A stretch of DNA of 64,000 bases from Pedobacter sp. SYSU D00535 (GTDB taxonomy: Bacteria; Bacteroidota; Bacteroidia; Sphingobacteriales; Sphingobacteriaceae), in contig NZ_JAFEWD010000003.1 of the NCBI RefSeq assembly GCF_017355855.1, positions 310,001 through 374,000 of the forward strand, written 5' to 3'. Shown in pieces: positions 1 through 64,000 of the stretch. Under the pieces are notes generated by a model, which was not told the origin of the DNA, searched no databases, and was given only the letters and a program-made list of their open reading frames with translations. How positions within the stretch are numbered: position 1 is the first letter of the stretch; every line of letters starts with the position of its first letter. Made by a program: the position numbers and the translations under genes.

Positions 1-385
1 GCTCGAATAGTTTCTGATCCACTTTTAGGATTTCAAATGTCTGGAGGCCGTTGGGCATTTCCCACTGTACTCTCGCTCCAACCTTATTACCTAACAGGGC
101 GATCCCGATGGGAGCGAATACCGAGATTTTGTTCTTTTTCATATTTGCCTCGGCGGGCATCACCAGCTGAAAGCGGAACTTCTGTTTCCCTTCTACCGCC
201 ATGATTTCCACTTCCGAGTCGATGCAAACGACGTCGGGGGGAAGTACGCCATCTTTCACAATTTGGGCGTTCTCTAGTTCAGACGCTAACTTATTCTTGT
301 TAAAATCCGATAGCTGACTTTTTGCTAAGTGGGTCTTCAGGATTTCCTCATCCTTTTTTAGAATTACTATTTGCGTAGTTTCCAT
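1..385 (-). CDS. GreA/GreB (Rnk-like) family elongation factor, 3' end cut by window edge
   Basis: Partial gene; the ATG is at 385 and the frame stays open to base 1, giving 128 codons. After a short helical N-terminus (METTQIVILKKDEE) comes the beta-rich Gre/Rnk C-terminal domain, with the segment VCIDSEVEI, the PAEAN stretch, SVFAPIGIALLGNKVG and a following QWEMPNG. Canonical GreA has 'SP.G.ALLGK..GD', so the fold call is good. The N-terminal coiled coil is too short for true GreA, which fits the Rnk-like Bacteroidota subgroup. Such proteins bind RNA polymerase near the secondary channel (known for the family; not shown here). The gene starts 31 bases after the stop of the glutamate-synthase-like gene and may be co-transcribed with it. 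Confidence 0.75.
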   Translation of the reverse strand, partial: METTQIVILKKDEEILKTHLAKSQLSDFNKNKLASELENAQIVKDGVLPPDVVCIDSEVEIMAVEGKQKFRFQLVMPAEANMKKNKISVFAPIGIALLGNKVGARVQWEMPNGLQTFEILKVDQKLFE

Positions 386-416
386 TTAATTTTTTTTAGA
401 ATGATATCGGTAGTTA

Positions 417-1841
417 TTAATTGTTCATTATAGGTGGAAAGCTGTCTTTCATCCGGGCCGATATGAATACCGGCGCCGCAGTGAAAGGGCTCTCCGTTTT
501 TAGAAAATATGGTGGTGGCACATTATCATTTTTCGACTGACTCGCCCGCAGCGTCTTCGAAAGAGCCGTCAATCCCGCCACTATGTTTCTATGATAATTA
601 GCTACGTGCATGCTCCTGGCATAAGGGTCTTCCGAAAACCAGGAGTGAGCCGTTCGGGAGGCATAAGCCATCGGGAGCGTAGAGATGCAGGCAGAAGCGC
701 CAAGTGAGAGGGCTTTTAACACATCCAATTCCGTTACTACCATCCCTGAAAAAAGCAGTGCACTCGGCACCCGGAACTTTTCAAATAACTTTTGGCTGAA
801 CGAAAGAAGTTCAAGCGCTGTCTTTTGGACCGTCGCGCCATTTTTTGAAAAGCTGGTGCTGCAAAGTTCTTCGTCGATGGTGATAAAATCCGGATACAAG
901 CCCGTTTGCCGCATACCAAGCGTTAAGGAGATCAGCGTACTTGTTCCGCGAATAGGTATTCTGATTCCCACGGGCTTTCCTCCCGAGACCTCTCTCAGCT
1001 TTGCAATAAATTGAAGGATTTCCTTTATTTCCCTGAGCGATCTTGTCCCATCCTCCCCGTCTTTCCCAATCCGTTGCTTGAATAGCGCTGGAATGTTCAG
1101 GGATTTAGCTTTATCCGGGCTGGTGATAAGCAACTCAATCATCTTTACATAGGCCCTTGACGAGTTCCTCCGGAATGCCAGCTCTTCGGGAGAACCTAAA
1201 AAGTTCTTCATAGTAACATAATCGAGACTGAACTGCCACAGCAAGTCGCCGCCTCCCCGGATGTGTTCCGGCCGGATGCCGTCTATCCCCGTGGCCAGCC
1301 CAAAACCCTCTACATTGGATGCTTCGCTGAGAGAAAAAATAGTGTCCGCAGAAAAACGGCTAAGACTGGAAACACCAGCATTTAAAACACTCATCAGATA
1401 CGGCTTTTTACATGCTGACGTGCCGATACTCACTTTCAGATTCTGGTCAAACATCAGATGAGTGCCCTTGGTGTCCAGGCCATCCAGCTGTGCTGCAAAG
1501 CTGAGCAGATGTTTCTCTACCGCCTGCTTGGCAGATCTTCTTTTGATGAGGATGCGTTCAGCTCTGGTAAGCGCTCGCAACTTGTTCCCGTTGCTGACGA
1601 TATTTGGGACATAGAACCAGACACGCTCGATTAAGCGGTTTATAAAACGCCGCCCTTTATCTGATCCATCGTTTTTTTGCAACCGGTGGTGAATGAAGAG
1701 CTGAAAAGAGGCCAGTAATATGGCCGCAACAGCAGGTAGGGAGTGCGCGGAAAGTAGCGTGCATGCTACCAGTAGACAATTGATCAGAAAAAGGGAAATA
1801 AGGCCAAGCCCCAGCCGGGACTGACATCGCAATTTTTTCAT
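417..1841 (-). CDS. Diverged FMN-binding glutamate-synthase-like membrane protein
   Basis: 474 residues. Two hydrophobic segments lie in about residues 10-55, followed by a TIM-barrel-like region that resembles the glutamate synthase central/FMN domain: a 'KPYLMSVLNAGVSSLS' stretch, EGFGLATG, GGGDLLWQ, VSGGKPVGIRIPI, ALSLGASACIS and the family's C-terminal 'VANYHRN' motif. Family members normally carry a GA(D/E)GGTGA loop and a Cys cluster after the barrel. Here the loop position reads DEELCSTSF and no CxxCP-like cluster is seen. I infer a paralog that may have lost flavin or Fe-S chemistry. The protein is probably anchored in the inner membrane. Upstream lie the mini-ORF/hairpin units; downstream is a Gre-like gene. 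The start at 1841 (MKKLRC) lies directly after the hairpin leader. Confidence 0.7.
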   Translation of the reverse strand: MKKLRCQSRLGLGLISLFLINCLLVACTLLSAHSLPAVAAILLASFQLFIHHRLQKNDGSDKGRRFINRLIERVWFYVPNIVSNGNKLRALTRAERILIKRRSAKQAVEKHLLSFAAQLDGLDTKGTHLMFDQNLKVSIGTSACKKPYLMSVLNAGVSSLSRFSADTIFSLSEASNVEGFGLATGIDGIRPEHIRGGGDLLWQFSLDYVTMKNFLGSPEELAFRRNSSRAYVKMIELLITSPDKAKSLNIPALFKQRIGKDGEDGTRSLREIKEILQFIAKLREVSGGKPVGIRIPIRGTSTLISLTLGMRQTGLYPDFITIDEELCSTSFSKNGATVQKTALELLSFSQKLFEKFRVPSALLFSGMVVTELDVLKALSLGASACISTLPMAYASRTAHSWFSEDPYARSMHVANYHRNIVAGLTALSKTLRASQSKNDNVPPPYFLKTESPFTAAPVFISARMKDSFPPIMNN

Positions 1842-1847
1842 GAAACT

Positions 1848-2003
1848 TTATTAAGACAGTTAAAAACGGGAAGTTTTTCTACTGGCCCCAATGCCGATTG
1901 TCGGATTGGGGCTTACTTGATAAAGTCTTTGCTCGCTGTACGAAAAGAATAACCGAAATGGGTGTAAGTCGATACAAGATGGTAATAAACGCTCAACAAC
2001 GCC
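1848..2003. repeat. Repeat unit 1 (hairpin plus mini-ORF 3' end)
   Basis: Starts with ATTAAGACAGT and A-rich sequence, then the hairpin, then TAAAGTCTTT, and about 75 bases on an ACAACGCC block. The same order recurs at 2080-2223. The outer AAGAC and GTCTT words are mutually complementary, so each unit can close as a larger stem. Confidence 0.55.
1887..1912. terminator. Hairpin of repeat unit 1
   Basis: GCCCCAAT and ATTGGGGC pair around an inner CCGA/TCGG stem with one bulged G. On the minus strand it follows the stop of the 52-residue ORF directly, but no immediate T-run follows, so attenuation or mRNA protection is as likely as termination. Confidence 0.5.
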
Positions 2004-2071
2004 CTCATCACAGTTTTAACTGCAATCTCAAGGAGGCGGAGTAAAAATTTAGCATCTTGAAGGAACTTCAT
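1913..2071 (-). CDS. Unannotated 52-residue basic, partly amphipathic mini-protein
   Basis: ATG at 2071, stop at 1913. The product begins MKFLQDAKFLLRLLEIAVKT and ends SKDFIK. The N-terminal half is rich in Leu, Val and Lys and could form an amphipathic helix; the C-terminal half is Tyr/Ser/Thr rich. A related but decayed sequence lies at 2150-2360, ending in the alternative frame with SSKDFIN, and both copies are followed on the minus strand by a strong hairpin at the same distance. That conservation of the 3' end of the ORF is the main support for its being real. It lies upstream of the glutamate-synthase-like gene on the same strand. Function unknown; it could instead be a structured leader RNA without translation. 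Confidence 0.4.
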   Translation of the reverse strand: MKFLQDAKFLLRLLEIAVKTVMRALLSVYYHLVSTYTHFGYSFRTASKDFIK

Positions 2072-2079
2072 AAAAAATA

Positions 2080-2223
2080 ATTAAGACAGTAAAAAATGGA
2101 TACTTAATCACTGCTCCCCAGCGTCATGAAGACACGCTGGGGCTTAATTAATAAAGTCTTTACTACTTTTTAAGAAAGCGTAGGAGAGATGAGAAATTGA
2201 AATAATTGCACGACAACGCCGGG
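2080..2223. repeat. Repeat unit 2, diverged copy of the 1848-2003 unit
   Basis: ATTAAGACAGT, an A-run, a hairpin with CCCCAGCGT/ACGCTGGGG arms (2115-2142), TAATAAAGTCTTT, then CGACAACGCC. Flanks align with unit 1, while the hairpin stem bases differ yet stay paired, which is the pattern expected when structure is conserved rather than sequence. Confidence 0.55.
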
Positions 2224-2360
2224 CCTCGATAGAGGTGCTTTGACAGAAGCGATAGGAGTGCAATGGCTGTTTCACAAATACAAATGTCTAACTTTAATTG
2301 ACTTACGCAAGTGCAAAAGCTTTTCAGTCGTAGTTTGACGAGATTGTTACATGTCGTCAA
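2150..2360 (-). pseudogene. Possible decayed copy of the 52-residue mini-ORF
   Basis: A 65-codon frame (2360 to 2163) reads through here and ends RFLKK; one base over, the sequence ends SSKDFIN with a stop placed before the hairpin just as in the intact copy. The ALSCNYFNF segment aligns loosely with ALLSVYYHL of the intact copy. I read it as a frameshifted or strongly diverged relative. Weak evidence. Confidence 0.25.
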
Positions 2361-2450
2361 AGCTTTTCTCCAAGGACGGAAGAAAAAGGCTTTTGTTTGA
2401 TTGCGTTATTTCAAACATCGCCATACCTCCCAGGCTCTCTATTATCTTTC

Positions 2451-3878
2451 TCAGACTTTGGCCCTTTTCCAGCTGCCGCGGCTAAAAAGCCATACGGTAA
2501 AGATGCCTACGGAAGTCTCCGATACAAAAACTCCCCAGAAAACTCCTGTCTGCTCGAGGTCCAGTTGAATTGCGAGGAAATAGGACAAGGGAATCTGTAT
2601 CAGCCAGAAAAAAACAAGGTTGATCAGGGTTGGAGTCCTGGTATCTCCTGAACCGTTAAAAGCCGAGGTAGAGACCATCCACCAGCCGTATACAAAGTAG
2701 GAGAAGGAAAGGATGCGCAGCCACTCGGCACCTACAGCTATCACCCTTTCATCCTGTGTAAAAATTTGCATGAGTGCGCGGTTGAAGAAGAAATAGACGA
2801 TAGAGACGCAGACCAGGAAGATCATGTTGTAAAAGCCGGTCTTCCAAACCGCAGACTCGGCCCGGTCCGGGTTGCCGGCGCCCAGGTTCTGGCCTACCAG
2901 TGTTGCTGCCGCGTTAGACATTCCCCAGGCAGGCATCATCGTAAACATCATGATACGCATAGCGATGGTAGATCCGGCGACAGCCTCGCTACCTACTTCT
3001 GCCAGGATGCGCATTAAAAAGATCCAGGAAGTCATGGCAATTACCATTTGCCCGATGCCTCCCAAGGACGTCCGGAAGATGCCGGCCATGATCTTGAAGT
3101 GCCAGCGTACCTGAGACAGCTTGATCCCGATATGTTTTCCTCCCTTAAAAAGGAGCCACAGCTGAGTGAGCACACCTATTCCCCGGCCTAAAGTGGTGGC
3201 GATTGCCGCTCCTTCAATACCCAGCGAAGGAAGAGGTCCCCAGCCAAAAATAAGAAGGGGGCAAAGGATGATATTCAATCCGTTGGAGATCCATAAGATC
3301 CGCATGGCAATAGCGGCGTCTCCGGCCCCCCGAAAAATAGCGTTGATGACAAACAGGAGAACGATAACCACGTTCCCACCCAGCATCCACCGGGTGTAGC
3401 GGTAGCCATGGTCTATAGACCACTGGTCAGCGCCCATTAAGCTAAGAAGCTCTTTCGCGTAGAAAATACCAGCCAGGGCGAAAGGGATAGAAGCGAGCAG
3501 GCCGAGAAAGATCGACTGGATGGCCGACACGGCAGCATCTTCCCTGTTTTTTTCACCCACTCTTCGGGCAATGGTGGCAGTAATGGCCATCGATAATCCC
3601 ATCGCAATAGAGTACAGCAGGAATAAATAGGTTTCCGTCAGTCCTACCGTTGCCACCGCAGAAGCGCCGAGCCGGCTCACAAAATAGATATCTACCACGG
3701 CAAAGGTAGATTCCATTACCAGCTCCAGTATCATAGGTACTGCCAGTAGAAAGATGGCTTTTTTCAGGCGGATTTGCGTATAGTCGGCTTCTGTGCCCAT
3801 AATGACATCCTTCAGCTCCTTCCAGATGGAGGTGCGGGGAGCTACGGCCAGGTCTTGAGGTATTTGTGCTTCTTTCAT
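2451..3878 (-). CDS. MATE family efflux transporter
   Basis: 475 residues from the ATG at 3878 (MKEAQIPQ); an in-frame ATG at 3929 would add 17 residues of uncharacteristic sequence. About 12 hydrophobic segments form two similar halves. Recognisable family features are the first-helix region with P-M-x-x-E (LAVPMILELVMEST), FVSRLGASAVATVGL early, and a second-half region with GQNLGAGNPDRAE. MATE proteins export cationic drugs and metabolites from the cytoplasm using Na+ or H+ gradients. The closest subfamily by eye is the MatE/NorM-DinF-like group common in Bacteroidota. Substrate is not predictable. It stands alone, with no adjacent regulator; the next gene upstream is on the other strand. 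Confidence 0.92.
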   Translation of the reverse strand: MKEAQIPQDLAVAPRTSIWKELKDVIMGTEADYTQIRLKKAIFLLAVPMILELVMESTFAVVDIYFVSRLGASAVATVGLTETYLFLLYSIAMGLSMAITATIARRVGEKNREDAAVSAIQSIFLGLLASIPFALAGIFYAKELLSLMGADQWSIDHGYRYTRWMLGGNVVIVLLFVINAIFRGAGDAAIAMRILWISNGLNIILCPLLIFGWGPLPSLGIEGAAIATTLGRGIGVLTQLWLLFKGGKHIGIKLSQVRWHFKIMAGIFRTSLGGIGQMVIAMTSWIFLMRILAEVGSEAVAGSTIAMRIMMFTMMPAWGMSNAAATLVGQNLGAGNPDRAESAVWKTGFYNMIFLVCVSIVYFFFNRALMQIFTQDERVIAVGAEWLRILSFSYFVYGWWMVSTSAFNGSGDTRTPTLINLVFFWLIQIPLSYFLAIQLDLEQTGVFWGVFVSETSVGIFTVWLFSRGSWKRAKV

Positions 3879-4178
3879 TGGTTTTTCGTTTGAAGGATTA
3901 GTTGGCAAATGGTACAAGCTGCCATGCAAAAATACCGATGTCCCCGCAGTAGGAGGGGACGGTTTCCGACAAGTTAACGGGGGATTTGCGTCATTCCCTG
4001 CGAATCACGTTTAGACGCGGATCTGCTCGAATAGAAGGGGTATTTTTAGTTCAGTGAATAAAACACGCTGATTATCAATAAATAATGTGTACATTTAAGA
4101 AATTCCAAACAGCCCTCCACTTAGGCATTGCCATTTTCTCCGGTAGTATTTAAGCGCCGCTTTAATCGTACAAATAGA
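3879..4178. other. Divergent intergenic region
   Basis: Between MATE and the orphan trio. It contains a short GC hairpin (CCCCGCAGTAGGAGGGG area, 3941-3958) and AT-rich sequence before 4179. No clear promoter match or gene found. Confidence 0.4.
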
Positions 4179-4529
4179 ATGAAGAAGATCTTTATGTATT
4201 ACCGGGTGTATCAAAACGGCACTGCCGTATCCCCGATGTCCGCTAACGACTTTAAGAGTAACGTGATTGCGGCCCGCGATGGCAAGCCCTCGTCCTACCA
4301 CCTTCCCTTCGGGGATTCGATGTTCTATGAATATCCGGGTTTGATTGTGGCGATGGAAATGGCGAAAGCGGGTGCGCTATCGTATATCAATCTACTTCTT
4401 AAAGAAGGAGCAAAAGGCTTAGAACGGCTGAAGCAGTACAGAGTGGATAATTATGAGAACCTGAACATCGTATTGGTGGAATCCAATATTCGCAAGCTCG
4501 AAACGGCCATGCTGTTGAATAAATCATGA
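4179..4529 (+). CDS. Orphan hypothetical protein (116 residues)
   Basis: Start chosen at 4179 (MKKIFMYYRVYQNG); an upstream ATG at 4128 adds 17 Arg-rich residues that look non-coding. The protein is soluble, mixed alpha/beta in appearance, with a Tyr-rich N-terminus, a central GDSMFYEYPG stretch and two helical segments at the C-terminus. No family recognised. Its stop overlaps the start of the next small ORF (ATGA), which suggests translational coupling and a small operon of three unknown genes ending in a strong terminator at 5017. Confidence 0.6.
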   Translation: MKKIFMYYRVYQNGTAVSPMSANDFKSNVIAARDGKPSSYHLPFGDSMFYEYPGLIVAMEMAKAGALSYINLLLKEGAKGLERLKQYRVDNYENLNIVLVESNIRKLETAMLLNKS

Positions 4530-4633
4530 GCAGAGACAAGAAAAAAGCTCCTTTAGCTAGTCTCGCGAAAAAAGGAGAAATCAGCCTATCAGGCAGGAAA
4601 GACACTGGTGTCGAAGGACGAATTACAATTTAA
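4526..4633 (+). CDS. Very small Lys-rich ORF in the orphan trio
   Basis: 35 residues, MSRDKKKAPLASLAKKGEIS then a short polar tail. ATG overlaps the preceding stop as ATGA, and the stop is 18 bases before the next gene. The coupling favours it being translated; composition (Lys/Ala/Gly) suggests a basic, possibly nucleic-acid-binding or unstructured peptide. No family recognised. Confidence 0.4.
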   Translation: MSRDKKKAPLASLAKKGEISLSGRKDTGVEGRITI

Positions 4634-4651
4634 ACATAAAAAGAAATAAAT

Positions 4652-4954
4652 ATGTCGAAACTAACAGTTGAGAATCAGGTAAGAAGCTACATCTTTGAAT
4701 TGAAAAATTGCGCCAACGAGTATGGCTTCAAGGTGGATGGCTGGGAATTGTGCATGGGAACGGCATCCGAAAAAGAAAAGCTCGAAAAAAAGTATTACCC
4801 CACATTCTCCGCACGGCTTATGCCAGAGTTGTTGACGGGCGTTTTCCTGAGTGTGAAGGAAGGCCTTCAATTAACCTCTCCCCAAAATGAAATGGCAGGA
4901 GTAAGAGCTGGAACCGACTATCTGATCGCGTACAATCCATCCAGATTAAAATAA
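4652..4954 (+). CDS. Orphan hypothetical protein (100 residues)
   Basis: Starts MSKLTVENQVRSYIFELKN and ends YNPSRLK. It has an N-terminal helix with two Cys (residues 19 and 34), a charged EKEKLEKKYY stretch, and a C-terminal beta-like segment. No signal peptide or membrane segment. Third gene of the same-strand trio 4179-4954, spaced 18 bases from the second. No family recognised; the function of the trio is unknown. Confidence 0.6.
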   Translation: MSKLTVENQVRSYIFELKNCANEYGFKVDGWELCMGTASEKEKLEKKYYPTFSARLMPELLTGVFLSVKEGLQLTSPQNEMAGVRAGTDYLIAYNPSRLK

Positions 4955-5593
4955 AACCTTCTTTTTGCAGTGCCCTGAACTTGACGGTTGTGATTCAACC
5001 AGCAAGTCAGCTTAAGTGTCCGACAATTTGCGTTGTCGGACATTTTGTTTTTTAGGTACGGCGGTAAACGCTTTCCGCCTCCCCGCTCAGGGAACGAAGC
5101 CCAAGTTCCTGCTTAGCGATAGCGGGGCAGAAAATGACACTCCTTCTTAAAATGTCTATTTGCGGTTTTTTCTCACTCTTTCTACTGAATGTGTTTCTTA
5201 ACACCACCCTCATTTCTTAATCAACTCTGTTGCAGGTAGATACTTGTTCTAAGTTATCTCAATGTTAGGACTGTGTAGTTTCAATGTTGTCGATCTTTCC
5301 TCAAGGGGTCATTTTTTTCTCAAAAATTAATGAAAATTTAAAAAACCGACGCTTTATGGCAATTAAGCTTAATGTTGCTTTAGTCTTCTCCTAACAAATC
5401 CCCGATAGTTTCGCAGTCTGATAATGAAGTGGTTCTGCTGGTTCATGAGCATTGGCAAGTGCGATGGCAGCGACCGTTTTCCTGATTAAAATGATAAAAA
5501 GCGATTCTTTGATGGGATTAGAAATTATAGTTGATGCTACCCCGGCATCCGCAATCTTAAAAGCTTACACGATAACATACAGATAAAATAGAC
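4955..5593. other. Long intergenic region before susC, with stacked hairpins
   Basis: After the terminator come two further structures: GGCGG/CCGCC (5060-5079) and a two-step stem CCCCGCT/AGCGGGG enclosing CAGGGAAC/GTTCCTG (5081-5127). The rest (5130-5593) is AT-rich leader sequence for susC with no ORF. No promoter could be fixed with confidence. Confidence 0.4.
5017..5053 (+). terminator. Strong intrinsic terminator
   Basis: TGTCCGACAA, loop TTTGCG, TTGTCGGACA: a perfect 10-bp stem followed by TTTTGTTTTTT. Ends the orphan trio. Confidence 0.85.
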
Positions 5594-8500
5594 ATGAGTA
5601 ACAGATTTGGTCATTGGAATAGTTTGGGAGCCCCTGTGGCCTTGACTTCTCAGACTTCGGCCCCGCTGAAAATTGCCTTGATTGCAATGCTGCTTGTTTG
5701 CACGGTCAAACTGCCCTTGCTGGCAACTAGCATTAATGGAATTGAAAAACTGGCACCCGTAACCATCACAGGGGTGGTGCTTGATGATAAAGATTCAGAA
5801 CCGGTTCCCGGAGTGAGCATCGTAGATAAGAACAAAAGAACGCTTGCAGTGACCGGACTGGACGGTTCATTTAGGGTAACTGCGGAAAGTGGAACTCAAC
5901 TTTCTTTTACTGCCCTAGGTTATACGACCTATCAGTTAACGCTGTCAGAAAACAAAACTGGTCTTCGGATTCGTCTGGTTCCCTCTACTAGTAATCTGAA
6001 TGAGGTAGTAGTAACTGCGCTGGGTATCAAAAAGGAGGAAAGGACACTTGGTTATGCTGCTACTGTTATAACCGGCGAACAACTCACTGACGCTGTTGCG
6101 GGTAACTGGACGGATGCTTTGGCCGGGAAAGTGCCTGGTTTGAATCTCGTAAGGTCAAACAGTGGACCTGCTGGCTCTAATAAGATCATTTTGCGTGGGG
6201 AGAACAACCTGACAGGCGACAATGAGGCGCTCTATGTGGTGGACGGTGTGGTGATCAATAACAGTAGTGGTCGGAGAACAGCTAACACGGGAGAATCTGT
6301 TTATGGTACTTCAAGTGACAATATGCCTGCGGATTATGGAAGTGGACTTAATGATATTAATCCGGAAGATATTGAATCTGTTTCGGTACTTCCTGGACCC
6401 AGCGCTGCTGCTCTTTATGGACAGCGAGGGGCAAACGGAGCCATAGTTATTACTACCAAAGCGGGTAGCAGCAAGCGTAAAGGACTGGGTATTACCTTCA
6501 ACTCGAACGCTTCTATGGAGAGTGTGAACCGCTGGCCAGACATGCAGTTCGAATATGGGCAGGGCTTAGACGGCGCGGCCTACTACTCCTTTGGAGCGGG
6601 TGCAGACGGAGCGAGTACGAGCGGAACAAGTTCGGCCTATGGCCCCCGGTTTGACGGCCAAATGTTTTACCAGTTTGATCCGGTAACTCAGGCCCGTGGG
6701 ACAGAACGTACTCCCTGGGTAGCCTATCCTAACAAGATTCGTAAGTTCTTTGAAACAGGTCAGACAATCACCAACACTGTAAGTGTAGATGGTGGTACAG
6801 ACAGAACCACAGCTCGCTTTTCGGCTACGAATGTGAGCAATAAATGGATCACTCCCAATACGGGTTATGGAAGGAATTCAGTTGCCCTGTCGGTCAACTC
6901 CAAAGTGAACGACAAACTAACGATCTCTTCAAAGATCAACTATAATAACAGGTCTAGCGATAATCTTCCGGGAGCTGGTTATGGTAATCAGTCCCTGATG
7001 TATTGGTTTATCTTCTGGCAACCCAACGCCGATCTTGACTGGCTCAAAAACTATTGGGTAAAGGGGCAGGAAAATCGCAGGATCTTCTATCCGTACAGCT
7101 CGTTTCCGGAAAATCCATACGCAGTTTCCTATGAGTTTATCAATAGATCAAACCGTAATACGGTTACCGGGAATATTTCTGCTACTTATAACTTTAGCAA
7201 GGAACTTAGCCTTCAGCTGCGTACCTCAATGGATATGGGATACGAACAAAGGGCTCAGGAACGACCGTACGACGCAGGAACCAGGATGCCCAAAGGATCC
7301 TACCGCAGTCAGAATATTTTTTCACAGGAGGTTAGTAGTGATTTCCTGATGAAGTACGCAAAAGCCGTTAGCAAGGACTTTGATTTTTCTTTATCTGCAG
7401 GTGGTAGCATCCTTCGCAACAACTATAATAGAGACGAGATCAGGGCCGACTCATTAACCTATCCGGGAGTTTACACGATCGCTAACGCAGCCGGCCCCTT
7501 GGTAAGCATGCCTGACAGGAGCAAATATAGCATCAACAGTTTTTACGGAATAGCCGGTTTCGACTACCGGAACTTCTTGCACCTGGAACTTACAGGCCGG
7601 CAAGACTGGAGCAGTGTACTGGCGACGCCGGAGAGAACTGACAATGTGGGCTTTTTCTATCCCTCTGCAAACATGAGTTTAATTGTTTCTGATCTTTTTA
7701 AGCTGCCAAAAGTGATCAGCTTTGCTAAGCTTCGTGCATCCGTTGCACAAGTAGGTAGCGGCGGAACAACGCCTTACAGAACATCTTACAACTATAGTAT
7801 CGCAGGTGGAGGTTTATATCCTGGTGGATCCCTGTCGAATCCAACGCTGTTGCCTAGCCCTGACTTGAAGCCACTTATGACTACAGCCTACGAGGTAGGA
7901 GCGAATGTCAACTTTTTTAGCAACCGGTTGGGATTCGATCTTGCCTTGTATACGGGAAATACAAAAAATCAGATCCTTACCCGCGTAATCGACCGCTCCT
8001 CAGGCTTTAGCAATATGCTGATCAACCTCGGGCAGGTGAATAATGAGGGACTGGAGCTGAGTGTGAATGCTAAGCCTATCAAAACAAAGAACTTTAATTG
8101 GAGTACGAATTTTATCTTTTCAGCCAACCGGAATACAATCACCGAGCTAGGCGACAGCTCAGTAGTATTACGAACCGGTCCCGTTGGTGGAGGGCAAATT
8201 GTTGCTCAGGTAGGGGGTAGTATGGGCGACCTTTACGGTCGTGGTTATGTTCGCTCACCTGATGGTCAGGTGGTGTACGATGAGAACACCGGTTTCGCAA
8301 AAATTTCTTCTGACGTGGTTTACCTAGGGAACACTATACCCAAATTCAGAACAAGCTTTAGCAGTAACTTCTCCTACAAGCAGTTCAGATTAAATGTTCT
8401 GTTCGATGCGCAGGTAGGAGCCGTAGCTCATTCACTTATGAACTACAAGTTGGTAGAGCAAGGCAAGCTGAAAAGTACGCTACCGGGAAGATACAACGGA

Positions 8501-8875
8501 ATTATCGGTAACGGTGTGATTCAAAACGCCGACGGAACGTACCGGCCTAATGATAAAATCACTTACGATATCGATGAATACTATCGCTCTCATATGGGGA
8601 TCGACAATGCCGAGGGAAGTACCTTCAGCACAGACTTTATCAAGTTCAGAGAGGCACGCTTTGATTACACGCTTCCAGCAAAAACCATAAAGATGTTAGG
8701 ATTGCAGCGTGCCACCATTGGCGCCTATGGACGAAACCTTTATATCTGGTCTCCTTGGCCTATGTTCGATCCTGAATTTGGAACCCTTAGCGGAACCGAT
8801 ATCGTTACCGGATTTGAAACAGCGCAGTTCCCGTCTACACGGACCTTCGGTCTTAACTTAACCATTGGAATTTAA
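5594..8875 (+). CDS. SusC/RagA family TonB-linked outer membrane protein
   Basis: 1093 residues. A signal-anchor-like hydrophobic stretch lies at about 25-46. A carboxypeptidase-regulatory-like beta domain follows (about 57-130), then the TonB-box region NLNEVVVTALG (134-144), and a plug domain with the RGxxNL and YVVDGVVI signature (about 150-300). The barrel ends in an aromatic/hydrophobic strand. The length fits SusC proteins of 1000-1100 residues. It imports a ligand handed over by the lipoprotein SusD across the outer membrane, powered by TonB-ExbBD. SusD starts 4 bases after its stop. No glycoside hydrolase, anti-sigma factor or sensor regulator adjoins, so the substrate (glycan, peptide or other) cannot be told. 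Confidence 0.96.
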   Translation: MSNRFGHWNSLGAPVALTSQTSAPLKIALIAMLLVCTVKLPLLATSINGIEKLAPVTITGVVLDDKDSEPVPGVSIVDKNKRTLAVTGLDGSFRVTAESGTQLSFTALGYTTYQLTLSENKTGLRIRLVPSTSNLNEVVVTALGIKKEERTLGYAATVITGEQLTDAVAGNWTDALAGKVPGLNLVRSNSGPAGSNKIILRGENNLTGDNEALYVVDGVVINNSSGRRTANTGESVYGTSSDNMPADYGSGLNDINPEDIESVSVLPGPSAAALYGQRGANGAIVITTKAGSSKRKGLGITFNSNASMESVNRWPDMQFEYGQGLDGAAYYSFGAGADGASTSGTSSAYGPRFDGQMFYQFDPVTQARGTERTPWVAYPNKIRKFFETGQTITNTVSVDGGTDRTTARFSATNVSNKWITPNTGYGRNSVALSVNSKVNDKLTISSKINYNNRSSDNLPGAGYGNQSLMYWFIFWQPNADLDWLKNYWVKGQENRRIFYPYSSFPENPYAVSYEFINRSNRNTVTGNISATYNFSKELSLQLRTSMDMGYEQRAQERPYDAGTRMPKGSYRSQNIFSQEVSSDFLMKYAKAVSKDFDFSLSAGGSILRNNYNRDEIRADSLTYPGVYTIANAAGPLVSMPDRSKYSINSFYGIAGFDYRNFLHLELTGRQDWSSVLATPERTDNVGFFYPSANMSLIVSDLFKLPKVISFAKLRASVAQVGSGGTTPYRTSYNYSIAGGGLYPGGSLSNPTLLPSPDLKPLMTTAYEVGANVNFFSNRLGFDLALYTGNTKNQILTRVIDRSSGFSNMLINLGQVNNEGLELSVNAKPIKTKNFNWSTNFIFSANRNTITELGDSSVVLRTGPVGGGQIVAQVGGSMGDLYGRGYVRSPDGQVVYDENTGFAKISSDVVYLGNTIPKFRTSFSSNFSYKQFRLNVLFDAQVGAVAHSLMNYKLVEQGKLKSTLPGRYNGIIGNGVIQNADGTYRPNDKITYDIDEYYRSHMGIDNAEGSTFSTDFIKFREARFDYTLPAKTIKMLGLQRATIGAYGRNLYIWSPWPMFDPEFGTLSGTDIVTGFETAQFPSTRTFGLNLTIGI

Positions 8876-8879
8876 CATC

Positions 8880-10448
8880 ATGAAAAAGAACTTTTATAAA
8901 ATCCTCAGTGCCCTGATAGTACTTAGCGTAGTACTTCAGTCATGCAAGGATAATTTTGAAACTATCAACACTGATCCCATCAATACGCCGAACGCACTGC
9001 CTCAACAACTCCTGGCTCCGGCCCTGGTTGGAACAGTGACTGCTAACGCGTTGCGGAACCGCAATTTTAACAATGAATTGATGCAGGTTACAGTCAGTCT
9101 GAGTGACGGAGACGCTTCCGTCTTTAGATATGAGTTCCGTAACACGATTTCTAACTACTTGTGGGATTCCTGGTACCTACAGCTCACCAACTTTAAAGAC
9201 TTGTATACACAAGCCAGTAATCCCATCACGCTAAACAGATCTTATCAGGGCATCTCCCTGATCTGCCAGTCGTGGATCTATTCTATGCTAACGGATACCT
9301 ATGGTGATGTTCCTTACTTTCAATCCAACCTGGCCCGAGATGGAATAATAGAGCCGGCGTTTGACAAACAAAAGGATATCTACCTGGATATTTTCAAAAA
9401 GCTGGAGGAAGCCAATACCTTATTAAGTTCTAATACAGCTATTACAGCCAGCAGCGATCCTGTATTCAATGGGAATGTAGGCAGATGGCGCCGGTTCGGA
9501 AATTCACTTTACCTGCGGTTATTGCTAAGGGTTTCCGGTAAGTCGGAGGTTTCTTCAGAAGTTATCGCCAAGATTAAAGAGATGGTGAATGAAAAAGCGT
9601 CTTCTTATCCAATCATGACCAGCAACGACGACTCAGCAGTGTTACGCTGGACAGGAGTTGGTCCTTATACCTCTCCGTACGTAAATAACGTAAGGGATCA
9701 GGATTTTAGAGGTCCGGCTATTGGTGATTTCTTCATTAGGCACCTAAGGGATTGGAACGATCCGCGGATTAACATACCGGTTTATGGTAAAGGAGGAGTA
9801 AACAGGCTGGGAATTGCGCAGGGGTCGAATGGTTTTGCAGGAGTAGCCAGTGGATATGTTCCCGGAACAGGCGAGGCGAAACAGTCCTATTTCTATTCGC
9901 GCGATCAACAGCAAACCTCACTGCAAAACGATCCAATGACCGGAATCATCATGACGTATTCAGAGCTGCAGTTTATCCTTTCAGAAGCGGCTTTGAAGGG
10001 TTGGATTACAGGGTCGGCGAAGACATACTGGGAAACCGGCGTGTTAAACGGAATCACTTTTTGGTTGCCGATGTGGCCAAACCCCACGGCTGCGGGTACA
10101 CCTCCTGCAACTCCGGCGACCATCGCAAGCCCTGAGTTTCGTGAGTACCTGACTAGTGCAGACTTGGATTGGGATGAATCACTAAGCGAAGAGGAGAAAA
10201 TGGAAAAGATTCATCTTCAAAAATACTACGCCATGTTCCTCACCGACCTGCAGCAGTGGTTTGAGTACCGTCGCACCGGTCACCCTGTTCTGCCGAAGGG
10301 GCCAGGACTAAGGAATGGTGGCGTAATGCCGGCGCGGATGGTATATCCGGTATACGTTCAATCTGCTAATCCAACCAACTACCAATTAGCTGTTGCCGCA
10401 CAAGGAAGCGATGCAATCTCAACTCCTGTCTGGTGGCAAAAACAATAA
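8880..10448 (+). CDS. SusD/RagB family nutrient-binding outer membrane lipoprotein
   Basis: 522 residues from the ATG at 8880; an ATG at 8865 would start inside the susC gene. A lipoprotein signal peptide ends in the lipobox VVLQSC. It belongs to the SusD-like_2 type: NxDP motif (NTDPINTPNA), a TDTYGDVPY motif near residue 140, and a C-terminal region with LQKYYAMFLTDLQQWFEYRRTG, the hallmark 'Q..A....W.E.RRTG'. SusD caps the SusC barrel at the cell surface and binds substrate. It is probably co-transcribed with the SusC gene and with the DUF5689 lipoprotein that follows 24 bases on. Confidence 0.95.
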   Translation: MKKNFYKILSALIVLSVVLQSCKDNFETINTDPINTPNALPQQLLAPALVGTVTANALRNRNFNNELMQVTVSLSDGDASVFRYEFRNTISNYLWDSWYLQLTNFKDLYTQASNPITLNRSYQGISLICQSWIYSMLTDTYGDVPYFQSNLARDGIIEPAFDKQKDIYLDIFKKLEEANTLLSSNTAITASSDPVFNGNVGRWRRFGNSLYLRLLLRVSGKSEVSSEVIAKIKEMVNEKASSYPIMTSNDDSAVLRWTGVGPYTSPYVNNVRDQDFRGPAIGDFFIRHLRDWNDPRINIPVYGKGGVNRLGIAQGSNGFAGVASGYVPGTGEAKQSYFYSRDQQQTSLQNDPMTGIIMTYSELQFILSEAALKGWITGSAKTYWETGVLNGITFWLPMWPNPTAAGTPPATPATIASPEFREYLTSADLDWDESLSEEEKMEKIHLQKYYAMFLTDLQQWFEYRRTGHPVLPKGPGLRNGGVMPARMVYPVYVQSANPTNYQLAVAAQGSDAISTPVWWQKQ

Positions 10449-10472
10449 GCTTTGAAAACGAAGATGGTAAAC

Positions 10473-12020
10473 ATGAAAAAGACACTATTTTATTCTTTAA
10501 TCTTATTCTCAGCACTTCTTTGGATAGGCTGTGAAGAAGGAGGCAACTACCCGGGAGGTACTGTTAGTCCTTATATATCCCTGTATGATCTGAGAAATCT
10601 ATACAAGGGATCGGAAGTCGCATTGACAAAAGAGGCGATGTTCGGCTCAAGTAAAATTACAGGTGTAGTGGTATCTGATCACTCTGGGGGGAATCTTCCG
10701 GAAGGACTTCTAATCCTGCAGGACAAGCGACGGCTGCAACAGCTGCGCGGCATCTCAATTCCTATTGGCGCTGCCGCAGCGAGCTTTGTACCTGGAGATT
10801 CTGTAATTGTAGACGTGGAAGGTGGAACCTTGAAACGGATGAACGGAATCCTGCAAATAACCAATGTAGGTGCAAATGCTGTTACAAAAGTTTCTTCAGG
10901 AAATGTAATTCCTCCTAACCGGGTTACAAGCAGCGCCATCCTGTCCGATCCTTCCAGATATGAGAGCACGCTGGTAGCAATCGTTAAAGGAGGTTTTGAT
11001 CCACTGCCGGCTCCTGGTGAGGTGTTTACAGGTGACAAAATCCTGAACGATGGCTTCGATAATATAACCATGCATACAGAGTCTAAAGCTGCTTTCGCGA
11101 ACAGCTCGCTACCTGTAAGTGCTAATTTCTACGGCATCATATTCAACTCAGAAGCTGCTGATGGTAAACTGACACCTCGCTTGCAGATCAGACAGTCTAC
11201 AGACGTACAGGTGTTAAGCTCAACCATCGAAATTACGCCAATCATTATTACAGGCTTCATTAGTGATGTAAAAGGTGGAGATGGTAATTACGAGTACATG
11301 CAGTTCATGGCTACCCGCGATATCGACTTTGCTCAAACACCTTTTTCCGTTGTAGTTACAAGCAACGCCGGCGCTTCCAGTCCTGCCGGATTCCCTGTTA
11401 ACGGCTGGGCAACAGGTGCAGGTGCTGCCGCTAATACTACGGCAAGGACGTTCAAGTTCAACCTGACCTCCGGTACTGCGGCGAAAGGTACTTTCTTCTA
11501 TGTGGGTGGTTCGGGCAAGATGATAAATGGGGCCAACTCTACAAACATTAGTTCTCTGAATTGGATAAGAGCGTTTAACTATACCACGACAAACGGAGAT
11601 GGCTTTGGTCTAAAAAACGGGGGCTTGTTCGCTAACAGCGGAAACGCCTCTGGCTTCGCCGTGTTCGAGGGGACTAATGTTACCCGGGATAGTAAGCCTA
11701 TAGATGTGATCTTTGTTGGGACAGGAGGAAGCTTGTTTACTCCGGGGCCCCCTGCTCAGGGATATAAAATAGCAAATACGGACTTGTATGACGTGATCAA
11801 TCCTATTACGCTTGAGCCTCAGCCATACTACAGACAAGGATCAAATACGATGAACTTCGCCTATACAACCGCTGATGTGGGATACTTTTACAAGTTGGGA
11901 GGAGTTTACAACCCCGCTTTGGGAAGATGGGTAAAAGCTCGTACGCAAACAAGTATCATTCTTACTAAAACTTCTGCTGTTTCTGAAATAGAAGGGGAAG
12001 GCGCTACAACCTTGAAGTAG
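10473..12020 (+). CDS. DUF5689 domain lipoprotein, third gene of the SusCD operon
   Basis: 515 residues from the ATG at 10473 (MKKTLFYS); TTG at 10452 and ATG at 10464 are alternatives. The lipobox is LLWIGC. The segment from about residue 30 to 220 (ISLYDLRNLYKGSEV, ITGVVVSDHSGGN, ILQD, FVPGDSVIVDV, MNGILQI) matches the OB-fold-like DUF5689 domain. The remainder looks like a beta-rich extracellular domain with several Gly/Asn-rich loops. In Bacteroidota such lipoproteins often sit beside SusCD and are thought to be surface accessory or binding proteins; no enzymatic motif is visible. A terminator follows at 12041. Confidence 0.82.
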   Translation: MKKTLFYSLILFSALLWIGCEEGGNYPGGTVSPYISLYDLRNLYKGSEVALTKEAMFGSSKITGVVVSDHSGGNLPEGLLILQDKRRLQQLRGISIPIGAAAASFVPGDSVIVDVEGGTLKRMNGILQITNVGANAVTKVSSGNVIPPNRVTSSAILSDPSRYESTLVAIVKGGFDPLPAPGEVFTGDKILNDGFDNITMHTESKAAFANSSLPVSANFYGIIFNSEAADGKLTPRLQIRQSTDVQVLSSTIEITPIIITGFISDVKGGDGNYEYMQFMATRDIDFAQTPFSVVVTSNAGASSPAGFPVNGWATGAGAAANTTARTFKFNLTSGTAAKGTFFYVGGSGKMINGANSTNISSLNWIRAFNYTTTNGDGFGLKNGGLFANSGNASGFAVFEGTNVTRDSKPIDVIFVGTGGSLFTPGPPAQGYKIANTDLYDVINPITLEPQPYYRQGSNTMNFAYTTADVGYFYKLGGVYNPALGRWVKARTQTSIILTKTSAVSEIEGEGATTLK

Positions 12021-12040
12021 TACCAGCGCACTTTCATTGC

Positions 12041-12072
12041 AAACCGTCTCAAAAGAAATTTTGAGGCGGTTT
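12041..12072 (+). terminator. Intrinsic terminator of the SusCD operon
   Basis: AAACCGTCTCAAAA, loop GAAA, TTTTGAGGCGGTTT (one G-T pair), followed by GCTGTTTT. Ends the 5594-12020 operon. Confidence 0.75.
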
Positions 12073-12264
12073 GCTGTTTTGTAGCCTTGTCAGTAATAGC
12101 TCGTGCTTCAAATTCGGATCTCGAGAGACCTTTTCCGACTCACTTGCCCTCTCATAAGGGCTGTCCGTAAAACGATATTATTTTTCCTAAATCTTTTTAA
12201 ATATTTCTTCCGTATAAGCTTAACCCTCTCGGGGAAAAACTTAAGTAATTATCACAATTTTTAA

Positions 12265-13761
12265 ATGAGAAAGAATTCATGCTATCGCATTGTAGCTATG
12301 TCGCTGTTGTTAGGCTCAGCTACCCTAAATGCGCAAACAATTAACAAAACAGCAGATCTAATCGAAGGGAGTACGGGAATTACCACCTTCAAGTCCGGCG
12401 ACCAGCTTTATTTTGCGTCAAAAGACAACGACAAGGCGGTTAAGCTAGTAGCATTAAGCAGCTCTGGGGCAAAAAAATGGGAGCAGAGCATGGAGGGATA
12501 CCTGCAACATGCGGGATGTTTAGGAGGTAAGGTTCTGGTAGTAGTAAGTACGGACTTTACTTTGTTTACACGTGAAAATAGTACCTACAAGGCTTATTTG
12601 CTCGATTCCAAAACCGGAAAAATTGAAAACCAAAAACTCCTTTTCAACGGGAATGACGAATATTACACTGAGCTCGATGTAGTTGTCGGAAAGGATGCAA
12701 AAACCTTCAGTTTGATTATCCGTGAAACAGGAGTAAAGCGGAATGTAAAAGTGGCTCCAGGTGCCTTGGGCGCAATGGTCGTTGCAAAAAAGATGGCGAA
12801 CGAAGCCAAAGAGGTCAGGCGTTTTACGACTATGTCATTCAATTCTTCCCTTGAAGTGATAGAAGCTCTTTCTCCGGTAGTACCCGCAGGCGAATTCATT
12901 GGAGCAGTAAAAACGCTTAACAACGATCTATATATTGCTGTTTGTGACGGCAAGACTGGGGTGAGTATTACCAGGTTCGAAGCAGGGAAGGAGAAACCTT
13001 CAAAAACAGTAACCGATTCTTACGATTACGTTGGACGTGGACTACTGGGAGGTGGTACCTTGGGCGAGCAGTTACGTCTTTTCTCAGATACAATCAATAA
13101 CAATGTCGTCTACATATCGGGCTCTTTTCAAGAAAAAGATGAGTTCGTGTGCGTATTTAATAAGTATGAATTTAACTCAGGTAATCATAAGAAGTTTAAA
13201 AAGTCTTTTACGAGGGATGAATTCAAGGCTTTTGAAAAAGGTTATACGCCTGTAAATTCCAAAGATTTTAAGTCATTAGAACTAGGGAGTACTAAGGACG
13301 TGGAGCTTCTACAAATATTAGAGTCTGATAACGGGTATCTCTTGCTACTCAGCGACGTACATAAGCAGCAGTTAGGCGCTGCTCCCCCGACCTTTAAGGC
13401 CAACGGTCTTTTGGTATATAGTATGGATAAAGACCTGAATATAAAATCTGTTACTGCTCTTCCCCGAAAGGTTAATAATAGATCAACTCCCGAGATTCAG
13501 GCGCATCATAAAAATGGCACCTGGTATGTTTTTGCATCCCATGAGGATAAAGGTAGGATGCTCCAAGCGAAGGTTAGTAGCAATTCAGGTAAGGTCGAGG
13601 AGATCAAGTTGATTGAACCTCCAAAAGTTGCGGGAGACAGCGTGGGAAATATCAGCAGCATGCTATTTACAGATCAGGGCTACTTTTTACCAGTTTTAGA
13701 CATGAAGACAGCCTTTGGTAAGATTAAATTCGACGTGGACCTATATCAGATCAGCTGGTAG
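12265..13761 (+). CDS. Secreted hypothetical protein, propeller-like
   Basis: 498 residues with a signal peptide (MRKNSCYRIVAMSLLLGSATLNAQ). The mature part is built of repeated beta-strand stretches such as 'LVALSSSGAKKWEQSM', 'AYLLDSKTGKIENQKLLF', 'LLVYSMDKDLNIKSV', which resemble the blades of PQQ-like or WD-like propellers, but no defined repeat motif is conserved. The final strand (VDLYQISW) is typical of a closing blade. Function unknown. It precedes a short lipoprotein on the same strand by 74 bases. Confidence 0.7.
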   Translation: MRKNSCYRIVAMSLLLGSATLNAQTINKTADLIEGSTGITTFKSGDQLYFASKDNDKAVKLVALSSSGAKKWEQSMEGYLQHAGCLGGKVLVVVSTDFTLFTRENSTYKAYLLDSKTGKIENQKLLFNGNDEYYTELDVVVGKDAKTFSLIIRETGVKRNVKVAPGALGAMVVAKKMANEAKEVRRFTTMSFNSSLEVIEALSPVVPAGEFIGAVKTLNNDLYIAVCDGKTGVSITRFEAGKEKPSKTVTDSYDYVGRGLLGGGTLGEQLRLFSDTINNNVVYISGSFQEKDEFVCVFNKYEFNSGNHKKFKKSFTRDEFKAFEKGYTPVNSKDFKSLELGSTKDVELLQILESDNGYLLLLSDVHKQQLGAAPPTFKANGLLVYSMDKDLNIKSVTALPRKVNNRSTPEIQAHHKNGTWYVFASHEDKGRMLQAKVSSNSGKVEEIKLIEPPKVAGDSVGNISSMLFTDQGYFLPVLDMKTAFGKIKFDVDLYQISW

Positions 13762-13835
13762 AACAGCTCGGATATTGGTGATAAAACCTTTCAAATCAAT
13801 TAGTGCATTTTTTTAACATCACAATTATAAATTTT

Positions 13836-14300
13836 ATGAAACAACTTAAATCTGCAGTGCTAATGCTTTTTGTATTCGCATTAGCAATTTCGTCTTGCAA
13901 GAAAGACAAGGGAGATGACGCGAGTTCTGATCCATCTTTTTCAGCTAAAGTTGCGGGGACTACCAAAACAAGCATGAATGCGCCGGTGGCGATGCATTAT
14001 GCTTCTGAAAAGACCCTTCAAATTATGGGGCAGTTCAGCGGCGGCTCAGGGATCTCTATCATGGTCCAGGAGCCTAAGGTGGGGACCTTTAACGTTGGTT
14101 CAGACGAAGTTATGGTCAGCTATTTGGCTAATACGAGTACCAGCGGAAATTACATGGGCGTCAGTGGAAACGTAAAGATTACGGAATGGTCTTCCAGTCG
14201 CGTGAAAGGAACCTTCGAGTTTACAGGAGAAGTGTTAGGGGGAGGACCGACAATGGTTATTTCAGAAGGCAAGTTTGACGCTAAAGTTTCTTCCATGTAG
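13836..14300 (+). CDS. Small beta-rich lipoprotein
   Basis: 154 residues from the ATG at 13836 (MKQLKSAVLML); an ATG at 13803 adds 11 residues before the signal peptide. The lipobox is LAISSC, followed by KKDKGDD. The mature protein is Gly/Ser/Thr rich and of beta character, with 'VGTFNVGSDEVMVSY' and 'VKGTFEFTGEV', resembling the DUF6252-type lipoproteins of Bacteroidota (a tentative link). It probably sits in the outer or inner membrane facing the periplasm. A strong terminator follows. Confidence 0.7.
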   Translation: MKQLKSAVLMLFVFALAISSCKKDKGDDASSDPSFSAKVAGTTKTSMNAPVAMHYASEKTLQIMGQFSGGSGISIMVQEPKVGTFNVGSDEVMVSYLANTSTSGNYMGVSGNVKITEWSSSRVKGTFEFTGEVLGGGPTMVISEGKFDAKVSSM

Positions 14301-14326
14301 GAAGCTTTTTAGAAAAGCTAAATATA

Positions 14327-14358
14327 AAACCGCCCGGCCTAGCCGAGGCGGTTTTTTT
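14327..14358 (+). terminator. Strong intrinsic terminator
   Basis: AAACCGCC/GGCGGTTT outer stem plus inner CGGC/GCCG with loop CTA, followed by TTTTTTT. Confidence 0.88.
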
Positions 14359-14385
14359 ATGTCCTGCTCACCAGTGAACGGAGCA

Positions 14386-14589
14386 TCAATACTTCGGCAC
14401 GTCGTTTATCGTGTCTTCCAACACAGGCATATTGCTTCGGGTGGTGTCAGGATTGACGCTTGGTGTATAAGCTTCGCTTGTATCCAGCTTTTTAACGGCG
14501 CTAGAGTCGCTACCCGTAGCGGGGCGATCCGATCTTCCGCAAGCAGAAAAAAGGATACTTGCGAGGATGTAAAAACTGATTCTTTTCAT
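14386..14589 (-). CDS. Small lipoprotein
   Basis: 67 residues: MKRISFYILASILFSAC then a polar, Asp/Ser/Thr-rich tail ending INDVPKY. The lipobox LFSAC is clear, and no other structure is expected beyond a disordered tail. Its ATG overlaps a TGA that ends a coding-like open stretch at 14754-14586, so it may be the last gene of the 16893-14386 minus-strand group. Function unknown. Confidence 0.6.
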   Translation of the reverse strand: MKRISFYILASILFSACGRSDRPATGSDSSAVKKLDTSEAYTPSVNPDTTRSNMPVLEDTINDVPKY

Positions 14590-14754
14590 GGCCTGGGGCT
14601 AAAGATGCATGTAAGCTTAACAAGCTTCCGGCCAATTTTGATTTCAGCCTCGGCACGCTCTCCGGCCTCTCCTAAAGGAATTCTTACTCTATCGCTGTTC
14701 CTAAAACCGAGCCATGGCGGGTAAGTATAGAAATGTCGCGGCTCATCTTCGCCT
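14586..14754 (-). pseudogene. Coding-like gap, possibly a frameshifted small gene
   Basis: The frame that continues past the stop of the 388-residue membrane protein stays open for about 55 codons (reading RHFYTYPPWLGFRNSDRVRI and on) and ends TGA overlapping the ATG of the small lipoprotein. It has no ATG, GTG or TTG start. A consensus-like Shine-Dalgarno, AAGGAGG, overlaps the upstream stop and is followed 5 bases later by an ATG in the wrong frame that yields only 20 residues. A one-base change near the start would join the two. This could be a broken small gene or a chance frame. Confidence 0.3.
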
Positions 14755-14756
14755 CC

Positions 14757-15923
14757 TTAATATTTTCCAGTGGCTCCAGCTCCTCCAAACTCGCCTCCTC
14801 CAAATACCGCCCCATCATCCACTACCGGCTTTCCAGTTTCAGAAAAGGTTTCCGCAATAAGCAGTGATTCCATCGGAGGTTCTTCTTTTTCGTTCCGGGA
14901 GCTTGCAGGCCTTGAAGTGAAACCATATTTTTCTATAGCCAGATACTTTTTAAAGAAGTAGGCAAATGCTAGAGCAAGCACTCCTGCCAGACTCAGCGCC
15001 AGTTCCACGGGCATTAGCTGATAATAATTGCGGTAGGTGAGCGCAGCGGCTGTTATCAGCAAGAGGCCCGATCTCAGGATAATTCGGTTCCTGGTGCTGA
15101 CACCGATAGCGATATAACTAACGGGCAGTCCCACTGTCCACATCCAGAAGAACCAGCCCATTGGAAGACTGCTGCTTTTGCTGCCATTCAGCAAGTCTCC
15201 AAGCTCTTTTACAACGAAGTAATTTCCGCTGCAGTACAGGGATAGCAAGCTAGCCACCTGAAGCAGCCTCAGGCTGTTGTTGTAGTACTTGTTGCCGGCA
15301 AAAGCCGTACTTCTCTTGAATAACCAGTAAGCAGCGGCTGAGAAGCCCATCAGTATAAAAGGCATGGTGCTGGTTCCGAAAGATCCGGTTTCCTGCCAGC
15401 AGAAGAAGATGAGTGCAAGCAATGATAGATAAGATACCAGGGCCATAAGCCTATCAATGAAACGCAGGCCCAGGGTGAGGGAGAGCACAAACACAAAGGC
15501 CGCGGTCAGGATATTCGCAAGGTTGCTGTTGCTGACCGCCCAGGCGAAGGCTCCACTGAACAAACCAGCCGAGATCCAGAGCAGCGCATCGTCTACTCCC
15601 GAACGGTAATGGTAGTTGGCCTGAACTTTCGCTTCCAAGACAACATAATTACCGATGCCCAAAAATACGAGCCAACCAGGGGAATCGACGATCCCTGCTT
15701 CCGCAAACAATAAGCTGATAAGTGCAGATGAAAAAAAGGAGATAACAAGCGTAAGCAGGAACATTCCGGCACGTACAAAGATGTTGGGGGAATAAAATCC
15801 TACCGGATATTCTTTCTTTATATTTTTCAGCTCTTCTTCGGATAGCAACCCTTCCTGGTGCTTGTTTCCCACCTCATTAACCAGCAGGAGGTTGGACAAC
15901 CATTTTAGGTTATAAATGATCAT
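14757..15923 (-). CDS. Multi-pass membrane protein with Gly-rich C-terminal tail
   Basis: 388 residues. An N-terminal cytoplasmic segment (about 1-45) includes a GLLSEEELKNIKKEYP motif similar to the start of the adjoining protein. Ten or so hydrophobic segments follow (about 50-320), then a charged linker and the tail GGGEFGGAGATGKY. That tail resembles the Gly-rich end of TPM-domain (YgcG-like) proteins, but no TPM domain is present. Start and stop overlap: its first 14 bases lie inside the end of the upstream membrane gene. The two proteins probably form a membrane complex. Function unknown. Confidence 0.75.
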   Translation of the reverse strand: MIIYNLKWLSNLLLVNEVGNKHQEGLLSEEELKNIKKEYPVGFYSPNIFVRAGMFLLTLVISFFSSALISLLFAEAGIVDSPGWLVFLGIGNYVVLEAKVQANYHYRSGVDDALLWISAGLFSGAFAWAVSNSNLANILTAAFVFVLSLTLGLRFIDRLMALVSYLSLLALIFFCWQETGSFGTSTMPFILMGFSAAAYWLFKRSTAFAGNKYYNNSLRLLQVASLLSLYCSGNYFVVKELGDLLNGSKSSSLPMGWFFWMWTVGLPVSYIAIGVSTRNRIILRSGLLLITAAALTYRNYYQLMPVELALSLAGVLALAFAYFFKKYLAIEKYGFTSRPASSRNEKEEPPMESLLIAETFSETGKPVVDDGAVFGGGEFGGAGATGKY

Positions 15924-16893
15924 GGCGTTTTAAACTCTTGTTTAGATCAGAAAGGAAGAGGATTAAGCCAATACCAGATCCGATGAAATAAATAAAAATA
16001 AGGTATGCAGCCGCTAGATCTTCCATTTGAATGAGTGTTCTGACAGCCAGGCCACTTAAGCCGATATAGCTGTAAAGCACGCAAAGCAGCAGGAAGTAAA
16101 AAGAACCGGTTCTATAAGCGCGGCGGTAAAGCAGCCACGCGACGACCAGCAGCAAAGCCAGCCATAGGAAAGAGGCGCCGAAATCGTAGTGAAAGTAGGC
16201 GGCTAACAGCGCAATGAACGTGAGATGTACTCCATAGTGATGGTAGCTAAAGAAAAAGTGGCTTTTTATGTGGAGGCGAGTACTTGCATAAGCTGCGGCA
16301 AGCAACAGAAGTCCGAGCAAAAGATAGGTGTAAATAATAGTTTCGTTGTCGAAATCAGTATTGCTAAGCAGCTCTTTAGGTGTGACAGTGACGCCCATCC
16401 AAAGCGCAAGATTCGTAATAGCCAGGGTAAGAATGCCAAGATGATCAAAATAATAAGCCAGGAAGAAAAGTACCACCATCGGGATAAAGGTGGCTAACCC
16501 GTATCTGTTTCCGAAGACCTCGTACTGGAATTGGAGATAGCCTACAAAGGTCAGGAAGCTCAATGTGCCGAGTAACAGCATGTAGTCGAAGAACGCGTTA
16601 GGAGACACTACCTTTTCGTATTGAAAGGGTGCTTTATGGCGGTCGCACCAGCCCAGGCATCCTGCAGTAAGCAGCGCAATAAAAAGCAGTATCACCTGGT
16701 GACCAATACTGTCGATGTTTTTGTAGACGAGGATGCCAAGTCCTGTACTCAACATCAGTACGCCTGCGTAAAGCAAGGTTTTTAGCTCCCAATGTACAGA
16801 GAAAGGACCTGATTCCTGCTGTTTTATCCTGTCGAAACTCTCCTGACTCAGCAGGCCTTCATTTCGCAGTTGTTCAAAGTAAGGATGACGCAT
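15910..16893 (-). CDS. DUF2157-like multi-pass membrane protein
   Basis: 327 residues. The N-terminus (FEQLRNEGLLSQESFDRIKQQ) matches the short helical 'L...G.i....y..i' leader seen in DUF2157 membrane proteins; nine or so membrane segments follow. A polar loop with CDRHKAPFQYEKVV lies between helices 2 and 3. It overlaps the following membrane gene by 14 bases, which implies translational coupling. No catalytic motif is visible; a structural or transport role is guesswork. Confidence 0.72.
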   Translation of the reverse strand: MRHPYFEQLRNEGLLSQESFDRIKQQESGPFSVHWELKTLLYAGVLMLSTGLGILVYKNIDSIGHQVILLFIALLTAGCLGWCDRHKAPFQYEKVVSPNAFFDYMLLLGTLSFLTFVGYLQFQYEVFGNRYGLATFIPMVVLFFLAYYFDHLGILTLAITNLALWMGVTVTPKELLSNTDFDNETIIYTYLLLGLLLLAAAYASTRLHIKSHFFFSYHHYGVHLTFIALLAAYFHYDFGASFLWLALLLVVAWLLYRRAYRTGSFYFLLLCVLYSYIGLSGLAVRTLIQMEDLAAAYLIFIYFIGSGIGLILFLSDLNKSLKRHDHL

Positions 16894-16939
16894 TGTGATA
16901 AGCTTTGGAAAAAGAATTAAGTAAATGGGGCGGCTGGCC

Positions 16940-17716
16940 TTAATCTCTCCCTGCTGCCCAGATGATTCCGCGGGAAAGCATCGTCAGGAAATCAGGGTCG
17001 CTGAACATTCCGTCTGAATGGCCAAAAGTAGTACCAAAAACGCGGGCTTTTCCGTACTTGTTGGTCCAGATAACCGGGTGTTCTTTTTTGTCGCGTTCAC
17101 TGACTGAGGTAGCCAGTACCTTGGTCGCAGGCCAAACTTTCTCGATAATGTATAGCTCATCTTTCGGTCCCGTCCAATCTGCGGGAAGTTTTTTTGTAAT
17201 GTAGTGTTTTACAGTTTTCTTGACAGGATAGCGACTCTGGTGATCATGGCGTCTGCTGGTAACACCCAGAAACTGCCGCCAGTCGTCAACATCGGCCGAC
17301 CGGTAACTGTGAATCGCACAATGGATCACTACTGCCGGCACTCCTGCAAAATGGGCGCTGGTTATTTTTTTCAGATAGGCCGGTTCCTTGGTGTCTGCAA
17401 AGCACTCGTTATGCACTACCACGTCGTAACTAGCGGCCCATCGAGGATCGTCATACAGCGCAATCGTAGCAGTTGTTCCTGTTCCGCCCTCGTTTACCAC
17501 CGTCCATTCTGCTGTAGTAGTTTTTGCGAGGGCATTTTTCATCGCCTCTGTCTGGAAAGGGTAGTTGTGACAGCAGCCCCCGGTAACTAATAATATGCGC
17601 AACGGTTTTTTTGAAGACTGTGCTTGCGAAGGCGACTGTAGCAGCATTAGTGCTGCGAGGAAGCTAAAAAACATCAAAGGCTTGCGTACGAAGGTCGCGG
17701 GTTTACGTAGGTTCAT
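16940..17716 (-). CDS. ThuA-like domain secreted protein
   Basis: 258 residues with a signal peptide (about 1-32, ending SQAQ). The mature protein is a flavodoxin/GATase-like ThuA domain: RILLVTGGCCHNYPFQ near residue 40, DVVVHNECF, PAVVIHCAIHSYR, KKEHPVIWTNKYGKARVFGTTFGHSDGMF. The HC..HSYR and GHSDGMF motifs match ThuA proteins linked with carbohydrate catabolism (trehalose utilisation in rhizobia; lyase or hydrolase partners in Bacteroidota). Biochemical activity is not established for most members. It acts in the periplasm. Monocistronic. Confidence 0.9.
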   Translation of the reverse strand: MNLRKPATFVRKPLMFFSFLAALMLLQSPSQAQSSKKPLRILLVTGGCCHNYPFQTEAMKNALAKTTTAEWTVVNEGGTGTTATIALYDDPRWAASYDVVVHNECFADTKEPAYLKKITSAHFAGVPAVVIHCAIHSYRSADVDDWRQFLGVTSRRHDHQSRYPVKKTVKHYITKKLPADWTGPKDELYIIEKVWPATKVLATSVSERDKKEHPVIWTNKYGKARVFGTTFGHSDGMFSDPDFLTMLSRGIIWAAGRD

Positions 17717-17874
17717 ATTTATTGGTGTGATCGACTAAGTTACTAAATCAGGCAATAGCTCTGGAAGTATGAATGTAAAAAGTTTAGGAGGAAGGACATC
17801 CCTTTTAACATTTATCTCGTACGTATATTCAGAAGAAGGGGAGATAGGCAATGCAAGAAGGGGGCATTTGTCAG

Positions 17875-17908
17875 GGAGACAGCTTTTACAGGCTGTCTCC
17901 TTCTTTTT
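17875..17908 (+). terminator. Intrinsic terminator of unclear ownership
   Basis: GGAGACAGC, loop TTTTACAG, GCTGTCTCC, then TTCTTTTT on the plus strand. No plus-strand gene precedes it (17717-17874); on the minus strand there is no T-run. It may end a small plus-strand transcript or serve the convergent SRPBCC gene only as a hairpin. Confidence 0.6.
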
Positions 17909-18359
17909 AGGCGAGTGTTTGCTGCATTTCGGAAAGCTCTTTTACTTTCTCCAGCGCCTTTGGCCAGGTTTCATCGAAATATTTCAGGTGCTCTTCATCC
18001 ACGTGAAGATCGATAACTAATTCCGTTTTGCCGTTCGTTTCATTGAGCGTGTAGTTTTCGAGAGCACCGGCCCATTTTTTTACTTCGGGACTATCAAAGT
18101 CCTCTACGCCATCTTTGATAAAGCCAAGGTGTTTAATAGAAAGAAACTCGTTGGGGATGTTGCGTTCAATGTGCGATACCATTCCCTGACCTTTCCCATC
18201 GTGAAAAACAGCCCTGCTGCCTTCCTGCCAGTCCGTTTCAACCGTCGAACCCTCTGCGAAAACGGAGGTCCATACCGGATAAGTACTTTCGCCAAGAAGA
18301 ATCTCCCAGACTCTTTCCCGACTTGCATCGACTAAAATGCTGAAGGTTTGCTTTTTCAT
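17907..18359 (-). CDS. SRPBCC (AHSA1-like) protein A
   Basis: 150 residues from the ATG at 18359 (MKKQTFSILVDASRERVW). The longer open frame upstream overlaps the divergent neighbour and reads as non-coding. A START/Bet v1-like fold is suggested by the opening 'I.VDASRERVWEILLG', TYPVWTSVFAEGS, TDWQEGSRAVF, and a C-terminal long helix (WPKALEKVKELSEM). Such proteins hold hydrophobic ligands or act like Aha1 C-terminal domains. Divergent from a second SRPBCC gene, with 220 bases between. Confidence 0.85.
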   Translation of the reverse strand: MKKQTFSILVDASRERVWEILLGESTYPVWTSVFAEGSTVETDWQEGSRAVFHDGKGQGMVSHIERNIPNEFLSIKHLGFIKDGVEDFDSPEVKKWAGALENYTLNETNGKTELVIDLHVDEEHLKYFDETWPKALEKVKELSEMQQTLA

Positions 18360-18579
18360 TTGTTTTTTTCCTGATTTTCTTGTTGTTATCACTGCAAAGT
18401 TTAAATTTTCCCGACAAAAAAAGGGAGGCTGTAAGCGACAAAAAAGGTGGGGTTTGCGACAAGTTCGCAATAGCCGTTTCCAGGTAGCTGTCGTAAAAAG
18501 CCATTTGATTTGTCGGAAATGCACTTGAAGCCTTGTATATTCCCCTCGTATCTTTGTAAGGTCAACAAAATTAAAGGCC

Positions 18580-19011
18580 ATGGAAACAGTAAATTCAAAA
18601 GCAATCACCGTAGAAACAAGAGTTGAAGCACCTATGTCCGTAGTTTGGAACTATTGGAACCAACCTGAGCACATCACGAACTGGTGCTTTGCCACAGAAG
18701 ACTGGCATGCTCCGTTTTCAGAGAACGACCTTCGGCCAGGCGGTAAGCTGCGAACTACCATGGCAGCAAAGGATGGTAGTTTTAGCTTCGATTTTGAAGG
18801 TACTTATGAGGTTGTGGAGGAAAATAAAAGGTTGGTATATGTGCTGGGCGACGGTCGCAAAGTAGAGGTTCTCTTCGGTGAAGAGGGCGGCGCTACCACC
18901 CTGGTAGAAACTTTTGATATGGAAACGACCCATCCGGAAGATATGCAGCGTCAGGGCTGGCAGGCTATTTTGGATAATTTTAAGAAATATACCGAAGCTG
19001 CGCAGCAATAA
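18580..19011 (+). CDS. SRPBCC (AHSA1-like) protein B
   Basis: 143 residues. The opening 'ITVETRVEAPMSVVWNYWNQPEHITNW', GGKLRTTMAAKDGSFSFDFEGTYEVVEENKRLVYVL, and 'GWQAILDNFKKY' at the C-terminus are the classic AHSA1/SRPBCC layout. A hydrophobic cavity is expected. It shares a divergent promoter region with SRPBCC A, the two probably arising from an old duplication. No partner gene is obvious. Confidence 0.92.
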   Translation: METVNSKAITVETRVEAPMSVVWNYWNQPEHITNWCFATEDWHAPFSENDLRPGGKLRTTMAAKDGSFSFDFEGTYEVVEENKRLVYVLGDGRKVEVLFGEEGGATTLVETFDMETTHPEDMQRQGWQAILDNFKKYTEAAQQ

Positions 19012-19085
19012 GGGCAGCTTCAGTATTAAACTTTAACTTCCGGCTGGCCTCAATGAGAACATCTTCGTTGCCAGGCCGAAAGCCT

Positions 19086-19445
19086 TTACATCTCTTTACG
19101 CTCCGTCAGTAGTCCTCCAATCAGCAAACTGGAAATGCCAACAAACAGGAAGGCGTTCCTTGCAGAAGTATTTCGGGCGATCTTAAACAGCCAGGGAGCT
19201 GCAATTGAAAACAGTCCGAAGCCAACGTCGGCTGCCAGGTGAGCCTTAAACGGAACGACTTTAACAGCTCCCCACTCTGAACGGGTTAGTAGTGCTGAAC
19301 CTGCCATACCTCCGGCCATCGCCCTTGCTAGTGTGGTTGCTTTCTTGTCGTCTTTGAATTTTAGGAGCTCTGGTGCCAGAGCTGTAAGCACCGGATAGAT
19401 TAGTTCTGCTACCCCGTGTGCTTTTCTTGAAATTGGTCTGTTCAT
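19086..19445 (-). CDS. Small integral membrane protein
   Basis: 119 residues, starting MNRPISRKAHGVAELIYP. Three to four hydrophobic segments (about 15-35, 45-58, 70-88, 95-112) and a short basic C-terminus (TERKEM). The HG-V-E segment resembles the first helix of small Bacteroidota membrane proteins often seen near stress genes. No motif suggests enzymatic activity. Confidence 0.7.
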   Translation of the reverse strand: MNRPISRKAHGVAELIYPVLTALAPELLKFKDDKKATTLARAMAGGMAGSALLTRSEWGAVKVVPFKAHLAADVGFGLFSIAAPWLFKIARNTSARNAFLFVGISSLLIGGLLTERKEM

Positions 19446-19561
19446 AGTAGATGCTTTTATGTAAACACTTAACCTGCTTCCCCTGAATCGGTTTAACGAA
19501 ATGTCAATCCGTACGCTTGAGAAAGGCAGAGCGTATTTGACGGAGCTCTGCTTTCTGGAAT

Positions 19562-19852
19562 TTAAGAGTTATCATCAGCACCGGAATGTCCCGACCGCTT
19601 TTTAGCCTCCTCGTCCATAAAATCCATGTTCATCTGGTCTTCGTTGCCGTCATAGCCGATCATCGTATCCTCAACTGCCAGCTTGTACCCGTCTTCCTCG
19701 TTGAATGATTCGCTAACGGCATTCGTGGTACCTTGATAGCCCGTGTCATTGGTTGCTTCGGGATCCGGCTGATTAGTTTGAGCTCCACCTATAGTATTGT
19801 CATGACCCGCTTCCTGGGCTCCGTTTGGGTTTTTTTCTTGTTCGTTTTCCAT
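19562..19852 (-). CDS. Acidic disordered small protein
   Basis: 96 residues, highly rich in Asp, Glu, Asn and Gly, with no predicted secondary structure in most of it; MGYDGNEDQMNMDFMDEEAKK-like acidic patch near the C-terminus. It has no signal peptide. Similar short acidic proteins are frequent in soil Bacteroidota. Function unknown. Confidence 0.6.
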   Translation of the reverse strand: MENEQEKNPNGAQEAGHDNTIGGAQTNQPDPEATNDTGYQGTTNAVSESFNEEDGYKLAVEDTMIGYDGNEDQMNMDFMDEEAKKRSGHSGADDNS

Positions 19853-20302
19853 ATCCGTAATTTTTGGTAGATGTGTACTAAGTTTCTTTGACTAAGCAAC
19901 AAGGTCGATTGTTCTTGGTTTGCTGAAATCAAAAATGGCGGCGGCCCGGGAAGAGGGGATTGAAATACTGAAGTTGTAAGCTAAACCTGGCAGAAGCGGA
20001 TACCGGCCCGTGGTTAATGCTGAGTGAGAGGATTGGAGGCAGGCCGCGCAGTATGAGCGGATGACAGGACTGCAGGTGAGTGTTGTAGCAGCACTGTTTT
20101 CCAATTAAAATAAAAGGTTACCAGTGAAGTTGCTTGTTGTTCATGGTGTTACCAGTTAATGGGATATTTAGCGATTCAGCGCGGACAGAGACGCTAAAAT
20201 TGTAATTCTCTTCATTTCTTTTTAACATTTCTTTGTCAGGATGGTTGATTCCTCAAAGGAATTCGGGTGCCTTTTGATTTGAGGCCTTATATTTGCACGT
20301 CG
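19853..20302. other. Long divergent intergenic region, no gene found
   Basis: Between the acidic protein gene and the Mla operon. One short minus frame of 70 codons is open here but has no coding character (Ser/Pro/Arg rich, no motif). The section 20180-20302 is AT-rich and probably holds the Mla promoter. Confidence 0.4.
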
Positions 20303-21115
20303 ATGAATAATAAAAGTGAACAATCGCCGGTTGACCACAAAACAGTGAAAGCCCCGGGGAAGTTAGCCCGGATGTTTCTCTCCCTGTACGATGTGGGACA
20401 ATTTGTGACGCGATTTTTTAAAGAGGGCTTTCTACCTCCCTACGAGGGCCGGGAGCTAATCAACCAGTGCTATAACATCGGTTACCGCTCGCTACTGTTG
20501 ATCTCAACTACCGGACTTATTACCGGGATGGTATTTACCAAGCAGTCGCGGCCTTCCCTGGCAGAATTTGGCGCTACTTCCTGGTTGCCTTCGCTGGTGG
20601 CCATAGCTCTGTTGCGCACGCTTGCTCCCTTGCTGACCGGATTGATTGCGGCAGGAAAAGTAGGCTCGAGTATTGGTGCCGAGCTTGGCTCGATGCGGGT
20701 TACAGAGCAGATTGATGCCATGGAGGTTTCGGCCACTAATCCTTTTAAATTCCTGGTATCTACGCGGGTGTTAGCGGCTACTATCACTATCCCGATTCTT
20801 ACTTTTTATACTGCCCTGGTTGGGATGCTGGGCGCTTTTCTTAATGTAACGGTGAACGAGGGAACTACAATGGAGGCCTTTGTCCAGGATTCACTAGAAT
20901 CTATTACTTTTCTGGACATCATTGCGTCTACCGTAAAGGCCGTGATTTTTGGCTTTACCATTGGGATGGTGGGATGTTATCAGGGTTACAACTCGTCTAA
21001 AGGTACCGAAGGCGTTGGAAAGGCAGCTAATTCCTCTGTAGTAATTGCCATGTTCCTGATCTTCCTGGAGGAGGTGATTTCGGTACAGTTTTTTGCATTA
21101 TTCAGAACTACTTAG
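20303..21115 (+). CDS. mlaE: MlaE/YrbE-type ABC lipid transport permease
   Basis: 270 residues from ATG 20303 (MNNKSEQSP); an ATG at 20267 is possible. Five or six membrane segments. Recognisable family signatures are GLITGMVFTKQSRPSLAEFGA, the EQIDAMEVSATNPFKFLVSTRVLA block (conserved EQIDAL-like motif that contacts the ATPase), and EGVGKAANSSVVIA near the C-terminus. It forms the membrane part of the MCE transporter that moves phospholipids between membranes, in the inner membrane. First gene of mlaE-mlaF-mlaD; the next gene starts 5 bases after its stop. Confidence 0.93.
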   Translation: MNNKSEQSPVDHKTVKAPGKLARMFLSLYDVGQFVTRFFKEGFLPPYEGRELINQCYNIGYRSLLLISTTGLITGMVFTKQSRPSLAEFGATSWLPSLVAIALLRTLAPLLTGLIAAGKVGSSIGAELGSMRVTEQIDAMEVSATNPFKFLVSTRVLAATITIPILTFYTALVGMLGAFLNVTVNEGTTMEAFVQDSLESITFLDIIASTVKAVIFGFTIGMVGCYQGYNSSKGTEGVGKAANSSVVIAMFLIFLEEVISVQFFALFRTT

Positions 21116-21120
21116 TAAAG

Positions 21121-21894
21121 ATGGAGCAGAAGCCGCCTACAAATAAAAACGCGGAGCGTGTAGTTGAAATCCGGGGCTTGAACAAGTCTTTCGGAAGTAA
21201 TGAAGTGCTTAAGCACGTTGATCTTGATCTGTACAAAGGCGAGAACCTGGTCGTGCTGGGGAAATCGGGTACAGGAAAGTCTGTTTTGATTAAGATATTG
21301 GTAGGGTTGTTGAAACCCGATAGCGGAAGGGTGTTGGTACTGGGGAACAACGTAGTGGATATTAGCTATAAGGAGCTACTGGCCCTTCGGTTAAAAGTGG
21401 GATTTTCCTTCCAGAACAGTGCTTTGTACGATAGTATGACCGTGCGGGAAAACCTGGAATTTCCATTGGTGCGCAATCAGCGGAAATTGACCCGGGCAGA
21501 AAAAAAGCGCGCAGTAGAGGAAATGCTCGACGCGGTGGGCTTGTTGAAGGCGATCAACCAGATGCCGTCTGAGCTTTCGGGAGGACAAAGGAAGCGGATA
21601 GGTATTGCCCGCACCCTGATTCTGCAGCCTGAAATTATGCTGTATGACGAGCCAACCGCAGGGCTTGATCCGATTACCTGTCTCGATATTAATGGCCTGA
21701 TCAATGAAGTGCAGGAGCGCTTTCATACCAGTTCAATTGTGATTACGCACGACCTTGCCTGTGCGAAGGAGGTAGGGAATCGGGTGGCTATGTTGTTGGA
21801 CGGTAAGTTTGAACGCCAGGGCACCTTTAGCGAGGTGTTTGATACTGACGATGAACGAGTAAAAACTTTTTACGAATATAATTTTATACAATAG
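21121..21894 (+). CDS. mlaF: MlaF-type ABC transporter ATP-binding protein
   Basis: 257 residues. Walker A GKSGTGKS (47-54), Q-loop SFQNSALYDSM (about 97-107), ABC signature LSGGQRKR (153-160), Walker B IMLYDEPTAGLDP (173-185), H-loop ITHD (about 203-206). The Q-loop 'FQ-x-x-ALYDSMTVRENL' and 'QRKR' are typical of MlaF. It provides energy for lipid transport by the MlaE-MlaD complex on the cytoplasmic face. It lies in an operon, 5 bases after mlaE and 2 bases before mlaD. Confidence 0.95.
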   Translation: MEQKPPTNKNAERVVEIRGLNKSFGSNEVLKHVDLDLYKGENLVVLGKSGTGKSVLIKILVGLLKPDSGRVLVLGNNVVDISYKELLALRLKVGFSFQNSALYDSMTVRENLEFPLVRNQRKLTRAEKKRAVEEMLDAVGLLKAINQMPSELSGGQRKRIGIARTLILQPEIMLYDEPTAGLDPITCLDINGLINEVQERFHTSSIVITHDLACAKEVGNRVAMLLDGKFERQGTFSEVFDTDDERVKTFYEYNFIQ

Positions 21895-21896
21895 AA

Positions 21897-22871
21897 ATGC
21901 AGGTAGCAGATAAGCGCCACATCACGGTAGGAATTTTCATATTTATAGGGCTGTTGATTTTTGTGATCGGGATCTTTACGCTTGGAAGCCAGAAAAAGGC
22001 TTTTGGTGAGCGAGTGACCGTTAGTGTGGTTTTTGATGATATTGAAGGACTAAAGACCGGTGGCAATGTTTGGTTTTCGGGAGTGAAGGTAGGCACAATC
22101 AAAAAGATTGAATTTCATGGCGGCTCGCAAGTGCTCGTGTCAATGAATATCCAGGAGGAGGCACAACAGTACATCCATAAAGATGCTACGGCGACCTTGA
22201 GTTCCGATGGTCTCATTGGCAACAGGATTGTGGAGATTAGTGGCGGCAGTCCGAAAGCTCCTATCATCCAGGACGGCGACCGAATTCAGGCGAATCGTAC
22301 CCTTTCCACCGATGAAATTATGGCCACTTTTCAGGAGAATAACAAGAATTTAGTGGCTATTACGGGCGACTTTAGGCAGCTCTCTTCGAACCTGGTAGCT
22401 GGAAAGGGAGCTGCAGGAGCTTTGTTATCTGACGAAGGAATGGCTCGCGATCTGAAATCAACGATTGCCAACCTAAATGCCACAACGCAGGCAGCAGACC
22501 GGATGATGATGGATTTGAACCGCTTTGCCCGTACACTCAACACAAAGGGTGGTCTTGCAGATCAGCTGTTAACCGATACAGCCGTTTTTGCCCGGCTTCG
22601 TAGTTCGGTAAATGAACTGCAACAGGCATCCAGGTCTGCTTCAGCCATGGCGGCAAATTTAAACGCTGCCTCTGCTAAACTAAACCAGTCCGACAACCCT
22701 GCCGGTGTGTTGTTGAATGATCAGCAGTCGGCTGAGCGGGTGAAGCAGATTTTAATCAATCTGGAGAAAAGCAGTCATAATCTTAATGAGGATTTAAAAG
22801 CTTTACAAAGTAATTTCCTTTTCAGGGGATATTTCAAGAAGAAGCGCGAGCAGGCGGCAGAACAAGAATAG
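21897..22871 (+). CDS. mlaD: MlaD-type MCE domain protein
   Basis: 324 residues. One N-terminal membrane helix (about 10-30), then the MCE domain (about 38-115: 'VSVVFDDIEGLKTGGNVWFSGVKVG', 'ATLSSDGLIGNRIVEI'), then a long Ala/Asn/Leu-rich helical tail (about 140-300). The tail is expected to form the hydrophobic tunnel extension in the periplasm. It links the MlaEF pump to the outer membrane. The E. coli system also has MlaB and MlaC; neither adjoins here. Confidence 0.93.
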   Translation: MQVADKRHITVGIFIFIGLLIFVIGIFTLGSQKKAFGERVTVSVVFDDIEGLKTGGNVWFSGVKVGTIKKIEFHGGSQVLVSMNIQEEAQQYIHKDATATLSSDGLIGNRIVEISGGSPKAPIIQDGDRIQANRTLSTDEIMATFQENNKNLVAITGDFRQLSSNLVAGKGAAGALLSDEGMARDLKSTIANLNATTQAADRMMMDLNRFARTLNTKGGLADQLLTDTAVFARLRSSVNELQQASRSASAMAANLNAASAKLNQSDNPAGVLLNDQQSAERVKQILINLEKSSHNLNEDLKALQSNFLFRGYFKKKREQAAEQE

Positions 22872-22913
22872 TCTTCCAGGAACAAGCCTTTCCGGATTGA
22901 AGCAGCCGGTCTT

Positions 22914-23861
22914 TTAGGCCGGTTCTCGCTGCGCTTCGAACGCTGGTGCTATTTCCTTGTCTTTTAATTTTCGGTGATACACCGCCGAAGGACTGCCAAA
23001 TAAAAAGAATAGCTTATCCTTCCATCCTTTGGCTTGCCTGACGTCCTGCACCATGTCCCGGAATTCATGAAAGTTCAGAAATAGAGGGTCCATGCGGTTT
23101 CCTATTTTAGAAGTTAATCCATACTCCGGCTCTTCCTCCTCTACCTGGTAAGTACCGAAAATCCGATCCCAAAAGATGAACGTAGCTGCGTAGTTTTTGT
23201 CGAGGTACTTCTCCTGTGAGCCATGATGTACCCTGTGGTTTGAAGGGGTGGCAAAAAGGTACTCGATGAGGGGATGCAACTTTGGGATATATTCGGTATG
23301 CACCCAGAACTGAAAAAGCACGCTGATCTGGCTGACTACAAAAAATATAACGGGATGGAAGCCTGCAAAGGCGACCGGGAGGAAAAACATTATTTTAAGA
23401 TTTTGGATCCAGCTAAGGCGGTAGGCTACCGTGAGGTTGTAGTGTTCGGCTGAATGATGCACCACATGGGTCGCCCAGAAAAACCGGTTGGTATGCGAGA
23501 TGCGGTGGGCCCAGTAACTTAGCAGATCAAACAGAATATAGCAAGGAATGAGTGTCCACCAGTTGAGGGACAACCGCCAGGGCACCAGGTTGTAAATCCA
23601 CACTGATCCATACAGAAGCCCCACCTTCAGGCCCAGGTTGATTGCTACATTCCCTAAACCCACTAAGGTAGAACCAATAGATTCTTTGGTTTTATAAATT
23701 TTCCTGTCTTCATACCAGGACCAGCCAATTTCAAGGAAGGTGAAGAAAGCCATAAAAGGGATGGCATAAACAATAAGATCAGGAGCTGTATCCTCCATTC
23801 GGGTAATATCCTGAAAAGCTATTTTTTCTGCCCCAATTATTAACGTTGCAATGAATGACAT
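22914..23861 (-). CDS. Fatty acid hydroxylase/sterol desaturase family protein
   Basis: 315 residues, four or so membrane helices. All three His boxes that bind the diiron centre are present: HRISH (119-123), HVVHH (132-136) and HRVHH (209-213). The order and spacing match the FA_hydroxylase/ERG3 family, which uses O2 to hydroxylate or desaturate lipids. In Bacteroidota such proteins may act on sphingolipids, carotenoids or sterol-like lipids. Substrate unknown. Standalone gene, facing the Mla operon tail to tail. Confidence 0.93.
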   Translation of the reverse strand: MSFIATLIIGAEKIAFQDITRMEDTAPDLIVYAIPFMAFFTFLEIGWSWYEDRKIYKTKESIGSTLVGLGNVAINLGLKVGLLYGSVWIYNLVPWRLSLNWWTLIPCYILFDLLSYWAHRISHTNRFFWATHVVHHSAEHYNLTVAYRLSWIQNLKIMFFLPVAFAGFHPVIFFVVSQISVLFQFWVHTEYIPKLHPLIEYLFATPSNHRVHHGSQEKYLDKNYAATFIFWDRIFGTYQVEEEEPEYGLTSKIGNRMDPLFLNFHEFRDMVQDVRQAKGWKDKLFFLFGSPSAVYHRKLKDKEIAPAFEAQREPA

Positions 23862-23924
23862 ACCTGCTAAGTTCTTTTTCTTTACCTAACGGCCAAATTT
23901 CAAATAGGTTTGATAGTTACCAGG

Positions 23925-24137
23925 ATGTTACGCGCAGCTGCAAACCTTCAATCCCAACTAGGATATGAGATAATATTTCTCGTTTTGGGGATAGTTTTTC
24001 TCCTGTTAGGAATTAAAGCGTGTTGCGTTGCTTGTGCTAGCGCATTTTTACTCCTTATGGGCTATTTAATTAACCAATTTGAAAAGCGGTCTCGTTTTTG
24101 CGAAAGAAGAGTCGTCGGGGAGCGCTCTCATAATTAA
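23925..24137 (+). CDS. Possible small membrane protein
   Basis: 70 residues from ATG 23925 (23910 possible). One long hydrophobic stretch (IIFLVLGIVFLLLGIKACCVACASAFLLLMGY by composition; about residues 15-48) with three Cys, then a basic tail. The hydrophobic core is long enough for two membrane helices. No family recognised and no conserved context, so a chance ORF remains possible. Confidence 0.3.
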   Translation: MLRAAANLQSQLGYEIIFLVLGIVFLLLGIKACCVACASAFLLLMGYLINQFEKRSRFCERRVVGERSHN

Positions 24138-24242
24138 CGCTCAAAAAATCGCCTCCCTGGTGAAGCTGTCCATTGTACAGCGGAAACATCCATCGACGGT
24201 TCCTAGCCGTTGGAAAGGGCGTTTGCATTTTTTTATTTTAAA

Positions 24243-27200
24243 ATGTATGATATTATGGGGGTATTTTTACACAAACAATCGAGGGCACTTATACTTTTTA
24301 TCTCGCTTGGTTTTTGTCAGCAAGCGAACGGGCAGACACCTCCGCCACCTACTGTTGTGAGTCCGGTGAATTTATGTTTGGGCGATCCTGCAAGTCCGTT
24401 GACTGCCCAGGGAAATAATCTAGAATGGATAAGTACGGAAAGTGCTTCTGTTGGCGGGACAGGAAAAATTTCGGACTCAAACGAACATGCCGATAATTCC
24501 TGGAGTAATAAAAAAACGCAATTTACAACCTCAGTTCCGAATGTCACGATTCATTCTGTGGATTTCACTATTCCGGCCTGGAACAGTGTGAGTGGAATTC
24601 GTCTCGGCATTTATAACTCTGCAGGTCAACTAATAGCTTCCTCCTCTACAGTTACGTCGCAAAGTGGCGGATATACGGGAGCGGTGATTTCCAATGCATT
24701 TAATTACGTGCTTCAAGCTGCGGGAACCTACAGTATTGGTTTAGTAGCAGGAGCAGGACAATTTTCCCATGAAAACTATAGCGCTCCAATCGGTACAACT
24801 CCCTTGATTATCACCGGGACATCTCACGGAATCAGGCTTTTTTCAAATATAAAATATTCCTATACAGCTCGGTCTTCCGTTGCACCAACTCCTCCAACAA
24901 ATGAGGCTGGAACAAAAAATTACTCGGTTACCCAAACCATAAATGGTAAAAAAAGCAGTCCTGCAACTATTGTAGTCAATGTTCATTCCACGCCCGCTCC
25001 AGCTGTAACGCCTATGGTAAATCTTGTTCAAGGAGCTACTGCGACGCCACTTTCAGCAACAGGAACTAATCTACGTTGGACAAGCAGTATTAATAGTTCT
25101 TTGGAGGTATTTAACAATACGGACACTATCTTTTACCTCCAAAGAGAATATATTGATTCTAGAAAAATCAGCTTTAAAACCCAAGCTCCAAATGTGACTT
25201 TAGCTCGCGTTACGTATATTTTACCGGCCAATCAAAGCGCTAGTAATCTCCAACTGGGTATCTACGACGCGAATGGCGTTCTTCTGGCAGCCTCCACCGA
25301 TATTATTACCCGATCTTCAGGTTCCCATCCCCAACTAGTATCATGCAAATTTAATTATTGCCTAAAAACACGCGGGGTTTACTATATCGGAATTGTTCAA
25401 GGTAACTCTCAATTTGCAGTAAATCGCGTTGCTCCAGTTTATCCGCTAGCAGATCCTACAGGTGCGGTAGTTCTTACAGATCACACTTTCATTACAAATT
25501 TTTTGAAGCATATTGAGTTTTCTGTCACTACTGATGAAACCAGCACAGCGCCGGTGCCTTCCACTAAAACTGTAGGTACAGCTACTTATTATGTAACCCA
25601 GACAGCAAACGGTTGCGTAAGTCCACCTGCTACCATACAGGTCAATGTAAATGGTGTTACCTCCGTTACCTCTGCTACCGCATGCCGCGGTGGTAGCGCA
25701 ACACTTTCTGCCACGGCATCTGATGGCTATTCCCTGCGTTGGTTTAGTACTAAAAGTGGTGGCTCACCACTAGCAACCGGTTCATCCTACACCGTCTCCG
25801 ATGTCACAGGCAGTAGAACCTACTACGTTGAGGCTTATAGTGGAAGTTCCAGTTCCTCGCGTGTGCCTATAGAGGTAATTCTTGGTGGGTACACTTGGTC
25901 CGGAGGTAGTAATTCTACCTGGAATAATGCTTCAAACTGGAGCTCTTGTTCATCCGGCGCTCCGGCGGCTGGCGCAGATGTTACCATTCCGGAAACTCCA
26001 AAGAGCCTTATCCTAAATGCAAATGTTTCGGTTAACAATCTGATTCTGCAGGGTAATTCCAAAGTTTATCTAAATGGGTTCACTCTAACAGCTAATTCTA
26101 TCTCGGGAACAGGTGCTATTGTGGGAGGTGGGAATAGCGGCCTTATCCTAAACGGCTCTGCCGATCAGTACCTTCGTTTTGATCAGACTAGTTTGGGAAG
26201 CAGTAACAGTTTGAGAACTTTAACCATCAACGGGAATAGCCGAAATGTGATTTTGGAGAATAAGCTGGTTATTAAGGGACGGTTAGATATTACCGGCTCT
26301 TCTGCATTGTATTCAAACGGGCAGCTGGTGCTTGAGTCTACAGCTAGTGCCACAGCAAGCATCGCTCCTCTTACCGCTGGAGGTTCAGTACTAGGCAATG
26401 TAAGGGTGCAAAGCTTTTTTACAGGTAGCTCTTCTGCTTACAGAAGCTTCCGTACCGTTTCTTCTCCTGTGCACGACATAAGTAGTCCAACCAAGGGGTA
26501 TAAAATTTTAGGCTATAAAAGCACAATGCTGGTAACTGGGCCGGGAGGTGAGGCTAACGGTTTTGATCCATCGGCAACCAATGGTTCTACTATAAAATAC
26601 TACAACGAGCCGAAGAAATCGAATGAGAACCAGTATTTGTATCCAGCTAATATTTCAGAAGCCATTCCGGCAGGCAAAGGGATTTATTTTTACTTCAGAG
26701 GGAACAGGCTTGACCCAAATGGCAGCAAGACGGTGCGGAAGAACGGAAGCTATGCTTTGCCGGAGAATGTAACTATGGAGTACTATGGAACCATTAACTC
26801 CGGGAATATTTCTCCTGTCCTCACCTTTACCAACCATGCTGGAGATGCCGGCAATGGTTTCAACCTGATCGGCAACCCGTATCCATCGGTTATTGACTGG
26901 AATAGCGCAGGTATTCAAAAGAATAATCTGGAAAGTACCATCTGGGTGCAAAAACAGAACGGGACTTTCGCTGTCTACAAAGGTACTGAAAGTACCAACG
27001 GAGGCTCTCAGTACATCTATCCAGGACAAGGTTTCTTTGTCAAAGCACGTGCAGCTAATCCTTCCATCACTTTTACCGAAGCGGCTAAAGTGGTGCCCTC
27101 CGTTCTCCCAGGCCGATTGTTGAGCGCTCACGAATCCTCTTTACAGCTTTTAAACGGAGAGGCAGCAGCTCCCTCAATAGCTGCGGCGGCTCCCCAGAAA

Positions 27201-28148
27201 ACAAATAAGATAGGGCTGATTCTGACCAAAGACGAATTTACCAGCGACGAAACTCTTATCGTATTCAGAGAGGGAACAAGCACCGCTTCAGATCAGGAGG
27301 ATGTAGGTTATCAGGGAGAGGCCAGCGTTACGCTTATGAGTTTAAGTGAGGATAAAAAGTACCTGGCGATAAACTATATGCCCACTGCTTCGGCTGAGCG
27401 GGAAGTGGCCCTTTATGCAACCGCAGCAGAGTCCGGTACTTACAGTTTCTCACTTTCTGCCAGAAGTCCTTTCCCATCTGCTGAAGTATTCTTGAAAGAT
27501 CGCTATCTCAACAAAATCGTAAACTTATACGCGGACAGTGCTTATAGCTTTCAGATTGACAGGAACAATACTGCGAGTTTTGGCGGGGAGCGTTTTAGTC
27601 TGCTTATCAAACCGAAGGCTGGACTAAGTACGGCAAAAAGAAACTTCAATGCAGATAAGAAACTGTTTGGAGTGGAGCTGAGCTGGGACCGGGTATTGAA
27701 GGGATTGAGCTACGATATCGAGCACTCGGTAGATGGGACGACGTTTTATCCTATCGGACGGGTAGAAGATAAGGCGGATGCCGCTTCAACTGCCATGGCT
27801 TACTTCGATCGCTATCCCTCTCCGGGTATCAACTACTACCGCCTTAAAAATACGAGTGCGGACGGTTCAGTCTACTATTCAGAAGTAGAGCTAGTGGAAC
27901 TATCGGCGACGGAAACGAGGTTAATCGTTTATCCGAACCCGGCGGTACATGAGATCAGAGTTCGGGGTATTAACATGAATGAGGGTAGTTATGTAATTAA
28001 TATTTTTACCATGAGTGGTGCAAAAATGCTAAGTCAGAAGACGTCTCGTGTAGATGTGACAGGGCTGGTATCAGGAATGTATATAACCGAAGTTGTCGAT
28101 CTCAAGTCGGGGAAAAAAGTGGGTGGCGCAACTTTTATTAAGGAATAG
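24243..28148 (+). CDS. T9SS-secreted surface protein with duplicated split Ig-like modules
   Basis: 1301 residues from ATG 24243 (24210 or 24255 possible). Signal peptide ends near ANGQ. Two copies of a roughly 215-residue module follow (24345-24993, 24994-25650). Each opens like a Bacteroidota Ig-like domain (LCLGDPASPLTAQGNNLEW / LVQGATATPLSATGTNLRW) and closes with the usual 'P.PST..GT..Y.VTQT.NG' half, but about 145 residues of a jelly-roll-like domain are inserted in the middle. A normal Ig-like domain (about 25660-25890), a Trp/Asn-rich beta-helix start (WNNASNWSS), a large beta region and a fibronectin-like region follow. The end carries a type A T9SS sorting domain (YPNPAVHEIRV ... 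SGMYITEV). Exported to the cell surface or medium; likely adhesin. Confidence 0.9.
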   Translation: MYDIMGVFLHKQSRALILFISLGFCQQANGQTPPPPTVVSPVNLCLGDPASPLTAQGNNLEWISTESASVGGTGKISDSNEHADNSWSNKKTQFTTSVPNVTIHSVDFTIPAWNSVSGIRLGIYNSAGQLIASSSTVTSQSGGYTGAVISNAFNYVLQAAGTYSIGLVAGAGQFSHENYSAPIGTTPLIITGTSHGIRLFSNIKYSYTARSSVAPTPPTNEAGTKNYSVTQTINGKKSSPATIVVNVHSTPAPAVTPMVNLVQGATATPLSATGTNLRWTSSINSSLEVFNNTDTIFYLQREYIDSRKISFKTQAPNVTLARVTYILPANQSASNLQLGIYDANGVLLAASTDIITRSSGSHPQLVSCKFNYCLKTRGVYYIGIVQGNSQFAVNRVAPVYPLADPTGAVVLTDHTFITNFLKHIEFSVTTDETSTAPVPSTKTVGTATYYVTQTANGCVSPPATIQVNVNGVTSVTSATACRGGSATLSATASDGYSLRWFSTKSGGSPLATGSSYTVSDVTGSRTYYVEAYSGSSSSSRVPIEVILGGYTWSGGSNSTWNNASNWSSCSSGAPAAGADVTIPETPKSLILNANVSVNNLILQGNSKVYLNGFTLTANSISGTGAIVGGGNSGLILNGSADQYLRFDQTSLGSSNSLRTLTINGNSRNVILENKLVIKGRLDITGSSALYSNGQLVLESTASATASIAPLTAGGSVLGNVRVQSFFTGSSSAYRSFRTVSSPVHDISSPTKGYKILGYKSTMLVTGPGGEANGFDPSATNGSTIKYYNEPKKSNENQYLYPANISEAIPAGKGIYFYFRGNRLDPNGSKTVRKNGSYALPENVTMEYYGTINSGNISPVLTFTNHAGDAGNGFNLIGNPYPSVIDWNSAGIQKNNLESTIWVQKQNGTFAVYKGTESTNGGSQYIYPGQGFFVKARAANPSITFTEAAKVVPSVLPGRLLSAHESSLQLLNGEAAAPSIAAAAPQKTNKIGLILTKDEFTSDETLIVFREGTSTASDQEDVGYQGEASVTLMSLSEDKKYLAINYMPTASAEREVALYATAAESGTYSFSLSARSPFPSAEVFLKDRYLNKIVNLYADSAYSFQIDRNNTASFGGERFSLLIKPKAGLSTAKRNFNADKKLFGVELSWDRVLKGLSYDIEHSVDGTTFYPIGRVEDKADAASTAMAYFDRYPSPGINYYRLKNTSADGSVYYSEVELVELSATETRLIVYPNPAVHEIRVRGINMNEGSYVINIFTMSGAKMLSQKTSRVDVTGLVSGMYITEVVDLKSGKKVGGATFIKE

Positions 28149-28382
28149 ATGAGAAGATTCATCCTGTTTGTATTACTCGTGTTTACAAACTTAGTTGCTT
28201 TCGCTCAATTTGACGGACCTCCGGGCGGAACAGACTGTGAGGATCTCGACGATCCCGGTTGTTACGATGATGATACAAATGTACCCCTCGATGACGGAGC
28301 GATCTTGCTTGTTGTTGCAGGGATAGCTGTTGGAGCTGTGATGATGCGGCCAAAAATTGTTTCCGCAGTTCCTCGGGATTAA
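28149..28382 (+). CDS. PID-CTERM-like mini-protein
   Basis: 77 residues, starting on the base after the stop of the T9SS protein. Signal peptide (MRRFILFVLLVFTNLVAFAQ), an acidic linker with three Cys, then VPLDDGAILLVVAGIAVGAVMM and a short basic tail. The layout of signal peptide, short loop, P-(I/L)-D-x-G and a membrane helix with basic end matches the small Bacteroidota proteins named for the PID-CTERM sorting signal. The match is by eye; here the Ile is Leu. Role unknown; the tight spacing suggests co-expression with the surface protein. Confidence 0.65.
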   Translation: MRRFILFVLLVFTNLVAFAQFDGPPGGTDCEDLDDPGCYDDDTNVPLDDGAILLVVAGIAVGAVMMRPKIVSAVPRD

Positions 28383-28401
28383 AATATCAGACACTCGAAT
28401 A

Positions 28402-28436
28402 AAAAAAAAGGCGGACAGATCCATTCTTCCGCCTTT
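28402..28436. terminator. Bidirectional intrinsic terminator
   Basis: AAGGCGGA/TCCGCCTT stem between convergent genes, with an A-run on the left (T9 on the minus strand) and TTTATATTT on the right. Confidence 0.8.
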
Positions 28437-28448
28437 ATATTTATGATC

Positions 28449-29231
28449 TTATTGCATCGATGGCTGATCAGCACAATTACCCGTACCGAAAACAAGTGCC
28501 TTTGAGTTACGGCTATCGCGCTCAAAGGAAATTTTACCACCCCTTGGTCTGAAACGCTGGGAGCACTCATACTTCACCAGCAGGGCGCCGTCGTTGTTAC
28601 CTTCAATTTCAGCGGTCACACCCCCGGAAAACGTCTCTAATCCATAGCTCGAATTCAGCACTTCAAAAACATCGTCTTCTAATGCTGTCGTGTTGCTGCC
28701 AGTTTTGAAATGATTGTCTCGTTCTGCAGTGAAGCGGATGTAATCCCCTCCTGGCACGCTGAACTCTCCGTTCAATACCATCAACTTCATGACTGCTTTT
28801 TGCTGGTAGGTAGAAGGGGTGAAAGTATAGGTGCCTTTCACACTTAACTCACCTATCTTGTAATTATTCGGACTTAAAACTACGCTGCCAGAAGCTGAAT
28901 CATAGGATAGAACCACTTTTCCTGATCTTGTTGAGTTGTCGGAACAGGTAGAGTTGGGTGAAAACGTTACTTCATATTGTTCTCCACCGCCTACCGTTTG
29001 TCGGGATATAGAGGCGCAGGATAAGAAGCTGGTGCCCGGCTGGCTTTGCGGGACATGTCTCACCATGTATTCTAACTCGTTAAGTAGTACTTCTACGGTT
29101 AGAAGGGAATTGGCAGCACTGAGGTCTGCTGCATGTTCTTTTTCTTCCTCCGAAAGGGTAAAGTTTTCTTTTTTACACGAGAGGCTGAACATTAGTACAA
29201 CCACTGCCAGTAGGGCTTTTGTTAAGTTCAT
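28449..29231 (-). CDS. Secreted lipoprotein of unknown function
   Basis: 260 residues with lipobox LMFSLSC followed by KKEN. A helical segment (about 25-60) is followed by beta-rich sequence (SGKVVLSYDSASGSVVLSPNNYKIGELSVKGTYTF region, 110-140). Mature Cys residues at STCS, SCAS, YECS and GNCA could pair, giving a periplasmic or surface beta domain. No family recognised. It converges on the PID-CTERM gene, sharing a bidirectional terminator. Confidence 0.7.
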   Translation of the reverse strand: MNLTKALLAVVVLMFSLSCKKENFTLSEEEKEHAADLSAANSLLTVEVLLNELEYMVRHVPQSQPGTSFLSCASISRQTVGGGEQYEVTFSPNSTCSDNSTRSGKVVLSYDSASGSVVLSPNNYKIGELSVKGTYTFTPSTYQQKAVMKLMVLNGEFSVPGGDYIRFTAERDNHFKTGSNTTALEDDVFEVLNSSYGLETFSGGVTAEIEGNNDGALLVKYECSQRFRPRGGKISFERDSRNSKALVFGTGNCADQPSMQ

Positions 29232-29299
29232 TGCGTTGCTTTCTTTAAGTCTTGTCAGTACGACGATTCTTTGCGGAACGCAACATCATCCATGGTCTC

Positions 29300-30082
29300 T
29301 TATTGTGTTTTATTTCTGATGTAAATATGCTTGATGCCCTTATTCGCGGTGTCTCTTTCGTCAATCTCGATTAAATTGATAGAACGAATCAGTGGCGTAA
29401 GCTTTTGGAAGCCAAAGTTGCGCGGATCAAAGTCCGGTTGTTTTTTCATGATCAGGCTTCCGACATCTGCCAGGTAAGCCCATCCTGTTTCGTCGGCAAG
29501 GTCGTTAATTGAAGTTGATATAAGTTTAACAACGGCTCTTCCTACTTTTGGTTCCTTAGGTTTGGCTTTTCTGCGAGTCGTTTTCTTAGTCGGGTTTACT
29601 TCAGGTTTTGCGCTTTCTTCGGGCTCCTTTTCTTTGTCGTTGTCGCCCAAAATTTCCAGATAAATAAAGCGATCGCAGGCTACGATAAAGGGATTAAGTG
29701 TTTTCTTTTCGCCAATACCGATCACCAGCATGCCCGCTTCGCGAAGGCGGGTAGCCAGACGGGTGAAGTCTGAATCACTGGAAACGATACAAAATCCATC
29801 TACCTTGCCAGAGTAAAGGATATCCATCGCATCAATGATCATGGCAGAGTCTGTAGCGTTTTTACCTGTTGAATAGCTGTACTGCTGAATAGGAGTGATG
29901 GCGTTTTCAAGAAGAACATTCTTCCAGCCCGAAACGGTAGGCTTAGTCCAGTCTGCGTAAATTCTTTTGGTGGTTGGATTGCCGTATTTAGCAATCTCCT
30001 CCATTATTCCCTTGATGTTGGAATAAGGAACATTGTCGGCATCTATTAAAACAGCCAGCCGAAGGTCTTTCGAGTTCTGCAT
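29300..30082 (-). CDS. NYN domain plus OST-HTH (LOTUS) RNA-binding protein
   Basis: 260 residues. The N-terminal NYN (LabA/DUF88, PIN-like) nuclease domain has the acidic residues LIDADN (D14, D16), a K-N-A-T-D-S motif (74-79) and SSDSDF (101-106), all intact, so metal-dependent RNase activity is plausible. A Lys/Pro/Glu-rich linker (about 150-180) follows, then an OST-HTH/LOTUS-type domain (about 183-260: VKLISTSINDLADETGWAYLADVGSLI... DPRNFGF). The LabA/NYN-LOTUS fold is known to bind RNA. The target is unknown; no toxin-antitoxin partner is seen, though a short basic ORF lies upstream. Confidence 0.92.
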   Translation of the reverse strand: MQNSKDLRLAVLIDADNVPYSNIKGIMEEIAKYGNPTTKRIYADWTKPTVSGWKNVLLENAITPIQQYSYSTGKNATDSAMIIDAMDILYSGKVDGFCIVSSDSDFTRLATRLREAGMLVIGIGEKKTLNPFIVACDRFIYLEILGDNDKEKEPEESAKPEVNPTKKTTRRKAKPKEPKVGRAVVKLISTSINDLADETGWAYLADVGSLIMKKQPDFDPRNFGFQKLTPLIRSINLIEIDERDTANKGIKHIYIRNKTQ

Positions 30083-30127
30083 TTCATAGTTAAGGTATTT
30101 ACAAAGGCCGAGTGTCCTAACTTCGCT

Positions 30128-30373
30128 TTAGGAGTTTACGTTCTCGGCAATTTTCTGTTCCAGGTTGCAGGCAGTCAGGTATTCCTGACATTCAACTACC
30201 GAGAGACGCCGGTTGAGGATCTCTATGTCGCTAGTGTTGCAGTCGTAGTAGAACTGATTGTTCCCCGGGAACTTTTCATTATGCCCCCTTGCAATCTCTT
30301 CATATAATTCATTGAAAGATGTGAACTTCTTGAAGTTTCTCCTTTTTCCGTGGCGCTTGAACAAAATAAACAT
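30128..30373 (-). CDS. Small hypothetical protein
   Basis: 81 residues, basic N-terminus (MFILFKRHGKRRNFKKF), then a mixed helical region with acidic tail and three Cys. Located 45 bases upstream of the NYN-LOTUS gene on the same strand. No family recognised. The charge split (basic front, acidic back) would suit an RNA- or partner-binding protein, but this is inference. Confidence 0.5.
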   Translation of the reverse strand: MFILFKRHGKRRNFKKFTSFNELYEEIARGHNEKFPGNNQFYYDCNTSDIEILNRRLSVVECQEYLTACNLEQKIAENVNS

Positions 30374-30498
30374 ACCCTTATAACAACATGCTGATCAAAT
30401 GGTGTCTATTTATTTCATTTAGGTGTAGGCACTTACATTAATCCTCAACAAATTGGCCGTTATTGCCTTATTACTGAAAGAAAAGAAAATTTGAAGGA

Positions 30499-30963
30499 AT
30501 GAGTACAATCAAGAATTTGGAGATGCTAGCCGATGTTTTAGAAGAGCAGGAGCTGCAGAAACTAGATGCTGCCGCCTCTTTGCATAAGAGGCAGTCTAAC
30601 CTTGAATTTACACTGGTGAGCCTGGAGGATAATACCTTAACGGTAGAAACAGAGCAGGGAAAAACGACGGGCAATTATGCTAATTACAAGACATTGATAA
30701 AACGAACAGGAGAGGTGTTTGATAAGATACTGCCGAACTCTATTAAGCTTCAGGTGCTCCCTAAGGAATTTGTGGAGTCGCCGGCGATGGTAGTCACTCC
30801 CGACTGGATAGATAAAAAGATGCAGGAGAAGGAAGTTCGGATTAAGCAGATCGCGTTTGATACGGGCTTGGACCGGAAAGACATTTCGGGCTGGATAACC
30901 GGCGAGCGGAACATGTCGCAGATTGTAAAGGCGATGTTCTATTTCTATTTTAAAAGTCTCTGA
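30499..30963 (+). CDS. Hypothetical protein with C-terminal HTH-like segment
   Basis: 154 residues. The N-terminal half is helical with charged residues (LEMLADVLEEQELQKLDAAAS), the middle is beta-like, and the C-terminal 45 residues (EVRIKQIAFDTGLDRKDISGWITGERNMS) look like a lambda-repressor-type HTH of the XRE class, though short. Possibly a DNA-binding regulator. Its 3' end overlaps the convergent propeller gene by 19 bases. Confidence 0.6.
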   Translation: MSTIKNLEMLADVLEEQELQKLDAAASLHKRQSNLEFTLVSLEDNTLTVETEQGKTTGNYANYKTLIKRTGEVFDKILPNSIKLQVLPKEFVESPAMVVTPDWIDKKMQEKEVRIKQIAFDTGLDRKDISGWITGERNMSQIVKAMFYFYFKSL

Positions 30964-32357
30964 AAAGAATGGCAGGCACCGACTGCCTTTTTCTTCATCC
31001 ACTTCTTTGGTATCGGCACTACGCAGATATTCATACTTCGGTTGTCTTTGGATAGCATGGCCGACTGTATCTGAATTTTAGTTCCGTCGGGACTGAAGGT
31101 CGGGTGCGGATGATCTGCTGCTGTGGGCTTGTGGCCGGTGGTCAGTAATTGCATCTCTCTCGTAGTTCTATCAATCAGGTACACACTTCTGCTGAAATCA
31201 TCGCCCACCGCCCAGCGGCCGTCTGGCGAACCGTGAACATGCCAAAGACCGCTGCCGGAAGGAGTTTGACCAGCGATGCTCATTTCCCGGGTGCGAAGGT
31301 TCACGATGGCTAGTCCGGTGGGCTTTTCCCGCGTTCCTGCCGCTCCCCAGGCAGCTTCCTGGCCAGGATTAGCTCCTCCAACGCCGGTAGCCGGCGCATC
31401 TACAGCACTTTTTCCTCCTGCAATAGGGCGGTGCCCCATAATGGCGATTGCTACCTCATCCTTCGAGATGACTGCTTCGTGTGTCACCCACTCGTAAGGT
31501 GCTTCTGGGTATAGTGGACGAAGTCCGGTACCATCAGCCATCACTGTCCACGTGCGCTGCGGCGATTTTCCACCCGTCTCCCAGCAAAAAACGATTTCCC
31601 CTGGATTCCATAAGTTAGCCTGGATGTGACCAACTTGAAAAGGCACAGATATAATGTGTTTCAGTGCACCGGTTTTTATATTCATTCCGGCTATCCCCGA
31701 AGGTCCTGCACCCATATTTCGTGGTCCAAAGTTCTCCTCTACCTTAGTTCCTGCGGGTAAATGTTTTGCGGCTTCGTTTTTGCCTACTCGAAAATACACC
31801 CATTCCTCGTCTGCATCCAGGGCCATGTCACCACCTGCTTCAATTTCTACAGGCGTTGTACCACACACTCTCTGGTAGGTTTCCGCTGCCTTCATTTTCC
31901 CGGCTTTGCTGTCCGCAAATACTTTGGCAAGGTCTACCTCTATAATCTGTAGCGGGCGTGGCGCCGGTCTTTGCCCGGGGGTAAGAGTGGTTCTAGGTCC
32001 GGTAGGCCGCATGAAATACAATTTCATCGATTTCTGTGCGATGTTGAGCATGCCCGTATAGCCACCTTCCGAGACTTGCACAATGTCTCCTGTTTTTTCG
32101 TTTACGGCCAGCGCTTCTCCCTCCGCCAATTGCGAACGAAAGATCAGCCATTGTCCGTCAGAAGTCCACTGCGGGTGGGTTGGATATATTTTATTATCAC
32201 CGTGGGGTTTGCTCGTTAAAAAAACCAGTTTATTGCCTGTTACCGAATCCTTTACCACTTTACGTTCTGAAGGGAACCGTCGGCCTATTTGAGCATTTGC
32301 TGAGAAGTTCAATACGAGCGAGGCTGCCAGCGTTGCAAGGGCTAGTTCGAATTGCAT
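30945..32357 (-). CDS. Oligogalacturonate lyase-like propeller protein (PL22-type)
   Basis: 470 residues, signal peptide MQFELALATLAASLVLNFSANA. Seven-bladed propeller repeats are visible by the 'Q/SPDGxxW/L' strand-loop pattern: THPQWTSDGQWL near residue 60, HVHGSPDGRWAVGDDF, DHPHPTFSPDGTKIQIQ near the C-terminus. His residues in these loops (HxH near HVHG and HPH) fit the metal site of PL22 oligogalacturonate lyases. Family lyases cleave pectin-derived oligogalacturonides by beta-elimination; here only family-level assignment is supported. No pectin utilisation genes adjoin. The final codons overlap the convergent HTH gene. Confidence 0.78.
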   Translation of the reverse strand: MQFELALATLAASLVLNFSANAQIGRRFPSERKVVKDSVTGNKLVFLTSKPHGDNKIYPTHPQWTSDGQWLIFRSQLAEGEALAVNEKTGDIVQVSEGGYTGMLNIAQKSMKLYFMRPTGPRTTLTPGQRPAPRPLQIIEVDLAKVFADSKAGKMKAAETYQRVCGTTPVEIEAGGDMALDADEEWVYFRVGKNEAAKHLPAGTKVEENFGPRNMGAGPSGIAGMNIKTGALKHIISVPFQVGHIQANLWNPGEIVFCWETGGKSPQRTWTVMADGTGLRPLYPEAPYEWVTHEAVISKDEVAIAIMGHRPIAGGKSAVDAPATGVGGANPGQEAAWGAAGTREKPTGLAIVNLRTREMSIAGQTPSGSGLWHVHGSPDGRWAVGDDFSRSVYLIDRTTREMQLLTTGHKPTAADHPHPTFSPDGTKIQIQSAMLSKDNRSMNICVVPIPKKWMKKKAVGACHSFQRLLK

Positions 32358-32466
32358 GTGCGCTAAGAGTTTATATTGGTAAAGCCAATATTACAAACTT
32401 AAACAGGCAGATGCAGTATATTCAAAGTATTACTTTGGTTACAATAAAATGCTTTGAATCAGCGCC

Positions 32467-33138
32467 TCAGCTCAATACCTTAAAGAGCAGGTCATTCAGG
32501 AATTTTGCGGCGAACTCGTTCTTATCTTCACCCTCAGCATCCGTCAGCTTCGGCAGGTAATTGCTAAAGTATTCCTGATGATGGGATGCTTCAATAAGCG
32601 TGCTGCTTAAAGAACGAGGGTACTGATACCCCGGGTTATACTCTGCAATAACTTCGGCTATTCTTCCGCACAAGTCCTTGTAGGGCTTAAACACCTGGCT
32701 CTTGTTAATTTCGGTCACCTCTTTAACGAGGTAAGATTTGCTGCTTTCAGAGATTACGATCTGATGCAAGACTTTTTTGTTATAATCAAGTTGGCCCGAA
32801 CTTTCCGGAAGTTCGTGGGTTAGCAGCTCAACGATAATGTGCAGTCGCTCCTTGGCATCACTGATATTCTGTAGGCGCACCATGAGCAAAAATTCCATGT
32901 AAGACCAGTACCAATTGAGGATATATAACAGTAGTCGATGTTTATTTTCGAAGTAGCGGTAGATTGTTGCTTCGGTGGTTCCCATTTCTAAAGCCAGCTT
33001 TTTGAAGGTAAAGCCTTCAAAGCCGAGTGCATGAATCAAATCGATAGCTTGCTTCACCAATCTCTTCCCCAAGTCAGTACTCTCCGGATCTTTTAAATAG
33101 ATTTTCTCATTTAACTTGAAGGATAACTGGAATTCCAT
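32467..33138 (-). CDS. TetR/AcrR family regulator
   Basis: 223 residues. The N-terminal HTH (about 25-75) reads 'VKQAIDLIHALGFEGFTFKKLALEMGTTEATIYRYFENKHRLLLYIL', the standard TetR pattern with IYRYF at the recognition helix. The rest is a helical ligand-binding domain. It is divergent from the carbonic anhydrase gene across a 147-base gap that carries a repeated TAGTATTGC word, a candidate operator. I infer that it controls that gene, itself, or both. Confidence 0.9.
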   Translation of the reverse strand: MEFQLSFKLNEKIYLKDPESTDLGKRLVKQAIDLIHALGFEGFTFKKLALEMGTTEATIYRYFENKHRLLLYILNWYWSYMEFLLMVRLQNISDAKERLHIIVELLTHELPESSGQLDYNKKVLHQIVISESSKSYLVKEVTEINKSQVFKPYKDLCGRIAEVIAEYNPGYQYPRSLSSTLIEASHHQEYFSNYLPKLTDAEGEDKNEFAAKFLNDLLFKVLS

Positions 33139-33206
33139 AATGTATTATTTCTGCAAATGTAACAAATGTTCTACAGGCAAGGTTCTGTTTCAGGGGGGCG
33201 TTCTAA

Positions 33207-33236
33207 TAGTATTGCTATTAATTTTTGTAGTATTGC
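33207..33236. promoter_or_regulatory. Candidate TetR operator, repeated word
   Basis: TAGTATTGC at 33207-33215 and again at 33228-33236, spaced 21 bases (two helical turns), inside the divergent gap. The first copy is also the right part of AATAG-TATTG-CTATT, a 5-bp palindrome. Confidence 0.4.
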
Positions 33237-33285
33237 ATTTTCAAACCTCCATTATAATTTTAATTATTAGACTAGGAAAATACAT

Positions 33286-33909
33286 ATGAGAACCCTTACA
33301 AAAGAGCTTCAGGACGCAATGACTCCTGCGCAGGCAATTGACATCCTTAAGAAAGGTAATGAACGATTTATTAATAATCTGAAGGCTAACCGTAATCTGC
33401 TACAGCAGGTAAACGAAACTTCTGCCGGTCAGCATCCTTTCGCAGTAATTTTGAGCTGTATTGACTCTCGTACTTCGGCCGAGTTGATTTTTGACCAGGG
33501 GCTGGGAGATGTTTTTAGCGCGAGAATTGCCGGGAATATCTTGAATGAGGACATCTTGGGAAGTATGGAGTTTGCATGTAAGGTAGCGGGTTCTAAAGCT
33601 GTAGTGGTTTTGGGACATACTAAATGTGGTGCTATCAAAGGTGCTTGCGACGGAGTAGAATTAGGCAATCTTACTAAACTGATAGAAAAAATTACTCCGG
33701 CAGTGAAGAGTGAAACTAGTACGACAGAAGACCGGACGAGCAAAAACAGCACCTTCGTTGATAATGTAGCTGAGATCAATGTTCATCTTACTATTGATCG
33801 TATCAGAAAAGAGAGCCCGATACTGGCCGAGATGGAGAAAGAAGGCGCAATAAAAATTGTAGGCGGCATGTACAATGTGGAAACAGGCGCTGTAGATTTT
33901 TTTGAATAG
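33286..33909 (+). CDS. Beta-carbonic anhydrase
   Basis: 207 residues. Zinc ligands C58, H111 and C114 sit in CIDSR (58-62) and GHTKCGA; the Asp-Arg dyad is D60-R62. The fold pattern, 'GNILNEDILGSMEFACKVAGSKAVVVLGHTKCGAIKGACDGV', is the classic bacterial clade B type. It interconverts CO2 and bicarbonate in the cytoplasm, supplying bicarbonate for carboxylation. Divergent from a TetR regulator. A terminator follows at 33924. Confidence 0.96.
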   Translation: MRTLTKELQDAMTPAQAIDILKKGNERFINNLKANRNLLQQVNETSAGQHPFAVILSCIDSRTSAELIFDQGLGDVFSARIAGNILNEDILGSMEFACKVAGSKAVVVLGHTKCGAIKGACDGVELGNLTKLIEKITPAVKSETSTTEDRTSKNSTFVDNVAEINVHLTIDRIRKESPILAEMEKEGAIKIVGGMYNVETGAVDFFE

Positions 33910-33923
33910 TTAATAAAATACAA

Positions 33924-33960
33924 GAGTCCCGGGGAACGTATAGCGTATACCGGGACTTTT
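33924..33960 (+). terminator. Intrinsic terminator
   Basis: AGTCCCGG/CCGGGACT stem with an 18-base inner region, then TTTT; directly follows the carbonic anhydrase gene. Confidence 0.75.
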
Positions 33961-34071
33961 CTGCTAAAATTCTACCTTTTCTGCACCACCCTTCGTTCAA
34001 TTTAAGGTTGGACTACCACGACAGTATTTCGATAAACATTTTCGGCTAATCCATATCTTCGCAGCTTAGCT

Positions 34072-34803
34072 ATGTTGAAGCATGTTTTATCGCTGTCGCT
34101 TTTATTAAACGTCTTAACGGCATTCGCTCAGTTCAACGACAGTACTCACCATTTTCTTCGTCTGGCGTCCAGTGGTAACCTAAACAGGACCAATACCAGC
34201 GAATCGCACCTGCTGAATAACAACTTGCGATTTAGCATCAAAAAGAAGAAGATTTCATTGAATACAACCCAGGGTTGGGTATATGGAAAGCAGAATGACA
34301 AGCTATCCAATAATGATTACAGTTCCTACATTGATTTCAATGTCCATCCATGGGGCCCTAAATTTTACTACTGGGGCCTGGGAAACTACACTAGCAGCTT
34401 CTCGCTAAAAATTGAAAAGCAAATTCAGACAGGGCTGGGGCTAGCCTATAATTTTATTGAGACTGAAAGAAACTGGCTAAACCTGAGCAATGGTCTCCTT
34501 TATGAAGCCAGCGACCTGCGACTTAGCTCTGGAGAAGATGAGCAATACCAAACCCTTCGTAACTCCTTCCGCCTCGCTTTTCGATTCCGTATTGGCGAAG
34601 TGGTAATATTCGAAGGGTCTGGGTATCTGCAAAATTCACTTAACTCCCGCTCTGATTATATAATTCGGTCAACTACTGGCATCTCTATCCGCCTAAACCG
34701 TTGGTTAAACCTTAACAGTAGTCTCGGTTACAACCGGATCACTCGCACTGACCGGGAAAATTTGCTGCTTAGCTACGGGCTGGCCTTAGAAAGGTACTTC
34801 TAG
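34072..34803 (+). CDS. DUF481 outer membrane beta-barrel protein
   Basis: 243 residues with a signal peptide (ends AFAQ). Alternating polar/hydrophobic strands with Asn/Ser-rich turns, ending in a final aromatic residue (RYF), a C-terminal Phe as in outer membrane barrels. Family DUF481 ('putative salt-induced outer membrane protein') is the closest by eye. Probably an outer membrane porin-like or structural barrel. Not obviously linked to neighbours. Confidence 0.7.
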   Translation: MLKHVLSLSLLLNVLTAFAQFNDSTHHFLRLASSGNLNRTNTSESHLLNNNLRFSIKKKKISLNTTQGWVYGKQNDKLSNNDYSSYIDFNVHPWGPKFYYWGLGNYTSSFSLKIEKQIQTGLGLAYNFIETERNWLNLSNGLLYEASDLRLSSGEDEQYQTLRNSFRLAFRFRIGEVVIFEGSGYLQNSLNSRSDYIIRSTTGISIRLNRWLNLNSSLGYNRITRTDRENLLLSYGLALERYF

Positions 34804-34833
34804 AGCCGGCCTTAGCATTATCGCAGCGCTTTA

Positions 34834-35325
34834 TCAGGCTTTCTTTGAGTTATGGCTCAATACTTTATACAGTGCATAGATCATGAAGCCTCGTCCGATC
34901 ATCTTCTTCAGGAAGTTCTTTCGGTTGTGTTTCCATTCCGCTTTCCAGCCTAGTTCTGCGGCCAGATTTGGAACATGTCCCCGCTTGAAATCATCAACTA
35001 GGCCTTCTACTACATTTACGCGGTCAGCTAAAATGAGCGGGAGCCAGTGCGCAAAGCTCGATTCAGAATATCGGAAGGCAAAACGGCGAATCTGACCGCT
35101 TAGGCCCTGCGGTGGAGGTGCGGTGCCGAATACAGCACTCACGTTCGGTCGTTCGATCGAGTGCAGCACCTCAATATTTACAGGTTGTTGTGCCGGCCGA
35201 TCCCAAGTGTAGCCTTTTTGTTCTTCATCAGTTCGGTATTTCATCGGATAGGTAGGGTCGTTTTTTGGGTCGGCATCTACTCCCCATCCGGTGATATTCT
35301 TATAGTCTATCGGTTTGTTTTCCAT
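34834..35325 (-). CDS. Hypothetical protein adjoining alcohol dehydrogenase
   Basis: 163 residues, no signal peptide. It begins MENKPIDYKNITGWGVDADP, has a Pro-rich centre, and a helical C-terminal part. Bacteroidota often carry a similar gene beside zinc dehydrogenases. It lies 11 bases after the dehydrogenase stop on the same strand, so co-transcription is likely. A helper or membrane-adaptor role is only inference. Confidence 0.65.
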   Translation of the reverse strand: MENKPIDYKNITGWGVDADPKNDPTYPMKYRTDEEQKGYTWDRPAQQPVNIEVLHSIERPNVSAVFGTAPPPQGLSGQIRRFAFRYSESSFAHWLPLILADRVNVVEGLVDDFKRGHVPNLAAELGWKAEWKHNRKNFLKKMIGRGFMIYALYKVLSHNSKKA

Positions 35326-35336
35326 GGTAGTGTCGA

Positions 35337-36491
35337 TTAAACTTTGGCTGCCGGAGGAATCAATACAGGCTTGATACAGTTATCAAGCTTTGCCGCGAAC
35401 ATCCGGTATCCTTCTGCTGCTTCCTCTAATGGTAGGCGGTGAGTAATGATGTCTTTCGGACTTACACGTCCTTCCTGAATATGCTTAATCAGTTTGGGCA
35501 GGAGCCGTTTTACCGAGGCCTGGTTGGCTCGTACAGTTATTCCTTTATTGAGAATATTACCTACAGGTACCAGGTTTCCTGTTGGTCCATATACCCCCAC
35601 GATCGACAGAATTCCTCCTTTTTTTACCGAGTTAATTGCCCAATGCAGCGCTGTAGCCGCTCCTGCCTGTAGCAATAGTTTTTTTCCGGTAATGGATTGC
35701 ATTGTGCTTCCTGAAGCGTCGGCGCCAACTGCGTCTATACAGACGTCAGCGCCCATCCAGTCGGTAGTTTTCTTGATGAACACCACAGGGTCCTCAAGGG
35801 ATTTGAAGTTGTAGGCTTCGCAGGGTGCGTACTTTCTCACAAAGTCCAGACGGTATTCCAGGTGGTCAATAACGATCACGCGTCCCGCGCCAAAAAACCA
35901 GGAGAACTTCGCTGCCATGATTCCTACAGGTCCGGCGCCAAATATTACCACTGTATCGCCTGGCTGGATGCCAGCCATCTCTGCTGCTTGATACCCTGTA
36001 GGGACAACGTCCGTAAGCAAAACGGCATCATCGGGGTCTAAGCCTTCCGGGATAACCATTGGACCGACATCGGCGTAAGGGACCCGTACGTACTCGGCCT
36101 GGCCGCCATGATAGCCACCCGCCGTGTGGGAGTATCCGTAGATTCCGCCTACAGCCGTTGCTTGAGGGTTCGACTCGTGGCAGTTTCCATATAGCTCCTG
36201 TTTGCAGAAAGCACACTTTCCGCAGGCAATGTTAAAGGGGACAATTACTTGGTCGCCTACTTTTAAATTGTGTACTTCGGGGCCAAGCTCTTCAACCACC
36301 CCAATAAATTCATGGCCGAAGGTCGTGCCCACCCTCGTGTCAGGAACCAGGCCAGTGTATAAATGCAGGTCGGACCCGCAGATGCAGGACCTTGTCACTC
36401 GGACAATCGCATCCTGAGGGTGCAGAATTTCCGGGTAGGGCTTTTGCTCAACCCGAACCCTGAAGGGTCCGCGGTAACTCGTTGCTAGCAT
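35337..36491 (-). CDS. Zinc-dependent alcohol dehydrogenase (formaldehyde-dehydrogenase-like)
   Basis: 384 residues of the MDR family. Catalytic zinc region CGSDLHLYTG with GHEFIGVVEE; structural zinc cysteines in CGKCAFCKQELYGNC; NAD-binding loop VVIFGAGPVGIMAAK and VIDHLEYR for the dinucleotide. The length and the long inserted region near residue 110-150 resemble glutathione-independent formaldehyde dehydrogenase and related oxidoreductases. Substrate alcohol or aldehyde unknown. First gene of a two-gene unit with the 163-residue ORF. Confidence 0.92.
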   Translation of the reverse strand: MLATSYRGPFRVRVEQKPYPEILHPQDAIVRVTRSCICGSDLHLYTGLVPDTRVGTTFGHEFIGVVEELGPEVHNLKVGDQVIVPFNIACGKCAFCKQELYGNCHESNPQATAVGGIYGYSHTAGGYHGGQAEYVRVPYADVGPMVIPEGLDPDDAVLLTDVVPTGYQAAEMAGIQPGDTVVIFGAGPVGIMAAKFSWFFGAGRVIVIDHLEYRLDFVRKYAPCEAYNFKSLEDPVVFIKKTTDWMGADVCIDAVGADASGSTMQSITGKKLLLQAGAATALHWAINSVKKGGILSIVGVYGPTGNLVPVGNILNKGITVRANQASVKRLLPKLIKHIQEGRVSPKDIITHRLPLEEAAEGYRMFAAKLDNCIKPVLIPPAAKV

Positions 36492-36737
36492 AGGAAAATC
36501 CTTTCTGTTAATTTGTTAGACATGTTTTTCAACTATAGGTGATATTTTCTTCGCAATAGTTGTTCCAAAATGAACTTTTCTTTTACAATGAAGTTTGAAG
36601 GGCTTCTGAACCAATCGGCTGAGATAAATTGTAGTAAAAAGAAAAGAGGGCAGCTTGGGCAGGACGCTTTATGACCAAAGAAAGCTTCGGTGATTTAGGT
36701 GAAGCGCTCTGCTATTTATTGTGGGATAAAAGGCTTG

Positions 36738-37694
36738 CTACAACTTAGAAGAGTTCAGCTCATTCGGCAGGTATCCGAAATGTTTTTTAAAAGCAGCACT
36801 AAAGTGGGTGGGATATTTATAGCCCATCTGTGCTGAAATTTCAGCAATGCTCATTACATTCTCTAACAATAGCGACTTCGCCCGCTCCATTTTATATTGG
36901 TTCAAATAGCCATACACCGTGGTACCAAATGCTTGTTTAAAATTGCGTTTCAAGCTGAATTCATTGGTGCCCACCATATGAGCGAGGGTTCTTAAACTCA
37001 ACTTAGCCCCGCTCTGTTCAAGGAGAATATCCCGGACTTGCTGCATTTTTTCCAAATCGTCTTTCCTTAGTAGTGAAGGTTGCCCGATGTCCTGCAATTG
37101 CTCGAATTGCTGTAGCTGCAGGGCCAGCAGGTGGATCACTTTTGACTGTAAGATCAGCTGGCTGCAAAAATTGCTTTGACTGAAGTCCGCAAGATCATGT
37201 AAGATGACAGCGATAGGGGGAGTGATGTACATGTTATCAGCAAAGAGGAGGGAAGGGCCGTCGTCAGCAGCGTTTTGCAATAACTGCTGCCTGAGCGGGT
37301 GCTGCTGGGGCAGGTATCTTTGCAGGAAAGACTCGCTCAGCTGAATACAGTAGCTTCGGTTTTTAACCTTGTCTGCTACCAAGTGGCATAACTGTGGACT
37401 GAAGCGCAAGAGGTTATGCTGAAATGCTTCTATCCTTGCATAAACTTCGCTTCCGTCAGCGCTGACAAGTTCAACACTGCCTTTCAACAGATAGATCATT
37501 TGTATTACAGACTCTCTTTTTTTAATACTATCGGAAGGCTGTTGCAGATGCTCAACATTTAGAAAGTAGGAGAATGACGTCCTGTTCTCCTCCGGCATCA
37601 GTTGTTTTGAAGAATGAAGAAATTCTCCCTCTTGCGTCACTTGTTCTCCGTTTTGCGTCATAGCCGGTTTATATATTTGCAGCGAATTTATCAT
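36738..37694 (-). CDS. AraC family transcriptional regulator
   Basis: 318 residues from the ATG at 37694 (MINSLQIYKPAMTQ). The longer open frame to 37790 would overlap the start of the receptor gene and lacks coding character. N-terminal cupin-like sensor half, C-terminal double HTH (about 230-315: 'LRTLAHMVGTNEFSLKRNFKQAFGTTVYGYLNQYKMERAKSLLLENVMSIAEISAQMGYKYPTHFSAAFKKHFG'). The pattern resembles PchR/AraC regulators of siderophore uptake. Divergent from the TonB receptor with a 38-base gap. Confidence 0.92.
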   Translation of the reverse strand: MINSLQIYKPAMTQNGEQVTQEGEFLHSSKQLMPEENRTSFSYFLNVEHLQQPSDSIKKRESVIQMIYLLKGSVELVSADGSEVYARIEAFQHNLLRFSPQLCHLVADKVKNRSYCIQLSESFLQRYLPQQHPLRQQLLQNAADDGPSLLFADNMYITPPIAVILHDLADFSQSNFCSQLILQSKVIHLLALQLQQFEQLQDIGQPSLLRKDDLEKMQQVRDILLEQSGAKLSLRTLAHMVGTNEFSLKRNFKQAFGTTVYGYLNQYKMERAKSLLLENVMSIAEISAQMGYKYPTHFSAAFKKHFGYLPNELNSSKL

Positions 37695-37696
37695 TA

Positions 37697-37713
37697 TTAA
37701 GACTAATTCTAAA
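37697..37713. promoter_or_regulatory. Candidate Fur-type iron box in a 38-base divergent gap
   Basis: TTAAGACTAATTCTAAA is an imperfect inverted repeat similar to Fur-like boxes of Bacteroidota (A/T arms flanking AGAnTnATTCT). It lies between the AraC gene and the TonB receptor gene. By eye only; no matrix scored. Confidence 0.35.
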
Positions 37714-37732
37714 GAAATAATTACTTCGGCTG

Positions 37733-40123
37733 ATGAAGCACTCTCTACTCGCCTTTTTGGTAAGCATTTTCTCCGTCCTTGTAAAAGCACAAACAGGAAC
37801 CGTGTCTGGTATAGTATCAGATGAGAATGGAAAAGCTGTACCTGGGGCCACGGTAATGATAAAGCAGGCCGATAAGCTTACCGCAACCGACGACCAGGGG
37901 AAGTATCAGCTCACCGGAGTAGCTTATGGAGAGCAACTGATCACCGTTATATCAATGGTAACAGCTCCCAAATCGGTTTCGGTTAAGATTAATCAGCCAA
38001 AAACAACTGTTCATATCAGGGTGCAGCTTGCCGATGAGAAGGAGTTGAAACAGGTAACTATCGTTGGCAAAACTGAAAAGAGAAAAATAGAAACGTCGGG
38101 TTTTGCGGTGAACGTGGTAGATACGAAAGAGGCTGCAAGCAGAAATATTCAGACAAACGAATTGCTAGACCGGACGGTGGGTGTTAGGGTTAGACAGAGC
38201 GGGGGTATTGGTTCTCAGGTGGAATACAATCTGAATGGGATGACAGGCCGGGCTGTCGGCATTTTTATCGATGGACTCGAGATATCGACTTATGGATCTT
38301 CCTTCAATCTTAACAATATTCCCCCTGCATTAATAGAGCGCATTGAAGTATATAAAGGAGTGTTACCAGGTCATTTATCGGGCGATCTTTTGGGGGGAGC
38401 AATCAACATTGTCTTGAAAAAGGGAAGTGCCGCTAACAACCTTACAGCCTCTGCATCTTATGGCTCTTTCAATACCTTTCAGTCTGACGTAAGCGCTAAT
38501 TATCGTCAACTAAAAAGTGGTTTTACAACACGGTTTTCGGGTTTTTATACGTCCACCGACAATGATTATGAGCAATGGGGTAGGTTTTCTAAATATATCA
38601 GACCCAATGGAATTGTCGAGCGAAATTTCAGAACTAAACGATTTTTTGATGGATACCGAACTGTAGGAGGACGTCTGGAAGCAGGTTTTACTAATGTAAA
38701 ATGGGCGGATGTTTTTTTGCTCGGCTATAACGCTTCAGATTCATATAAAGAAATACAGCATGGACAAACGATGGGAAGACCTTATATGGGCAGAACCTCT
38801 GAAACCCAGGCGCATGTATTGGGAGTAAATTATAAGAAAAGCAATCTATTTGTTAAAGGGCTCGACTTTAATTTAAATGCAGCTCATAGTTTTAGAAATA
38901 CATATGTCCAGGATACGTTACCCTGGGCTTATAACTGGGATGGACAACCAAGAGTCGGATTAAACGGAAATCCGATCCGCACGCTGGCCGGAGCTCAGCA
39001 GGGCGCTCCTATGATGGATGATATTGATCGCCAGATCACCAATGTTCGGTCTAATTTAAGCTACGCTCTTTTCAAAGGTCATCGGCTTTCCCTGAACGAA
39101 GTTTTTTACGCAGTTGACCGACAGGATCAAAACCTACTCGCTCCTCTTGGAAGTGATGCATTGAAACGATCAGCAGATTTTTCAAAAAACGTAATCTCGA
39201 TTAACTACGAGGCAGAAACTTTTGGAAACCGGTTGGCTACTAATCTCTTCACAAAAATTTATCAGCAAGCTGTTGGTTCTACTAATTATCGGATGAATCA
39301 GGGGGGGATAACGCAAGAAATCCTCAAAGATAACCGGGTAGAACAAGGTTATGGACTCGCTGTATCTTATCAGGTATTTCCCAATATTCACTTGATTACT
39401 TCAGCTGAACGGGCCATAAGAATGCCGGATGACGATGAGATTTTTGGGAGTCCCGACCGGAACGTATTGTCCAATCATAATCTTCGGCCCGAGATGAGCG
39501 ATAACTATAATGTTGGTTTCAGGTTAGGGACGTTTGATGTCAAAAAACATAAGCTCTCGGTTTACGGGAATATGTTTGGTCGGAAAATCCGTGATCGGAT
39601 TATGCCGCAGGCGAATGAATTGTTGAATAGTCAGGAAATTGAAGAGACGCAATTTGTTAATATCAGCTCTGCACAGTCCATTGGTTTTGAGGGGGAGGTT
39701 TCTTATACCTACAATAGAAAACTCGTAATGATGGTCAATTTTTCAAAATTCAACTCACTTTTGAAAAACCGGGCCTCGAAATACTACAATACGCAGTTGC
39801 CAAATGAACCTTTCTTCACAATCAATGCAAATGCTCATTATCGTTTGGATAACCTCATCCAAAAATCGTCAGAGTTGAACTTGTTCTACACGTTTGGTTA
39901 TGTGGCGCCATTTAAAACAGTGTGGCCGGAATCAGATGATTTTGTTACGCCGACACAATATTCACAAAACGTTGGCCTAAGTTACACCTTCCCCAGTCGC
40001 AAAATCGTCACCAGCCTTGATGTCAAAAATATTCTCAATGCGGAGATCTACGACAATTTTGCGGTTCAGAAACCGGGACGGGCTTTTTATTTAAAAATCA
40101 ACTACATCATCAATAATTTTTAA
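37733..40123 (+). CDS. TonB-dependent receptor, probable siderophore/metal type
   Basis: 796 residues with a signal peptide ending VKAQ. A carboxypeptidase-regulatory-like beta domain lies at about 22-100 (VSGIVSDENGKAVPGATV). The plug domain starts near 115 and includes FAVNVVD, RVRQSGGIGSQVEYNLNGM and PPALIERIEVYKGVLP (about 195-210), a conserved plug motif. The barrel ends in KINYIINNF with a C-terminal Phe. It imports a ligand across the outer membrane using TonB. The neighbours (AraC regulator, DUF4374, PepSY membrane protein) point to iron or haem/siderophore uptake. Start of a three-gene operon. Confidence 0.94.
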   Translation: MKHSLLAFLVSIFSVLVKAQTGTVSGIVSDENGKAVPGATVMIKQADKLTATDDQGKYQLTGVAYGEQLITVISMVTAPKSVSVKINQPKTTVHIRVQLADEKELKQVTIVGKTEKRKIETSGFAVNVVDTKEAASRNIQTNELLDRTVGVRVRQSGGIGSQVEYNLNGMTGRAVGIFIDGLEISTYGSSFNLNNIPPALIERIEVYKGVLPGHLSGDLLGGAINIVLKKGSAANNLTASASYGSFNTFQSDVSANYRQLKSGFTTRFSGFYTSTDNDYEQWGRFSKYIRPNGIVERNFRTKRFFDGYRTVGGRLEAGFTNVKWADVFLLGYNASDSYKEIQHGQTMGRPYMGRTSETQAHVLGVNYKKSNLFVKGLDFNLNAAHSFRNTYVQDTLPWAYNWDGQPRVGLNGNPIRTLAGAQQGAPMMDDIDRQITNVRSNLSYALFKGHRLSLNEVFYAVDRQDQNLLAPLGSDALKRSADFSKNVISINYEAETFGNRLATNLFTKIYQQAVGSTNYRMNQGGITQEILKDNRVEQGYGLAVSYQVFPNIHLITSAERAIRMPDDDEIFGSPDRNVLSNHNLRPEMSDNYNVGFRLGTFDVKKHKLSVYGNMFGRKIRDRIMPQANELLNSQEIEETQFVNISSAQSIGFEGEVSYTYNRKLVMMVNFSKFNSLLKNRASKYYNTQLPNEPFFTINANAHYRLDNLIQKSSELNLFYTFGYVAPFKTVWPESDDFVTPTQYSQNVGLSYTFPSRKIVTSLDVKNILNAEIYDNFAVQKPGRAFYLKINYIINNF

Positions 40124-40129
40124 TTCTAT

Positions 40130-41494
40130 ATGAAAACTATAAACTCAGGCTTGTTAGGGATGGCGCTGTTCGCAGCAGTATCTGCTACCTTGTTTAGCAG
40201 TTGTAAGAAAGATGGTTCAGACTCTTCTTTGGAGGAAAATAGTACTCGTTGGATCACATTATCAGCTGCAATAGACGACCCCGAGAATACCACTGTTGGA
40301 GACGGCGACGCCGGAACAATGGTTTACAGTGTATCTCTTGCTGATGCTAAAAATCCGGATGTAACCATCAACGCTTTTCAAAACGGAATTCATGTGAAGT
40401 CTGACCGCACCGCACGTTTGCAGGCTTCCGCAGATGGTAAATTCCTCTACAATATCCAGTATACAGGTGATGATGGGGGAATTTTCAATAAGTACAAAGT
40501 TTTAGGTGGAAAAAACTTCGTTCCTGATGGTCCTGAAGTAGAGACAGCAACTTACGTAAGTACGTCTCCCCGCTGGCTAAAAGCGGCTGAGGGAGTTGGC
40601 GTAGCTGTAAGAGCGACGGCTAACCCGGTACTTTACGGCGGAACAACTCCTCTTTTCGTCTTTCAAAAAAGGACTGCCAAAACCGACGTCCTTACTTTAG
40701 ATCTGAATAACCCTCAAATTCTCAAAACAACTTCCTTCGACCTTGCACTTACTGATCAGGAGGTGGCTGCGGGCTATTATGTAAGCCGTATAGACGTACC
40801 GGTTGTAAACAAAGCAGGAAACAAGGTATACATAGGTGTTGCAGTAAGCAAACACAATACGGGCAGCTTTACCATTGATGCCACCGGACAACCTGTTTTT
40901 GCTGCAGATAACTCTGTAAAAAGCTGGGCTAAAACGCTGGTGCTCGATTATCCTAGTCTGGCTAATCCAAAAATTATTACCTCTGATAAAACACGTGGAA
41001 ATACTAATGGATACAGAAGCACCATGCAGTACGTAGGTACTGACGGTCACGTTTACCAGGCAACTTCTGGTGAACTCGCCGGCGGAGGCGGATCGAAGAT
41101 TCTTAGGATAAATGCCACTACCAACGACTACGACCCGAACTATGTGTTCAGCCTGGACCAGGCACTAGGTATAACTAATAGCTATATTGAAAGCTGGAAG
41201 TATGCGGGCAACGGTGTTGGCTTCGTAGTTTACAATATCGCTGGAAAGGGAGGTTATATTGCGAAGGTAAACTTGAACGACAAAACTGCAACGAAGTACA
41301 CACTACCCAACGAGACTACGTTAAACTTTCGTCAGATTCAAAATATCGCTATTGAGGGTGACGAGCTGTTGATAGCAGTAGCTCCTATCGGTCAGGACGG
41401 TAATATTTACGTATTTAACAGAGTCACCGGCGAAATGACGAAAGGTGCTAAGTTAGTGAACGAAGTAGGTGGCCAATATATCGGCGCTTACTAA
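40130..41494 (+). CDS. DUF4374 domain lipoprotein
   Basis: 454 residues, 6 bases after the receptor gene. Lipobox region ATLFSSC, then KKDGSDSS. The body has repeated beta-strand stretches with 'Y...I...TG.V..G', consistent with the DUF4374 family, which in Bacteroidota is usually found next to TonB receptors and PepSY genes. Predicted to sit at the outer membrane or cell surface, assisting the receptor, perhaps as a surface binding propeller. Enzymatic motifs are not seen. Confidence 0.88.
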   Translation: MKTINSGLLGMALFAAVSATLFSSCKKDGSDSSLEENSTRWITLSAAIDDPENTTVGDGDAGTMVYSVSLADAKNPDVTINAFQNGIHVKSDRTARLQASADGKFLYNIQYTGDDGGIFNKYKVLGGKNFVPDGPEVETATYVSTSPRWLKAAEGVGVAVRATANPVLYGGTTPLFVFQKRTAKTDVLTLDLNNPQILKTTSFDLALTDQEVAAGYYVSRIDVPVVNKAGNKVYIGVAVSKHNTGSFTIDATGQPVFAADNSVKSWAKTLVLDYPSLANPKIITSDKTRGNTNGYRSTMQYVGTDGHVYQATSGELAGGGGSKILRINATTNDYDPNYVFSLDQALGITNSYIESWKYAGNGVGFVVYNIAGKGGYIAKVNLNDKTATKYTLPNETTLNFRQIQNIAIEGDELLIAVAPIGQDGNIYVFNRVTGEMTKGAKLVNEVGGQYIGAY

Positions 41495-41566
41495 TTAGAT
41501 TTATATAAATTTTCAAAACAGGTGTCGGTGTAATCTGGCATCTGCTTTTATTTTAGCCTCCGTATT

Positions 41567-43021
41567 ATGACTAAAGAGAATAAGAGCTGGCCAAGAATTA
41601 GGAAATTCTTCAACGACGTGCACCTCTGGCTAGGCCTTGCCAGTGGTATTATCGTATTATTTGTTTGTCTTAGTGGAACCATTTACGTTTTCAATACCGA
41701 AATACGCGAAATGGCAGCACCGCACCTTTATAAAGTTAAGCCGGGATCAGAGCAAAGCAAACTGAGCACGGAAAAGCTCATCGCTCTTGTTGAGAAGAAA
41801 AGCGGCGGTAAGGTGAGCAGTGTAAAAATCCCTTCTGCAGATGACCGCTCGTATGTGATGACCGTGAGGAAAGAAGGTCAGGAAGGTCAGGAGGGGCATG
41901 ACCATAAAGGCGAACGTAAAGGAGGCCCGGCTCCAGAAGGAATGCGATCGGAAAGAGGGAAGCGGGAGCAACGGTCCGAATTGGGCGCTGCGGAAGGTCA
42001 TGCTGCCAGGAAAGGCAACGAAGAAGGCCGTGGATCTGATAAAGCAGAAAAGGGAGCGGGTAAAGGTGGCGAAGCAGGCGCCGCAGGGCGTGGTCCTGGA
42101 GGCAGAGGAACGCAGTATATGATAAACCCTTATACAGGCGAAATTTTAGGCGACAGCAAGTCTTCTAAAACAACTGCCGATGCCGTTATGCAATTCATGT
42201 TCAGCTTACACAGATGGCTCCTCCTTGATAAAATAGAAGAACCGCTGTTCGGAGAATTGGAGAACCGTAAGCTGGGGAGCTATATATCGGGGACAGCTAC
42301 TATTCTTTTCACCCTGGGAGTCATCACCGGCATTGTGATCTGGTTTCCCCAGCGGATCAGAAACTGGAAACAGGGGCTGAAAGTGAAAACGAGCGGAAAC
42401 TGGAAACGTACCAATCACGACTTGCATAACAGCTTGGGCTTTTATAGCTGTCTATTGTTGTTACTGATGGGACTCACGGGGCCGCAGTGGTCTTTTCCAT
42501 GGTATCGGGAGGGTCTAAGGAAAGCATTAGGGACCCACCAGGCTGAGGGACCTGGCAAACAACAGGAGCAGCCGAGTTCTGAGGTGCCTTCTATCACTGC
42601 AAGCACCCTTTCCGTAGCTGAGCTTGTCAGTCTTGCCAATAAACAGTTGCCATACGAGGGTGACTATACTATCTCACTACCGCGTGACTCGAGCGGTACG
42701 GTGAACATCATGAAAAATAAGATTGGTTTTTTTGCTCCGGCTGCAGCCGATAAACTTGTGCTTGATCAGTACTCAGGAGCTGTACTAACGAAAGAGATCT
42801 TTGCTGAAAAGCCCTTTAACGAGCGAGTGTCAGGCTCCATTAAGGCATTGCATATCGGAGATGTATACGGCCTGTTTTCGAAGATACTGTACTTTTTCGC
42901 CTGTCTTATTGCTACCTCACTGCCGGTTACCGGTACACTGATCTGGATCAATAAGCTGAAGAAAAAGGGTAACAAAAATACAAAGCCTGCGAAGGCTCCT
43001 TTTGTTCCGGCTGAAGTGTAG
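41567..43021 (+). CDS. PepSY-associated transmembrane protein with charged insertion
   Basis: 484 residues. N-terminal W-x-x-R..F.DVHLWLGLASG and first TM (about 20-45), then an extra-cytoplasmic PepSY region, second TM pair near 225-265 and C-terminal TM near 440-465 (YFFACLIATSLPVTGTLIW). The family reduces or handles ferric siderophores (FhuF-like/PiuB type) in the inner membrane. Odd feature: an insertion of about 85 residues (roughly 100-185) rich in Glu, Gly, Lys and Arg with an HDH triplet interrupts the first PepSY domain. Third gene of the uptake operon, 72 bases after DUF4374. Confidence 0.9.
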   Translation: MTKENKSWPRIRKFFNDVHLWLGLASGIIVLFVCLSGTIYVFNTEIREMAAPHLYKVKPGSEQSKLSTEKLIALVEKKSGGKVSSVKIPSADDRSYVMTVRKEGQEGQEGHDHKGERKGGPAPEGMRSERGKREQRSELGAAEGHAARKGNEEGRGSDKAEKGAGKGGEAGAAGRGPGGRGTQYMINPYTGEILGDSKSSKTTADAVMQFMFSLHRWLLLDKIEEPLFGELENRKLGSYISGTATILFTLGVITGIVIWFPQRIRNWKQGLKVKTSGNWKRTNHDLHNSLGFYSCLLLLLMGLTGPQWSFPWYREGLRKALGTHQAEGPGKQQEQPSSEVPSITASTLSVAELVSLANKQLPYEGDYTISLPRDSSGTVNIMKNKIGFFAPAAADKLVLDQYSGAVLTKEIFAEKPFNERVSGSIKALHIGDVYGLFSKILYFFACLIATSLPVTGTLIWINKLKKKGNKNTKPAKAPFVPAEV

Positions 43022-43045
43022 CGTCGGATTTGACGTACAGGGAGC

Positions 43046-43088
43046 AGATCTATATCAGAAGGAAAATTCATCCTTCTGATATAGATCT
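43046..43088. terminator. Perfect 18-bp hairpin between convergent genes
   Basis: AGATCTATATCAGAAGGA, 7-base loop AAATTCA, then the exact reverse complement. Follows the PepSY gene, with no T-run (next bases are TCAAG). It may act as a terminator stem or as a processing site. Confidence 0.6.
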
Positions 43089-43123
43089 TCAAGTCACCTA
43101 CTGAAGCCTTGTCCCGTTTTCTA

Positions 43124-45028
43124 TCAGTTTCCGTTGCTATTTACCAATGCCTTAATTTCATCCTGTGAAAGCGCCCGCCTGTAAATCTTTAAATGATCGG
43201 CAGTCCCTTTAAAGCCTCCGATTTCCACCTCGGAAATTACTAAGCCGGCTATCTCCACAAATTGATCAACCAAACCATTGATATAAGTCTTTAGGTTCTT
43301 CCCTTCGTGGGAAATCACCAAATTAAATTTATTAAACTTTTCTGGCGGATACCACTGTCCTCCGGTTCCCCGTGGTTTTTTTCGCCACCCGTCTGAGTTC
43401 CCGAGAACGTTTGTGCTGGAATAGACCCGTTCTCCAGCTTTTAAATACGGTTTTGGCCGCTCATCTTCCGGAATCTGATAGCTAAGGCCTGCAAACTTCA
43501 AAATCTGACCATAATAGTTAGCCGAATCAAGGGAGAGGGTTAACACTATAGTGAAGGAGTCGGATTTGGGTACGGACACTTTCTGTTTTTTCTCTGATGA
43601 CATCATCCAGTTAGTCTTCTGGCTAAAAAGTCCCTTTTTTAGATCGATGCGGTTTGCAGGGATCGTCATGCTTGTACGAAGCCCCGTAGGGTAACCAAGG
43701 GGGCGAGTCGAACTTACAATCCAGTCGTAGTAGTCGCCATACATCCAAACCAAAGATTTGTCGCTGTTTTCGTTGTCGATCATAAAAGGTCTGACATTGT
43801 TTTTCGGCGAATCAAAAGTGAGTTGTTCTACCGCCCCCAGCGTTCCGTCTAACCCAACAGTATACTTTTTTAGCTCATAAACCAAGCCGTGTTTCCCCGC
43901 TACCGGGACAGAGCCGTAAATTACTTGTGAGTTTCTCTTATCGATAGCTAAGCCGGCACTATAGCAGTTTTCAATGTTGGGGGTTTGATGGAAGTGACCG
44001 CCCGCATTAGCCAGGAACGTTTTTTGCCAGCCTGTACCAGTCCATCTCACATAATAATAATCGTGCGATTTTTTATCCTCACTGATGCTGACCGTCGCTA
44101 TGACCGGTTTTCCTCCCTTGTCGGCAGCAACTTCCCAGAGCCAGTTGCGGGCGGGTGTCTCGTCTACCACTGCGTAGGGATAGCTGCTTTTGTACGCGGA
44201 AGTAGCGTCTACATCGTGAAGGGCCCCATCTCCAATAACAGCCAGCTTCGTTCCCTGAATATCCGTCAGCTCCTTCGTGTTGATGTCTATATAGTTGAAG
44301 TAAATATAGTTCTGGCTTTGGTTATCGGGATGGGTAGTCGTATAGGCCATGTAGATCTTATCCTTCCCATTGGATACGTACTTGGCATACGGTCTTATGC
44401 CGGCGCCCTGACCTTTTTTAGAACGTACCATTTGAAAAGGTCCCCAATTGAATTTTATATTTCCCTCGGCATCAGGTACACTTAACCTGGCGATGGTAGG
44501 ATGCCAGTTGATTCCGCGCCAGCATAAGTAGATGTGGTCCGGGTCGTCCGATAAAATGAAGGGCGATGGGTAGGTCGTATTATGGCTTGTCTCCAGCTTA
44601 AATTCCTTTCCCAAGGTCGTAATATCTCCCTTTTTACTCGATATCCGGTAATAAAAACAGGGCTCATCGGTGTGCCGCGAGTAAAACACCATTACCCGTT
44701 CATCCGGAAGCACCAGCAAAGTCGGATTATTATGGTCATCAGGCTGGAAATAGGAGCGAATGAGAACTTCACTACTTGTATTCGTTAAGTGATTGATTTG
44801 GGTGCCCTTGATATTCCCATCGGTATCAATGTATCCGATATAGGTGCTGTTGATGGTCCCCTTCGCATTTTTATAATGGATTGCCCTTGGGTCGGCGAAC
44901 CAGCACCAGGCGCCCTTTTCGGTAATGGTGTTTACTTTAAGGGCTGTCCCGCCGGACGAGGAGTTTTGTGCAACCACTCTTACTGAAAGTATCAGACAAA
45001 AGAGTATAAAAATTCGGTTTTTACGCAT
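43124..45028 (-). CDS. BNR-4 repeat propeller protein with LamG-like end
   Basis: 634 residues, signal peptide ends VVAQ. The main body (about 30-430) matches the BNR_4 pattern: 'EKGAWCWFADPRAIHY', HNNPTLLVLPDERVMVFYSRH, HNTTYPSPFILSD, IYLCWRG, several repeats. The C-terminal 170 residues (about 460-630) look like a concanavalin/LamG-type domain (DSFTIVLTLSLDS, LKTYINGLVDQ). Related BNR-4 proteins include ulvan and other polysaccharide lyases, but substrate here is unknown. Exported; probably acts on a plant or algal polysaccharide. Monocistronic. Confidence 0.82.
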   Translation of the reverse strand: MRKNRIFILFCLILSVRVVAQNSSSGGTALKVNTITEKGAWCWFADPRAIHYKNAKGTINSTYIGYIDTDGNIKGTQINHLTNTSSEVLIRSYFQPDDHNNPTLLVLPDERVMVFYSRHTDEPCFYYRISSKKGDITTLGKEFKLETSHNTTYPSPFILSDDPDHIYLCWRGINWHPTIARLSVPDAEGNIKFNWGPFQMVRSKKGQGAGIRPYAKYVSNGKDKIYMAYTTTHPDNQSQNYIYFNYIDINTKELTDIQGTKLAVIGDGALHDVDATSAYKSSYPYAVVDETPARNWLWEVAADKGGKPVIATVSISEDKKSHDYYYVRWTGTGWQKTFLANAGGHFHQTPNIENCYSAGLAIDKRNSQVIYGSVPVAGKHGLVYELKKYTVGLDGTLGAVEQLTFDSPKNNVRPFMIDNENSDKSLVWMYGDYYDWIVSSTRPLGYPTGLRTSMTIPANRIDLKKGLFSQKTNWMMSSEKKQKVSVPKSDSFTIVLTLSLDSANYYGQILKFAGLSYQIPEDERPKPYLKAGERVYSSTNVLGNSDGWRKKPRGTGGQWYPPEKFNKFNLVISHEGKNLKTYINGLVDQFVEIAGLVISEVEIGGFKGTADHLKIYRRALSQDEIKALVNSNGN

Positions 45029-45331
45029 AGCCTATAAGTTTTTCACTACCAACGAAGATCCGTAGCAGGCTTAAAAATATCGAACTTTTGGGATGTGAAG
45101 GAATATTCTTGATAATGAGTTCAGTGAACGGGCCTGAGCTAAAAAAAAGAAGTACTTAAGAATGAGATGTTCTCTCTTCTGTGCTTGATTGGACGATGAT
45201 GAATTATCTACAATGATCCCGGAAGGGGGAGGCTTCAACAAAACGATTCCACTTCGCTTCGCTCCGTTCATTTTGTCCTTTTTACGCGTATCGCCTCAAG
45301 TCCTTCAGACTTGAACACCCCGCTTAGAACG
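45029..45331. other. Intergenic stretch before the tRNA
   Basis: Contains a short hairpin CAAGTC..GACTTG near 45298-45313 but no gene. A minus frame of 66 codons at 45071-45271 is open but lacks coding character. Confidence 0.4.
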
Positions 45332-45355
45332 ACAAAACCCCGCTTGGGCGGGGTT
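45332..45355 (-). terminator. Terminator of tRNA-Ser
   Basis: On the minus strand AACCCCGC, loop CCAA, GCGGGGTT, followed by TTGTC; it lies directly downstream of the tRNA. Confidence 0.75.
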
Positions 45356-45363
45356 ATCGTTTT

Positions 45364-45456
<93 letters not shown>

Positions 45457-45729
45457 ACAAAAGTACAAGGTTTATTGAATTCAAATGGGTTAGAAATGCT
45501 GCCAGATCGGGTTCTGTCATTAATCGGCTCTGTATCAGTAAAAATATTTTTCTAAATTTTTTTTGTTCGGCCAATAATCGTCCTTTTTTAAAACTTACGA
45601 CATCAATTCCTGTTATTGTCTTTTGGTTTTTGTGTGGCCAAAGTCTGTCACTCTGCGGCGAGCATCTATCTTAATTATCACCTGTGAGAAAATAGTGAAC
45701 TCAGCAATCAAATTTTATTTCATCTGTAT

Positions 45730-47379
45730 ATGAAGAAACCTCTACTCATCTTATCCGTCTCTTTTATCCTTTGTTTTTCCTTGAAAGCTCAGATTCGCTA
45801 TGCCGACTCGCTGCTTGTCGCCAGGGATCTTTATAGCGAGGGCGCCTACGAGCTGGCATTCACGAAGGCCGGTAGCCTGCAAAAGTTGGATAAAACGAGG
45901 GCCGATGGCTTTCTGCTGGCTTCCCTGATCTCACTCAAGCAACAGGATCTGGATCAGGCCAAAGCTTATCTAGCGAAAGCGGAAGGTTTAAAGGTTTCGG
46001 AGGGAATGTTCAGTGTCGACTTTGTGAAGCAGGCAGTGAAAGAGCGGGAGGTGACCAGCCTATTGCTGGAGACGGCGAAGAATGCCCAGAACCAGGGCAA
46101 CCGCCCGGTAGCCGCTTCCCTGTATACCGAAGCCTTCCTGAAGAACGAAGCAGAGAACGCCGAGCACGGATTTGAAGCCTATAAATTATGGCGGCAGGAA
46201 AAGGAATTTTCAAAAGCGATTCAGGTTCTGGAAAAGCTGGAGAAATCGCCGAACTATCGCGTTTCGCAACAGGCCGTTAACCTACTCAAGGAACTAAGCC
46301 AGGATCCCGAGTTGCGCCTGGACCGGCAGTTTTACGATTATATGCAACTGGCAGCACAGTCGGAAAAAATGGGGCAGTTACCCGAGGCGGTGGATCTTTA
46401 TCAAAAAGCAGTACATCTGAAGCCCGGGCACCTGGACGCCAACAAACGGATCCAGCGACTGAACGACGAGCTGGCCTTCAGAGTCGCCACTGAAAAGAAC
46501 AGCATGGAGGTATATGAGCAGTACCTCATTAAGTTTCCGGAAGGAATTCATAGAAAAGAAGTTGATGTTGCACTTGCCGGCCTTTATCTTAATAGCGCCC
46601 GCACTTATGCCGGCAAAGGAAATTTCGCGGAGGCGGAAAAGCATTATAAGAAACATCAGAGTTTGTATCCTGGGTCTGGAGATCGGGAGCGGGTGGATGC
46701 GGAGTTATGTGATCTGTATTTTAAAGAGGCCAGAAAGCATGAGCAGTTGAAAACGGCAGCACATTTGGAGAAGGCCATCAGCTACTATCAACAGGCGGAG
46801 GCTTGTAATCACCGGGCGCTCAAAGAGGGGCATTTAACCAAATTGAACAACAAGCAACAACGGTGGAGCAGACCAAATATGCGGTTTTGGGGTTGGCATG
46901 GCGATGAGCGCGATGCTATTGGGATCACCGGGGGAAGTTTAAATACGAGGAAGATCGGATTGTACATGGCGGTGAGGCTCAATAAAGATTTTCCGTCTGA
47001 AGGGGCGGATACTTACTGGAAGACTAACAATATGAATAGTGTGGAAGGTTCGGAGGATAAAGAAAAGACGTTCACAGGTAAAACGATCGAAAGACGGCTT
47101 CATGCCACCGTTGGTATCACCAAAAAACTAATTCACCCACTTTGGATATATGCTGGTGGAGGACTTGCTATCAACGGGCAGCTGAGGGAATTTGTATCGG
47201 AGGACGGTACTGTTGAGAAGGTGTCCAACAGCGATCAAAGCTATGCAGCTTTTAACCCTGAGGCGGGACTGCATTTAAAGATTGGCCCTCTCACCCTTGG
47301 ATACGGCTTGAACAGACCGCTTACAGACCGCTTTACAAAAAACTATACGCAATCATTCCGGCTGGGGATAAAAATGTAA
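45730..47379 (+). CDS. TPR protein with C-terminal outer membrane barrel
   Basis: 549 residues with a signal peptide (ends SLKAQ). About 30-390: tetratricopeptide-like repeats ('ADSLLVARDLYSEGAYELAF', 'EKMGQLPEAVDLYQKAVHLKPGHLDANKR', 'YAGKGNFAEAEKHYKKHQSLYPG'). From about 400 (RWSRPNMRFWGWHG) to the end the sequence switches to alternating strands of a small outer membrane barrel (IGLYMAVRLN, HATVGITKKLIHP, WIYAGGGLAINGQ, FRLGIKM). Thus a periplasmic TPR scaffold tethered to the outer membrane. Function unknown; TPR regions usually bind partner proteins. Confidence 0.82.
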   Translation: MKKPLLILSVSFILCFSLKAQIRYADSLLVARDLYSEGAYELAFTKAGSLQKLDKTRADGFLLASLISLKQQDLDQAKAYLAKAEGLKVSEGMFSVDFVKQAVKEREVTSLLLETAKNAQNQGNRPVAASLYTEAFLKNEAENAEHGFEAYKLWRQEKEFSKAIQVLEKLEKSPNYRVSQQAVNLLKELSQDPELRLDRQFYDYMQLAAQSEKMGQLPEAVDLYQKAVHLKPGHLDANKRIQRLNDELAFRVATEKNSMEVYEQYLIKFPEGIHRKEVDVALAGLYLNSARTYAGKGNFAEAEKHYKKHQSLYPGSGDRERVDAELCDLYFKEARKHEQLKTAAHLEKAISYYQQAEACNHRALKEGHLTKLNNKQQRWSRPNMRFWGWHGDERDAIGITGGSLNTRKIGLYMAVRLNKDFPSEGADTYWKTNNMNSVEGSEDKEKTFTGKTIERRLHATVGITKKLIHPLWIYAGGGLAINGQLREFVSEDGTVEKVSNSDQSYAAFNPEAGLHLKIGPLTLGYGLNRPLTDRFTKNYTQSFRLGIKM

Positions 47380-47389
47380 TCGCATATCG

Positions 47390-47406
47390 CGGGAGCGAAG
47401 CTCCCG
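47390..47406. terminator. Short hairpin between convergent genes
   Basis: CGGGAGC, loop GAA, GCTCCCG; no T-run. It may separate the TPR gene and the FISUMP gene. Confidence 0.45.
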
Positions 47407-47410
47407 TATC

Positions 47411-48028
47411 TTACTTATCCCGAACAAAACGTAGATTGTGACGGTAGGACGGGTTATTCTGATTGCCGTAAAAAGCGACGCGATGATTCAGATTTGCACC
47501 TTCCTGGATACTTACCGTGATTGCCTCTGAAGTCCAGAATTCGCTGATATCACCATCCATAGGACTTGAATTATTGAAGCTATATCCGGCCGGAAAGGCA
47601 TTGAAGCCAGAGGCATTTGTTCCCTGCGTGTTTTTCCAGCGGGTAGCCGATACAAGCTTTTTGATATTTGGCTGATTGGTAGCGTGGTAGTTTTCCAGCA
47701 CAATACCCTGAGACTCCATTAGCTTTACATAGTCATTTACTGTCGGAATCCTCCAGCCCTGAGGTAGCTGCACCTGGCTGATCTCCGGAGCGGTATAGTA
47801 TCGCCCGTATTCTGGCTTGCTGTTGCTTGCATCGTAGGGAATGCCGCCAGGTCCATCATAATTACTGCTTGTCCAGATCAGCGTTCCGATTTCTACTGTT
47901 GGATAAGCTTTACCTGAAATGGTGACCGTCTGTCCTGGTTGTTGTTCGGGCTCTACCGGGTCTTTATCTTTTTTGCAGGCGAACTGTATGAGGATAAGTA
48001 TGCTGAGAGCAATTGTGATTCTTTTCAT
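47411..48028 (-). CDS. FISUMP domain lipoprotein
   Basis: 205 residues with lipobox IQFAC followed by KKDK. The mature domain follows the 'Fibrobacter succinogenes major paralogous' pattern: VEIGTLIWTSSNYDG, a Y-D-A-x-x-SKPEYGRYY segment, LPQGWRIPTVNDYVKL, GFNAFPAGY, SEFWTSEA and a final RFVRDK. Such domains occur in surface-exposed lipoproteins across Bacteroidota and Fibrobacter, with unknown binding role. A beta-sandwich adhesive or binding role is inference. Confidence 0.88.
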   Translation of the reverse strand: MKRITIALSILILIQFACKKDKDPVEPEQQPGQTVTISGKAYPTVEIGTLIWTSSNYDGPGGIPYDASNSKPEYGRYYTAPEISQVQLPQGWRIPTVNDYVKLMESQGIVLENYHATNQPNIKKLVSATRWKNTQGTNASGFNAFPAGYSFNNSSPMDGDISEFWTSEAITVSIQEGANLNHRVAFYGNQNNPSYRHNLRFVRDK

Positions 48029-48133
48029 TTCAAAGACATTAATGAAAGAAATACGGGATGTCCCAGCAGATCGTAACAGCCGAAGTGCAATTTTTAAACA
48101 GGTCTGCTTTTCCTGATAGAGTTTGATTGCTGG

Positions 48134-48865
48134 TTAGTACTCCAACATATCGCTCAACATAGCAATAGTATTGGATTCCCCCCACAGCCGCTCTCCCTTC
48201 AGGTCCATCATATGTGCTACAATCTCAGAGCAGATCTGCTCATTCATCTGGCTTTCGTACACCCTTACCGCTTGTTCCTTGTCGATGGTGCAATTACTCA
48301 TCAAATTAAGCTTGTTCACCAGCGATACGCCGAGCCGCTCCTCCAACTCCCGGATGCGCTCCGTAATATCCTCAAATGATATTCTTGCAGCATAGGGGAG
48401 ATCTTCATAAAAAACTACCCTAATATCGGGATACAACTTCAGCACTGCTTCTAGGCAGATCGCATGATCAATATGACTGCCGATGCCGAGTGGGCAAAAG
48501 AGAATTCCGTCCAGGTGTTCCTCCAATTTTAGCTTCAACTCGTTCACCACTTCCCATTCGTCCGCTTCCAGGGGTTTCTCCTGGAAAATATAGCCCTTTC
48601 GCAATGGGGCATCCAGCAAGTCAAGGTTGACCAGCTGGATGACGGATCCGAACAAGCGGTTGAAGTCTGCATCTTCCCGGGCTCTGAGCCGGCTGACCGC
48701 TTCGATTTCTTTCGATTCAACAGGAATAGCTGTCCATTTCGTCACCGTAAAACAGTTAAGAAGCTTTATCGGAACATTCCTGTTGACTAAGCGTGAAATA
48801 GTAAGCGTAAGCCCATAAGCCGCGTCATCGAAGTGCGGCGATAAAATCGTTGCTTTTAAATTCAC
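48134..48865 (-). CDS. PIG-L (LmbE-like) deacetylase
   Basis: 243 residues. The metal-site motif SPHFDDAAYG (about 9-18) is a variant of AHPDD, and a second motif HIDHAICLEA (about 130-140) is the HxDH-type ligand. The rest follows the Rossmann-like LmbE fold. Family enzymes remove N-acetyl from GlcNAc-containing substrates (glycolipids, mycothiol/bacillothiol precursors, antibiotics). Overlaps the carbamoyltransferase by 4 bases (ATGA), which implies strict co-translation. Cytoplasmic. Substrate unknown. Confidence 0.88.
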   Translation of the reverse strand: MNLKATILSPHFDDAAYGLTLTISRLVNRNVPIKLLNCFTVTKWTAIPVESKEIEAVSRLRAREDADFNRLFGSVIQLVNLDLLDAPLRKGYIFQEKPLEADEWEVVNELKLKLEEHLDGILFCPLGIGSHIDHAICLEAVLKLYPDIRVVFYEDLPYAARISFEDITERIRELEERLGVSLVNKLNLMSNCTIDKEQAVRVYESQMNEQICSEIVAHMMDLKGERLWGESNTIAMLSDMLEY

Positions 48866-50538
48866 ACACGATAGCTTGACAGATGTAAAGGATTACTTAC
48901 CGGCTTGTTTTTAGAAATGATGTACGGCGGCACCACGAGGTGATGTATAGGGTGGTTGACAAAGCAGTTGATAGCGTCTGTCAGGCTCTCCACCATCGTT
49001 TCATTCTTTCCGTTGAAGCTCGTATTTGCAATGATGCCTACTCCTGTTTTCTCTTTAAACTTGGTGATGAGCGAGTAGATGAATTCGTTGTCTTCCCGGC
49101 TCACCGTTTGTATCCGCGCACTGTGGTCGACGTGTTCTATCGTAGGGAACTTGTCCTTGTACTTGTCGCGTACAAAGGCCGTAAACAGCATAAAAGGAGT
49201 CCGCTTGCTAAAGTCAAAGTATTCATTTACGTCTTCCTCCAGTACAAAAGGAGCGATGGGTCTGAACCATTCCCGTCCCTTGATAAAAGCGTTGATCCAA
49301 AACTTATTTACGGCAAAACGGGTATCGGCGACGATACTCCTGTTTCCTAAAGCCCGGGGACCAAATTCACTGTTGCTCTGGAAAACACAAAGGATCCGAC
49401 CCCAGTAGATGTGATTTGCGCACTCTTCAATGAGGTTTTCTGGTTTTGAGATCGTTAGATCCGGATATTGCTTGATTAGCTCGGTCACCTGTTCAATATC
49501 TACGTCCGGTCCCAGATAATCAAAGCGCCACTGGAATTCGTTCTTAATTTTAAAACATTCCATCGCACCGTAAATTGCGCAACCAACAGAAGTACCACCA
49601 TCGTGAGGGGCAGGCGGGATGAACAGGTCGTACCCTTGTTCCAATACTTTGCTGTTGGCAACACAGTTTAGCGCACAGCCTCCGGCATACGCAATGTTTT
49701 TTGTTCCGGTTACTTCCGAGAGCCACTTGGCGATTTCAATCAATGCTCTTTCGAAAACTTCCTGTCCGCGTGCGGCAAAATCAGCTTTTTCCTGGAACGT
49801 TTTTATTTCATTGCTGTAGTGATACTCAGTCGATTTGAACGCCTCTACCCAAGCCTCAGGTATGAAGACTTCTCCTTCCTTCACAGTCAGTTCCGGTAGA
49901 TCAAGCTTATGGGGATCGCCATAGGCTGCTAACCCCATTACTTTCCCCTCGCTTCCCTCGCCTTCAAAAAGGCAGTTGGTGAGCTTGTAGTAGAAGTTTC
50001 CTAAGCCGTGGGGCGCTTCAGGATTACGGTCATGTAGCTGTTTTTTGATGCATTTGATGCTGCCGTTTTCACAGTAGTAGTAAGAAGCTACTTCAAATAG
50101 GTTTCGCTGGCCCGACACTTTTCCCGGGTAGTCATACTTCACGTGATGGGCGGGGCTTCCTACTGAATCAATGATCATTACAGCACATTTATCAAAGCCG
50201 GAAGGCGGGTAAGCGCTGTACAGATGAGCCAGGTGATGGGATATCTCAATGATCTCTGCATTCTCTTTCAGGTTCAGTACTGTCCGCAGTTCTTCGTGGT
50301 ATTGTTCTTTCTTTAGATATTCGTCGTCAGCCGACCAGCATTCTACAATCAGATCGTATTCGCGGTCGACCGCGGGTATTTGCTCCTTGTACATCTTTAT
50401 ATCTCCCAGCCGTCCCCAATGATGCTTCCTTTTAGTAAGCCGCTCTTTGTGAATAGACATTACATGGGTGCCTCCATCGAAAACAGATATAGTGCCGTCT
50501 TGCGTTCGGTTGATGCCTAAAATAGCTGGTGAATTCAT
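48862..50538 (-). CDS. Carbamoyltransferase (NodU/TobZ family)
   Basis: 558 residues. N-terminal ASKHA-type half with 'GINRTQDGTISVFDGG' and HHLAHLYSAY (conserved His residues near 103-110), GGCALNCVANSKV near residue 280, and the C-terminal carbamoyltransferase half with EFGPRALGNRSI, WFRPIAPFVLEED and NTSFNGKNE. This is the two-domain O-carbamoyltransferase layout that makes carbamoyl-AMP and transfers it to sugars or antibiotics. All key motifs are intact. The substrate is unknown, but the coupled PIG-L enzyme suggests an amino-sugar substrate, with deacetylation and carbamoylation acting on one compound. Confidence 0.93.
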   Translation of the reverse strand: MNSPAILGINRTQDGTISVFDGGTHVMSIHKERLTKRKHHWGRLGDIKMYKEQIPAVDREYDLIVECWSADDEYLKKEQYHEELRTVLNLKENAEIIEISHHLAHLYSAYPPSGFDKCAVMIIDSVGSPAHHVKYDYPGKVSGQRNLFEVASYYYCENGSIKCIKKQLHDRNPEAPHGLGNFYYKLTNCLFEGEGSEGKVMGLAAYGDPHKLDLPELTVKEGEVFIPEAWVEAFKSTEYHYSNEIKTFQEKADFAARGQEVFERALIEIAKWLSEVTGTKNIAYAGGCALNCVANSKVLEQGYDLFIPPAPHDGGTSVGCAIYGAMECFKIKNEFQWRFDYLGPDVDIEQVTELIKQYPDLTISKPENLIEECANHIYWGRILCVFQSNSEFGPRALGNRSIVADTRFAVNKFWINAFIKGREWFRPIAPFVLEEDVNEYFDFSKRTPFMLFTAFVRDKYKDKFPTIEHVDHSARIQTVSREDNEFIYSLITKFKEKTGVGIIANTSFNGKNETMVESLTDAINCFVNHPIHHLVVPPYIISKNKPVSNPLHLSSYRV

Positions 50539-50856
50539 AGATGTAGAAATGTTTTTAGGGTTAAGAATCAGTTACTCTTTTATGGAAAGTTTTACTTCGA
50601 AGTAGAAAATTCCCTTTCCAATAACTTAAAAGAGGGCAATTAGTTTGATAAGCCGCTACTTTAGCCCGGCAGGACGGCTTGCAGTAAGTGTCAGGTTCAA
50701 GGCCTTGCTTCCTTTGAGGGGGATTCGACGGAGCGATTTCCTAATATCTTGATTTGTTGTTGTTTACTCAACTGCCTCGGTTAAATCCCATGAATATGTG
50801 ATTGATGTGTGATGGGGGGAGGGATACTTTTGTAGCAATCTAATCCCCCCATAGAA
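50539..50856. other. Promoter-containing intergenic region before the sigma gene
   Basis: Upstream of the carbamoyltransferase and the sigma factor (divergent). It contains the ECF promoter and inverted repeat listed separately. No gene seen. Confidence 0.5.
50802..50852 (+). promoter_or_regulatory. Promoter with inverted repeat before the ECF sigma gene
   Basis: A -33-like TTG at 50802, then a Bacteroidota -7 box TACTTTTG (TAnnTTTG) at 50825-50832. ATGGGGGGA (50812-50820) and TCCCCCCAT (50844-50852) form a perfect 9-bp inverted repeat around the -7 box, ending 4 bases before the start codon. It could be a repressor or autoregulatory binding site. Confidence 0.5.
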
Positions 50857-51420
50857 ATGAAAGTAACAGAATACGAACTGGTAGAAGGTTGCAAGAGAAA
50901 CGAAAGGAAGTTTCAGGAAATGCTTTACAAGCAATTGTCGGCAAAGATGTTTGCAGTATGCCTCCGGTACGCTAAAAGCCGGGAAGAGGCAGAAGACATG
51001 CTTCAAACAGGCTTTGTAAAGGTCTTTAATAAGATCAGCATTTTTAACTATTCAGGTTCGCTGGAAGGCTGGGTGAGGAGGATTATGGTGAACACGGCGA
51101 TTGAGATTTACAGGAAGAACAAGTTTATGTCCTGCACCATTGATATCGACGAAAATATAAATGCTTACAGTCCCGTGGTTCATCAGGATAGCCTGGGAGC
51201 AAAGGAGCTGATGCAGCTTATCTCGCGGTTGCCTGGAACCTATCGTATCGTTTTTAATATGTATTCTATTGAAGGTTATTCCCATAAAGAGATAGCCGAG
51301 GAGCTTGGGATATCTGAGGTATTGTCAAGAACGCAGTTAAGCAGAGCCAGAACCATCTTGAAAAATAAACTAGCTGCTTTAGAAAAGCACTCGGAAAGAG
51401 TATTATGTGAGGTTTGTTAA
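50857..51420 (+). CDS. Orphan ECF-type sigma-70 factor
   Basis: 187 residues. Sigma region 2 (about 25-90: ...LSAKMFAVCLRYAKSREEAEDMLQTGFVKVFNKISIF) and region 4 (about 125-175: LPGTYRIVFNMYSIEGYSHKEIAEELGISEVLSRTQLSRARTILKNKL) are complete; the linker is short. No anti-sigma factor gene adjoins, although most Bacteroidota ECFs have one. It directs RNA polymerase to alternative promoters. A strong terminator follows; the next genes belong to a two-component system on the opposite strand. Confidence 0.94.
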   Translation: MKVTEYELVEGCKRNERKFQEMLYKQLSAKMFAVCLRYAKSREEAEDMLQTGFVKVFNKISIFNYSGSLEGWVRRIMVNTAIEIYRKNKFMSCTIDIDENINAYSPVVHQDSLGAKELMQLISRLPGTYRIVFNMYSIEGYSHKEIAEELGISEVLSRTQLSRARTILKNKLAALEKHSERVLCEVC

Positions 51421-51426
51421 TTGTTA

Positions 51427-51458
51427 GGGGCTGGAAGAATCTCCAGCCCTTTTTTTTG
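51427..51458 (+). terminator. Strong intrinsic terminator
   Basis: GGGCTGGA, loop AGAATC, TCCAGCCC, then TTTTTTTT. Ends the sigma gene. Confidence 0.88.
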
Positions 51459-51478
51459 AAGTTTGCTTCGCGAAAAAT

Positions 51479-52123
51479 TTACCTGAATAAATTCCCCTTA
51501 AAAGCCTTTGCCACAGCCTCGCTCTTTGAATTTACATGCAGCTTCTCGTAAATCTTTTTGATATGCGACCGTACGGTGTCAATTGAAATAAACATTTCCG
51601 AGGCGATCATCTTGTAGCTGTAGCCATTGACGAGCAACTGCAATACCTGTGTTTCTCGTTCTGAAAGATTGTAGTCCTCTTCGTTCTCGGCAGGAGGCGT
51701 GCTGAATGAAGAAAACATCTGCAATACCTGGGTAGCAATTGTCGAGCTCATTGGAGCGCCCCCGGAATTCGCGTCGTTGATGTATTCCAATAATTTTGCA
51801 GGAGGAGTTTTTTTGAGGATGTAGCCGTTAGCACCTGAGCGGAGGGCTTCAAATACCCGCTGGTTGTCGTCAAAAACAGTAAGCATGAGTACCTTGATGC
51901 TGCAATTAACTTCTCTCAGTCGTTTCAATCCTTCAATTCCATTCACCTCGGGCATGTCAATGTCCATCAGGATGAGGTCCGGAGCAAGGGAGGCACAGTC
52001 ACTTACAATGTTGGCAGGGTTCGCAAATGCACCCACCACCTTGAGGTTTTCCGATCCCCCTAAAAGCAGGGTAAGCCCTTCTCTTAACTGGGGATTGTCT
52101 TCGTAAACTAGGATCTTAATCAT
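51479..52123 (-). CDS. NarL/LuxR family response regulator
   Basis: 214 residues. Receiver domain (1-120) with acidic pocket residues E8/D9 in VYEDN, phosphoacceptor D54 in LILMDIDMP and a K near KILMLTVFDD (Lys of KKTPPAKL about 107). HTH of LuxR type at about 150-205 (LSERETQVLQLLVNGYSYKMIASEMFISIDTVRSHIKKIYEKLHVNSKSEAVAKA by composition). Phosphorylated by the adjacent sensor kinase. It lies 55 bases downstream of that kinase on the minus strand. Target genes unknown. Confidence 0.94.
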   Translation of the reverse strand: MIKILVYEDNPQLREGLTLLLGGSENLKVVGAFANPANIVSDCASLAPDLILMDIDMPEVNGIEGLKRLREVNCSIKVLMLTVFDDNQRVFEALRSGANGYILKKTPPAKLLEYINDANSGGAPMSSTIATQVLQMFSSFSTPPAENEEDYNLSERETQVLQLLVNGYSYKMIASEMFISIDTVRSHIKKIYEKLHVNSKSEAVAKAFKGNLFR

Positions 52124-52178
52124 TCCGCACTTTTTAAGGGCAAATTATACAAATTCGAAAGGCTGTACAATCACATCT

Positions 52179-55100
52179 TTATGTTAAACTCAGCTCCAAA
52201 CAAATTTTGGTTCCCTTATTTGGCGCCGATTCTATCCGGTACTTTCCCTTGAGCTTTTCACTGCGTTTCCTCATGTTATTCAGTCCGTTTCCACTGTCGG
52301 CCGCTTTCAGGTCAAAGCCTTTTCCATTGTCTTCTATCTTTAATATTAGCTTTCGATCCTTTTGATGAAAAGAGATTATCGCCCTACTTGCTTCCGAATA
52401 TTTCGCCAGGTTGTTTATCGCTTCCTTAAAAATCAGGAATAAGTCTCTGCGAGCCTCCATGTTCAGCGTGATACTCATGATGCTCTCATCCATCTCAAAG
52501 CTGTAATCAATGTCCTTTGCTTCCAGGATGTTCGATGCGAACTCCCGCATGCGGGCAGTGATTTTCTGAATGCTGTCGTTCGAGGGCTTGATACTCCAGA
52601 CAATATCGTCCATGGCCTCCATCATACGCACACTGTTGTCAGAAATTTTTGCGATATATTCTTCCGCACTCCTCGAATTTTCTCTGATCTTCAACTTTGC
52701 CATCTCACTCAAGATATTAATTGTACTCAAGGTAGATCCCATATCGTCGTGCAGATCCCGGGCAACCCGTTCCCGTATCAGCTGAACCTGTAGCAGCTGC
52801 TTTAGTCTTAGCCTATAAGTGATTGTCAGCATTGTGGTGATTACAAGGGCGATGAACAACTTAAACCACCAGGTTTGCCAGAACGCAGGCTTTACATGGA
52901 TAGGTAGCGAGGTGACACTTTCTGATTCCAGTCCTTCGCTGTTTACTGCCTTCACCTTGAACACATATTCTCCAGGCGGCAGGTAGGGATAGTTGGCCGC
53001 CACCGGACCATCTGTTTTGATCCAGGTGTTGTCTGCTCCCTCTAACATATAATAATAATGCAGCTTATTGTGGTGAGTATAACTGAGTGAAGCAGCTTCA
53101 ATGGTAATAGAACTTTGGTCGTGCTCCAGTTCCAGCTGTTGCAGATCCAAAATCGAGTCAACGGGAAGGGGATTGTTGAATAGTTTGAAATCAGTGATGG
53201 TAACGTTGTAAGGTTTTTTCCGGTCTTTTATTTGGTTGGGATCAAAGGATACAAAACTGTTGCCACCTGCAAACAGTAAACGTGTATTTTTGAGCGATGT
53301 GCTGACTGTAGGGAGATTGTCGGCGCTTGTTACGGTTACCAGTCCATCCTTTTGATCATATTCTCTAAAAACGCCACGCTTTGCATTGTAGCTGCAGATA
53401 CCGCCAATAGTGCTGAACCACAGATCTCCGAAGCGATCCAACTGCAACGAGGAGACGCCCGTAAAGGGAAGGCCGTCGTATACCGTTAGTTGTTTGATTT
53501 TTCCCGTCTTGCTATTGATAATGTCGAGATTTCCAGCTGCCACGTAGAAGAGGCTGTCGTTCATTTGCAGTATGTCCTTAACCGCGCTGTTAGAAAGGCT
53601 ATATCCTTCCTTAAGCGTATAGCTGAAATTCCGGATGATTTTTCCATTGCCTTTTAAGACAAAAAGTCCTTTGCCTTCAGTGGCCACCCAGGCTTGTCCG
53701 CTTTTATCGATAGCAATTTTGTTGATTGCCACACCTAGCTCCTGAACTAATTTATAGCTGTATTTATCTCCATCTTTGATCCATTTGATGATCCGTCCGC
53801 TCTCTGTTCCAAACCATAAGTTCTTCTGCTTATCCTCGCAGATCTGCCGAATGGCGCTGTTCGCAAATATTGGGGGATTAAGAAAGGCCGATCGTTGCGT
53901 TTGAAGGTCAAACTGAATTAGCCGCCCTTTTTCACAAGCAAAAAGCAGACTCTTACTGGCTTGATGTTCGTGTATATCCCAAACCATCTGGTAGGATGCG
54001 TCACCCTTAGGTTGTCCTTTGTAAATGCGATTCCGGAAAGCGGGGTCAGGACGGTAGAGTGGGCCTCTTACCATAATCGACTCAATATCGCGCCCCAGCG
54101 TACTAAGCAGAATACGCCCATCTGCCGTTTCAAGAGCCGAGCTTATCACGTCCTCATAATGAACTTTTTTAATCACACCGTGCCGCGATTGATCAAAAAT
54201 GAGATTTGCTACATAGATGCCGTTATCGGTAGCCAGCCAGACATTTTTTTCCTTGTCCTCGAAGATGTGATTAATGTGGTTGAATTTAATTCCATAAGTT
54301 GGATCATCAGTATAGAACTCGATAAATCCCCGTTCTTCAGGACTATATATTTTCAGGAAATGAAGACCGTAGGCCCACAGTACACCCCTTGATTCTTTGA
54401 AGTTCTCGATCTCATAATAGCCCTTGCCGTAGTTTAAACCTGCCGTATCTTTCAGGAATTTTTGGGTCTTTTCGTCGTAGCAAAAACTTCGGGGGTACCC
54501 ATTTGCCCAGCTTACTATCCAGTAACGCCGTTGTTTGTCTATATGCAGGTGAGTTACGTTCTTGTGAAGTTCTTTTTCCTTCAACAGTTCGGGACACCAG
54601 CTAATGTCTTTGCTGGTATAAATCTTCTTCTCCTTATAGTTGAATAGGGCCAGCCCCTTATCTGTCGAGAGCCAGTAATTCCCGGTTTTCTTATCCTCAA
54701 AAGAGTGATTAATGCCGAATTCAGAAGGAACATAGAACTCTGATCGGTTCTCCTCGAAGGCATGCTTTTTTTCGTTGTAGATGAAGATACCGAGCTTGTA
54801 AATGGTGAGTAGAAAGTTGCCCTTGTAATCTCTTCGCAGATAATAGTCAGACTTGGGTGGGATAGGCTTGTTGGAGATTACGCGAGCCTCGTTGAAGGTG
54901 TAGTTAAAGGTGTTGAACGTGCCGATCCTGTTCCCCATCCGGATCCACATGTTACCCTTTGCATCACCCATGATTTGATGCACCGGTAGAGCAGGTAGCT
55001 TTTGCCTGTTGGAGATGCGGTAAAAGTCGGTGAATTTGCTTCCGTCGAAACGTTGTAAGCCATTGTCCGTTCCCACCCACATCAACCCTCTTGGATCTTG

Positions 55101-55244
55101 CCATAGACAATTCACGAAATTTGATGATAAACCAGAACTTACAGAGTACCGCGAAAACAAGATCTCGAGTGCGTAAATGGATTCCAGCTTAAATACCAGA
55201 AGTAGTATTAAGATCAACTGTTTGAATAAGGCGGTTGAAGGCAT
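52179..55244 (-). CDS. Two-component propeller/Y_Y_Y sensor histidine kinase
   Basis: 1021 residues. Signal or anchor helix (about 8-25), then two propellers of the 'W..T..GL..F' type (DPRGLMWVGTDNGLQRF and many similar blades, about 45-700). A Y_Y_Y domain follows (about 705-790), one membrane helix near 790-815 and a HisKA_3 domain with RERVARDLHDDMGSTLS, where H832 is the phosphoacceptor. The ATPase domain has a DNGKGFDL motif and GNGLNNMRKR. The large periplasmic part senses a ligand, usually a carbohydrate or other nutrient in this family. Partner: the response regulator at 51479. Confidence 0.95.
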   Translation of the reverse strand: MPSTALFKQLILILLLVFKLESIYALEILFSRYSVSSGLSSNFVNCLWQDPRGLMWVGTDNGLQRFDGSKFTDFYRISNRQKLPALPVHQIMGDAKGNMWIRMGNRIGTFNTFNYTFNEARVISNKPIPPKSDYYLRRDYKGNFLLTIYKLGIFIYNEKKHAFEENRSEFYVPSEFGINHSFEDKKTGNYWLSTDKGLALFNYKEKKIYTSKDISWCPELLKEKELHKNVTHLHIDKQRRYWIVSWANGYPRSFCYDEKTQKFLKDTAGLNYGKGYYEIENFKESRGVLWAYGLHFLKIYSPEERGFIEFYTDDPTYGIKFNHINHIFEDKEKNVWLATDNGIYVANLIFDQSRHGVIKKVHYEDVISSALETADGRILLSTLGRDIESIMVRGPLYRPDPAFRNRIYKGQPKGDASYQMVWDIHEHQASKSLLFACEKGRLIQFDLQTQRSAFLNPPIFANSAIRQICEDKQKNLWFGTESGRIIKWIKDGDKYSYKLVQELGVAINKIAIDKSGQAWVATEGKGLFVLKGNGKIIRNFSYTLKEGYSLSNSAVKDILQMNDSLFYVAAGNLDIINSKTGKIKQLTVYDGLPFTGVSSLQLDRFGDLWFSTIGGICSYNAKRGVFREYDQKDGLVTVTSADNLPTVSTSLKNTRLLFAGGNSFVSFDPNQIKDRKKPYNVTITDFKLFNNPLPVDSILDLQQLELEHDQSSITIEAASLSYTHHNKLHYYYMLEGADNTWIKTDGPVAANYPYLPPGEYVFKVKAVNSEGLESESVTSLPIHVKPAFWQTWWFKLFIALVITTMLTITYRLRLKQLLQVQLIRERVARDLHDDMGSTLSTINILSEMAKLKIRENSRSAEEYIAKISDNSVRMMEAMDDIVWSIKPSNDSIQKITARMREFASNILEAKDIDYSFEMDESIMSITLNMEARRDLFLIFKEAINNLAKYSEASRAIISFHQKDRKLILKIEDNGKGFDLKAADSGNGLNNMRKRSEKLKGKYRIESAPNKGTKICLELSLT

Positions 55245-55364
55245 TTCGTCTAGACTCTATCAGCTGTAGTTGGACAGCTTCAGGGAATAAAGATACTCAG
55301 GATCCTACAAATGAACAGCAGGAGCTTGAAAATTATTAGATGTGGTTCACTTAGAGCAGGGACA

Positions 55365-55395
55365 TAAAAAAACCCTTCTACTACGCAGAAGGGTT
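55365..55395 (-). terminator. Intrinsic terminator
   Basis: Minus strand AACCCTTCT/AGAAGGGTT with loop GCGTAGT, then TTTTTTTATG. Belongs to the DUF4476 gene. Confidence 0.8.
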
Positions 55396-55431
55396 AGTGC
55401 CCGAGGGCTTATTAGGGTTAACCAAGTGTGC

Positions 55432-56124
55432 TTATTGTTGGAGGATAAAGTTATCTATTTTTTCCTTATCAGACGCGAAGGCGAAGAGATTTCTAACCAG
55501 ATAGAAATTTCTTTTGTCCTGCACTGCGTCGTAGCTGTTGAGGGCGGCATTCAATTTATTCTTGTCGAAGCTGAACCTTTCCAGTAGCTGCACCAACTGA
55601 TTTACCGAAATTTGGGAGTTTCTTAAGGCAATGGCCAGTAACCGAACTCGCCCGTCGTCAAAAGATTCCTTTTTCATTGCATCAACTAAGCGGTTAAATT
55701 CCTCCGGATACATGCCGTATTCGATTCTTTCCGGCCGATTGCCGGGACGTTCCGAGCCTCTGTCAATAGTTCCCGCCCAGTTATCAAGATTGTATTTGTC
55801 GTATTCGTAGATTTCCAGTTCGTCTACTATCTTTAGGCTGGATCTTCTATTATACACAGCAATAGTGCGAAGACCCGCCTCGATGTTCAAGCTACGCTTA
55901 AATGCGGGACGCCCGTCGATCGCAATCGTGATTAAATTGCTTCCCTCTCTCAGATCGTAAAACCGGAACCGTCCGGACCTTGAAGTAATTTGTTCGTCTC
56001 CTACCGTAACCGTTACTCTTCCTCTTTCCTGAACTTCGATAAATAACTCTGCATGATCTTCCCGGTATTGTGCTGTTGCCATTAAATTTAAGGCTATCAG
56101 CAACAGGGTAAAAAAGCTTTTCAT
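55432..56124 (-). CDS. DUF4476 domain secreted protein
   Basis: 230 residues with a signal peptide (ends MATAQ). About 20-100 is a small beta-sandwich (TVTVGDEQITSRSGRFRFYDLREG). About 130-230 is a helical DUF4476 domain: EFNRLVDAMKKESFDDGRVRLLAIALRNSQISVNQLVQLLERFSFDKNKLNAALNSYDAVQDKRNFYLV by composition. Found in many Bacteroidota periplasmic proteins of unknown function. Has its own terminator and lies near the two-component locus. Confidence 0.88.
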   Translation of the reverse strand: MKSFFTLLLIALNLMATAQYREDHAELFIEVQERGRVTVTVGDEQITSRSGRFRFYDLREGSNLITIAIDGRPAFKRSLNIEAGLRTIAVYNRRSSLKIVDELEIYEYDKYNLDNWAGTIDRGSERPGNRPERIEYGMYPEEFNRLVDAMKKESFDDGRVRLLAIALRNSQISVNQLVQLLERFSFDKNKLNAALNSYDAVQDKRNFYLVRNLFAFASDKEKIDNFILQQ

Positions 56125-56206
56125 ACTGTTCCTTTCCTAAACTCTATAGTTTTTAGATGGCGATAACATAAAAAGGTTGCATCCCACGAGAAAAATAATT
56201 CTAAAA

Positions 56207-56242
56207 CGAAAAAGGACCGGTTGTCTGGCCGGTCCTTTTTCG
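56207..56242 (-). terminator. Very strong hairpin terminator
   Basis: 14-bp perfect stem CGAAAAAGGACCGG/CCGGTCCTTTTTCG with loop TTGTCTGG. On the minus strand the stem ends in a T-run, so it ends the 56264-57235 gene. Confidence 0.8.
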
Positions 56243-56263
56243 TTGTCTTTTATCAGCAAAAGC

Positions 56264-57235
56264 TTAACAGTAGAGCTTTTCGCCGTTTGTTTTGGTATAC
56301 AGGTCAAGGAACTTCCGGTTTAAAAAAAGCCGGATGTCGTCTGCTATCATACATTTTCCGGTCAACAGCAATTGGCTGTCCAATTTGAAAGCCGGTTCAT
56401 TAAAAACATTGCTTTTGGACCGAAGAAAGCCAATGGCCGGAAGTTGATCTTCTCGACTATCACTCATTTCCTCGTTGGCAGGTGAACTCTCAGTGTATGG
56501 TTGTGCAATAAGCCCGTAAACTCTTTTACCATCAGCGTTCAACTGTTCAATTACAAATCTTCCGTTTCCGTTATAAAAGATGTTGGCCGCATTTTTCTCC
56601 AATCCCGGAGCAAGCAGCGAGTTTGCTGATTTGAGATAGATGTTATAGGTTGAGAGGATGAGGTCTCCTCCTGATAGTTCTAAATTCCTAACTATGTGAA
56701 TATCGCTTCCGAAGCTGATACTACGGGCATCGACGGAAGCTACGTTTCTTATTTTTAAGTCTTTTAATGCATTTGTTTTTCCAGGCTCAGAAGCATCAAG
56801 GGAAATGACTACCGACTTTTCTTTATTGTTGGTGACGATGGAAGCGAGAGGTGAGCCTTGCAATTTGCCAGATGTATTATAAAAAATACTGCCTTCCTTA
56901 ATTGTCAACGTATTTGCTTCGAGACATAGGGTAATATTATCACCGATGTCAACATTACTTACTTCCCAGTTTGACTGCAACTGAACTTTTCCTTCCCGGT
57001 TGCGCACTTTGAAAATCTGATCTCCGGTAAAACTGCCCGGTGCCGACCCTGAACCATCTGGCTTGTTGCCCCATGTAGAAAGCTCGGTTAAAACTCCACT
57101 GGATTTGGAGTAATAAACAGGGGTGCTACAAACATGGGAAGCTACTTTATCTTTTGTTCCATAATTCAAATCTGGTGTTTGTGCGTGCGTTTGATTTAGA
57201 AATAGGAGAGCTAAAGCGTAAAGAGTTTTCTTCAT
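56264..57235 (-). CDS. Secreted beta-helix-like protein, short relative of a T9SS adhesin
   Basis: 323 residues from the ATG at 57235 (MKKTLYALALLFLNQTHAQ, signal peptide); ATG 57247 possible. The middle (SGVLTELSTWGNKPDGSGSAPGSFTGDQIF to about 270) resembles the right-handed beta-helix region of the large 24243 protein ('STWNNASNW', 'VNNLILQGNSKVYLN'). Unlike that protein it lacks a T9SS sorting domain and ends abruptly LYTKTNGEKLYC. It may be a shortened paralog or a free-standing secreted protein. Function unknown. Confidence 0.7.
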   Translation of the reverse strand: MKKTLYALALLFLNQTHAQTPDLNYGTKDKVASHVCSTPVYYSKSSGVLTELSTWGNKPDGSGSAPGSFTGDQIFKVRNREGKVQLQSNWEVSNVDIGDNITLCLEANTLTIKEGSIFYNTSGKLQGSPLASIVTNNKEKSVVISLDASEPGKTNALKDLKIRNVASVDARSISFGSDIHIVRNLELSGGDLILSTYNIYLKSANSLLAPGLEKNAANIFYNGNGRFVIEQLNADGKRVYGLIAQPYTESSPANEEMSDSREDQLPAIGFLRSKSNVFNEPAFKLDSQLLLTGKCMIADDIRLFLNRKFLDLYTKTNGEKLYC

Positions 57236-57247
57236 AAGATGCAGCAT

Positions 57248-57555
57248 GTTTTCGACGGATATTTACGAGACCGCTGCTGCTAAAGTTTCGCGAGACTAAA
57301 AAAATATTTCGGTAGATAAGTGCTCCTAGGTTTAGAAGAGGTGGAATTGTGCTAAAAGGTGTGTGTAGGATAGGTTACTTGCTGAGTGAGTGCGAACAAA
57401 AACAGGATCTTGCGTGTTGATCAGGCACAGTCCAGGAACCAATTATATTTGCATTGGCTAAAGAAAGTTAAAAGAGGTTACCTCAACACACTTTCGCTAC
57501 AGAATAAGAAATCAGGTAGGAGCGGGCGTTGAGGCAACCATATGCACCCGGAGAC
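57248..57555. other. Intergenic region, no gene found
   Basis: AT-rich. A TATATTTG at 57446 is a -7-like box with inverted CCAAT/ATTGG arms, but no -33 element at the right distance. Nothing else supported. Confidence 0.35.
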
Positions 57556-57861
57556 CTAGTAGGCCTCCACTGGCATAGCACTGGCAGGAACGGGTGTGGC
57601 AGACATTTGATCGCTTTCCAGTTTTTCTTTCACCGCACAGTAACCAGTAACACCGCGGTAAAGCAGAGAGCTACCAATGCCAAGTTCGGCCATGGCCAAC
57701 CATGGGTGTGAAAATACGTTGGTTAGGCCTTTTAATGCCAGAAAGGCCCCGGCGCCGAGAGAAATCAGGCGCTCTGACTTTTCAACGTTTGCATTTGGAT
57801 TTTGCTGAAGTATGGAACTATTTAACGTGTCCGATACTTTGTTGACTATTGAATTATTCAT
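57556..57861 (-). CDS. DUF2892-like small membrane protein
   Basis: 101 residues. N-terminal amphipathic part (MNNSIVNKVSDTLNSSILQQNPNANV), then ERLISLGAGAFLALKGL and LAMAELGIGSSLLYRGVTGYCAVKEKL, which fit the DUF2892/YgaP membrane pattern of two short membrane segments with ERLI and YRG motifs, and a C-terminal Ala/Pro tail. Role unknown; family members bind sulfur or small molecules at the membrane. Confidence 0.8.
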   Translation of the reverse strand: MNNSIVNKVSDTLNSSILQQNPNANVEKSERLISLGAGAFLALKGLTNVFSHPWLAMAELGIGSSLLYRGVTGYCAVKEKLESDQMSATPVPASAMPVEAY

Positions 57862-58017
57862 GTTTTTTAGAATAGATGTTACTTAAGTTAACCAGTTAGC
57901 TTTAAGACTGTTTACAGGAATTTTAAATATTATGCGGATCAAATCAGCTTTTTATTGAGATCTTCAAAAGGTGTAGCGGATTCAGCGACTATTGACAATT
58001 AAAGCTTTATATAAGGA

Positions 58018-59001
58018 ATGCAAACCAAAGAAATTTTATCATTAGCAACGGGCTTTTTGCTATTTATTACTAGCGCAATGGGGCAACAAAAGGCGGTTGA
58101 AAGGGACACTTCTTTTACGGTCTACGGCAGTTTTTTGAAAACGAAGAAAAATTTTCCGGACATCAGTTATGTGTCTGCTGAGCTGCCTAAGAATACGCGC
58201 TTAAAAGCCAATATCAGGTATTGCGAGATTAACGGTCGGGACTTGGAGCTCGACGTATTCCATCCGAAGAGAAAAAGTAAAAAAGGATATCCCGCTGTGC
58301 TTGTGATTCATGGTGGCGGGTGGAGGTCTGGAGACCGCACGAACCACGCAGCCTTAGCTGCCCAGCTTGCCGCCCATGGATATGTGGCTGTAACGGCCGA
58401 ATACCGTTTGTCGACGGAAGCCTTGTATCCAGCCGCCGTTACAGACCTAAAAACCGCCATTCGGTGGATCAGGGCTAACGCAAAAAAATTTAACGTGGAT
58501 ACCGCTAAAATTGCCAGCCTTGGTTTTTCTGCAGGAGGCCAACTGGCGGCCTTAATTGGAACGACGAATGGGAAATCGCACTTCGAGGGGATGAATGGCT
58601 GTTACGAGAATCACTCGAGTAGCGTCCAGGCTATTGTTGATATAGACGGAACATTAGCTTTCATTCATCCCGAATCAGGGGAAGGAAACGACACAAAAGG
58701 TCCCTCTGCAGCTACACTATGGTTTGGTGCATCGAAAAAGGAAAATCCGGCTCTGTGGCATGAAGCAGCTCCGCTCAATCATGTTACCAGTAATACCCCA
58801 CCAGTATTATTCATCAATAGTTCGGTTGACAGGATGCATGCCGGACGGGATGATATGATTAAGAAATTGAATGCGTATAATATCTACTCAGAAGTACAGG
58901 TGTTCAAAGATGCTCCTCATGTGTTTCCTTTGTTTAATCCCTGGTTCGCACCCACCGTTAATTACACCGTGACCTTTCTGGATAAAGTTTTTAAAAAGTA
59001 A
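58018..59001 (+). CDS. Secreted alpha/beta hydrolase (esterase-like)
   Basis: 327 residues, signal peptide ends TSAMGQ. The oxyanion motif HGGGW is at 98-102 and the nucleophile elbow GFSAGGQ has S171; D266-region and a late His (HVFPLF, about 308) complete the triad by position. The fold resembles BD-FAE/acetyl-xylan esterase-like enzymes (CE10/CE-type, HGGGW class). It probably removes acyl groups from sugars or peptides in the periplasm. Monocistronic. Confidence 0.88.
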   Translation: MQTKEILSLATGFLLFITSAMGQQKAVERDTSFTVYGSFLKTKKNFPDISYVSAELPKNTRLKANIRYCEINGRDLELDVFHPKRKSKKGYPAVLVIHGGGWRSGDRTNHAALAAQLAAHGYVAVTAEYRLSTEALYPAAVTDLKTAIRWIRANAKKFNVDTAKIASLGFSAGGQLAALIGTTNGKSHFEGMNGCYENHSSSVQAIVDIDGTLAFIHPESGEGNDTKGPSAATLWFGASKKENPALWHEAAPLNHVTSNTPPVLFINSSVDRMHAGRDDMIKKLNAYNIYSEVQVFKDAPHVFPLFNPWFAPTVNYTVTFLDKVFKK

Positions 59002-59092
59002 TTATGCTCGCCATTTCATCTTTTAGGGTGATTTGAACCACTCAGTGGCACAATTCATGAAAGTACTTTTTGCGATATAAAATTGATTAGTT

Positions 59093-59287
59093 ATGAGTAT
59101 CGTAAAAGAAGAAGCGCAGGTAAGAAAGTCTCTATTTACCTGTCATCAGTGTGGTAGTCAATTGAATTATGTGCAGGTATTAACTAACGACTTGCATATC
59201 AAAGAGGACTTCTTTGAGTGTCCGATCTGCAACAACCGCATCGATAGCGTTGACTTGCACAATGAGTCGGCCGAGTTTTATGATTAA
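59093..59287 (+). CDS. Small zinc-ribbon protein
   Basis: 64 residues, four Cys in two CxxC pairs (CHQCG at 17-21, CPICN at 43-47), the classic zinc ribbon spacing. No signal peptide. Cytoplasmic nucleic-acid- or protein-binding role is usual for such proteins. Starts 92 bases after the esterase; own promoter likely. Confidence 0.7.
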   Translation: MSIVKEEAQVRKSLFTCHQCGSQLNYVQVLTNDLHIKEDFFECPICNNRIDSVDLHNESAEFYD

Positions 59288-59336
59288 CGTGATAATAGGG
59301 GGATGAGCACTGCAGGCGGAGATAATCCCCCAAAAC

Positions 59337-60215
59337 TTAAATCACCTCGACATACATCGTCTTTTTCCGGTTTTTGAACAACCGATAAGTTGCCCATCCG
59401 CTGCCAGCTACGATTATAAAGGGCCATAGGTGTAGGATAGCAAGGCAAAGGCTTTCAAAATACCACCATCCACTAGCTATTGCATCTCTGAAAAGTTTGC
59501 CGGAGGGAACGTTATAAACACTCAGATCGTCATTCGCGATCAATTCTTTTTTTATTATTGGACGCTGGTTGAAGCTGAGCTCAACGGTGCTGTACCGGAC
59601 ATTTTGATCAATCCTTTTATTCTCGATCTCCCGGTCTATCAGCTGGTCTTTTTGATCTGCCAGGAGCAAAGCGTCTTTCTGCTTGAGGTTGTGTTTCTCC
59701 AGTTGTGGTGCTATAATGCGTTCCCGGCTGCTTGCTTTGAGCTGCTGGGCAAGGTAGGTCAGACTTTGGTCGTCAACATGGAAGTTGCTGGTGTGGATGA
59801 AACTCGAGGAGGAGCCTACCTCAAATAAAAAATCTTCAAGGTTTTCCGAAGGAATTTTCACTGTCATATCTGCCGCTAGCGAATAAGAAGTGATTAGCTG
59901 GACAGAATCTGAGGATGTCGCTAATCGTTTCTGAGCATTCTCGCTTGCCCGGATGTCCTGATGCATGACCACTCCACCTAGTCGGCGGGCCGCAGCAGAG
60001 ATTTCCCGGGTTCCCCGATAGACATCTTTTACCTGAAAATTTATTGTCGCTGTTTTTACAAGTTTCTCAGTCCCTCCGGCGCCATCGGCAGGCGACTGCG
60101 TCGAGGCAAGAGAATCAGTAGTTTTATAGTCTGAACCAAATTCGTTTTTGTTGCCGCTGCAGGCAATGAAAAACAGGCAGATGCTAAGGAGGCTAAATAG
60201 GTTGATTGATCTCAT
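59337..60215 (-). CDS. DUF4349 domain lipoprotein
   Basis: 292 residues from the ATG at 60215 (MRSINLFSLLS); the longer frame adds 28 unlikely residues. Lipobox LFFIAC. About 50-250 is DUF4349: coiled-coil and beta parts with KTATINFQVKDVYRG, VKIPSENLEDFLFEV, ITSYSLAADM. A C-terminal membrane helix (about 245-270, AILHLWPFIIVAGSGWATY) and basic tail RLFKNRKK. So the protein is tethered at one end by lipid and at the other by a helix. Function unknown. Confidence 0.82.
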   Translation of the reverse strand: MRSINLFSLLSICLFFIACSGNKNEFGSDYKTTDSLASTQSPADGAGGTEKLVKTATINFQVKDVYRGTREISAAARRLGGVVMHQDIRASENAQKRLATSSDSVQLITSYSLAADMTVKIPSENLEDFLFEVGSSSSFIHTSNFHVDDQSLTYLAQQLKASSRERIIAPQLEKHNLKQKDALLLADQKDQLIDREIENKRIDQNVRYSTVELSFNQRPIIKKELIANDDLSVYNVPSGKLFRDAIASGWWYFESLCLAILHLWPFIIVAGSGWATYRLFKNRKKTMYVEVI

Positions 60216-60320
60216 GGCTAAGTTTTTAATTTGATACCAGGAGATCAGTTTTAGTAACCTTAAGCAAATGTTAAAAAGAGTTAAGAGGGCATCTGCCAAC
60301 CCAACTGCTATAATCTGATC

Positions 60321-60695
60321 TTACTCATCGGTTCTATTAACGTTACCGGGACCGCGGGGGGTGCCAGGAGGAACCGGGGGGACAGGTTCAGGCGGCGTAG
60401 CGGGCGGGTTAGGGTGGATGACACTGGGCTGTGGTTCATATGGGTTGGGGTTGTTGCTACTGGGTGGAGTCGGGCTGGGTAGAGACGGTTTCACAGCATT
60501 AGAGTCTACCTTTAACGGGTAGTTGTTGTCTCTTCGCATCAGGGTTGGTGTATCCGCTGAAGCCGGAGGGGTTTGGCCAGTACGGATCCTGTCTAACTCT
60601 GCCCGCATTTTCAAACTATCTTTTTTGCTCTGCGCGTTGGCCTGAAAGGCCAGTCCAAGCGCAGTCGCCAGGGTGATCAGTGTTATTGTTTTCAT
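60321..60695 (-). CDS. Secreted proline-rich protein
   Basis: 124 residues with a signal peptide (MKTITLITLATALGLAFQANAQ). After a short helix (SKKDSLKMRAELDRIR) the protein is Pro/Ser/Asn rich (TPPASADTP..., about 60-115 mostly P, N, S, G), so extended and disordered. It shares the strand of the DUF4349 gene but is 105 bases away, so operon membership is uncertain. No family recognised. Confidence 0.65.
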   Translation of the reverse strand: MKTITLITLATALGLAFQANAQSKKDSLKMRAELDRIRTGQTPPASADTPTLMRRDNNYPLKVDSNAVKPSLPSPTPPSSNNPNPYEPQPSVIHPNPPATPPEPVPPVPPGTPRGPGNVNRTDE

Positions 60696-60921
60696 GGTAG
60701 TAGCAGTTTGATGAGTGGCCGCTGTTGTGTGGCCAGCAGTATCAAAACATCATCAAAAAGAATTCCAGAATATCACTGATCTGCCTCTTGGTCATCTTAT
60801 TCGGACTTGGCTGGGTCAGAGGGTCAGAGACTTGACCTGAGAAGAGTTTAGGGGGCTATACAAGGGAAAGCGCGGCAGCATGTATTTATGCTGCCCGCTG
60901 ATTTAAAAGTAATGACGTAGT

Positions 60922-61590
60922 CTAAAGTACATCTTTTAGTACTCTCCAGACATTGTTTGCTACAATAGCGTAACCTTGGCCCGTTGGGTGGATCCCATCT
61001 TTTATATTAAGGCTGGCATTGCCGGCAACACCCTCGAGCAGGAATGGTACGAAAGCAGCGTCGTTCGCATCCGCCACTTGTCTGAAGATCGCCCGGAAGT
61101 CATTCACGTATTTTCCACCCATATTCGGTGGAATCTCCATCCCCAGCAAAACCAGCTTGGCCTCCGGATATTTTGCTTTTACCTTATCAAAAATAACCTG
61201 CAAATTTCTCTTCGTTTCAGTGACCGGCAATCCACGGAGCCCATCGTTTGCTCCTAACTCCAACACAAATACATCCACTTTCTGTTTGTCCAGCAACCAG
61301 TCGATCCGGTTTTTCCCGCCGGCAGTTGTCTCGCCGCTTAATCCTGCATTAATTACCCTGTAATTCAAGCCTGCAGAGTCGATTTTTTCCTGGATACGAG
61401 CCGGAAATGCCTCTGAGCTTTCTTCTAGCCCATAGCCCGCTGTCAGACTGTTGCCGAAAAACAAGATATTCTTCTTTTCCTTTGGATCAGCAGTTTTTTG
61501 GTTAGAGGCAGCGTTGTTATTGCCAGAATTATTCTCATTATTACAGCCGGCCATAAGTATCATTAATAATAGATATAGTAATCTGTTCAT
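60922..61590 (-). CDS. TesA-like GDSL lipase/esterase lipoprotein
   Basis: 222 residues, lipobox MAGC. SGNH blocks: block I GNSLTAG (46-52) with S48, block II AGLSG (82-86), block III GAND (113-116) and block V DGIHP with D198 and H201 as the catalytic dyad. Family enzymes are multifunctional thioesterase/arylesterase/lysophospholipase (TesA). The lipid anchor differs from the free periplasmic E. coli protein. Divergent from the ABC ATPase at 61711, the same neighbour order as tesA-ybbA-ybbP. Confidence 0.93.
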   Translation of the reverse strand: MNRLLYLLLMILMAGCNNENNSGNNNAASNQKTADPKEKKNILFFGNSLTAGYGLEESSEAFPARIQEKIDSAGLNYRVINAGLSGETTAGGKNRIDWLLDKQKVDVFVLELGANDGLRGLPVTETKRNLQVIFDKVKAKYPEAKLVLLGMEIPPNMGGKYVNDFRAIFRQVADANDAAFVPFLLEGVAGNASLNIKDGIHPTGQGYAIVANNVWRVLKDVL

Positions 61591-61710
61591 ATTGCGTGAG
61601 CGTTGACAGTATTTGTAAACAGGATGCCTGTGCTTTAGTTTAAACTATAACAAGGTTGAAATGTAATAATTTAATTGTTTCAACATCTAAACAAAATTAA
61701 CTCGAAGAGC

Positions 61711-62406
61711 TTGGAAACGATATTAGAAGTTAGGAATTTAAGTAAGACCTACGAAAGTGCCGGAGAACAACTAACTGTTCTCGACGATATTAATTTTTCT
61801 ATTGAAAAGGGTTCGACAGTCTCGATAGTCGGACCTTCGGGAAGTGGAAAAACTACGTTGCTGGGACTATGTGCGGGATTGGACAGAAGTACTGCCGGTG
61901 AAATACTCTTAAATAATATCCCGCTCAGCCCGCTGAATGAGGATCAGCGTGCTCAGGTGCGCAACCAGTATGTGGGTTTTATTTTTCAGAACTTTCAGCT
62001 GCTGCCTACACTAACAGCTTTGGAAAATGTAATGGTCCCGCTGGAGCTGCGGGGCGAGTTAAATATCAGACCAAGAGCAATGGAGCTTCTGGAAAAGGTC
62101 GGTTTAGCTAACCGGAGTCACCACTATCCCTCGCAACTTTCGGGAGGAGAGCAGCAGCGCGTGTCTCTAGCCAGAGCTTTTTCCAATAGTCCAAAAATCT
62201 TATTTGCCGACGAGCCTACGGGAAACCTGGATGCTGAAACGAGCGAGAGGATTGTGAAGCTGATCTTTGATCTGAACAGGGAGCAGGGTACCACCTTGGT
62301 ACTGGTTACGCACGATCTGGAGCTCGCATCCAAAACCGGCCGTATTATCCGGATTAAAGGAGGGGTGATAGCAGGTGACGAGCAGTTAACCTCAGCTGAA
62401 GCGTAG
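61711..62406 (+). CDS. YbbA/LolD-type ABC ATP-binding protein
   Basis: 231 residues if started at TTG 61711 (ETILEVRNLSKTYE); an in-frame TTG at 61675 is an alternative, and no ATG exists in the right position. Walker A GPSGSGKT (41-48), signature LSGGEQ (143-148), FADEPTGNLD Walker B, and H-loop VTHD are all present, with the MacB/LolD-type 'GFIFQNFQLLPTLTALENV'. Together with the following permease it forms a YbbAP-like transporter. Confidence 0.9.
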   Translation: METILEVRNLSKTYESAGEQLTVLDDINFSIEKGSTVSIVGPSGSGKTTLLGLCAGLDRSTAGEILLNNIPLSPLNEDQRAQVRNQYVGFIFQNFQLLPTLTALENVMVPLELRGELNIRPRAMELLEKVGLANRSHHYPSQLSGGEQQRVSLARAFSNSPKILFADEPTGNLDAETSERIVKLIFDLNREQGTTLVLVTHDLELASKTGRIIRIKGGVIAGDEQLTSAEA

Positions 62407-64000
62407 ATGGAAACAAACAGTACTGTGAAGCTGAGCTGGCTGTTAAAAATGGCCTGGCGTGATAGCCGGAGAAACCGATCCCGATTGTTTTTATTCATTT
62501 CTTCCATCATACTTGGCATCGCGGCCCTCGTAGCTATTTATTCTTTCGGAGAAAGTTTGAGGAAAGATATAGATGCGCAGGCGGCGGGTTTGCTTGGCGC
62601 TGATTTGGTCATTTCAGGAAACAAAGCACTCAAAGCGGGGGAAGCAACTTTCCTTGATTCTATTGGGGATGAGCGGTCCTCAGAAAGAACATTTGCTTCC
62701 ATGATCCTTTTTCCAAAAGGAAACGGAACCCGGCTGGTACAAGCAAAGGCGCTCGAGGGACAGTTCCCGTACTACGGAGAGCTGGAAACCCAGCCTGAAA
62801 CCGCAGGCCGTAATTTCCTGAAGGGAAAAAACGCGCTGGTAGACAAAACCCTGATGCTCCAGTTCAATGCTCGGGTCGGGGATTCTGTACGGGTGGGGGA
62901 GGTAACTTTCGCCATTGCCGGAGTCCTCGAAAAAGCGCCGGGGCAAACCGGAATATCGGCATCTGTAGCTCCTGTTGTTTACATCCCACTAAAATACCTG
63001 GAAGAAACAAAGCTGATCCAGAAAGGCAGCAGAGTCAGTTACAAATACTACTACAAGTTCAATAAGCCGAATGTGGTAGACGCCGTCGTGAAGCAACTGG
63101 AACCAAGACTGGAGAAGCAGGATCTCGATGTTGACACGATCGAGTCGCAGAAGAAAGATACGGGCAGGTCATTTGAAGATTTGACTCAGTTTCTTTCACT
63201 GGTAGGGTTTATCGCCCTGCTGCTGGGTTGTATCGGAGTTGCCAGCGCGATCCATATTTACATCCGGGAAAAGATTGCGACGATAGCGGTGCTGCGCTGT
63301 CTGGGGGTAAAGGCGTCTCAGGCCTTCCTTATTTATCTTTTTCAAATTGCAGGTTTAGGCCTTATCGGATCAGTCATAGGGGCGGCGCTGGGCACGGTCG
63401 TGCAGTTTCTCTTACCGGTGGTACTAAAAGATCTACTGCCGGTAGATATTACGGTGGCAATTTCATGGGTGGCTATTTTACAGGGAATAGCGCTCGGGCT
63501 CTTCATCTCCATCCTATTCGCTCTGCTGCCATTAGTTTCCATCAGAAATATATCTCCTTTGAATACGCTTCGTGTTTCTGATGAGCACACAAGTGCGGTG
63601 AAAGACCCGATGAAGTGGCTGGTGTACCTGTTGATACTGATTTTTATTGCTGGATTTAGCTACCTGCAGTTGGGAAGCTGGAGGCAAGCGGCCTTCTTTA
63701 CTTTGGCCGTCATTGTTTCGTTCCTGATACTTGCGCTCACCGCGTCCTTGCTTATCTGGCTGGTGAGGAAGTTCTTCCCGACTTCATGGAGCTACCTTTG
63801 GCGGCAAGGGCTGGCCAACCTGTTTCGTCCTAATAATCAAACCCTAATCCTTGTGGTGTCGATTGGCTTGGGTACGGCTTTTATCAGTACGCTGTTCCTG
63901 GTTCAGGATCTGCTGATGAAGAGAGTGACCTTGTCCGCCAGCGGCAACCAGCCTAATATGGTGCTTTTTGATATTCAAACCGGCCAAAAGGAGGAAGTGA
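62407..64000 (+). CDS. YbbP-like ABC transporter permease, 3' end beyond window
   Basis: Starts METNSTVKLSWLLKMAWRDSRR on the base after the ATPase stop (TAG then ATG) and stays open to the end, 531 codons. One N-terminal TM (about 25-45), a periplasmic MacB-type domain (50-250), then TMs near 265-290, 315-340 and 350-380, with a second set starting near 400. The FtsX/MacB core is visible ('LVGFIALLLGCIGVASAIHIYIREKIATIAVLRCLGV' type). Family members of this doubled FtsX type (YbbP) are about 800 residues. The stop is not in view. Confidence 0.9.
   Translation, partial: METNSTVKLSWLLKMAWRDSRRNRSRLFLFISSIILGIAALVAIYSFGESLRKDIDAQAAGLLGADLVISGNKALKAGEATFLDSIGDERSSERTFASMILFPKGNGTRLVQAKALEGQFPYYGELETQPETAGRNFLKGKNALVDKTLMLQFNARVGDSVRVGEVTFAIAGVLEKAPGQTGISASVAPVVYIPLKYLEETKLIQKGSRVSYKYYYKFNKPNVVDAVVKQLEPRLEKQDLDVDTIESQKKDTGRSFEDLTQFLSLVGFIALLLGCIGVASAIHIYIREKIATIAVLRCLGVKASQAFLIYLFQIAGLGLIGSVIGAALGTVVQFLLPVVLKDLLPVDITVAISWVAILQGIALGLFISILFALLPLVSIRNISPLNTLRVSDEHTSAVKDPMKWLVYLLILIFIAGFSYLQLGSWRQAAFFTLAVIVSFLILALTASLLIWLVRKFFPTSWSYLWRQGLANLFRPNNQTLILVVSIGLGTAFISTLFLVQDLLMKRVTLSASGNQPNMVLFDIQTGQKEEV

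Follow-up and report, generated by a model that had tools for sequence, protein, structure and literature searches.

Genes of the GreA/Rnk family are known in other phyla to be controlled by attenuation. In the cited section of PMC2965389 they stand seventh in the ranking of gene families for which transcription attenuators are predicted in Proteobacteria, bacilli and Clostridia, and the leader of Escherichia coli greA yields a small RNA, GraL, which the cited part of PMC6829880 describes as needed in cis for autoregulation. These greA and rnk leaders (RF01769, RF01771; Potrykus 2010, Naville and Gautheret 2010) are terminator/antiterminator RNAs, and the cited section of PMC2965389 mentions no conserved leader peptide in them. 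Translational attenuators of the erm type (ErmC, ErmBL) depend on a ribosome in the leader ORF that keeps the next start unhidden; tandem leaders are reported for ermB in the part of PMC8274638 cited here. TnaC is a stop-codon arrest peptide, in which conservation is concentrated at the C-terminus beside the stop codon. The type I toxin-antitoxin repeats ldr and ibs/sib are tandem intergenic units of a few hundred bases that contain a small ORF. Among the Bacteroidota, the cited part of a transcriptome study of Flavobacterium psychrophilum (PMC9723704) gives clues to leader peptides upstream of amino-acid biosynthesis operons.

We have studied a pair of repeated units in a stretch of 64,000 nucleotides (the window) that sits in the 4.9 Mb draft genome of Pedobacter sp. 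SYSU D00535. Like the greA and rnk leaders, they form the 5′ leader of a GreA/Rnk-family gene with a conserved structure and probable attenuation, but they differ in having a conserved peptide whose stop codon is abutted by a hairpin. We consider it reasonably probable, on comparative grounds, that two translated leader ORFs stand in tandem here at the head of a Gre-family operon, each acting in cis as an attenuator. The leader-peptide attenuator would be a new family of a kind already known, and the combination of peptide and hairpin is probably an undescribed translation-controlled switch. A literature search, with subscription journals mostly outside its coverage, found no description of a SKDFI leader.

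Two intact leader ORFs in the window

The original prediction had proposed two repeated units with strong hairpins, and both proposals are borne out at positions 1837-2300. Two direct-repeat blocks recur at an offset of 230-231 nt (1837-1869 with 2067-2099 at 82% identity, and 1907-1933 with 2138-2164 at 89%), and folding of the minus strand gives z about −4.3 to −5.2. The functional strand of the units is the minus strand, on which each consists of the 3′ end of a small ORF, its stop codon, a hairpin 0-1 nt further on, some 70 nt and then the next start codon (Table 1). Read on this strand, the plus-strand word ATTAAGACAGT is the segment ACTGTCTTAAT that precedes the next start codon, and TAAAGTCTTT is the SKDF codons, AAAGACTTTA. 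The ACAACGCC words (about 1996 and 2212), put forward earlier as a common block, are out of register in the unit alignment.

The unit ORFs end in SKDFI[KN]-stop, with the preceding residue given as [AS] or [ST]. The 52-codon minus-strand ORF described earlier is present, and the second copy, which had been called out of frame, in fact ends with SSKDFIN-stop in frame in an ORF of its own, so that both copies in the window are intact. The start codon of this second ORF, leader B, is uncertain, there being no in-frame ATG. The hairpin stems had been said to differ completely; this is true of the inner pairs, whereas the outer CCCC/GGGG pairs are common to both.

Table 1. Features of the leader region and its downstream genes in the window.
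Feature	Position	Strand	Basis
Leader ORF B, 43 codons from GTG, end MKQPLHSYRFCQSTSIEARRCRAIISISHLSYAFLKSSKDFIN-stop	2144..2275	−	ORF list; R1 match 2115-2197; in conserved set
Leader B conserved C-terminal codons SKDFIN	2147..2164	−	Codon-position entropies, 50 elements
Leader B post-stop hairpin GCCCCAGCGT..ACGCTGGGG	2116..2143	−	Folds; covariation
Segment before leader A start codon, partly complementary to leader B last codons (putative stem P1)	2072..2093	−	Duplex
Leader ORF A, 52 codons, end MKFLQDAKFLLRLLEIAVKTVMRALLSVYYHLVSTYTHFGYSFRTASKDFIK-stop	1913..2071	−	ORF list; R1 match 1885-1966
Leader A conserved C-terminal codons SKDFIK	1916..1933	−	Codon-position entropies, 50 elements
Leader A post-stop hairpin GCCCCAATCCG..CGGCATTGGGGC	1885..1912	−	Folds; covariation
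Segment before glutamate-synthase-like start codon, complementary to leader A last codons (putative P1)	1842..1863	−	Three-way fold; duplex test
Gene of 474 codons, glutamate-synthase-like (FMN-binding type), separating the leaders from the Gre-like gene	417..1841	−	Pfam, gene order
GreA/GreB C-domain (Rnk-like) gene, 3′ end past window edge	2..385	−	Pfam PF01272, 74.6 bits

The order of leaders, glutamate-synthase-like gene and Gre-like gene is common to several relatives. The product of the former gene matches Pfam Glu_synthase at 25.8 bits, weak yet above the cut-off, and that of the latter scores 94.3 bits with the NCBIfam nucleoside diphosphate kinase regulator, under the cut-off of 109. 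The window's Gre gene is immediately followed, outside the window, by another Gre-domain gene (L302, G000:C13:309000-312600), and such tandem Gre genes are also seen in L137, L134, L138, L227 and L238. Elsewhere on the minus strand are an ordinary MATE-family efflux gene upstream of the leaders (2451-3929) and an ordinary tRNA gene found with Rfam (45369-45453).

Leader A has a relative in another genome (G002) with 66% identity over 41 aa. The two small ORFs of the window found no match in Pfam or NCBIfam scans, and Rfam gave no relevant match at gathering or permissive thresholds; the best scores in the window's own genome for greA (RF01769, 22.2 bits against a cut-off of 60) and rnk_leader (RF01771, 21.5 bits against 50) lie on other contigs. 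The small-ORF family is without an entry in Pfam, NCBIfam or Rfam among those searched.

Distribution of the element

DNA searches of relatives revealed a matching region that holds between one and three units and again adjoins the glutamate-synthase-like gene. A tblastn-style protein search was by itself too weak to collect relatives, but a model of coding sequence plus hairpin succeeded. This covariance model, R1, comprises the last 17 codons and the hairpin. Run on 201 genomes of the window's family, it matched 52 of them at E 0.1 or lower, for the most part strongly, and these span 14 of 25 genera. Conservation in near relatives, the lack of which was to have counted against the original prediction, is found. 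At the level of the class, R1 returned mostly chance matches. A broader model, R2, located four more loci with a Gre gene downstream beyond the window's family (G337, G415, G371, G342), in three other families. A pattern search of genome contigs with TTAAGACAGTNAAAAA was discarded, the nine loci inspected being chance matches.

The element is linked to Gre-like genes

Of 58 elements, 54 are followed on their own strand by a gene for a GreA/GreB C-domain protein, mostly Rnk-like and of about 130 aa. The glutamate-synthase-like gene, before which the feature was first placed, is indeed downstream here, but it occurs only at a subset of loci and the constant partner is the Gre-like gene. The distance from element to Gre gene is 84-471 nt at 39 of the linked elements, mostly within 84-335 nt, and 1.3-2.0 kb at the remainder, where a gltB-like gene intervenes. 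Two unlinked elements (L135 and L249) have only a glutamate-synthase-like gene downstream, and L255, unlinked and lacking SKDFI, is probably a false match. In L232 (G120:C18:57500-63500) a SKDFI leader stands upstream of a different, non-Gre gene, reading MKLICPEHGGTIEIVG... The canonical greA, of which each of 41 genomes has one as judged by open-frame length, is never near an element, and about 14 Rnk-like loci are (manual count).

In L299 (G025:C25:7800-9800) a Gre-like gene is directly preceded by a reading frame that looks like a complete FMN-type glutamate synthase, so this neighbourhood is not limited to loci of the window type. Inspection by eye of Rnk-like genes that lack the SKDFI element (L294-L297, L300) showed other small ORFs just upstream. 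Three types occur in this set: ..TAFN.FTPDL-stop with a CCCCGG/CCGGGG hairpin, MENAFQYTLKG..FSCPKEFSI-stop with an ACCCGGG hairpin, and MNQ..FIK[FY]LI[VL]-stop. This suggests that there are several classes of leader upstream of Gre-like genes. A related type, with SNKAFIS, NNKAF[IV] or similar before the hairpin, is seen in L253, L260, L256, L257, L312, L317 and L326; it is the second unit of a tandem pair in the first four of these, and L312 is without a Gre gene in the stretch examined.

The leader ORFs are conserved coding sequences

Across 50 anchored elements the first and second positions of the last codons are near-invariant, while the third positions vary synonymously: lysine is AAA in 25 and AAG in 25, serine AGT in 23 and AGC in 19, and phenylalanine at codon −5 TTT in 20 and TTC in 20. 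Because the K-D-F anchor was imposed by the search itself, the weight for coding rests on the unanchored codons (F −5, S −1, Y/D −7, G −8). The frame is open for at least 40 codons upstream in 43 of 47 elements; for the other frames the figures are 7 and 2. An ATG lies 40-48 codons upstream in 35 of 47, compared with none in either other frame. Most leader ORFs are near 47-49 codons in length. Values of pN/pS are mostly 0.2-0.5, the exception being the L235-L237 group at 0.8-0.9. Most of the conservation falls within roughly the last 15 codons, with some further upstream, and the N-termini diverge widely.

A pattern built on the peptide, with no hairpin, found 51 sites in the 201 genomes, where the reversed control gave 20; R1 matches coincide with 37 of the 51 (manual count). 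Four sites outside this overlap were inspected; one, L359, proved to be a true member that the strong threshold had missed, and no Gre gene accompanies the remaining three. We also considered that the stop codon might be read through into the following gene, but set this aside after inspecting the frames in two loci.

Judged by these comparisons, the leaders are conserved as coding sequences, and their C-termini are conserved too. Codon signature, frame, start codon and position are those of a leader peptide, i.e., a conserved translated short ORF upstream of a regulated gene, and with the Gre linkage they give good support to the leader peptide among the readings offered originally. A small membrane peptide gains nothing from the data, and the codon-level signature excludes a duplicated regulatory RNA alone.

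A hairpin abuts the stop codon

The stem GCCCC..GGGGC follows right after the leader stop codon. Its first paired base lies 0-1 nt past the stop in 47 of 47 elements, which were collected with a model that includes a hairpin there; an earlier regular expression based on the peptide, in which the hairpin was not required, gave 11 sites in the loci scanned, all followed by a GCCC hairpin arm. In an alignment fitted to the model, 94.8% of cells are paired, with 25 double-change cells compared with 4.0 in shuffles, and slid controls are 73% paired or less. By this measure the post-stop hairpin covaries.

Could the conserved product instead be a small protein that acts in trans, for example by binding the Gre-like protein or RNA polymerase, the hairpin merely protecting or ending the message? 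The conserved length, the purifying selection along the whole ORF and the constant Gre-like neighbourhood would suit such a protein, and conservation beyond the last 15 codons is also expected of a trans peptide. However, conservation is strongest at the C-terminal end, the hairpin starts within a nucleotide of the stop codon, and the two or three diverged tandem copies with fixed stop-to-start spacing at gltB-type loci point to a role in cis. We regard this alternative as unlikely.

Transcription attenuation proper is less likely again. Here a terminator close to the hairpin would cut the leader transcript short, much like that of E. coli greA (GraL), and read-through would hinge on whether the leader is translated. 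A U/T tract after the stem is missing in nearly all copies, and the post-stop hairpin is for this reason not itself an intrinsic terminator; moreover, the conserved part yielded no common antiterminator, and the fixed spacing at gltB-type loci is a further argument against this mechanism. In its favor, L140 and L240 do have a T run just past the stem, terminator-like sites occur within 200 nt in 23 of 47 elements where 10 are expected, only about twice expectation, and there is the precedent of the predicted greA/rnk attenuators (seventh-ranked in the cited section of PMC2965389).

A structured RNA or duplicated repeat with an incidental ORF (a regulatory RNA, a riboswitch or a type I toxin-antitoxin of the ldr/sib kind) has the strong hairpin, the tandem duplication, shared with ldr and ibs/sib, and the good folding of the plus strand to recommend it, but we rejected the pure RNA and toxin-antitoxin readings on the codon-position signature, the conserved minus-strand reading frame and the linkage of these leaders to Gre operons, and with no Rfam match, no evidence of an antisense RNA or gene, and a polar conserved C-terminus, SKDFI[KN], in place of hydrophobic toxin-like conservation, it is very improbable.

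A proposed cis-acting attenuator governed by leader translation

The reading that we prefer remains a cis-acting attenuator, which may work on transcription or on translation. In 16 leaders at gltB-type loci, among them both leaders of the window, the next start lies at a fixed 66-74 nt from the stop codon. A potential stem P1, between the last codons of the leader and the segment before the next start, was examined at these gltB-type loci. Own pairing beats cross pairing there, with 4 of 5000 permutations, uncorrected for base composition or kinship. In the window, the duplex of the end of leader B with the segment before leader A has −13.3 kcal/mol and is the best of 16 partners; the P1 copy before the glutamate-synthase-like gene, taken alone, ranks fifth of 16. 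The register of P1 shifts between loci, and RNAalifold supports the post-stop hairpin but not P1. The evidence for a putative P1 stem across the next start is moderate.

While a ribosome reads SKDFI and halts at the stop, it would occupy the 5′ arm of the post-stop hairpin; at gltB-type loci it would also mask the leader codons that would otherwise pair with the pre-start segment in P1. The next start would then be open during leader translation and shut without it. In the window this predicts a chain in which leader B gives access to leader A, and leader A in turn to the glutamate-synthase-like gene; the Gre-like gene comes next in line. From the conservation of the C-terminal residues, the sensing step may be a pause near the stop codon, induced by the nascent chain or the hairpin. 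Control of the module by the ribosome, comprising leader translation and a structure that depends on it, is what we infer from these comparisons.

The start of transcription may be close to some leaders. A promoter −7 box, TAnnTTTG, ends 4-8 nt before the start codon in 8 of 47 leaders, compared with 0.8% of control ATGs; it matches the −7 element of Bacteroidota given in the cited part of PMC6847099. Given this position, those eight leaders are probably nearly leaderless and first on their transcript. According to the same part of that source, initiation in Bacteroidota is tuned by mRNA structure and not by Shine-Dalgarno pairing, so that hiding the AT-rich pre-start segment would matter.

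The proposal resembles the erm-type attenuators in that a ribosome in the leader ORF would keep the next start unhidden. It differs in that there is no drug or resistance gene, that, in a phylum without Shine-Dalgarno sequences, what is hidden would be the AT-rich stretch before the start, and that both pairing and stalling are predicted here. The C-terminal conservation beside the stop codon recalls TnaC, a likeness of position alone. We would go further only tentatively, to a possible but doubtful stop-codon arrest-peptide family dedicated to Gre/Rnk-type secondary-channel factors of RNA polymerase, and wired here as a cascade of two leaders (three in a relative) that open each other in turn. 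If that were so, the state of translation would directly set the level of a transcription-elongation factor. If the attenuator reading itself is true, a widespread leader peptide with a stop-codon hairpin would link the behavior of the ribosome to the control of RNA-polymerase elongation in a family of Bacteroidota.
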